From: a bacterium
GTDB lineage: Bacteria; Bacteroidota; Ignavibacteria; Kapaibacteriales; UBA7675
Direction of reading: 5' to 3'
Assembly: GCA_030426285.1 (NCBI GenBank)
Contig: JAUHYX010000003.1
Coordinates: forward strand, 1-36,358
DNA: 36,358 bases
The notes under the pieces were generated by a model. It saw only the letters and a program-made list of their open reading frames with translations. It searched no databases and was not told the origin of the DNA. Positions 1 through 36,358 of the stretch are shown here, piece after piece; position 1 is the stretch's first letter, and each line of letters starts with the position of its first letter. Both the position numbers and the translations under genes were made by a program.

Positions 1-2054
1 AAGGAGACAACAGGTTCTACTGATGTTGCAACGGTTTCGTCGATTTCCGGATGAATCATTTCGTATGCCTGAGCATCGTTTGCAACAACAATAGACGATG
101 TTGCTGATACATCTTGATATCCAGAATTAGTACGTGCGCGAATTCGTACGATTGCTTGTGTAGAACTCACGCCAGGAACCGTCCAGTCATACGAGCCAAG
201 ACCGTATGACACACTGTGTTTGATTGTAAACCAAGAAGCTCCGTTGTCAGGCGAATACTCCAACCTGATGTTGTTGACAAGTGCCGCCGACCAGCTAATC
301 GTGGTAACCGAGCCAGCATAAAGTGTTTGAGGGGTTGTGAGCGATGTGAGACTGAGATATCCATTAACAGAATTCTCAGTATACAATTGGTGACTCTTTA
401 CATTGTTTTCCGGATTGTCGTCGCTGTCAACCACCAACTCCGCTTCTACGCTCCACGAAGCAGATGTCGAGAGTGAGAACGCGCTCATTGCAATTCGCTG
501 TACAGCTCCCGGCTGCAAATGCACAGAGTCTGAGTCTGTGTATGCCAAATCGCCGTTATCGTCATATACGCTCAATGTGAGCAACCCTTCGTTGAAGTCT
601 GTACCGTTGTTGCTCACGGTCACGAGCGGAGTCATAGAAGTATTGCGTTTGTACAATCCGCCTGGGGCAGGAGTTTCAATATCTTGCACGACTACGTCAT
701 CATCAAACACACCGCGTTCTTCGTAAACACAAGAGGCCGATTCCATCTGATTGCGGATATGTGTAGCAACCACCGGATGCATTTTTAACATCTTGCCGGT
801 AGATCTCAAATGACAATAGGACATGGTTGTACCCAAAACAGCAGTATAACCGCTAAAGCAGCCGCCTTCAGCAGTATAACATGAATCGATGGCAGGCGAC
901 CAATTGCAATTGTGCGTGTGGCGCGATCCCAGATTGTGCCCGGTTTCATGAGCACACACGTCAATGTCCCATGCATAGCCACTGACAGGAAAATTTTGAT
1001 TCGAATGCACTCCTGAAACAGCGAATCCATATCCACTTATTTTACTGCCGCATGCAACAGTTGAGCCGCCACCACCAATCCATGCAATGCCGCCAATGCC
1101 ACTTACTCCCGACAACAAATGCACAAGGGCTCGATCGCGGTCTTGCTCATTGGTATTCCAATAACTGCGAACATCACTAAGCATTGTGCTGATATCAGAA
1201 TTGTGAAATGGGTCAGAAGACGTCCAAATTCTGACAAATGGGACATGTATTTCTATGTTTACATCGCGCTTGTATAGCGTACTTACGGCTCCAAAAAGTG
1301 CTTGGGCATAGAGGACACTTCTTGTTAGATCTGAACCATTGTCACCGTAGTAGTACGTATCGCCTTCGATAGCTACGTCAACAACCAATGTTTCAGTTGT
1401 CTGAATTGCGTCCACCTGAAGACTCTTACGAGCTTGCATTGCACGCGTGGCAAACAGTTCGTCACCACTGTGATATTCCGGCAACTCCTCGGCTCGGCAC
1501 AAATCTTCATCTGTTGAAGGTTGCGATTCTTCCATCCGTATGTGAGTAATTCCAAACTCATCAAGTACGGGCGAAAGCGAATACCGTACCGGTACGCCGT
1601 CCTCTTGAACTTCAATCACGCCGGTGATGAATTCAGGGTGAATGGCCAGAACAACGGTGCTACCATTGCGCCCCATCACTGAACCGCGAAACATTTTTGC
1701 TCGTTCAGGAAAAAACGGGGTTTCGCCAGACACGCTCTGCGCTACAAACTCAGTGGTTTGGGTAAATACGTCAAAGTGCTCGAGTAGACACTCAAAGCGT
1801 ACTCCGTTGCCCGCGAGGGTGATGTTGAGTCGCTCGCCCAACTGAAAATCACGATGATAATACTCCAATATCTCTGCCACAGGAATATCTGAGTCTGGTG
1901 TTCTCAACCACGGCTGAGCTGCTTGTGAACCATAAGACTTCACGCCAACATCGGCCGCCGCTGCTCGTAAATTGGGCAGTTGTCCGTACATTTGTGGCGT
2001 ACAGAGTATAGCTAGTAGCAAGATCATTGATACGTGAAGTAACCGCAGCTTCAT
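1..2054 (-). CDS. Secreted metzincin zinc metallopeptidase, M12B/reprolysin-like (C-terminus truncated by left window edge)
   Basis: Open minus-strand frame from ATG at 2054 to the edge, absent from the ORF track because it has no stop in the window. Signal peptide MKLRLLHVSMILLLAILCTPQMYG; HExxHxxGxxH motif DVCAHETGHNLGSRHTHNCNW (~900-962) and a Met-turn TTMSYCH (~815-835). Downstream Ig/CARDB-like sequence. Confidence 0.88.
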   Translation of the reverse strand, partial: MKLRLLHVSMILLLAILCTPQMYGQLPNLRAAAADVGVKSYGSQAAQPWLRTPDSDIPVAEILEYYHRDFQLGERLNITLAGNGVRFECLLEHFDVFTQTTEFVAQSVSGETPFFPERAKMFRGSVMGRNGSTVVLAIHPEFITGVIEVQEDGVPVRYSLSPVLDEFGITHIRMEESQPSTDEDLCRAEELPEYHSGDELFATRAMQARKSLQVDAIQTTETLVVDVAIEGDTYYYGDNGSDLTRSVLYAQALFGAVSTLYKRDVNIEIHVPFVRIWTSSDPFHNSDISTMLSDVRSYWNTNEQDRDRALVHLLSGVSGIGGIAWIGGGGSTVACGSKISGYGFAVSGVHSNQNFPVSGYAWDIDVCAHETGHNLGSRHTHNCNWSPAIDSCYTAEGGCFSGYTAVLGTTMSYCHLRSTGKMLKMHPVVATHIRNQMESASCVYEERGVFDDDVVVQDIETPAPGGLYKRNTSMTPLVTVSNNGTDFNEGLLTLSVYDDNGDLAYTDSDSVHLQPGAVQRIAMSAFSLSTSASWSVEAELVVDSDDNPENNVKSHQLYTENSVNGYLSLTSLTTPQTLYAGSVTTISWSAALVNNIRLEYSPDNGASWFTIKHSVSYGLGSYDWTVPGVSSTQAIVRIRARTNSGYQDVSATSSIVVANDAQAYEMIHPEIDETVATSVEPVVS

Positions 2055-2198
2055 TTTCGAATATCCTTCAAGGTGGCTCGTCTATATGTACATGGTGAAA
2101 TTTCACCCAAAACGCAAACTATCACTGTTCTCTGAAACTTCTATTGTGCCGAGTTGCATTGGCGAAGTTTCTTTTGTTCTACTTTCAGAAATCGAAAC

Positions 2199-3227
2199 AT
2201 GCTTGTCACCCAGCGCGACTATTCTCTAAAAAAACACAATACCTTTGGTATAGATTGTACCTGTGCAGAGTTTGTCATAGCAGAGCATGAGTCGGAATGG
2301 GCGGAAATTGTAGACAGAAGTTCTGAATACGAGCGGCCCCTTCTTGTTTTGGGCGAGGGCAGCAATGTACTTTTTGGTACGCACTACAATGGCGTTGTAG
2401 CGCAACACGGGCCAGGCGATGTTGAGATTTCGGATATCGATGACCACATTTCTCATGTCACAGCTGGAGCCGGTGCAAACTGGCATAGTTTGGTTCAATA
2501 TTGCGTAGTCAGCAAGCTTGGTGGCATTGAGAATTTGGCTCTGATTCCTGGTTCTGTCGGCGCCGCACCGGTACAGAACATCGGAGCGTATGGTGTAGAA
2601 TTGTGCGACGTGTTGGTTTCGGTGCGCGGTTATGACATTCCATCTGGTGACATGTGTGAGTTGCAAGCCAGTGAGTGCAACTTTGGTTATCGCGACAGTA
2701 TTTTCAAACGCGAATTGGCTGGCAAATTCATTATAACGTCGGTCACATTGCGGTTGCAGAAACACAGTAGCCCGAACATCAGCTATGGTGCCCTCAGAGC
2801 GCAAATTGAATCGTTACACCCCGAAAAACCAATCGATATTGCCGCGGTCTATGACGCTGTTTGTGCCGTGAGAATCAGCAAACTACCAGTGCCAAGTCTC
2901 GTCGGAAATGCCGGTAGTTTTTTCAAGAATCCCATCGTTGAACTCGATGTGCTCAAACGCTTGCAAACAAAGCATAACACTGTACCCAACTACCCCATTT
3001 CAGAATCTCATGTAAAAATTCCAGCCGGTTGGCTTATTGACCAAGCTGGTTGGAAGTCATACCGCAAAGGCGATGCCGGCGTTTGGCCGCACCAAGCCTT
3101 GGTACTTGTCAATTACGGCAGCGCTACTGGTGCTGAGATTGATGCACTAGCCAACGACATAGTTGCCGATGTATCGCACAAGTTTGACATTGCGCTAGAA
3201 CGAGAGGTCCGCAACGAAGTTCGTTAG
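2199..3227 (+). CDS. murB: UDP-N-acetylmuramate dehydrogenase (UDP-N-acetylenolpyruvoylglucosamine reductase)
   Basis: ORF 2154..3227; internal start MLVTQRDYSLKKHNTFGI preferred. Motifs LGEGSNVLF, GIENLALIPGSVGAAPVQNIGAYG, GNAGSFFKNP, IPAGWLIDQAGWK. Confidence 0.95.
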   Translation: MLVTQRDYSLKKHNTFGIDCTCAEFVIAEHESEWAEIVDRSSEYERPLLVLGEGSNVLFGTHYNGVVAQHGPGDVEISDIDDHISHVTAGAGANWHSLVQYCVVSKLGGIENLALIPGSVGAAPVQNIGAYGVELCDVLVSVRGYDIPSGDMCELQASECNFGYRDSIFKRELAGKFIITSVTLRLQKHSSPNISYGALRAQIESLHPEKPIDIAAVYDAVCAVRISKLPVPSLVGNAGSFFKNPIVELDVLKRLQTKHNTVPNYPISESHVKIPAGWLIDQAGWKSYRKGDAGVWPHQALVLVNYGSATGAEIDALANDIVADVSHKFDIALEREVRNEVR

Positions 3228-3251
3228 AGCAGTTGCCTGTTCCCAACTGGT

Positions 3252-3959
3252 TTACTTGGAATCTTTGCTTGACTTGCTGCGAATTTTCAGGTTGAGCATT
3301 TCTACGAACAAACTGAACGCCATCGCGAAATACACATATCCTTTTGGTACATGAATCTGCACAGATTCAACAACCAGCAGCAATCCGATCATCAACAAAA
3401 ATGATAGAGCCAACATTTTCATGGTTGGATGCTTTTCGATGAATTCACTCACCGATTTAGCAAATACGACCATGACAATCATAGCCAACACTACTGCTAC
3501 CACCATGACGGTTAAGTTGTCTACCAATCCGATTGCAGTAATGACACTGTCGAGAGAAAACACGAGGTCGAGTACGGCAATCTGTCCAATAATGGCACCA
3601 AACGACACCACTTTCGATTTCGTGCGCTGCTCATCGTCGCCTTCAATTTTGTGGTGAATCTCAAGCGTACTTTTCCCGATCAAAAACAGTCCACCACCCA
3701 ACAGAATAAGGTCGCGCCCAGCAAAGCCCATATCAAACACAGTAAACAGAGGTTCGGTGAGACCAATGAGCCAAGAGAGTGCGGCAAGCAAGCCGACACG
3801 TAGCAACAGAGCCACTCCTAAACCAATGCGACGTGCCTTTTCACGACTCTCTTCGGGAAGCCTTCCTACCAGAATTGAGATGAATACAATGTTGTCTATC
3901 CCCAGCACAATTTCCATGGCGGTGAGCGTGAGTAGACTAATAAGTAATTCTGATTCCAT
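3252..3959 (-). CDS. TerC family integral membrane protein
   Basis: LTAMEIVLGIDNIVFISILVGRLP and VLDLVFSLDSVITAIGLVDN motifs typical of TerC; multiple hydrophobic helices. Confidence 0.9.
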   Translation of the reverse strand: MESELLISLLTLTAMEIVLGIDNIVFISILVGRLPEESREKARRIGLGVALLLRVGLLAALSWLIGLTEPLFTVFDMGFAGRDLILLGGGLFLIGKSTLEIHHKIEGDDEQRTKSKVVSFGAIIGQIAVLDLVFSLDSVITAIGLVDNLTVMVVAVVLAMIVMVVFAKSVSEFIEKHPTMKMLALSFLLMIGLLLVVESVQIHVPKGYVYFAMAFSLFVEMLNLKIRSKSSKDSK

Positions 3960-3963
3960 CCTG

Positions 3964-6129
3964 CTATCTCAAATACAATGTCACTGTTCCAGTAGTACCG
4001 CGCGGCCATTCGGCGCGACGCACAAAGCCACTCCCAACCACTCTCGACGCATATCCGAGCTCGTGCACAATACGCATAGCGTAGCGCGAACTCATGCCTC
4101 GAACGTCGGGGTGACGATCGAATGATGTGGTGTGACCATCGCTGATCAGCACGCTGTCGCGCTGCTCTTGTGAGAGCGACACAACGCTACTCGTTACATG
4201 AGTTCCCTTGGCCAATCGCGTGCCAGGGGCAATCTTTTGAGAAACGATGTACCCTTCAGGCAAGCCAAGTGGTAGGCGCAATCCAATAGGCCCTAGGTTT
4301 TCACGAGCTTCCGCAACAGTCATACCGATAATTAGCGGCATTGTTGCAGAATCACCGTTCGAATTCTGAGATTCTTCACGTTGCGTTTTTCGGTCAATTG
4401 TCACACTTCCAGAAGCAGCCAAGCGACGCGCAATTTTTCCAAATATTGGTGCGGAAACAGCACCGCCATAAAACCCGCGTTTTGGTCTATCGAGCATCAC
4501 AACCATCGCTATCTGCGGATTTTCCGCAGGAAAGAAGCCGGCAAACGACGAAGTATAGTATCCGCGTGCATACTTTCCATCTACAAGTTGTTGAGCCGTT
4601 CCAGTTTTGCCCGCAATGTGCATGCCCTGCACAGCGGCCATTGTTCCAGTTCCGTCTTTCACCACCTGTACAAGCATCGAAGTAACTGAGTCACATGTCG
4701 ACTTCGAGACAACTCTGCGAATTTGCTGTGGCGAAACTTCTCGCATGTCGCCGTCATCCGACACTGCTTTGATGATATACGGCTTCATCACTAATCCACC
4801 ATTGGCGATAGCGGCGTATGCACTTGTAAGTTGTAGCGCTGTTACGGCCAATTGATACCCATGTGCCATATACATTTTTGTTGTCTTGTCGTACTGGCGT
4901 GGCTTCTTGACAATGCCGCGCACTTCACCCGGAAGGTCAACTCCGGAGTATATCCCAAAACCAAAGTCGCGGACATACTTGTAAAACTTCATGTCTGAGA
5001 ATTGTTGTGACTGCGTTGCGAACACGACATTCGACGACTGTACAAGCGCATCTCGGAATGTTGCAGAATCAATGGGGTGATCGTCTTCAATCGTCACATC
5101 GCCATACTCATACTTTCCGCCATACGTTTCAACAGTGTCTGATGGCGTGAGCAATCCTTCCTCCAACAACATTGCGGCCATGATAGTCTTGAACGTAGAA
5201 CCAGGCTCATACATGTCATTTATGGCTCGGTTGCGCATCTGCTCGTTAGTGGCTTCGGTAAAATTGTTCGGATCAAAGCCCGGATATGAAGCGATTGCTA
5301 GGATTTCTCCAGTGTTTGGCTGCAATGCAACCACAGTTCCTGACAACGCGCCACTTGCGCCAATTCCGGCCAACAACTCACTTTCAACAATGCCCTGCAT
5401 GCTCATATCCAATGTCAGCTGAATATCGCGGCCATTGCGAGGTTGAATGAGAGGTGCGTCTGAGGTTGGACGCAGTTTTCCGCGACCGTCGCGCTGCAAA
5501 ATTGTATACCCGGGAGCGCCTTTGAGCAGCGTATCGGCTTCCAACTCTAACCCCGAAACACCGCGATTATCGATGTCAGTGAAGCCAACAACTTGGGCAG
5601 CGCGGTGTTGGTGGGCGTATGTGCGACGCTTTTCCCACGTGCGGATGAGTCCTTCATCCTTCATATCTGCCAACGGCGAGAGATGCACTTCGTCGAGAGC
5701 GCGCTCAAGCCATACAAATGAACCAGTAGAGCGTTGAATTTTCTGCGTGTACACAGAGTCCGGCTTGCCCGTGATCGCGCTGAGTTGACGTGCTATCGAA
5801 TCGGGATATTCGACCATGTTGGGATCAACGGCAATGGACATGCGAGAGATAGTCAGTGCGATGCTGTTGCCGTTGCGATCAAGCATTCTGCCTCGATCAG
5901 GAGCGAGTCGTACTTTTTGTTCATACTGCCGGCGTCCCGCCGCACGGTGCTCATCGGCACTGAGGATCTGCAGGTCAAACAAGCGGTACACCAATGCACA
6001 AAGCATCAGCGAAAACACGACAAAGACCACGCGTAATTTGAGACGTCCCTTGACCGGTGCTGGTACTGGACGCATTTCTTCCATGGGGTCGGGATTGGGC
6101 AGGCCGCTATCGTCTAGCCCGTCATTCAT
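3964..6129 (-). CDS. ftsI: Penicillin-binding protein 2/3, FtsI-type transpeptidase with C-terminal PASTA domains
   Basis: ORF 3964..6159; start MNDGLDDSG at 6129 overlaps the preceding small gene. N-terminal TM, EPGSTFKTI (SxxK), QSSNV (SxN), GKTGTAQQ (KTG), PASTA-like MPLIIGMTVAEARENLGPIGL and HPDVRGMSSRYAMRIVHELGY. Confidence 0.92.
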   Translation of the reverse strand: MNDGLDDSGLPNPDPMEEMRPVPAPVKGRLKLRVVFVVFSLMLCALVYRLFDLQILSADEHRAAGRRQYEQKVRLAPDRGRMLDRNGNSIALTISRMSIAVDPNMVEYPDSIARQLSAITGKPDSVYTQKIQRSTGSFVWLERALDEVHLSPLADMKDEGLIRTWEKRRTYAHQHRAAQVVGFTDIDNRGVSGLELEADTLLKGAPGYTILQRDGRGKLRPTSDAPLIQPRNGRDIQLTLDMSMQGIVESELLAGIGASGALSGTVVALQPNTGEILAIASYPGFDPNNFTEATNEQMRNRAINDMYEPGSTFKTIMAAMLLEEGLLTPSDTVETYGGKYEYGDVTIEDDHPIDSATFRDALVQSSNVVFATQSQQFSDMKFYKYVRDFGFGIYSGVDLPGEVRGIVKKPRQYDKTTKMYMAHGYQLAVTALQLTSAYAAIANGGLVMKPYIIKAVSDDGDMREVSPQQIRRVVSKSTCDSVTSMLVQVVKDGTGTMAAVQGMHIAGKTGTAQQLVDGKYARGYYTSSFAGFFPAENPQIAMVVMLDRPKRGFYGGAVSAPIFGKIARRLAASGSVTIDRKTQREESQNSNGDSATMPLIIGMTVAEARENLGPIGLRLPLGLPEGYIVSQKIAPGTRLAKGTHVTSSVVSLSQEQRDSVLISDGHTTSFDRHPDVRGMSSRYAMRIVHELGYASRVVGSGFVRRAEWPRGTTGTVTLYLR

Positions 6130-6356
6130 CGGAAATGCGAATTCGCTGAGGAGGCACAACAGACTGCACGAGGCCTAAGTGTTTGCGAGCAAATGCGGCC
6201 ACGCGTTCGGGGGACTGCAACTGCAATAGCATTGCTGACAAAAAGAGCAATCATGCCAGCCGAAAAAATGATGAGACCTAGCATACTCCATCTGTTCAGA
6301 ACGGTGCGTTGGCGCCGCAATGGAGCGGGTTCAGAAATATGCGAAGGTTGATTCAT
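6122..6356 (-). CDS. ftsL: FtsL-like cell division protein, apparently split across two frames at a C5 run (see findings)
   Basis: Frame 1 (ORF 6126..6356) gives MNQPSHISEPAPLRRQRTVLNRWSMLGLIIFSAGMIALFVSNAIAV (cytosolic tail + TM). The +1 frame gives LQSPERVAAFARKHLGLVQSVVPPQRIRISDE* ending at 6122, resembling FtsL C-termini (SPERxxxxARxxLGL...IRI). Position directly upstream of ftsI supports the identity. Confidence 0.6.
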
Positions 6357-6367
6357 CAGAAGCGTAT

Positions 6368-7546
6368 TTACATGCCAAATGCTGAGTCGACAGCTTCAGG
6401 GGTTTCAATCCAGTCGGCAACAAAAATATTTGTAGCGCGAGTTGGAGTTCCAGACGCAACTCTATTCGAAGAGAACACGATTTTTGAGCCATCATACGAG
6501 AACATCGGGAATGCCGAGAAAACCGCATCCGAATTAGTCAGCTTTTCGAGCCCGGTGCCATCGAGGTTGATTCTAAAAATGTCGAAGAAACGACCGCCCT
6601 TTGCCATCCATTCGTGATTGGAGCAGAACAACAAGCTCTCTCCATCTGGATGCATAAACGGAGCCCAATTGGCGCCCGGCAGATCTGTTACTTGCACGAC
6701 ATTGCTGCCGTCGATATCCGCAACAAACACGTTCAGAGCTTTTGGCTCAACCAATCCTTCATCTAGGAGCTTTTTGTATTCAGTTGCTGCTTCGCCTTCT
6801 GGGCGCGAGGCACGCCAGATAATTTTTTTGCTGTCGCGCGAGAAAAACGCACCGCCATCATAGCCAAGCGTGTTGGTGAGTTGCAACAAATCTCCCGTTG
6901 CCATTTCATAGCGCCACAATTCTAAGTCGCCCGAGCGCGTACTCGTGAAAATAAGGTATTTACCATCTGGAGAAACAGTGGCTTCCGCATCGTAACCTGG
7001 TCCACCAATAAGAACTTCGCGGTTGTTGCCATCGGCGTCAGACACATAAATATCATACGAATCGAAAATAGGCCACACGTATCGCTGCATGTTGTGATCG
7101 TGAGTTGGACATGCATCGCCACCGCTTTCAGTTGAGCCAAACACAACACGTCCATCTGCCAAGAAATAGCTACATGTTGTGCGCCCGAGGTTTGGCGAAA
7201 TCTGCTTGTACTTCACACCGGGTTCAACATCGGTTCCATCGGCATTCATCACATAGATTTGGTCGCAGCCTTTGTCGTTGATTTCGGACCAGTCGCTCTG
7301 AAACACCAATTGTTTGTCGTCGAAGCTCCAATACGCCTCGGCATTGTTACCGCCAAATGTCAATTGCTTCACATTTCTAAAATGCAGTTCACCCGGCAAA
7401 CGCAAAGAATCAGTTGAAGGATCATAGGATTGTTCCATTACCTCCTGTTCTGCCGGTTCGTCGAAAGACGGTTTCTCTTCTGTTGGTGAGCACGAGAGAA
7501 CCAATCCCATGGTACCGAGAGTCAAAAGGGATGAAAGAGTACGCAT
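6368..7546 (-). CDS. PD40/TolB-like beta-propeller lipoprotein
   Basis: ORF 6368..7591; internal start MRTLSSLLTLGTMGLVLSCSPTEE with lipobox LVLSC. Repeats such as PDGKYLIFTSTRSGDLELWRYEMATGDLLQLTN, FSRDSKKIIWRASRPEG, YDGSKIVFSSNR. Confidence 0.88.
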   Translation of the reverse strand: MRTLSSLLTLGTMGLVLSCSPTEEKPSFDEPAEQEVMEQSYDPSTDSLRLPGELHFRNVKQLTFGGNNAEAYWSFDDKQLVFQSDWSEINDKGCDQIYVMNADGTDVEPGVKYKQISPNLGRTTCSYFLADGRVVFGSTESGGDACPTHDHNMQRYVWPIFDSYDIYVSDADGNNREVLIGGPGYDAEATVSPDGKYLIFTSTRSGDLELWRYEMATGDLLQLTNTLGYDGGAFFSRDSKKIIWRASRPEGEAATEYKKLLDEGLVEPKALNVFVADIDGSNVVQVTDLPGANWAPFMHPDGESLLFCSNHEWMAKGGRFFDIFRINLDGTGLEKLTNSDAVFSAFPMFSYDGSKIVFSSNRVASGTPTRATNIFVADWIETPEAVDSAFGM

Positions 7547-7627
7547 AATCTGTCCGTAATAATGAAAAAAACGCAGTGATTCAGCACACACTACGCCGTT
7601 GAACGCGCACCTAATAGTCGGAAAGCC

Positions 7628-7999
7628 CTACAACAACTGCTCTCCGAGGCGCTTGCCAATCACCACCCCGACAAAGGCAGTAATAATGCTTCCACAAATA
7701 TACGCAGCAGCGAGGAAAATCTTTTTGTCTTCTAACAATGAGAGTGATTCGAGTGAGAACGTGGAAAACGTGGTAAATCCACCACAAAAGCCAACGACCA
7801 GAAACAGCCGCATGGTTTCGTGCTTTTGCGTCAACAAAAACACCCCCGCGAGCACACCAATCAGCAGCGACCCCACAGCATTAACTAGCAGTGTGGCAAG
7901 CGGAAATTTACCCACCTGAAGCGGCAACAAGAGATTCACCCCATAACGAGCAATCGAACCCAACCCACCGCCAAGAAATACGAACAACACATTCTTCAT
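7628..7999 (-). CDS. crcB: Fluoride efflux channel CrcB/FluC
   Basis: MKNVLFVFLGGGLGSIARYGVNLL, TLLVNAVGSLLIGVLAG, GFCGGFTTFSTFSLE are characteristic of CrcB. Confidence 0.95.
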   Translation of the reverse strand: MKNVLFVFLGGGLGSIARYGVNLLLPLQVGKFPLATLLVNAVGSLLIGVLAGVFLLTQKHETMRLFLVVGFCGGFTTFSTFSLESLSLLEDKKIFLAAAYICGSIITAFVGVVIGKRLGEQLL

Positions 8000-8138
8000 G
8001 GTTGCAATATGCAAAAGAATAGGCTGGCAATAAGACAGATATACTTGAAACTACTGGCTAAAGGCGAGGCAAACTAATGTCGGCATTGTCTGCTACGAAT
8101 ACGTTATTTCCACAACAGAATAAAACCAAGAACTTGCA

Positions 8139-8161
8139 TGACAAGTACTAGATTTTTGTCA
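8139..8161. repeat. Inverted repeat TGACAA-N11-TTGTCA in crcB/sppA intergenic region
   Basis: Read directly: TGACAAGTACTAGATTTTTGTCA. Confidence 0.5.
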
Positions 8162-8241
8162 GTGAAATGTATATTGGGCATAGAATAAGAAGGCGCCCAG
8201 CCGGTTATAGTCCGTAAGTTATTCCCGGCCGAACGCACATC

Positions 8242-8274
8242 AAAGGGAGATCCGAAAGGTTCTCCCTCTTTTTT
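8242..8274 (+). terminator. Rho-independent terminator upstream of sppA
   Basis: GGGAGA-TCCGAAAGGT-TCTCCC stem (inner CC-GAAA-GG), followed by TCTTTTTT. Confidence 0.75.
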
Positions 8275-8389
8275 GTTTAATCCAGTTAACTGTGATTAGT
8301 CACATTGAAACAAAACATCTGTTTTGGTAGTACGTTTGTTCATAATTGAACCGCTGGAAACTGTACAACGAGCGTTATAAGAGCATTAC

Positions 8390-10324
8390 ATGGAAGATCA
8401 GAAGCCACAACCAGAAGAAAGACCTCAAGAAGAACAGCAATCTGCGTCTGCGACACCAAAACGCAGCACATTGCCACCCCAACCAGCCAAGAGGCAAGGT
8501 GGGAAAAAACGAAGAAGACAGAAATCCAGCGGCGGCAATGTTCTCGTGCCTATTCTCATCGGCTTTGGCATTGCTGGTGTAGTTGTGATTGGACTGATTT
8601 TCTTCAGTTTGTCGATGTTCACGCTCCCTACAACCCCGGAAGTTTCGGTTCCAAACCAAGCAATTCTGCGTCTCAAGCACAGTGGCGAAGTGATGGAACG
8701 AGCCAACAGTGAGTCGTTGCAGCTATTTGGAATGAAACGCACGCCGGACTTCCGGAACGTTTTGCAGACTATTGAAGAAGCGGCGACGGACGACCGAATC
8801 AAAGGGATCTACTACAAAAGCGGTGATATTATCGCCGGTTACAACAAGGCCAAAGCTATTCACCAAGCTCTTGTGAATTTTCGCAACTCCGGCAAGTTTG
8901 TGTATGCGTTTATTGAAACGGGCTCTGAAACAGACATTCTCATTGCAAGCGCGGCTGACAGTGTTTTCATGCCGGTGGAAGGAATTGCAGAATTCAATGG
9001 TTTCGGGGCGTTTAACACATACTTCAAAGGCACACTTGGCGAACTCGGCGTTAAATTTCATGTTGAGCAGTTTGAACAATTCAAGAGTGCCGGCGAACAG
9101 TATTCTCGTGAATCGTTTTCCCAGCCGGCTCGCGAGCAGTTGACAGCAATTCTCGAACAGCGAACCGAAGATTATGTAACAACAATTGCGAATAGCCGTG
9201 GTTTGAATCATCACGAGCTGCGTGAAAGACTTTCCGAAGGCGTCTATACAGCCGATGAGTTTATGAAAGCTGGTTTGGTTGATCGCAACACAAGCTCGCA
9301 GTATATCAAAGAGGTACTTGGCGACACAACGTCGGTCAAACAAGTATCACTCAAGAATCTCTTCAATTCTTATGCGTTCACCTCGGATAGAGGCAAACGT
9401 GCAATTGCGCTTATTAACACAAGTGGCCCAATTGTTTCCGGCAAGGAAAGTAAGGGGCTGTTCGGCGGTTCAAATCAGATTTATTCTGGTGATGTTGTGC
9501 AGTGGATTCGCGATGCGGCCGAAGATGATGCAGTCGAAGCGATTGTATTGCGTATTGATTCTCCAGGTGGTTCGGTGATTGCCTCAGAAGAGATGTACCA
9601 AGAAATCGTCAAAGCGCGCAAGCAGAAACCAGTGTATGCTTCGATGAGTGATGTTGCGGCTAGTGGTGGGTACTACATGGCCATGGGCTGTGATAGCATT
9701 TTCGCCCTGCCAACAACAATCACCGGTTCGATTGGCGTAGTGCTCGCCATTCCCAATCTTTCAGGGATGATGAATAAGATTCATGCTGATGTTGATACGA
9801 TCTCAGTGACAAAAAACGCATTTTTCATGAATCCAATGATGCCGTTTACAGAGGCCGACAAACAGCGCCTACACAAAACCTCGGAAGCTATTTACTTTCG
9901 CTTTCTCGACAAAGTTGCTGCAGCGCGCGGTATGACGCGAGAAGAAGTTCGCGCGATAGCGGGTGGACGTGTTTGGACAGGTTCAGATGCCTTGTCTCAC
10001 GGCCTTATAGATGGCCTTGCTTCGCTGCATGATGTGCTCGCCATTGTGAAAGCAAACCTCAATGAAACTGACGAAAACCCAATCGCAGTTCGCGTGTTTC
10101 CACGCCCAGAACCAACCAATTTTTTGACGCTGCTTGAGTCTTTGGACCAAGAAGAGATGCAGGTTGCCACAGATATGAGCAAGGCATCTCTCATGCGCGA
10201 GGCAATGATGGAGATGCTTCCTGCCGAAGTTGTGAATCAGCTGGACTACCAAATGCTCGTCGGAGATATCTGTAGCCGCGAGTTCGGAGCAGTGGCACTT
10301 CCGAGCCTATACACAATCAAATAA
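8390..10324 (+). CDS. sppA: Signal peptide peptidase SppA, long (67 kDa) type
   Basis: Long Pro/Gln/Lys-rich cytosolic N-terminus, TM (VLVPILIGFGIAGVVVIGLIFF), two S49 repeats; VLRIDSPGGSVIASEEMYQEI and SDVAASGGYYMAMGCDSIFALPTTITGSIGV. Confidence 0.95.
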   Translation: MEDQKPQPEERPQEEQQSASATPKRSTLPPQPAKRQGGKKRRRQKSSGGNVLVPILIGFGIAGVVVIGLIFFSLSMFTLPTTPEVSVPNQAILRLKHSGEVMERANSESLQLFGMKRTPDFRNVLQTIEEAATDDRIKGIYYKSGDIIAGYNKAKAIHQALVNFRNSGKFVYAFIETGSETDILIASAADSVFMPVEGIAEFNGFGAFNTYFKGTLGELGVKFHVEQFEQFKSAGEQYSRESFSQPAREQLTAILEQRTEDYVTTIANSRGLNHHELRERLSEGVYTADEFMKAGLVDRNTSSQYIKEVLGDTTSVKQVSLKNLFNSYAFTSDRGKRAIALINTSGPIVSGKESKGLFGGSNQIYSGDVVQWIRDAAEDDAVEAIVLRIDSPGGSVIASEEMYQEIVKARKQKPVYASMSDVAASGGYYMAMGCDSIFALPTTITGSIGVVLAIPNLSGMMNKIHADVDTISVTKNAFFMNPMMPFTEADKQRLHKTSEAIYFRFLDKVAAARGMTREEVRAIAGGRVWTGSDALSHGLIDGLASLHDVLAIVKANLNETDENPIAVRVFPRPEPTNFLTLLESLDQEEMQVATDMSKASLMREAMMEMLPAEVVNQLDYQMLVGDICSREFGAVALPSLYTIK

Positions 10325-10369
10325 CTGCGATTCGCTTTCAAGGCGAACATACAATCAGAGCGAACATAA

Positions 10370-10399
10370 AAAAAGGGCCTCAATTTTGGGGCCCTTTTT
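10370..10399. terminator. Bidirectional terminator between convergent sppA and purF
   Basis: Perfect arms AAAAAGGGCC / GGCCCTTTTT with loop TCAATTTTGG. Confidence 0.85.
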
Positions 10400-10403
10400 C
10401 ATT

Positions 10404-11927
10404 CTAATCTTCTTCGTCTTCGTCTTCTTCCACTAGCTTGGCTACTGAGAGATCAATTGGAATCGGATACTCTCCGGTAAAGCAGGCTGTACAATATCCA
10501 ATCCCCTTTTCTTGTGGCACAGAGTCCATGAGATTGTCTACGCTCATGTACGCTACTGAGTCAGCGCCTATCTTATCGGCAATCTTTTGTGGATCACTGT
10601 CGCAGTGATTGGCAATCAATTCCTCGCGACTCGGGAAATCCATGCCGTACTTACATGGGTGTGTAATTGGCGGCGAGGAAATGCGCATATGCACTTCGGT
10701 TGGTTGTGATTGCTTCACAAGTGAGATCAGGTTTTTCGAGGTTGTGCCGCGTACAATTGAATCGTCAACCAACACAATCTTTCGACCTTCGATAACGCCA
10801 CGCACGGTGTTAAATTTTGTTTTCACCTTGAATTCGCGGCTGTCTTGCGCCGGGGCGATAAAGGTACGTCCAACATAATGGCTGCGTATCAGTCCCAGTT
10901 CATATTTCATTGGAACATCTTCTTTAGCAGCCTGCTGCGAGTACCCAAGGGCTGCAGTGTTTGCACTATCTGGCACAGGTATTGTCACAACCTTGTCGCC
11001 CGTTTCTGGATCTGGGTACACGGGGTGTTCGTCCATCAAGTTCTTCCCTAACCTGCGTCGGACTTTATCAACACTGTGTCCAAAAATGTGTGAATCTGGA
11101 CGTGAGAAGTAGATGTACTCAAAAATGCAGTGCTTTGCTTCAGGCGTCTCTTCGTCTATCGTTGTCGACAACAAGTCTGCTTCTGTGCCGGTTGTGCCCT
11201 GAATCTTGAGAATCTCGTTGTGACGTATGTCGCGTACATACTCAAATCCGCACATGTCGAATGCACATGTTTCAGAAGCTGCCATCCATGCCCACGATCC
11301 GTCTTCGTTTTGTTTGCGTCCCAAAGCAAGTGGTCTGATACCATGTGGATCTCGCGCTGCATACAAGGCTTCATCAGTTGAAATAACCAACGAGTACGCG
11401 CCGCGCGCAATGCGCATGGCTTCTCGTATTTGCAATTCTTGTGTGGTTTCCTTGCTCAAAGCAATAAGATGCAAGAACAGTTCTGAATCTGTTGTTGTTG
11501 CAAAAATTGCGCCGCGTTTGTGCAGCTCTTCTCGCAATGCCCTAGTGTTCGTGAGGTTGCCATTGTGAGCAAGACCAATCGATCCCATGTGATAGCGGAT
11601 CAGAAAAGGTTGAATATTGGTCGACTTTTTCGCTCCACCCGTGGTAGAGTAGCGATTGTGTCCAATTGCTCTACTTCCTCTCAGGTGTTTGGTGAGAACC
11701 GCACCGTCAAAAATATCGAGAACTAAACCTTCAGATTTGTGTGCGCGGTAACGCCACTTGTTGTTCTCATCGTCGTAACGCGCTGCTACGATGCCTGCTG
11801 CTTCCTGCCCTCGATGCTGCAACGAATGCAAAGCATAATATGTCATCAGGGAAGCTTGGGGATGGTTAAAAACGCCAACGACACCACAATTACATTGGGG
11901 TTTGTCGAGTTCTGCAGGAAGTGCCAT
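10404..11927 (-). CDS. purF: Amidophosphoribosyltransferase
   Basis: CNCGVVGVFNH, LQHRGQEAAGI, GHNRYSTTG, LAHNGNLTN, VLVDDSIVRGTTSKNLI (PRPP site). Confidence 0.96.
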   Translation of the reverse strand: MALPAELDKPQCNCGVVGVFNHPQASLMTYYALHSLQHRGQEAAGIVAARYDDENNKWRYRAHKSEGLVLDIFDGAVLTKHLRGSRAIGHNRYSTTGGAKKSTNIQPFLIRYHMGSIGLAHNGNLTNTRALREELHKRGAIFATTTDSELFLHLIALSKETTQELQIREAMRIARGAYSLVISTDEALYAARDPHGIRPLALGRKQNEDGSWAWMAASETCAFDMCGFEYVRDIRHNEILKIQGTTGTEADLLSTTIDEETPEAKHCIFEYIYFSRPDSHIFGHSVDKVRRRLGKNLMDEHPVYPDPETGDKVVTIPVPDSANTAALGYSQQAAKEDVPMKYELGLIRSHYVGRTFIAPAQDSREFKVKTKFNTVRGVIEGRKIVLVDDSIVRGTTSKNLISLVKQSQPTEVHMRISSPPITHPCKYGMDFPSREELIANHCDSDPQKIADKIGADSVAYMSVDNLMDSVPQEKGIGYCTACFTGEYPIPIDLSVAKLVEEDEDEED

Positions 11928-12016
11928 GCCAGATTCCGATTGGTGGGGTAAAAATCGAATACAAATATACGAAGGAAACCGCGCCTTGAGAAAAACTCAG
12001 TTGTTATGCTGCGTTT

Positions 12017-13144
12017 TTAGGTAATCTTCTTATCGTAAATCCGGTACGTTTTGTCGAGCTCCGTCTGCATGGCTTTTTGCAAGGCAAGCACCATACCGGC
12101 ATTGTCTTCAAGAATCCAACTTGCTTCGCCGCGTACAATCGGTGTATTCTGAATGCGCAGACCGATTTCGTGATACATGACAGCATCCACGCCTGTGCGT
12201 TGGTATTCAGGCAACACTCCGAGAATCACAATTCTCACCGAATCAATTTTTTTGCGCTTTGTCAACAAGTGGTAAACCCCACCCAACAAACCACCTTTCT
12301 TGTTGTGAATCAGGCATTGGTTGATGTCTGGAAGTGCCAGAATAAACCCGGCGACCTTGCCTTCTACTTCTACGAAATACACAAAACGAGGATCTGCAAT
12401 TGGTTTGAGGTCTGCTGCCACGTAGTCAAACTCTTCATCAGTCATCTTCACAAAACCCCAATTCGGCTGCCAGGCTGTGTTGTAAATTTCCTTAAGAGTT
12501 GTGATGTCCTTCTTGTACTGCTGCTTGTTTTTGAAATCAACATTGCGAATTGTTACCCCGTAACGTTCGCAAATTGCATCGCGTAAGCGGTTGAGTTTGT
12601 CGGATTGATACTTGTCGCGATCGAGTCGAAATGCATACAAGTCCTTGGCCTTCTCAAATCCAAACTTCTCAATCAGATCTGCATAATACTCGGGGTTGTA
12701 CGTCATCAGGATTTGCGGCTTTTTGTCGAATCCGTCTACAAGCAATCCACACTCGTCGTTGAGCGACGGATTTACCGGACCGCGAACGGTGTCCATGCCT
12801 CGGTCTTTGAGCCATGCAGATGCAGCTTCGAACAGTGCATTTGCTGTGTCCTGAGAATTTTCGCATTCAAAGAAGCCGAAAAAGCCCACCTTGTCGTTGT
12901 GAGCTTTATTGTGGTTTTCATTTGTGATGGCAGCAATACGCCCGACAACTGTGCCGTCCCGTTCAGCCAAAAACAGCTGCATTTCTGCATGTTTGAAAAA
13001 CGGATTGCCCTTGGTGTTGAGCAATTTTTTGCGATCCATGATCATTGGTGGAACCCAATTCGGGTGGTTTTGGTAGAAGTTCCACTGACACTTAATGAAC
13101 TTCAAAACTTCGTTCTGTCCGATAGGTCTTACAGTTGTGCTCAT
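12017..13144 (-). CDS. GNAT-like N-acetyltransferase (long form, ~375 aa)
   Basis: LAERDGTVVGRIAAITNENHN, VRGPVNPSLNDECGLLVDGFD, VEGKVAGFILALPDINQ, ILGVLPEYQRTGVDAVMYHEIG. Confidence 0.75.
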   Translation of the reverse strand: MSTTVRPIGQNEVLKFIKCQWNFYQNHPNWVPPMIMDRKKLLNTKGNPFFKHAEMQLFLAERDGTVVGRIAAITNENHNKAHNDKVGFFGFFECENSQDTANALFEAASAWLKDRGMDTVRGPVNPSLNDECGLLVDGFDKKPQILMTYNPEYYADLIEKFGFEKAKDLYAFRLDRDKYQSDKLNRLRDAICERYGVTIRNVDFKNKQQYKKDITTLKEIYNTAWQPNWGFVKMTDEEFDYVAADLKPIADPRFVYFVEVEGKVAGFILALPDINQCLIHNKKGGLLGGVYHLLTKRKKIDSVRIVILGVLPEYQRTGVDAVMYHEIGLRIQNTPIVRGEASWILEDNAGMVLALQKAMQTELDKTYRIYDKKIT

Positions 13145-13202
13145 AGATTCAACTTGTGTATTGCTGTGATTGGTTGCGTTGTAATGCCGTGAATATAATC
13201 AA

Positions 13203-13667
13203 TTACGCAGTGACTTGTTCGTACGAGGGCAAAGCTTCGGCCATGACGCTCTTGCCTGACTGAAGATCAACCTTCCAGCAATAAAAGCCTTTGCCATTGG
13301 TGACAATCAGCCACGGAGCTTGCAAAGGGATGTTGTATTCAGACACTTGATTGGCCACGTTTTGAGAGAGTGAGACCTCTGGACGCTTGCATTCGACAAC
13401 AAGGCATGGCGACAGATGAGCATCATATACCACAATGTCCGCACGGCGTTTGCGCCGAAATACGGTGAGATCGGCTTCAATGTTCATGCGTCCCTGCGGA
13501 TACTGCAATTCTTCAACTAGGTATCGCACAATGTTCTGCCGCACCCATTCTTCGGGTGTGAGAACCACATATTTTCCGCGCACGGGGTCGTACACTTCGA
13601 CCTGCTCACCAACAGTTTTGGTTGTGAATTGATCAATGGGATACAACAACGGCTCAAAATTCTTCAC
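13203..13667 (-). CDS. Stand-alone HsdR N-terminal-like (HSDR_N_2) nuclease-fold protein
   Basis: EEWVRQNIVRYLVEELQYPQGRMNIEADLTVFRRKRRADIVVYDAHLSPCLVVECKRPEVSLSQNVANQVSEY; the D...ECKRP pattern resembles PD-(D/E)xK. Confidence 0.8.
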   Translation of the reverse strand: MKNFEPLLYPIDQFTTKTVGEQVEVYDPVRGKYVVLTPEEWVRQNIVRYLVEELQYPQGRMNIEADLTVFRRKRRADIVVYDAHLSPCLVVECKRPEVSLSQNVANQVSEYNIPLQAPWLIVTNGKGFYCWKVDLQSGKSVMAEALPSYEQVTA

Positions 13668-14212
13668 GTAGCATGCTCACCGATGTTGATCGTTTTGTCG
13701 TTCAAACTGACGGCATTTTTAGCATTGATGTAGTCGCGCACACCTTGCTCACCTTTGGATTCACTCCATGTTGTCAGCGTTTCTCGCTCACCCTGAAATG
13801 CGTACAGCGGCACGCCGAAACCACAGGAGGTCTGCACCAATTCTACATCGAGAAAAAAGTACTGTCGAGCACCGGTTCCTCCAGGTAGATGCTCTGTGCA
13901 CGCTTGCCACTGATCATCGCCTGGCAACACCTCACGCGCCTCTCCATATATTCTGAGTATGAGTGGCTTTTCGTCAAACGAACACATCATTATTGTCATG
14001 CGCTTGTTGCGCTGCACATGTGCGGCCGACTCATTGCCGCTGCCCGTGTAGTTGAGCCACAGCACAGTTGAATCATCCAAGATTCTTAGGGAATCCAATC
14101 CTTTGGGCGAGAGATTCACGTAACCGTCTACATCGGCTGTCGCCACAAAAAACATGTGCTGCTTGCCGATAAACTCTATGTGTGAGTCCAGAAGTTTTGG
14201 GTGCTTTGCCAT
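13664..14212 (-). CDS. Pyridoxamine 5'-phosphate oxidase-family (FMN-binding split barrel) protein
   Basis: LDSHIEFIGKQHMFFVATADVDGYVNLSPKGLDSLRILDDSTVLWLNYTGSGNESAAHVQRNKRMTIMMCSFDEKPLILRIYG; overlaps the 13203..13667 gene by 4 nt. Confidence 0.82.
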   Translation of the reverse strand: MAKHPKLLDSHIEFIGKQHMFFVATADVDGYVNLSPKGLDSLRILDDSTVLWLNYTGSGNESAAHVQRNKRMTIMMCSFDEKPLILRIYGEAREVLPGDDQWQACTEHLPGGTGARQYFFLDVELVQTSCGFGVPLYAFQGERETLTTWSESKGEQGVRDYINAKNAVSLNDKTINIGEHAT

Positions 14213-14344
14213 GCTGCAATATACGCAATGCAGCAAGTGAAAGAATAGGACAAGTCGTGCAAAATTTTCTATTTTTCTTCAACAACAGCCTAGTGTCATG
14301 CTGGTGCAAACGTCTTTCTCTCACAAAGCACAAGGATTCCTATT

Positions 14345-15076
14345 GTGAAGCCAAAACGAACACTCGCGGCAATTTTGCTGATGTCCGCAGGATTAGTAGT
14401 CTCCTGCAGTCAAAACGAAGAACCCGCTCCAGAGCCTGAAACAACAGCACATTCTCACGACCATGGAGACCATTCCCACGATCACAGCGATCACGAACAT
14501 TCCCATGATCATGCTGCCGTACGCGAAACTTTTTCCATCGAAAATTTGGTGGAAGAAGTCAAGACAGTGCCGGACTCGATCATTGATTACCTGCACGCGC
14601 AGCACCACAACCACAAGGTGCTTGAACGCCGTACGGTGCCTGCTGGGTACGAGACAAAAAATCTTGAACATTGGAAAGACTATGCTGCTCAGGTCGAAGA
14701 TTTGCCGACTATCAATCCTGGACCAGGTGAGTATGTGCATGTGATGGAAGGCTACAAAAATGGCTATCAGAACTTGGTGATTGGAATAACCGAAACATTC
14801 CCAGGTGGTGCACCTCCAATGCACACGCACAAGGGCGAAGAGTCGCATGTGTTACTCGAAGGTGAGATACTGTATGCCCTCGGCGACACGGTGTTTACTA
14901 TCTCGGCTCCATACATTGTGAACATCCCCCCAATGGTGCCGCATGCTTTCAAGAATATTGGTGACAAAACAGCCAATTTGGTGGTCATTTTCCCAACGAA
15001 TGTTTGGGAATATGATGTGCTCGACTATTTCCCATTTGAGGGGTATGACGAGAAAGGAAACAAAATTGAAGAATAA
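14345..15076 (+). CDS. Cupin-domain lipoprotein with His-rich N-terminal linker
   Basis: Lipobox LVVSC; HSHDHGDHSHDHSDHEHSHDH; cupin GGAPPMHTHKGEESHVLLEGEILYALGDTVFTISAPYIVNIPPMVPHAFKNIG. Confidence 0.85.
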   Translation: MKPKRTLAAILLMSAGLVVSCSQNEEPAPEPETTAHSHDHGDHSHDHSDHEHSHDHAAVRETFSIENLVEEVKTVPDSIIDYLHAQHHNHKVLERRTVPAGYETKNLEHWKDYAAQVEDLPTINPGPGEYVHVMEGYKNGYQNLVIGITETFPGGAPPMHTHKGEESHVLLEGEILYALGDTVFTISAPYIVNIPPMVPHAFKNIGDKTANLVVIFPTNVWEYDVLDYFPFEGYDEKGNKIEE

Positions 15077-15102
15077 GTGTACTCGCACACACAGGTCTAA
15101 CA

Positions 15103-15132
15103 AAAAAGCCCGGAGTATTGTCCGGGCTTTTT
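15103..15132. terminator. Bidirectional terminator between cupin gene and SPFH gene
   Basis: AAAAAGCCCGGA-GTATTG-TCCGGGCTTTTT perfect arms. Confidence 0.85.
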
Positions 15133-15154
15133 GTATCTACACTCTGTTTTCAGT

Positions 15155-16033
15155 TTAGTTTGTAGGCAACGAGATCAGTGTTCCTGTTCCTTCGCCCAAC
15201 ATCGTGGTTGGGTAAATGCCATTCCACTTCTGAACTGAGTTGTATTTGATCAGATTCGGAGTCACTGATCGCGATAGCAGCTTGTTGGCCTGAGCTTGGG
15301 CTTCTGCCAGCGCTTTGATTTCATAGGCTTCGGCATCGGCGAGTGTCACTCGTGCTTTTGCATCAGAAACAGCTGCCTTCTCACGTGCTTCTGCTTCTTT
15401 CACTTGTTGCTGGGCCTGCTGCTCAACAATCATCAACTGCGCCTTTTCGCGCTCCAACTGTTCTTGTCGTTCCTTAGTCTGAATAACTGCTTTTGTCACG
15501 ACAGTTGGCAATGTGATATCGCGGAACAGAACAGCTTCAACAATCACGCCTTTCTCATTGAGATATGATGTCAAGCCTTGCTCCATGTATACCTGTAGCT
15601 CGTGTTGAACACTGTCGAGATAAAAGTCTTGCGACTTCTCAACGGTCTTGCCAGCTTCGCGCAGCAACGAGCGCACTTTGGGCGTTACGTGCTTTGCAAT
15701 CACATCGTACAGTGTGCCGGTTTCCTGGTAAATGATCGGGGTGCGCTGCCCATCCAAGCGAAATGTCACCGATACATCCATGGATGTTTTGAGTTTGTCT
15801 TGCGACGGGACTTCAACCTTTTCCCATGTTTCGGTGATCTGACGGACATCAAACACCTCAAAATCCAACATCGGATTCACAATGTGAAAACCTTCACCGA
15901 GTGGTTCAGACTGAACACTTCCGAACAGTGTAGCAACTTTTGTGTGACCAGACTCAACCGTGGTATAAGAATTGATTAGAACGAGAAAAACAAGCAACCC
16001 AACAAGCGATTGAACTATGTAGCGTTTCTTCAT
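15155..16033 (-). CDS. SPFH/prohibitin-family membrane protein
   Basis: N-terminal TM, ESGHTKVATLFGSVQSEPLGEGFHIVNP, KARVTLADAEAYEIKALAEAQAQANKLLS. Confidence 0.9.
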   Translation of the reverse strand: MKKRYIVQSLVGLLVFLVLINSYTTVESGHTKVATLFGSVQSEPLGEGFHIVNPMLDFEVFDVRQITETWEKVEVPSQDKLKTSMDVSVTFRLDGQRTPIIYQETGTLYDVIAKHVTPKVRSLLREAGKTVEKSQDFYLDSVQHELQVYMEQGLTSYLNEKGVIVEAVLFRDITLPTVVTKAVIQTKERQEQLEREKAQLMIVEQQAQQQVKEAEAREKAAVSDAKARVTLADAEAYEIKALAEAQAQANKLLSRSVTPNLIKYNSVQKWNGIYPTTMLGEGTGTLISLPTN

Positions 16034-16159
16034 TAGAGCCTCTCAAAAATGTGGAAGGAATATGTAGAAAGTGCAGCTGCACATGTCCTACATACTATAC
16101 TAGTACTGGCTTTCAGGACGTTTGTTTCAACAACCGTGCACTGAATTCACCGAAAACAA

Positions 16160-16185
16160 AAAAGGCGCAGATTGCTCTGCGCCTT
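16160..16185 (-). terminator. Rho-independent terminator downstream of hppD
   Basis: GGCGCAG-ATTGCT-CTGCGCC; on the minus strand followed by a T-run (AAAAAA on plus). Confidence 0.75.
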
Positions 16186-16214
16186 GTACTAAGCTTTCAC
16201 ATTTTTCTTTTCGA

Positions 16215-17369
16215 CTAGAGCGTGCCGCGGCGAGCCTGCTCTGCTTCGATAGATTCGAACAACGCTTTGAAATTGCCCTTCCCAAATGATTGGGCTCCCT
16301 TGCGCTGGATGATTTCGAAGAACAGTGTTGGACGGTCTTCAAGTGGTTTGGTGAAGATCTGCAACAAATACCCTTCTTCATCGCGGTCAACGAGAATTCC
16401 GAGCTCTTTGAGTTTGAGAATGTCTTCGTCAATCTCACCACAACGGTCGAGCACAGTGTCGTAGTATTCACCTGGTACATACAAAAATTCGATTCCGTGA
16501 TCGCGCATCTGCGTCACTGTTTCCATAATGTCGTCAGTGGCAACTGCAACGTGTTGACAGCCTGCGCCGCCATAGAAGTCTAAATACTCTTCAATCTGTG
16601 ACTTCTTGATTCCCTCTGCTGGCTCATTGATCGGGAACTTGATACGACCATTGCCATTGGTCATCACCTTTGACATCAATGCCGTGTATGTAGTTGAAAT
16701 GTCTTTGTCATCAAATGTGATGAGATTCTGGAAGCCCATAACCTTGTTGTAGAATTCGGCCCACACATTCATTTCGTCCCAACCTACATTGCCTACCATG
16801 TGGTCGATATACTTAAGACCCATTTCTGGTGGGTTGTACTCGCTCTTCCACTCACAGAAACCTGGCATGAACGTACCTTTGTAGTTCTTGCGCTCGATAA
16901 ACATGTGCACGGTATCGCCATACGTGTGAATACCGGCTTTTACAACTTTGCCGTGCTCATCTTCTTCAACAGTTGGCTCCATGTACGACTTTGCGCCGCG
17001 TTTCATCGTCTCTTCATACGACTTTGTAGCATCATCTACCCACAATGCTATCACGCGGATTCCGTCGCCGTGCTTCTTGATATGCTCAGCAATAACCCCG
17101 TCTTCTGTCAGGGGAGTCGTGAACATCAAGCGAATTTTGCCTTGCTGTACAACCCAAGAGGCGCGGTCCTTCACACCTGTTTCGAGTCCAGAGTAAGCAA
17201 GTGACTGAAAACCCATCGCAGTCTTGTAAAAGTGCGCAGCCTGCTTGGCATTGCCCACATAAAACTCAACATAATCAGTACCGTTCAATGGTAGAAAGTC
17301 GTCTGCGCCTTCAAAAATCTTTGGTATGGTATGAAATACATTTCCGTCCTGTACTGTTGCGTCGCTCAT
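16215..17369 (-). CDS. hppD: 4-hydroxyphenylpyruvate dioxygenase
   Basis: YVEFYVGNAKQAAHFYKTAMGFQSLAYSGLETG, YIDHMVGNVGWDEMNVWAEFYNKVMGFQNLITFDDKDI, GCQHVAVATDDI, LLQIFTKPLEDRPTLFFEIIQRKGAQSFGKGNFKALFESIE. Confidence 0.96.
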   Translation of the reverse strand: MSDATVQDGNVFHTIPKIFEGADDFLPLNGTDYVEFYVGNAKQAAHFYKTAMGFQSLAYSGLETGVKDRASWVVQQGKIRLMFTTPLTEDGVIAEHIKKHGDGIRVIALWVDDATKSYEETMKRGAKSYMEPTVEEDEHGKVVKAGIHTYGDTVHMFIERKNYKGTFMPGFCEWKSEYNPPEMGLKYIDHMVGNVGWDEMNVWAEFYNKVMGFQNLITFDDKDISTTYTALMSKVMTNGNGRIKFPINEPAEGIKKSQIEEYLDFYGGAGCQHVAVATDDIMETVTQMRDHGIEFLYVPGEYYDTVLDRCGEIDEDILKLKELGILVDRDEEGYLLQIFTKPLEDRPTLFFEIIQRKGAQSFGKGNFKALFESIEAEQARRGTL

Positions 17370-17591
17370 GACCGACTCCCGATATATGTTTGTAGTTTTT
17401 TTCGATTCGACAATTTCACGGTGAAGTGTGCAAAATTACGTTTTCCGCGCCTCATTTTCAAAAATGGAGGTATTTACGTTTTCGTAACGCCACCACCAGC
17501 AAATTGCCTTGAGTAGAACTGCCGCGTTGCTCCGAGCTGCGGTTGTTGATTAGGTTTGGCAGTGTCAAAAAATCTACTTACGGTGACTGCG

Positions 17592-18866
17592 ATGAACAAT
17601 CGATCAAACAAATTATTTGCGGTGTGCTGCGCACTGTGTATGTCTCTTTTTGTCAACTCTTGCTCAGACGACCCCGTAGGGCCTACGCCAACTGGGACCG
17701 TGATTGGAACGGTGGTCGACGGTACAACGCTTGAGCCGCTGTACGAAGCTTTCGTGTTTGTTCAGCCAAATGATATAGCACAAGCTCAATCCGATGCTCA
17801 AGGCGTGTTCGTTCTCAACGGTGTCGAAGTCGGCAACCACACGCTCACGGTGCAACGGGATCGGTATCAGGGCACTGAAACAACCGTTTCTGTAGCGGAA
17901 GGCGACACCACGTATGTTGAGGTTGAGCTATCGCGCCGTCCAACCACATCTGGCCTTGTGCGCGGTTTTGTGTATTCGGCATTCGATGGTGAACCCGAGC
18001 GCAATGCGGTGGTGGCATGGCTCGTAGATGGTGACTCTGTGTCTGCTGCTGTTACTGATCAGAGCGGTTTCTATGAATTGCCATTTGTTTCGGTGGGAGT
18101 TCAGAATTTTGGTGTCTTGTTACCTGAATTCAGACCAATTGTCGACAGTGCCGAAATTGTGGTTTCAGAGGCTGCAGATCTGAATTTCACCGCGTTCAAT
18201 GCCGGGCGTTTCAACAGAGCGTCAGACAGATTGTACGGGTACTACTCATTCCGCAACAACGGCGCAGACGATAGTTATGCGAATCGCGACATTTCAGCCA
18301 TGAAGAACTTGCAGTACACAACCGACAGGTTAGAGAGCGCCCACGATGCAGGGTTGTTTGACGGCACAGCATTTGCGGAATGTGCGACTGGAAGTGGTGA
18401 CTTTAATATGCTGCCTCTCTCGATATCGTTCTGGATTCAGACGTCGTCAACAGAACGACAGTGTCTGTTCTCAAAGTTCAAATCCACTGAAAACGTCGGG
18501 TTCAATGTGGGGATTGACAATGGACAATTGTTCGCACACTACAACTCAGACACGGCGCGCATGTTTGTAAGTGAGATCTCGGGTGGTACTGTTAATACCG
18601 GATCATGGCATCATGTGACTGCGACTTTTGATGTATCCAATGGCATCGCGCTGTGGTTGGACGGAACGCTTGTTGCAGAAAATATGTGGTCTGACACTGT
18701 GTCAAATGTGTCGGTAACTTCCGGACTTCCGCTTCAAATAGGACGTCCATCAGCAGGCGACAACTCTATGACAAATTTTGTAGGCGCGCTTGACGACATT
18801 CGCATGTACGGTCGAGCACTCAACGCATCACAAGTTCAGCTCTTGTACTCTGAGCGACTCCAATAG
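17592..18866 (+). CDS. Lipoprotein with carboxypeptidase-regulatory-like repeats and a LamG/concanavalin-like domain
   Basis: MNNRSNKLFAVCCALCMSLFVNSCSDD lipobox; GTVIGTVVDGTTLEPLYEAFVFV...; SISFWIQTSSTERQCLFSKF ... GSWHHVTATFDVSNGIALWLDGTLVAENMW ... GALDDIRMYGRALNASQVQLLY. Confidence 0.88.
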   Translation: MNNRSNKLFAVCCALCMSLFVNSCSDDPVGPTPTGTVIGTVVDGTTLEPLYEAFVFVQPNDIAQAQSDAQGVFVLNGVEVGNHTLTVQRDRYQGTETTVSVAEGDTTYVEVELSRRPTTSGLVRGFVYSAFDGEPERNAVVAWLVDGDSVSAAVTDQSGFYELPFVSVGVQNFGVLLPEFRPIVDSAEIVVSEAADLNFTAFNAGRFNRASDRLYGYYSFRNNGADDSYANRDISAMKNLQYTTDRLESAHDAGLFDGTAFAECATGSGDFNMLPLSISFWIQTSSTERQCLFSKFKSTENVGFNVGIDNGQLFAHYNSDTARMFVSEISGGTVNTGSWHHVTATFDVSNGIALWLDGTLVAENMWSDTVSNVSVTSGLPLQIGRPSAGDNSMTNFVGALDDIRMYGRALNASQVQLLYSERLQ

Positions 18867-18888
18867 AGAATGGGCAATAGAGAATGGG
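18861..18888. repeat. Perfect 14-bp tandem duplication spanning a stop codon
   Basis: CAATAGAGAATGGG CAATAGAGAATGGG between convergent gene ends. Confidence 0.9.
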
Positions 18889-18890
18889 TA

Positions 18891-20306
18891 TTACACTCCT
18901 GAGGTCTCTTCAATGAATCGAAGGGACTTCGGGAGCAAGCCCATCGCATCTAATTCCTTTATACCGCGCAACATGCGGTTGTCGATAATTGTACCTTCAG
19001 GCACCAACATACTCCCGGTAGCCGAATAGATAGGTTGGGCTGAAATCCAGCCTATTTTTATTTGTTGCGCACTTACTTCGTGCATTTGTCGCGTGCCTTT
19101 CTTTTTGCGCGCAATTGATGGTGCTACAAAACCATCGGCGTCAGGAATACTGGCCTGTTCAGGCATGTGGCCATCAGAAATGAGTTCTTCGCGTTCTTTG
19201 CGCAAATCGATAAGCGCTGGGCTTGTGCCATTTTCAAGCACATACATGAATGCGTCGACAACAAGCGGGCTGAACTTGTGCTTGTTTTCGAGAATCCACT
19301 GTACGGCCTCGAATTGCTTCTGCGCTTCTTCAGCCTTTGGCAGCGAGTGAGAAAACACATCAGGTGCTTGAAAATACTGCTCAGCTGGAATGCGATACAC
19401 GAGGTTGTGATACTTATCTGCCAACGAAAGAACAAGCGCTTCAATAGCAATCTCATCAGCTTTGAGTCCATGCGGAAACCCACTCCCATCGTACAGTTCG
19501 TGGTGCTGCGCAATAATATGCGCTTCTCGCTCCATGCCATTCACACTTTCTAAGTGCTTCACGGCCTTTTTCACATGCTCTTCGTATTTAAGTCGTTCGT
19601 TGCCCACGAGCGTGTCTGGCGAAGGTACAATGATCTGTTCGGAAATTCCGAGTTTACCAATGTCGTGCAATAGACTCGCAACGCTGAGTCGCAGCAATCG
19701 CTCTTCGGGCAAGCCGAGTTCAACGCCAATTGCGCGCGCGAGTACCGCCACAGTTTGTGCATGTGGCGTGTAATAATACCCTTCGTGATTGTTGATAAAG
19801 CCGTACATCAGCTTTACCGTTTGCACCATGTTGTAATGCGTCTGCTTGGTCAGTTTTTGCAACTCAGCATTTTGCGCCTTGGTAACTTCCAAAAGCTGCT
19901 TGTTTTCAGCCACCAGAAAGTAATGTTCAAAACAACGATCCAGTGTGTGTACCAACTCTGAGTTGTGCCAAGGTTTTGCCAAAAACTTAAACACAATCTC
20001 GCCATTGAGACCACTCATCAAATCGGCGACATCTACAAAGGCAGTCAGAATCACTTTCACGGTATCGGGAACAATCTTGTGTGCCTCTTCTAGGAATTCT
20101 AATCCATTCAGCCCAGGCATCATTTGATCAGAGAGAATCACATGTGGCACATATCCTGCTTTGAGTTTCTCTAAAGCAGTTTCTGCACAATCTGCCGTCT
20201 GAACCGCATAGTGGTCTTGAAACAATCTCGAGAGATACTTCAAGCTCATGCGGTCGTCGTCAACGACAAGAAGCTTTCGTTCGGTTGTTTGGTCTGAATC
20301 TGCCAC
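18891..20306 (-). CDS. Response regulator with HD-GYP-like phosphohydrolase domain
   Basis: REC: LLVVDDDRMSLKYLSRLF...HVILSDQMMPGLNGLEFLEE...KFLAKPW; HD: ASLLHDIGKLGI...HHELYDGSGFPHGL...LADKYHNLV; C-terminal SATGSMLVPEGTIIDNRMLRGIKEL. Confidence 0.88.
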   Translation of the reverse strand: MADSDQTTERKLLVVDDDRMSLKYLSRLFQDHYAVQTADCAETALEKLKAGYVPHVILSDQMMPGLNGLEFLEEAHKIVPDTVKVILTAFVDVADLMSGLNGEIVFKFLAKPWHNSELVHTLDRCFEHYFLVAENKQLLEVTKAQNAELQKLTKQTHYNMVQTVKLMYGFINNHEGYYYTPHAQTVAVLARAIGVELGLPEERLLRLSVASLLHDIGKLGISEQIIVPSPDTLVGNERLKYEEHVKKAVKHLESVNGMEREAHIIAQHHELYDGSGFPHGLKADEIAIEALVLSLADKYHNLVYRIPAEQYFQAPDVFSHSLPKAEEAQKQFEAVQWILENKHKFSPLVVDAFMYVLENGTSPALIDLRKEREELISDGHMPEQASIPDADGFVAPSIARKKKGTRQMHEVSAQQIKIGWISAQPIYSATGSMLVPEGTIIDNRMLRGIKELDAMGLLPKSLRFIEETSGV

Positions 20307-20397
20307 TAGGCCGTCTCCCTAAGCGCCCGGTTGTACAAAGTATGGTGAACTGAAAAGACTACAGCGCTTCGCAAAATAGCTTCTGAAATCCGCAATG

Positions 20398-21033
20398 TCA
20401 ATTGCCTTTGTTGAGCGCGCTCTGCAGTTGGGCAACAGAGTCTACAATCACAGCCGCTTTGGCTTCTTCGAGTTGAGCTTTTGACCTTAGTCCCCAGCTC
20501 ACCGCAATACAATCCACTCCTGCATGGCGAGCGGTTTGCACATCTACTTCGCTGTCACCCACGAATACACTCTGTTGGTTGCCGAACAGTGCCACGCTTT
20601 CTGATAGTCCGTACGGATCGGGTTTGGCGGGGATGCCATCGCGTTTACCAAGCACGCTAGTAAACACATTCGGCAGTGCTTCTTGCACGCATCGAACTGT
20701 CAACTCATGCGGCTTGTTTGAGAGAACAGCTAGTGTGTGACCATCTGTATGGAGCGCAGATAACAGTTCCGGAATGCCCTGATACGGATGCGCAAACTGC
20801 CCAATGACATCTGAATACGCGCTGATAAATTCGCGGTATACTTCTTTGCCATGTTCGGGATCAAAATCTATTGTGTGTTGCAAAAGGTACTTAGCCCCCC
20901 ACCCCACAAATTCAGCACATGCTGTCTCAGAAAGAAGTGGTTGCTTGCGCGCACTTCGCAAAGTATTTACCGCAGCAGTGATATCACCAATGCTATCGAT
21001 AAGAGTTCCATCGAGGTCAAACACAATTGTCAT
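20398..21033 (-). CDS. HAD-family hydrolase, phosphoglycolate phosphatase-like
   Basis: MTIVFDLDGTLIDSIGDI, LAVLSNKPHELT, GKPDPYG-like (AKPDPYGL), VFVGDSEVDVQTARHAGVDCIAVSWG. Confidence 0.92.
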   Translation of the reverse strand: MTIVFDLDGTLIDSIGDITAAVNTLRSARKQPLLSETACAEFVGWGAKYLLQHTIDFDPEHGKEVYREFISAYSDVIGQFAHPYQGIPELLSALHTDGHTLAVLSNKPHELTVRCVQEALPNVFTSVLGKRDGIPAKPDPYGLSESVALFGNQQSVFVGDSEVDVQTARHAGVDCIAVSWGLRSKAQLEEAKAAVIVDSVAQLQSALNKGN

Positions 21034-21080
21034 GCGCGCTCACAGTTTTAACACATCATTAACAAAAAAACTTGAAACCA

Positions 21081-21115
21081 TTGGCTCAAAGTCGGGTACA
21101 CCCGGTCAGAGCCAA
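21081..21115 (+). promoter_or_regulatory. Long nested hairpin in leader of the mini T9SS-cargo gene
   Basis: TTGGCTC-aaagt-CGGGTacACCCG-gtca-GAGCCAA; outer 7-bp and inner 5-bp perfect arms. Confidence 0.5.
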
Positions 21116-21167
21116 CACAATTAATCCATGTATTGCTTCGGGGGAAGACAATATAGGGAGACCTACT

Positions 21168-21599
21168 ATGAAAACGTGGTCACTACTACTTTTGGCAGCT
21201 TGTTTGTGCATTCCATCACTGAGTTCAGCTCAAATTATTCCCGGAAACGGCAAAGCCTACATCAATATCGCTGAGCTTCCAATTAGGCAATATGACTCAA
21301 TCAGCACCGATCAAGCACTCGCCGTACCAGATGTGACTGATGTGCAAGAGCAAACGGAAATTCACGTAAACATCAATGTATTCCCCAATCCAGCTGTGGA
21401 GACAATAACACTCTCAACCGAGGGCGAGAACATGTCAACGATTACTATTGTCAATGACAGGGGACAAGAAATTCTCACTCTCACTCCGGATGCAGAGCAG
21501 GCCAATATCGATGTTGCGCACCTCAACAGCGGCATGTATACAGCTGTTGTTCGCATCAACAATTCGATTCAACATGTGCGCTTTGCGATTACGAATTGA
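21168..21599 (+). CDS. Small secreted protein with T9SS type A C-terminal sorting domain
   Basis: Signal peptide MKTWSLLLLAACLCIPSLSSAQ; C-terminal NVFPNPAVETITLSTEGENMSTITIVNDRGQEILTLTPDAEQANIDVAHLNSGMYTAVVRINNSIQHVRFAITN. Confidence 0.85.
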   Translation: MKTWSLLLLAACLCIPSLSSAQIIPGNGKAYINIAELPIRQYDSISTDQALAVPDVTDVQEQTEIHVNINVFPNPAVETITLSTEGENMSTITIVNDRGQEILTLTPDAEQANIDVAHLNSGMYTAVVRINNSIQHVRFAITN

Positions 21600-22383
21600 G
21601 CTGTTTGTTCAGGAACCAGATCAGGGTTTTCCATGAGGAAGCGTCTGCTTCTTCGTTGTACGCAATGTTTAATCCAAATTTTTCGCCAGCCGCGGTTGCA
21701 CCCGGGTTGGTGAATCCGTGAACTGCATTGGGATAATTATGAAACACAAACTCGATACCGGCGGCGGATGCCTCAGCTTTGATGGCATCCAATGCCTCTT
21801 TTGGCACGAAAGTGTCATCTGCTCCATTGCACAAGAGCACAGGTGTTGTCAGGACGTTTGACGTATCGCCGGTGGCATTGCCCGGCGAGCCGTGAAAACT
21901 CGCAACTGCGGCTAGTGGCATTCCGAGTCTCGACATATTGAGCACAATGCCTCCGCCAAAACAATAGCCGATCGCAGCTATGTTCTCGGTTGTCATCTTG
22001 TGACGCAACAGTACATCGTAAGCGGCCTTAAAGCTCTGAGCAGCTCGCGGCAGGTCTTGGAACACAGCGCCTGCGAATGCGCCAGCTTCTTTTGGGTGCG
22101 CGGCTGTTTTGCCGTCGCCAAACATATCAATCGCCATTGCCACAAAGCCTTCTTTGGCCAGCATATGCGCGCGCTTGCGAGCATAATCATTGAGTCCCCA
22201 CCATTCGTGCACAACCAACACGCCGCCGCGCGGTTCGGCAATAGCGTCATCGTACATGACAACGCCGCGGTATTCTTGACCATCGACTTCGTATGACACT
22301 TCTTCTTCGACAACAGCGCCAAGAGCATGCGTCGAAAACACCACACTCGCAAGAATTGTAAACATCCACAACGACTGCTTCAT
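21589..22383 (-). CDS. Dienelactone hydrolase family protein, exported
   Basis: Signal peptide MKQSLWMFTILASVVFSTHALG; GVLVVHEWWGLNDYARKRAHMLAKEGFVAMAIDMFG, IAAIGYCFGGGIVLNMS, PNAVHGFTNPG. Confidence 0.92.
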   Translation of the reverse strand: MKQSLWMFTILASVVFSTHALGAVVEEEVSYEVDGQEYRGVVMYDDAIAEPRGGVLVVHEWWGLNDYARKRAHMLAKEGFVAMAIDMFGDGKTAAHPKEAGAFAGAVFQDLPRAAQSFKAAYDVLLRHKMTTENIAAIGYCFGGGIVLNMSRLGMPLAAVASFHGSPGNATGDTSNVLTTPVLLCNGADDTFVPKEALDAIKAEASAAGIEFVFHNYPNAVHGFTNPGATAAGEKFGLNIAYNEEADASSWKTLIWFLNKQLNS

Positions 22384-22409
22384 AAATATTCCCTTGTAGT
22401 TCATGTGTA

Positions 22410-23087
22410 TCAATCAAATGCTCGTTTGACGGTTGTCCATTCAGCAAACTCTGAGCGATCCTTACGCCAGCTACCTGGTTTTACTGTGAGTTGGTCTGCA
22501 TTGTGCGGCGAGTTCACGAATACTGCAGCTGCCAAGACACTGTTTTCTGGTTTCTGCATCAATGTCGCTGCCTGTTCTGACTGCAGGATCCCGCCGCTTG
22601 ACCAATAATTATAGAGATTCCGTTTGGTTAATCCCAACAGAATGTTCTGCACAAATGCGCCCGTGGCAAGCATGTGCTCCATGTTGCGTTGTGCCCTTTT
22701 TGACTCGTCGATGGTACCATCCGTGGGTTCTACGGCGGCATAAACGAGCACGAGAGCTTCAGCTGCGTTGAGCAGAGAAAACATTTTGCCGGCGCGTGGA
22801 CCGTCTGCGGGTCCATCCCCATCACATGCGCAAGCGTACATGTGCTCGTGCAGTTGCTCACATCCCGTCCGGTGAATCAGCACACAACGCCACGGCTCCT
22901 TGGCTGTGCCGCCCAATACGTCCGATGCCGGGTAGTGAAAAGGCGCCATCCCAGCTACACCAAGAGTCGCCTGCACCTCTGCGAACACGCGATCAAAATG
23001 TGGGTCAGAAGCATCTGCAATATCACCTGGCAACTTGCCAAGTACTTTGCGCGACTGCCGCTGTAGTATAGAGTCATCTACCGTCAT
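22410..23087 (-). CDS. Nitroreductase-family protein
   Basis: ILQRQSRKVLG, VAGMAPFHYPASDVLGGTAKEPWRCVLIHR, MLATGAFVQNILLGLTKRNLYNYWSSGGIL; start choice uncertain (ORF begins 23132). Confidence 0.65.
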   Translation of the reverse strand: MTVDDSILQRQSRKVLGKLPGDIADASDPHFDRVFAEVQATLGVAGMAPFHYPASDVLGGTAKEPWRCVLIHRTGCEQLHEHMYACACDGDGPADGPRAGKMFSLLNAAEALVLVYAAVEPTDGTIDESKRAQRNMEHMLATGAFVQNILLGLTKRNLYNYWSSGGILQSEQAATLMQKPENSVLAAAVFVNSPHNADQLTVKPGSWRKDRSEFAEWTTVKRAFD

Positions 23088-23270
23088 TTCAGTTCTTACC
23101 TTAATTGTACATCCGCTCATGAGACGAAACACCGTATCTGCTTCGTGTGAAGAAGCGTGTAAATCTCATTGACTGAGTACCCTCTTCAAGAAAAAACACA
23201 TTATTTTCACTTTTTACTTGCACAGAACACAAAACAAGCGCATATTGCAATCGCACAGCAGGCATACCCC

Positions 23271-23294
23271 CAATTTGTACTGGTGTACAAATTG
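23271..23294. repeat. Perfect inverted repeat/hairpin CAATTTGTAC-TGGT-GTACAAATTG
   Basis: 10-bp perfect arms, 4-nt loop, directly abutting the next hairpin. Confidence 0.85.
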
Positions 23295-23326
23295 AGCCCA
23301 CGTTCCCCACGTGGGCTTTTTTTTTG
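23295..23326 (+). terminator. Strong rho-independent terminator upstream of histidine kinase operon
   Basis: AGCCCACGT-TCCCC-ACGTGGGCT followed by a run of T. Confidence 0.85.
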
Positions 23327-23407
23327 CCCAAAAATGATTGTTTTCGTCTGCCAATCTCCTATTTTTTGTCTTTGTATCTCATTCAGGCTTTTGAGGCATT
23401 ACCGATT

Positions 23408-26400
23408 ATGTTTCGTGCTTACTCTTTGTCGACCCGTATTTCCATTGTTATGACTGTCGTAATGACGGTAGCTTTGGCTGTACTTGTATTCGCATTGAGT
23501 CTGACTGACGACGAATCGAATCCGCAGGAAATGACTGACAGATTGGTGCACGGCGTGCTAAACAACATTGATCGCGAACTGCAGCACATGCTTCAGAGCA
23601 GCGCTCAAGAAGTCGCAATTGAGTATTATTCTACGGGAGTGGTGGCGAGTGCGATCGACGCAGCTACTGTAGATACCTCAGCAGTGTCAGCAGCGTTACA
23701 CATTGGTGCACAACCAGAACATCAGGCTGACGGTGGGCTCACATCTTCACTTTTGATTGCTGGCGATGCCACGTTGCTGCACGTAGCTATACCAGAGGGC
23801 GACAGCAGTAAAACTGTTTATGTACCTATAAATCTCCAGCCGTTGTTCGAAACACGCACAACTCCTCATGGCACAATTGACTGCGCTTTGTTGGTGAAAG
23901 ATGCACAGCGAGGAAATATCGTTCGGGTTGCTGCATCTCAGCCAGACCTTCTAGCTGATAGCCTTCCACTTCTACGCGGCGGGTCAGGTACATTTGAACA
24001 AGATGAGGGTATGTGGGCATACAAAGCATCTCACGTACCACAACTCGTTTTAGCAACACATCAAAGTCCACTTGCTGAACCGGAATCAAACACGATAGCA
24101 CTCATCATTGCAGGTATCCTTACTTGGCTAGCAGCTCTACCGTGGATTGTTGGTCTGGTGCGCTACACCGTGCACGACAGCACCACTCGCGCAAATGCTG
24201 TAGTCCGCATGCCCAAACTCGACAAATCAGAAGCAATTCTCGCTATTCCCAAGGAGCTGCAACCAATCGCCAACTATGTTGTTGAACACGCCCTTCAACG
24301 AAATGCTCTGCAAGAACAGAATCACATTTTGGCAGATTTCCGCAAACACTATTTACATGCGATCCCCGAACTCGCTTGTGAGTGCACACAAGACGGGCTT
24401 ATAACACGTGCAAACCCTGCGTTCTTACATGTTTTTGATGTTGCCACAAACGGCTCTCAACTGTTACAGCAAGTTCTAGGTTTGCAGCATGAACAAGCCC
24501 AGAGCAGCGAATCTCGTGAAGTGGTAAACGACATTCCAGACACGGTGCATGTGCCAAATGCGACCGCTGGTTCAAACAACAAAACTGAACAGTACACCGT
24601 TCACAAGCACCGAATAGGCGATGCGATCGTCATAGTTTTTGCAAAAGACATGCAGCAGCACTTTGAAGAGCATCAGCAACAGCTTGTGTTGGAAAAGACG
24701 CATGAGGTGCTTGAATCTCTGCCCGCAGCAACGCTGTTGGTTCACGCGAGGACGGATGAGATCAAGCTGTGTAATGTCAAGGCGCAAGCGCTATTTGACA
24801 GTCACGACATCGTTGGCAAAACCTTTCCCGATGCCGTGATGTCCCCAATCGCCACAGAAGAACAAAGCTCGGCACTGCGCGTCTGGTTCAACAGCCGCAG
24901 TTTATCCGGATTCGTGTATCCGATTGCCAACGCCGCCGACAGCTCGGAGCACCGCACCGTCGAATTCCAACAGTCGAAGGCTATTGGCGCGTATAGAGTG
25001 GTGCATGTCACAGATGTGTCTCTGCGCATTGAAGCTGAACTTGCGGCAGCGGCTGCACAGCAAAGAATGAAGAGTATGTTGGAAATTGTGCCGTTGGGTA
25101 TTCTAGTGTTTGATGACAACAAGCGCATTGTGTTGGCAAACCACACGCTCAATGACTTTTTGGATCAGGATATTAACAGCGTTGGAACGGTTGAGGAGTT
25201 TGTTGACGCGACCGTGGTGAACGACGCGGATAAGATGAAGCTGAATACTTTTGCTGCTTCTCCCCGAAATACATACAGTGCCGAAGATGGTGCAGTGGCA
25301 AAGTCTATTGTCTTCAAAACGCGCTCCGGACGTCAAAAAGTAGCTGAAGTTCGAGTCAAGTGCATCGAGTCTTACAATCGCATGCTCATCGTGCGCGACA
25401 TCACACAAGAGCTCGAGCAGCAAACAGCATTGCAAGAGAGTGAAACGCGCTTTAAGCAAATGGCAGACAATGTTGATTTTATGATTTGGCTGACGGATAC
25501 ATCCAACAATGTGCTGTATGTGAATCATTCATTCTGCAACACTTTTGAAGTGTCTGAAGCGGAATACAGAAAATCCCCTGAAATGTTGTTTAGTCGCATT
25601 CACCAACACGACCGTGAGATGTTCCAGGACCGTCACTACATCATGGAACGCTATGGGTGCTCTACGCCACGCGAGCTTGAATTCCGCATTTCTCCGCCAT
25701 CTGGAGTGATGCGTTGGATTCGCGACAAGGCATTCGCGATTTACGACAAAGAGGGCAACGAAATTCGCCGTGCAGGTATCGCTTATGACATCTCCGAACA
25801 GAAAAATGCCGAATTGCAATTGCAACAAGCGGTATTGCAAGTTCAAGATCAGAACCAACAACTCAACGAACAGAAGTTCAAGTTGGAAGACGCACTCGAC
25901 GAACTGAAGTCTGCCCAAAGCAAGCTCGTTCAAACCGAAAAAATGGCAGCTCTCGGACAACTCATCGCCGGCATTGCACATGAGATCAACACGCCGCTCG
26001 GCGCAATACAGTCGTCGGCTACCACCATCGACGCAGTGCTCAACGAAGTGCTCAAGAATGTTTCAGAAGTGCATGCCATGCTCAGCGCCGAAGAATATCG
26101 AGCATTTGAAAACCTCGTTGCCATTGCTCTCGACACACAGGTGACACTCTCCATGAAAGAGCGTCGCGAGTTGCGTAAAGTTGTCGAACGTGAGCTGCAA
26201 GCTCACTTGGGCAACAACAGCCGGATGGCGGCGCAAATTCTCGTAAACATGGGTATTGAACCGAGTAATAAGCACCTTCAAACTCTTCTGAAGCACAATG
26301 ATGTGTTGAAGCTCTTGGAAGCTGCCAACAGAATTACGGACGTCAGTAACGGCACGAAGAACATTCTCTCTGCCGCTGAACGCGCTGGTAAAATCGTGTT

Positions 26401-26905
26401 TGCGCTCAAAAATTTCTCACGTCAAGACGCCTCTGGAACTGCGGTGCCTATGAGCGTAGCTGACAACCTCAACGATGTGCTGATACTGTATCACAATCAA
26501 TTAAAACACGATATTGTTGTCGACAAACATTTTGACGACGTTCCCGCTATTGAAGGTTACCCGGATCAGCTGGGACAGGTGTGGACAAACCTGTTGCAGA
26601 ATTCTATCCAAGCCATGCAAGGTCGTGGCGAGTTGGGTATAAAGCTGTTTTACACTCCTGACAACGACATGGTAAACATTGCCATTACCGACTCAGGAAG
26701 TGGTATGGAAAAACAGACTCTCGAGCGTATTTTTGACCCGTTCTTCACTACAAAACCACATGGAGAAGGTACCGGGCTTGGGCTGGACATTGTACAGCGC
26801 ATTGTCAACAATCACAACGGCAAGATCCATGTAGAGAGCAAGGTCGGTCGCGGCACAACATTTACCGTTTCATTGCCAGTGAAACAACCTGGAGCAGAAT
26901 CATGA
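23408..26905 (+). CDS. Membrane-bound sensor histidine kinase with multiple PAS-like domains
   Basis: N-terminal TM (ISIVMTVVMTVALAVLVFALS), second TM (IALIIAGILTWLAALPWIVGLV), PAS (FKQMADNVDFMIWLTDTSNNVLYVNHSF), H-box AGIAHEINTPLGA, N-box WTNLLQNSIQAM, G-boxes DSGSGM, GTGLGLDI. Confidence 0.93.
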   Translation: MFRAYSLSTRISIVMTVVMTVALAVLVFALSLTDDESNPQEMTDRLVHGVLNNIDRELQHMLQSSAQEVAIEYYSTGVVASAIDAATVDTSAVSAALHIGAQPEHQADGGLTSSLLIAGDATLLHVAIPEGDSSKTVYVPINLQPLFETRTTPHGTIDCALLVKDAQRGNIVRVAASQPDLLADSLPLLRGGSGTFEQDEGMWAYKASHVPQLVLATHQSPLAEPESNTIALIIAGILTWLAALPWIVGLVRYTVHDSTTRANAVVRMPKLDKSEAILAIPKELQPIANYVVEHALQRNALQEQNHILADFRKHYLHAIPELACECTQDGLITRANPAFLHVFDVATNGSQLLQQVLGLQHEQAQSSESREVVNDIPDTVHVPNATAGSNNKTEQYTVHKHRIGDAIVIVFAKDMQQHFEEHQQQLVLEKTHEVLESLPAATLLVHARTDEIKLCNVKAQALFDSHDIVGKTFPDAVMSPIATEEQSSALRVWFNSRSLSGFVYPIANAADSSEHRTVEFQQSKAIGAYRVVHVTDVSLRIEAELAAAAAQQRMKSMLEIVPLGILVFDDNKRIVLANHTLNDFLDQDINSVGTVEEFVDATVVNDADKMKLNTFAASPRNTYSAEDGAVAKSIVFKTRSGRQKVAEVRVKCIESYNRMLIVRDITQELEQQTALQESETRFKQMADNVDFMIWLTDTSNNVLYVNHSFCNTFEVSEAEYRKSPEMLFSRIHQHDREMFQDRHYIMERYGCSTPRELEFRISPPSGVMRWIRDKAFAIYDKEGNEIRRAGIAYDISEQKNAELQLQQAVLQVQDQNQQLNEQKFKLEDALDELKSAQSKLVQTEKMAALGQLIAGIAHEINTPLGAIQSSATTIDAVLNEVLKNVSEVHAMLSAEEYRAFENLVAIALDTQVTLSMKERRELRKVVERELQAHLGNNSRMAAQILVNMGIEPSNKHLQTLLKHNDVLKLLEAANRITDVSNGTKNILSAAERAGKIVFALKNFSRQDASGTAVPMSVADNLNDVLILYHNQLKHDIVVDKHFDDVPAIEGYPDQLGQVWTNLLQNSIQAMQGRGELGIKLFYTPDNDMVNIAITDSGSGMEKQTLERIFDPFFTTKPHGEGTGLGLDIVQRIVNNHNGKIHVESKVGRGTTFTVSLPVKQPGAES

Positions 26906-27309
26906 AGCCACAACTGCACTTCTATTTTATATGTGTAGATGATGAAGATATCATTCTGACGAGCCTTGAAGCTCAACTCAGGCATCACTTTGGCGGCAAG
27001 TACAATTATGAGTTTGCCAACAGTGCTGAAGATGCAGAAGAGATTATCGAAGAAATCCGCAACGATGCGAATTCAATACTCGTGGTGATCTCCGACTGGT
27101 TGATGCCTGGACAAAAAGGCGATGTGTTTCTCAAGCATGTGCATGAGAAATTGCCCGATGTAGTCACCATCATGTTGAGCGGTCAAGCCGACTCAGATGC
27201 TGTGGAACGCGCTCGCAAAGAAGCGAACCTACACGCATTCATTGCAAAACCTTGGGATGAACGCGACCTCATTGCCGCCATTGAATCGGGAATTAGTGTT
27301 GACTCATGA
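26902..27309 (+). CDS. Single-domain response regulator (REC)
   Basis: FICVDDEDIILTSLEAQL, VVISDWLMPGQKGDVFLKHV, TIMLSGQAD, AFIAKPWDERDLI; ATGA overlap with the kinase gene. Confidence 0.92.
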   Translation: MKPQLHFYFICVDDEDIILTSLEAQLRHHFGGKYNYEFANSAEDAEEIIEEIRNDANSILVVISDWLMPGQKGDVFLKHVHEKLPDVVTIMLSGQADSDAVERARKEANLHAFIAKPWDERDLIAAIESGISVDS

Positions 27310-28541
27310 GCGACAAACTCACCATTATATGTGTAGATGATGAACAAACAGTTCTCAATAGCTTAGAAAGCGAACTCCGCGGTGCACTGGGCACGAATGT
27401 GAATATTGAGTATGCAGACAGCGCAAGTTATGCATTGGAGTTGTTGAACGAACTCGACCTCGACGGCGAGGAGGTTGCCGTAGTGATGTCGGATTACATC
27501 ATGCCCGGCAAACGCGGTGACGAGCTGTTGGCTTCGATCCACAAACTGCGTCCAGAAATCCGTAAAATCATGCTCACTGGACAAGCAGATTTGCAGGCCG
27601 TAGCCAATGTTGTGAACGAAGCTGGACTCTTTCGGTATATATCAAAACCGTGGGACAAGCACGACCTTTTGCTCACATTGCAATCCGCGATTGACGCTTA
27701 CAAGCGCGACCGCGAGCTCGTGCTCACCAATCGGGCCTACCGCAAATTTGTACCGCATGAATTTCTGAAGCACCTCAACAAAAAGTCAATTCTCGACGTC
27801 AACCTCGGCGATCAAATCGAAAAGGAGATGACGGTGATGTTTACAGACATTCGCGGTTTTACGAGTATTTCTCAGGACATGACACCGGCTGAAAACTTCA
27901 ACTTCATCAACTCATACCTCGGCGTCATGGAACCCATCATCGCGCAACACAATGGCTTTATTGACAAGTATGTTGGTGATGGCTTGATGGTATTGTTCGA
28001 CGGTTCTCCGGCCGATGCAATTGGTTGTGCGGACTCCATGCTCGTAGCATTGCAGTACTTTAACGACAGTGACTCAAGCTCGGATTTCCCTCCAATTGAA
28101 GTTGGCATCGGTCGGCATGTAGGCAGCATGATGTTGGGAACGGTAGGGAGCGAGAATCGCATGGACAGTACCGTGATCTCGGATGCCGTGAACACCGCCT
28201 CGCGCATAGAACATTTAACCAAATCGTATCTCGTTTCTGTGATTTTCACAGAGGCAGTGTACGAGCGACTCAACAGAGTCCAACGAGATATGTGTAGACT
28301 CATCGACCACGCGGCTGTTTCGGGTCGCAACAAGGTGGAAGCACTGTATGAGTATTTCGGTGCAGATGACGTGATCACGCGTCAGAGCAAAAAGCAATAC
28401 GCCGGACAGTTGCGCGAAGCAATTGAGTTTTTGAACACCGGGCACCCCGAGTCTGCAGCAGAAATATTGAATTCACTACGCGTGTCTTGGCCTTCCGACC
28501 CCGTAGTGCGATTTCATGTAGCACGAACCGAACAACTATAG
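27306..28541 (+). CDS. REC - class III adenylate/guanylate cyclase
   Basis: REC: TIICVDDEQTVLNSLESEL...VVMSDYIMPGKRGDELL...YISKPWDKHDLL; CHD: VMFTDIRGFTSISQDM, GFIDKYVGDGLMVLFDG, MDSTVISDAVNTASRIE; ATGA overlap with preceding gene. Confidence 0.93.
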   Translation: MSDKLTIICVDDEQTVLNSLESELRGALGTNVNIEYADSASYALELLNELDLDGEEVAVVMSDYIMPGKRGDELLASIHKLRPEIRKIMLTGQADLQAVANVVNEAGLFRYISKPWDKHDLLLTLQSAIDAYKRDRELVLTNRAYRKFVPHEFLKHLNKKSILDVNLGDQIEKEMTVMFTDIRGFTSISQDMTPAENFNFINSYLGVMEPIIAQHNGFIDKYVGDGLMVLFDGSPADAIGCADSMLVALQYFNDSDSSSDFPPIEVGIGRHVGSMMLGTVGSENRMDSTVISDAVNTASRIEHLTKSYLVSVIFTEAVYERLNRVQRDMCRLIDHAAVSGRNKVEALYEYFGADDVITRQSKKQYAGQLREAIEFLNTGHPESAAEILNSLRVSWPSDPVVRFHVARTEQL

Positions 28542-28546
28542 GTAAT

Positions 28547-29917
28547 ATGGCAACCAGCATCAATCCTCACGACAACGCAACCCTCACGTCGTACAGCACA
28601 AACACACCTGCTGAACTCAATCAAATTCTCAAACGCGTGGAGCTGGCTCAAGGTAGTTGGGCGCGGCAAACATTTTCTCAGCGCGGCGACGTATTTGTCA
28701 CCATCGCTTCACTATTGCGCGAACGCTCTGAACGCTTGAGTATGTTGATGGCCAAGGAAATGGGCAAACCTCTGCGCGAGGGTCGGGCTGAAATTGAGAA
28801 ATGCGCATCTGTATGTGAGTATTACGCCGCTAATGCTGAGTCCATGCTCGCCGATGTGGCGCTGCCAACCGAAGCACAGTATTCCGGCGTTTGTTACAAT
28901 CCACTTGGAGTAGTTCTTGCTGTTATGCCGTGGAACTTCCCTTTTTGGCAGGTATTTCGCTTCGCGGCTCCGGCACTCATGGCAGGCAATGCCGGCATTC
29001 TCAAACATGCCTCAAATGTAAACGGTTGTGCTGTAGAAATTGAACAGATCTTTGCAGAAGCAGGGGCGGGCGACGTTTTTGCCAAGGTGGTAATACCCGG
29101 ATCGCGCGTTGCTGAACTCATACAGCGCAAAGAAATTCAGGCGGTGACGCTCACAGGGAGCTCAACCGCTGGGAAGTCTGTAGCCGCGGCCGCAGGAGCT
29201 GCCTTAAAAAAATGCGTGCTTGAGCTGGGCGGGTCAGACGCTTATGTAGTCTTGCACGACGCCGACATCGCCCATGCCGCAAATACATGCGTCAACAGCC
29301 GTCTCATCAACAGCGGACAAAGCTGCATTGCGGCCAAGCGATTCATTGTTGTAGAAGCTGTATACGCTGAATTCATAGATCAAGTGCAGCAAGCCATGGA
29401 GAGTGCTACCATGGGTGATCCGCTTGATGAAAACAACGATATCGGCCCCATGGCGCGGATCGACCTGCGCGACGAGTTGCACAATCAGGTGCGCCTGAGC
29501 ATGTCCGGAGGTGCGCGCTTGGTTGCCGGTGGTTTCGTTCCCGAAGGTCCGGGCGCGTATTACCCTCCTACAGTATTGGCAGATGTAAAACCCGGCATGC
29601 CCGCGTATCACGAAGAACTGTTTGGTCCGGTAGCAGCCATTATTCAGGCCAAAGACGAAGCCGATGCTATTCGCATCGCTAATGATAGTGATTTTGGTTT
29701 GGGCGCAGCCGTGTTCAGCCGCGACATCCACAGAGCGCGAAGCATTGCCGAACAGCACTTGCAGGCCGGCGCATGTTTTGTGAACGAATTTGTGCGTTCT
29801 GACCCGCGGCTACCATTTGGTGGTATCAAGAACAGTGGGTATGGACGCGAACTTTCCTTTGCAGGCATTCGCGAGTTTGTGAATATGAAGACAATCTATG
29901 TATCAGAACCCGGCTAA
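28547..29917 (+). CDS. Aldehyde dehydrogenase family (succinate-semialdehyde dehydrogenase-like)
   Basis: AVMPWNFPFWQVFRFAAPALMAGNAGILKHA, LTGSSTAGKSVAAAAGAALKKCVLELGGSDAYVV, NSGQSCIAAKRFIV, EELFGPVAAII, PFGGIKNSGYGRELS. Confidence 0.93.
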   Translation: MATSINPHDNATLTSYSTNTPAELNQILKRVELAQGSWARQTFSQRGDVFVTIASLLRERSERLSMLMAKEMGKPLREGRAEIEKCASVCEYYAANAESMLADVALPTEAQYSGVCYNPLGVVLAVMPWNFPFWQVFRFAAPALMAGNAGILKHASNVNGCAVEIEQIFAEAGAGDVFAKVVIPGSRVAELIQRKEIQAVTLTGSSTAGKSVAAAAGAALKKCVLELGGSDAYVVLHDADIAHAANTCVNSRLINSGQSCIAAKRFIVVEAVYAEFIDQVQQAMESATMGDPLDENNDIGPMARIDLRDELHNQVRLSMSGGARLVAGGFVPEGPGAYYPPTVLADVKPGMPAYHEELFGPVAAIIQAKDEADAIRIANDSDFGLGAAVFSRDIHRARSIAEQHLQAGACFVNEFVRSDPRLPFGGIKNSGYGRELSFAGIREFVNMKTIYVSEPG

Positions 29918-30844
29918 AACGGGAATGAGCAAGGCGAGTCCAACCGAAACGCCCAAGCCGAGAGTGGCCTTACCGGCATCGCGCAGGATGAGTCGCCGCG
30001 TCACCGCAAACGGCTGATGGTGTAGCATACGCGTAATCGCAATTTCCCGTCCAGCCAACAGCCCCAAAAACACCCATGTGGTGCTCATTGGCATGTTCGA
30101 CATTTCCTTAAAAACGAACAAGATAATCCCGTAGATAAAGTCGATAATCGTCGCAGACTGAATGCGCGAGGTATTGACTTTTGTCTCAACGATATGCTGA
30201 ATTTTACCACCGCGGTTGTAGATAATGTAGCCTAACAGACCCAGCATAAGAGCACATGAGCCAAAGAACTCGTAGTCAGACAGCTGTCGCGGTAGGTATA
30301 CATAAATATTTGCCAAATCTTGGATAAGCCACATCGCCCATAGGAAACCGGTAGACAGCCATTGCAGCACGATCCAGAGTGAGCGATTGCCACCGCCCTT
30401 GTCGTACATTCTGCGCAGCCGTTTTGCAATCACCATATAGATACCAAGTGCTGAGGCAAACGCAACCGCGTATCCCAGCAAAGATTTTACCAACATTTTT
30501 TCGAGATTGGGCAGTGCAAAAATGGTGAGAATCAGAAATGTCGTGCTCACTGGAATGCCAAAGCGCGTCAGCACCACAATCACCACCGCAGGCAGCGTAT
30601 GCCACCAGGTGAGTCCACCCTCCGGCATCGGGAACTTGTCTAGTCGTCCATAAGCGATATCGCCACTGGCCCAACCATACATCAGCACACCACCGAGGAT
30701 AGCGGCGGCAAAGAGCCACAACAAAAACTTACTGCGAGTACTATTCGAACTCAGGAACGTACCTAGGGTTTGAATAGCATCGTTTGCGACAATACTGTAA
30801 GCCGCGACCATGAAACCGAAAACAGCCTCGGGGGCAAGTGACAT
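29903..30844 (-). CDS. Polytopic membrane protein, distant PiT (inorganic phosphate transporter)-like
   Basis: Two PiT-like half-repeat signatures: AAYSIVANDAIQTLGTFLSSN...IPVSTTFLIL and EMSNMPMSTTWVFLGLLAGREIAI; many hydrophobic helices. Confidence 0.6.
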   Translation of the reverse strand: MSLAPEAVFGFMVAAYSIVANDAIQTLGTFLSSNSTRSKFLLWLFAAAILGGVLMYGWASGDIAYGRLDKFPMPEGGLTWWHTLPAVVIVVLTRFGIPVSTTFLILTIFALPNLEKMLVKSLLGYAVAFASALGIYMVIAKRLRRMYDKGGGNRSLWIVLQWLSTGFLWAMWLIQDLANIYVYLPRQLSDYEFFGSCALMLGLLGYIIYNRGGKIQHIVETKVNTSRIQSATIIDFIYGIILFVFKEMSNMPMSTTWVFLGLLAGREIAITRMLHHQPFAVTRRLILRDAGKATLGLGVSVGLALLIPVLAGF

Positions 30845-30895
30845 GACATTGCAGAATTGTTACGAAAGCATTAAAGATACGTAAAATTGGCTGCT

Positions 30896-31585
30896 TTAGG
30901 AGGAAGAATCCGAGACGACCTCGAACAGGGTGTGTCCACTGCGGGCGTATTTTTCCTCAAATCTCGTCAAAAACGGCGTTTTGGGATGAATTTCGCGCAG
31001 CTCGGGATCGCGGTCACAAAGCTCCAAAGCTCGGTGCCATTCACGCGCATACACCTCCCAATTTGTGCGCAAGGTGGTAGCGGGCGCACACTGCAGCAGC
31101 AGGGGCAGGGCTGGGTGACCGTGCCAGCGCCGTTTGAGATGTCCAGGTTTCGGCCACGGATTCGGGTACAGAAGAAACACATGCTCGAACGCGAACTGCA
31201 GCTCAGCTGCGAGGCACCACACATCGGCCGCATCGGCGCGTATGAACCGCACGAGGTCATGAGCCGGCGCTTTGTTGAGTCGAGCCGCCGACTGATCCAC
31301 TGCCAGCACCTGCATATTCCGGTGCTCGGCCAGATGCACGGAGCTCAGGCCGGTACCGCACCCAACATCGAGCAGAAGTGGTCGACCACCATCTTGAGCC
31401 TCTTGCAGCAGTGGCACAACAGCAGCGCGAGTTTCCGAGCGCACATTGTGTTGCCATTTCGTACGCACATGTTTGCGCACCGTCTCCTCCAGCGCCTCAT
31501 GCACATCGAGCTGCGAAGACACCACCGGCGAGCTATGGAAACCAGCATCGCGCTCACGCGAATTTGAATGTTCATCATTCTTCAT
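30896..31585 (-). CDS. trmB: tRNA (guanine-N7-)-methyltransferase TrmB-like
   Basis: LLLDVGCGTGLSSVHLAEHRNMQVLAVDQS, FVFLLYPNPWPKPGHLKRRWHGHP-type motif (FEHVFLLYPNPWPKPGHLKRRWHGHPAL). Confidence 0.85.
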   Translation of the reverse strand: MKNDEHSNSRERDAGFHSSPVVSSQLDVHEALEETVRKHVRTKWQHNVRSETRAAVVPLLQEAQDGGRPLLLDVGCGTGLSSVHLAEHRNMQVLAVDQSAARLNKAPAHDLVRFIRADAADVWCLAAELQFAFEHVFLLYPNPWPKPGHLKRRWHGHPALPLLLQCAPATTLRTNWEVYAREWHRALELCDRDPELREIHPKTPFLTRFEEKYARSGHTLFEVVSDSSS

Positions 31586-31664
31586 GCAAAAAAATAACTT
31601 TTTTCACACAAACTCTTGACTTTAAATCATCTCAACCGTAAGTTTGTAGACTCTTTTACAAGAC

Positions 31665-31736
31665 GCCCCGTTCGTCTATCGGCTAGGACCCAGGATTTTC
31701 ATTCCTGTAAGAGGGGTTCGATTCCCCTACGGGGTA
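31665..31736 (+). tRNA. tRNA-Glu (anticodon TTC)
   Basis: GCCCCGTTCGTCTATCGGCTAGGACCCAGGATTTTCATTCCTGTAAGAGGGGTTCGATTCCCCTACGGGGTA: 7-bp acceptor stem, CAGGA/TCCTG anticodon stem with loop TTTTCAT, AGGGG-TTCGATT-CCCCT T-arm; no encoded CCA. Confidence 0.95.
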
Positions 31737-31769
31737 CGACGAAACACTACAAACCCTAGGAACCACACG
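31730..31769 (+). repeat. Direct repeat copy 1 (putative att), overlaps tRNA-Glu 3' end
   Basis: CGGGGTACGACGAAACACTACAAACCCTAGGAACCACACG; matches 35791..35830 at 39/40 positions. Confidence 0.9.
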
Positions 31770-32076
31770 GCTCCCAGGGTTTTGTGTTTTAAAGGGCTAA
31801 CACTACTGCAGACAGTTTCCACATGCCTAAATCGTACCCTCCAAAAAAGTGAACCCTAAATTGGGGGTGTTTTGAGCCCAACAACCACTCTATTTTGATG
31901 TCTTTCTACTAGATGTGGCAACGACACCCCAGCACTCACTTCGATTTCCACGTTTTGTGAGTTTTAGTTTAATAAGTATCTTCGACGATCCTGTTCTCTT
32001 GCTTAGTATCGTGCACTGAGACAGATATTCCTGCTATAGCTTGTTGTTCTTTTACTCTATCCTGAAGGTGCTCAGT

Positions 32077-32451
32077 ATGAAAAAGTTGGTGGCCGTTTTG
32101 TGCGCAATGAATATTGCGTTAATGCTTGGGTGGACTTATGATCGTAGTTACTACAAATCGCACTCGGAGCAAGCGAGCAAAAGTGAAAATGCTCGCGTTT
32201 CAAGTACGGAAACAGTTGTAGAAGGTGACCTCAGAGTAACGGGAGCTCTCTATGTCAACGACATGATATTGAGTGAAAAATTGCGTTTGAAAGGTAGGAA
32301 CCCACAATTTGTTGTGACAAAGGAGTTTAATCTTGGAGTAGAGAGCATCGTTGTCATTAAATCGAACAGCTCTGAACCAAATAGTGTCCCAACTGTGAAC
32401 TTAGACGGTGTGGATTTATATGTGAATAACGAACTCATCTCGTCACCATGA
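32077..32451 (+). CDS. Small N-terminally anchored/exported protein of unknown function
   Basis: MKKLVAVLCAMNIALMLGWTYDRSYY signal-anchor; VVEGDLRVTGALYVNDMILSEKLRLKG beta-rich segment. Confidence 0.65.
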   Translation: MKKLVAVLCAMNIALMLGWTYDRSYYKSHSEQASKSENARVSSTETVVEGDLRVTGALYVNDMILSEKLRLKGRNPQFVVTKEFNLGVESIVVIKSNSSEPNSVPTVNLDGVDLYVNNELISSP

Positions 32452-32538
32452 TCCTATTCTTTTGCCTTAAAATGGTTTCTTTCCGGAAACAACTCCAGCC
32501 ATAAAACCTGTTTCAACAAAAAAATCACCTAACAACGT

Positions 32539-33450
32539 ATGATAGACCTCATTGGCGATATTCACGGACATGCAGACAAGCTTGAAGAGTTGTTGCGGAA
32601 GTTGGGTTATGCAGAGAACAATGGCGTGTACTCTCATCCCGAGAGAAAGGTGCTGTTAATTGGCGACTACATTGACCGAGGTCCGAAGATTCGGGAGACA
32701 CTGCAGATAGTGCGAGCGATGGTTGACAGCGACAACGCCATTGCTTTGATGGGAAATCATGAGTACAATGCATTGTGCTTTCATTACAAGGACGCTGGTG
32801 GTGGACACCTCAGAAAACACGAGATCAAGAATGTCGTTCAACACTACGAAACGCTGAAGCAGTTTCAGAATCGACAGCAAGAATACGAGGGTTATATCGA
32901 GTGGTTCAAGACCTTGCCACTGTTCTATGAAGCCGAAAACTTCAGAGCCGTTCATGCCTGTTGGGACAGCAACAACATTGAATACCTGAGGAAGGATCTA
33001 GTCAACGACCGGCTAACCGACGAGCTTATCTATCAGTCTGTGAGGAGAGGCACAGAGTTGTATGAGGCCATAGACCAAACGCTAAAAGGCAAAGAATTAC
33101 GCATGCCAGAAGGGCATTATTTCCTCGACAAAGATGGTGCAAGAAGGTCGCAAATCCGGTTCAAATGGTGGGAAGATCCGTCTGCAACGACCTACAGATC
33201 CATCAGCGTTTTGCCAAACGAAAACCTGCCCGTAACACCAATTGAAACGTCTGAACTAGCGTCGCTTGAATACTATCGCGACCACGACAAGCCTGTCTTC
33301 TTCGGACACTATTGGCTTACGGGAGAACCAGCATTCTTCAAGGACAATGTTTGCTGCCTGGACTACAGCGTTGCCAAAGGTGGCAAACTCGTAGCATACA
33401 GGATGAACGACGACACCACATTGCACAGTGGGAATTTGGTGTGTGTTTGA
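32539..33450 (+). CDS. Metallophosphoesterase, PPP-type (ApaH/PrpE-like)
   Basis: MIDLIGDIHGHADKLEELL, LLIGDYIDRGPKIRETL, ALMGNHEYNAL, VHACWDSNN, FFGHYWLTG. Confidence 0.9.
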   Translation: MIDLIGDIHGHADKLEELLRKLGYAENNGVYSHPERKVLLIGDYIDRGPKIRETLQIVRAMVDSDNAIALMGNHEYNALCFHYKDAGGGHLRKHEIKNVVQHYETLKQFQNRQQEYEGYIEWFKTLPLFYEAENFRAVHACWDSNNIEYLRKDLVNDRLTDELIYQSVRRGTELYEAIDQTLKGKELRMPEGHYFLDKDGARRSQIRFKWWEDPSATTYRSISVLPNENLPVTPIETSELASLEYYRDHDKPVFFGHYWLTGEPAFFKDNVCCLDYSVAKGGKLVAYRMNDDTTLHSGNLVCV

Positions 33451-33537
33451 GGGGGTGAAGAGTAGCTCAAACTCCTGCAACCCCTGAACCTAGGGTTTTG
33501 TGGTTTAGTTGGGGTGTACGGGTATTCAGTTGATATA

Positions 33538-35478
33538 TCACGCTTTAACAGAAACATAGGCCTGTTGTGGATGATTTCTCAATTCAGGGAACAAGTAAGC
33601 GATCTCACCGCGATCAAGCAGCACATTCAGATACTTTCTGGTGATATAGTCTTCATTTCGTCCTAGTATCGTCGCCAGTTCCGCAGCCTTAATTGCTCTT
33701 TTACTGCAAATTTCAACGATTATTTTCTCGATTTTTGAACTGTCTCTTTCTCTCTTGCCGAGACTGTCTAGAAGTGAACTTATCTTGGGATCAATTAGCT
33801 CACTAAACAGTTCCTTATTGTCTCTCGTAGTTTTCACTTCTGCTTCCGTACTTAACTCCTGAGCTTCCGTACTTAACTCCTGAGCTTCCGTACTTAACTC
33901 CTGAGCTTCCGTACTTAACTCCTGAGCTTCCGTACTTAACTCTCGAGCTCCTGTACTTAACTCTCGAGCTCCTGTACTTAACGCAGTATCTTGATCGTTC
34001 ATCGATGGACTTGGAATATAGTACGTAGCTCGACCCTTTCCTTTGGATACAATAACACCCAAATCCCGCAGAGCACGTAACTCCTGCGATGCTTGAAGAA
34101 CATCACAATCAACCAACTGTCTATACCGAGCATTGTCAATGGCACCCACTTCTCGTATAAATATCAATGCTTGCTTCTGTCCGTCAGAAAGTTTCAGCGC
34201 ATCAAACCTTGACAACCATCTCAAGTCTTTCTCGTCAAGAAAATGAAGCAACAGAAGTCTCGAAGTAAACTGATTATTAATTCTATCGGATTCGAACATA
34301 GGTGGAGCCAAATGCGACTCACGCATCATGATTCGCATCGCACGTATGCCTGACCCTTTCGTCTCGGCTAAGTTTGTTTCATGGAATACAGCAGCAATAA
34401 ACGGATTTCGAGTTTCACTACCAGGCTCGCCAAGTCGGTCTTCAGCCTTCAAAGAGTATCCAGGGTTTATAATCTCAATTCTGTTATCGTATCGCACCAC
34501 TTGAGTTGGCCTATGTTCCCGGTACGATCTGTGCATTAATGCGTTGACAATTGCCTCTCTCAGGGCTTTCGTTGGTAACCCACTTGAATCAGCTTGCAAC
34601 TCGTTGTCAGACAAGAGAAACCCTTTCGGGAGATCTGCATTTATGGCATCTACCAATCTAAACAGCAAAGTCAAAAGAGGCCCTCTCATATCGATCGTTA
34701 CAAATCGATCGTCGGGGGTTGGAACCCATTGGTTTCCGGGAACGCGAATATAATCCACCCGCAACATCGGATAGTAGGCCCTTAACGCTTTCGCCGATCC
34801 AAACAGCAAAAGACCAGCCAAAGTCAGCTCACTCCGATTCTTGCGATTTAGACAACCAAGAGATAGTAATAGGTCTCCATCGTTGTAAGTGAGTTCCTCG
34901 GCAGCAGGATTGATATTCTCTCTCAACTTTCGATACCGATCGACAGCTGTTTCATCGATATCTGCAAGTGAGGATCCTTCAACGGTAGAAACATCGTAGC
35001 TCTCTGTTGACGAATAAAACACGCGTAAGTCATCTTCAGTGCACCTTTGATCAGTAGACCCGACTCTACGAAAGGCTCCGCTTGGCAGCCCACTCTTTTC
35101 TATGTAAAGCGGTTTTTTTGACGAGTCAAGCTCAACGACTGTAATTTTGACAACGGCTTTTTCACCAATGGTCTCTACTTCAATCTTGGGACGAATTGGT
35201 ATATTAAACATGGAACTACACATACTAGCAAAGTCTTTCTGAACCTTGTCCAAGTCAGAAACGCCTACTACTGTATACTGTCCAAATAGTTGACCATGAT
35301 CTTCTGCAACCCCCAAAAGAATATATCCTCCACCAATCCCTGGTTCGTTGGAGTAGGCACACACGGTTTCCATAGCAGATTTGGAGATCGATCCTCCACC
35401 TTTCGCCTCTATCCAATCACATTCATCTTGTTGGTTTAGTATACTGAGTAACTTCTCAGCACTATAATCGAATTCCAT
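33538..35478 (-). CDS. AlbA_2/Schlafen-like ATP-binding transcriptional-regulator-type protein with heptapeptide-repeat linker
   Basis: EAKGGGSISKSAMETVCAYSNEPGIGGGYILLGVAED (AlbA_2-like), GLPTKALREAIVNALMHRSYREHRPTQVVRYDNRIEIINPG (HATPase_c_4-like), winged-helix-like region, C-terminal helical domain. Confidence 0.88.
   Translation of the reverse strand: MEFDYSAEKLLSILNQQDECDWIEAKGGGSISKSAMETVCAYSNEPGIGGGYILLGVAEDHGQLFGQYTVVGVSDLDKVQKDFASMCSSMFNIPIRPKIEVETIGEKAVVKITVVELDSSKKPLYIEKSGLPSGAFRRVGSTDQRCTEDDLRVFYSSTESYDVSTVEGSSLADIDETAVDRYRKLRENINPAAEELTYNDGDLLLSLGCLNRKNRSELTLAGLLLFGSAKALRAYYPMLRVDYIRVPGNQWVPTPDDRFVTIDMRGPLLTLLFRLVDAINADLPKGFLLSDNELQADSSGLPTKALREAIVNALMHRSYREHRPTQVVRYDNRIEIINPGYSLKAEDRLGEPGSETRNPFIAAVFHETNLAETKGSGIRAMRIMMRESHLAPPMFESDRINNQFTSRLLLLHFLDEKDLRWLSRFDALKLSDGQKQALIFIREVGAIDNARYRQLVDCDVLQASQELRALRDLGVIVSKGKGRATYYIPSPSMNDQDTALSTGARELSTGARELSTEAQELSTEAQELSTEAQELSTEAQELSTEAEVKTTRDNKELFSELIDPKISSLLDSLGKRERDSSKIEKIIVEICSKRAIKAAELATILGRNEDYITRKYLNVLLDRGEIAYLFPELRNHPQQAYVSVKA
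33839..33985. repeat. In-frame 21-bp tandem repeat, 7 copies, encoding (A/E)LST(E/G)A(Q/R/E)
   Basis: Repeated CTTAACTCCTGAGCTTCCGTA units; protein ALSTGAR ELSTGAR ELSTEAQ x4 ELSTEAE. Confidence 0.95.
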
Positions 35479-35790
35479 TTTTTGTCCTTATTTCCGTAAC
35501 TCTTCTGCAGTAACACACGAATTTCTGCCCAGTGCTGAAGAGGAATAAATGCTACCTCCACAAACTCAACCACATTATAACTTGTCCTCAACATATCGAG
35601 GATTGTGACCGTCACAATTGGTGCTCTTGGTTGGCATTTCTTTAATTCTAACAAGCGCAAAACTGGACAAGAATTCCGGCCAACCAGAGCTTTGCAGGAT
35701 CAGGCCGAAATATACTCAAAATTACACCGGAGATGTCTTCTTAGGCTTAAATCTAGGCCAAAAATACTCCTTGATTCGCGTGTGACACAT

Positions 35791-35830
35791 CGGGTTACGA
35801 CGAAACACTACAAACCCTAGGAACCACACG
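35791..35830 (+). repeat. Direct repeat copy 2 (putative att)
   Basis: CGGGTTACGACGAAACACTACAAACCCTAGGAACCACACG. Confidence 0.9.
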
Positions 35831-35987
35831 TTTCTGGGGCTTTGTGGTTTAAATGAGACTGTACGCCTTGAATCTTAAAATAGTGCTGCTAAATTACGCG
35901 TGCTCTGGCCAATTTCGGGCAAGGCTAATAATCAAAGAATGCGATAGAGAGTAACGATCCTGGTTTTTTAGGGGGCACTACAGCATT

Positions 35988-36358
35988 TTGAAACAAACTA
36001 CAGAACCACACATCAACAAGTCTACCAATACCAACAAACCAATTATTGAAGTTGGGGTATGTTCGATGACTATCGACAAAAAAGTTGGTGTTTGTATAGT
36101 CTTGGATGGTCAATCAGAGTATTCTCGTGACTACGACAACCTAATGTTGGAGAGTATAGGAACACACTTTAGGCGCATGAGAAACTACGATTTCCTTTTT
36201 GCGTTCGTCATGAAGTACAGAATTTTCTGTTTTTCCTGCTGGAATCTGAAGCACAACACTAGCGCTTATTTCATCTTAGAATGTTGCTACGAGTATACAA
36301 CAGTTGTAGAGGTCAGGTACAACGGGAACACTGACACGGTGGATATACGGAAGTTGAG
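35988..36358 (+). CDS. Hypothetical protein, truncated by right edge (start uncertain: TTG 35988 or ATG 36066)
   Basis: Frame open from a stop at ~35952 to the window end: (M)KQTTEPHINKSTNTNKPIIEVGVCSMTIDKKVGVCIVLDGQSEYSRDYDNLMLESIGTHFRRMRNYDFLFAFVMKYRIFCFSCWNLKHNTSAYFILECCYEYTTVVEVRYNGNTDTVDIRKL. Confidence 0.45.
   Translation, partial: MKQTTEPHINKSTNTNKPIIEVGVCSMTIDKKVGVCIVLDGQSEYSRDYDNLMLESIGTHFRRMRNYDFLFAFVMKYRIFCFSCWNLKHNTSAYFILECCYEYTTVVEVRYNGNTDTVDIRKL

Follow-up and report, generated by a model that had tools for sequence, protein, structure and literature searches.

The segment of about 4 kb that lies behind the tRNA-Glu gene of this bacterial contig is most probably an integrase-less island of the CIME type, inserted at the single tRNA-Glu gene of the genome and probably standing first in a tandem stack. 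Support for this reading comes from the identity of the cores of two flanking repeats, the mosaic character of the halves of these repeats, a break in composition at the tRNA gene, two sister sites behind tRNA-Arg genes and the start of an integrase gene beside one of these. The window analysed (36,358 nucleotides) spans contig C63 of a 3.36-Mb draft genome from end to end, stopping 528 bp past the right-hand repeat.

Repeat pair and composition of the tRNA-Glu segment

The integration target is a tRNA-Glu (TTC) gene at 31665-31737 on the forward strand (ARAGORN; Rfam RF00005, 52.2 bits), which is present in a single copy among the 30 tRNAs typed in the genome. As reported in the initial annotation, the segment behind it is flanked by 40-bp direct repeats, located at 31730-31769 and 35791-35830 in the same orientation and matching at 39 of 40 positions, the exception being one G/T difference. 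Their identical core comprises 35 bp (31735-31769 and 35796-35830) and the similarity between the two copies continues to 63 bp, at 83%. No further match to the 40-mer is present in the window, and 100 shuffled sequences yielded none at all. In composition, the repeat consists of the tRNA-Glu 3′ end together with the left arm of the terminator hairpin of this gene, and the island, which starts at this 3′ end, leaves the tRNA whole. The left att-like site, a candidate attL containing the tRNA 3′ end and the hairpin, spans 31730-31792 on the forward strand (69.5 bits with the site model described below), whilst the right att-like site, a candidate attR or a junction with a next unit, spans 35791-35853 on the same strand (62.6 bits). 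A third, weaker copy at 33489-33507, where the phosphatase and AlbA_2 genes converge, is a half-site in which CCTAGGGTTTTGTGGTTTA (33470-33510) matches the right arm only. It may be a relic site or a shared terminator, and it folds no better than shuffled sequences.

The proposal that DNA of foreign composition begins at tRNA-Glu is borne out by both GC content and dinucleotide usage. GC drops from 0.487 on the left of the gene to 0.444 in the 4.02-kb segment, and the dinucleotide distance of this segment is 139, compared with distances of 17-57 and a GC of 0.469-0.524 in 276 host windows matched to it in length. The same break is observed at both tRNA-Arg genes described below. The DNA past the right site (35831-36358), which carries an open ORF without a family (35988-36356), is also atypical, with a GC of 0.41 that is below every host window of equal size, although intergenic DNA inflates this figure for the last 528 bp. 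As the composition thus remains shifted past the right copy, further foreign DNA probably follows. An ORF and domain search finds no integrase between the repeats, in agreement with the earlier observation, and this result, coupled with the foreign composition past the right copy, upholds the view of an element lacking its own integrase in a tandem array that probably continues.

A family of hairpin sites across the genome

The repeated element is terminator-like, forming a hairpin with T-rich sequence after it. Six full copies of the hairpin are found genome-wide, three of which lie directly behind tRNAs, namely tRNA-Glu (C63), tRNA-Arg (TCT) on contig C218 and tRNA-Arg (ACG) on contig C271. 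These are the only tRNA-linked copies among the tRNAs read with their 3′ flanks, many others of which are followed by ordinary T-run terminators. The remaining three lie away from any tRNA: the right copy of the window (C63R) and single copies on contigs C342 and C249. A covariance model of 71 positions, built from the six sites, recovers exactly these six in a genome search, the remaining matches being reverse-strand echoes of palindromes and one match at E 1.4.

Two of the stray copies are each paired with a specific tRNA. The left parts of the two window copies are identical (34/34), whereas either is only 60-63% alike to any other copy; the right parts of the pair agree at 72%, with that of C63R being 84-88% like those of the other four sites. 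Strand exchange inside the core would be expected to produce a mosaic of this kind, with a breakpoint between matching left and diverged right halves. Similarly, the C342 copy is identical to that behind tRNA-Arg (TCT), from the 3′ bases of the tRNA through the hairpin and flank to the arm motifs, and the C249 copy is nearest to the same site (84% and 96%). The genome-wide search for further instances of the 40-mer that had been recommended at the outset has thus returned six full hairpin copies, with the window pair specific to each other. The accompanying caution, that the repeat might belong to a terminator family, proves correct in part: the 40-mer is indeed a member of a family of terminator hairpins, but the pair-specificity of its copies sets it apart from a generic dispersed repeat. 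With identical pair-specific cores and mosaic halves, the suggested attL/attR-like duplication of a tRNA 3′ end is supported.

The copy on C342 adjoins a truncated ORF that corresponds to the N-terminus of a tyrosine integrase (Arm-DNA-bind_5). The catalytic half of this protein is probably encoded at the start of contig C204, a contig join that we infer, in common with the other links between the 363 contigs of the draft. An 11-bp arm motif, CTGCCTGYAAW, precedes the integrase ORF in three consecutive copies spaced at 12 bp and recurs beside the hairpin. The C342 site therefore has arm motifs on both sides, as would be the case at a junction between two tandem elements. Within the window, matches to the motif allowing two mismatches occur at background level only and, for this reason, the window unit may be a relic.

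Behind tRNA-Arg (ACG) lies a defence island (locus L069 on contig C271, 3331-11298, minus strand), in which PADLOC identifies Dsr1 (SIR2), a type IIG restriction-modification system and a type IV Mrr-like enzyme. In the sister islands, loci L068 (3105-13818) and L067 (144-7949) contain short genes for secreted or lipoprotein-like products, arranged in runs that lie mostly on one strand and with no function assigned.

Cargo genes

The three genes between the repeats are as originally described, and neither an integrase nor a relaxase gene is found among them. The first encodes a small protein of 124 aa with an N-terminal hydrophobic segment and no family match (32077-32451, forward strand), the second a calcineurin-like (PPP/ApaH/Pnkp-like) phosphoesterase of 303 aa (32539-33450, forward strand; Metallophos, PF00149, 4.9e-14) and the third a protein of 646 aa in which a domain search identifies SLFN_AlbA_2 and HATPase_c_4 (33538-35478, reverse strand). 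The last of these genes contains a 21-bp tandem repeat (~33850-33984) encoding STEAQEL/STGAREL units, the number of which may vary between strains.

Of 123 genomes in the order, only four carry the phosphatase, the source genome included, and the two genomes of the same family lack it, yet relatives about 70-76% identical are scattered over distant Bacteroidota. This patchy distribution suggests horizontal transfer. The AlbA_2 protein, which resembles a solved RecG-related domain (2kyy), is present in 6 of the 123 genomes, again counting the source genome, and has plasmid-borne relatives. The idea that the phosphatase and the AlbA_2/HATPase protein together constitute an accessory module has to be abandoned: among 83 loci of phosphatase relatives, no relative of the small protein is found and a single weak match (23%) represents AlbA_2, which argues that the pairing is incidental. 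PADLOC finds no complete defence system in the window unit; the AlbA_2 protein gives only weak, partial matches to Argonaute models.

Relatives outside the genome

In related genomes, similar hairpins occur behind tRNA or tmRNA genes, and no second copy is found within the stretches of about 7-60 kb that were compared. The hairpin thus probably originated as a tRNA terminator and is exploited by the elements. In two of these genomes (L081, 1500-1580, and L091, 1500-1590), the tRNA-Glu hairpin is followed by GTAGGCAAATTCGTAGGCA direct repeats that resemble arm sites. The methyltransferase gene flanking the island has no close relative in the GTDB contigs, and a search for a close relative of the genome that might show an empty site at tRNA-Glu found none. 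The tail of contig C63 is matched by no other contig of the genome, and the only similarity of the window to plasmid DNA is in the tRNA region. Viral contigs contain neither the exact core nor the sister-site integrase; a looser core pattern matches 16 times, which is about the estimated chance number, and there is one partial, weak match to the site model.

A model for the island and its alternatives

In the favoured model, a tyrosine recombinase would exchange strands inside the core, which runs from the tRNA 3′ end through the left arm of its terminator hairpin, such that the left junction would keep the tRNA and a complete hairpin, whilst the far end would receive a second core with a different right arm. 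Mobilization could have occurred in cis or in trans and further units probably lie past the contig end. By analogy with the sister site, a tyrosine recombinase is the likely class of enzyme for the tRNA-Glu island. The segment looks like an ordinary genomic island that has decayed or has been moved passively. Points that weigh against the model are the background level of arm motifs and the missing integrase in the window, and the use of the same type of hairpin as an ordinary tRNA terminator, with no second copy nearby, in related genomes.

The closest parallels are provided by CIMEs, integrase-less islands with intact ends, for which tandem accretion has been described in ICESt1-related elements (PMC5704250). 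CIMEs keep attL and attR, lack genes for integration and transfer and stack with others at one site. Similarly, the window unit carries three genes only, none of them for integration or transfer, and has an identical 35-bp core at both ends that is consistent with a pair of att sites. It differs from the known CIMEs in that no partner ICE or IME is seen at the tRNA-Glu gene up to the contig end, and in its host, here a Bacteroidota-like draft genome. In Dehalococcoides, islands are arrayed in tandem behind ssrA, with 20-bp repeats of the ssrA 3′ end as their boundaries; an integration module is missing from 15 of these islands and the others encode a serine recombinase (PMC3146451). In common with these islands, the window unit sits at a single-copy RNA gene with direct repeats of its 3′ end, and it appears to work as they do, probably through the action of a tyrosine recombinase. 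However, in contrast to the serine recombinase and 20-bp tmRNA repeat of Dehalococcoides, the core here is 35 bp long and extends into the terminator hairpin, and the integrase at the sister site is a tyrosine recombinase. The segment also shares its tRNA 3′ end target, direct repeats, composition break and, at a sister site, defence cargo with tRNA-targeting islands of tyrosine recombinases. Unlike these, it is small (4.06 kb) and has neither clear arm sites nor an integrase of its own, a tyrosine integrase being found instead beside the sister site on C342.

The segment could alternatively be the left part of a larger autonomous island, with the integrase and true right end past the contig and the copy at 35791 an internal relic. 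The composition, still foreign past this copy, is compatible with such an arrangement, as is the integrase at C342, which adjoins an att-like site on what would be the right-end side of an island. Nevertheless, the right copy forms a complete hairpin and, with 35 identical bases, resembles a true junction; an internal relic should have diverged, as the half-site at 33489 has done, and a larger island is therefore considered unlikely. Less probable still is that the repeat represents a terminator family and nothing more, in which case two similar intrinsic terminators would account for the pair without any site-specific integration. The fold of the element, with its T-rich end, and the occurrence of comparable hairpins downstream of tRNA and tmRNA genes in related genomes are what such a family would predict. 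The right copy, however, sits between divergent genes and terminates neither transcript. It also carries the tRNA-end CGGG and has its sole identical partner in the Glu copy, the others being 60-63% alike, and the C342 copy likewise bears tRNA-Arg bases.

A further scenario, in which the hairpins are attC-like sites of integron-like cassettes, draws on a stand-alone integron-type integrase encoded elsewhere in the genome (locus L022, contig C22, 2878-3822), whose best solved match is IntI4 (2a3v), with GLKLHE in place of the GLRLME of IntI4. The sites are indeed hairpins and the third half-site splits the island into two gene units. An integron cassette array was nevertheless rejected as the attC boxes (RYYYAAC/GTTRRRY) are present at none of the three sites. 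In addition, the C22 protein, at 180.9 bits, scores below the curated cut-off of TIGR02249 and has Lys where IntI has the first catalytic Arg, and its contig contains neither a hairpin copy nor a cassette array, such that this explanation can be given hardly any credence.

Implications

In addition to the CIME-type reading of the single segment, a broader proposal can be made, which we regard as speculative and rather improbable: islands of this lineage would use the tRNA terminator hairpin as the core and swap its right arm at each integration for another that is still complementary, with integrase-less units stacking and being moved like cassettes by a single tyrosine recombinase that acts in trans. 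Related integration sites at three tRNA genes (Glu, Arg-TCT and Arg-ACG), one of them with a defence island, are now documented in one poorly sampled genome, and the 71-position site model can be used to locate further such islands. The mosaic of the repeat halves suggests that crossover takes place in the terminator hairpin or adjacent to it, which bears on how islands spare essential single-copy tRNAs. If the hairpin-core proposal were true, the tRNA would never lose its terminator.
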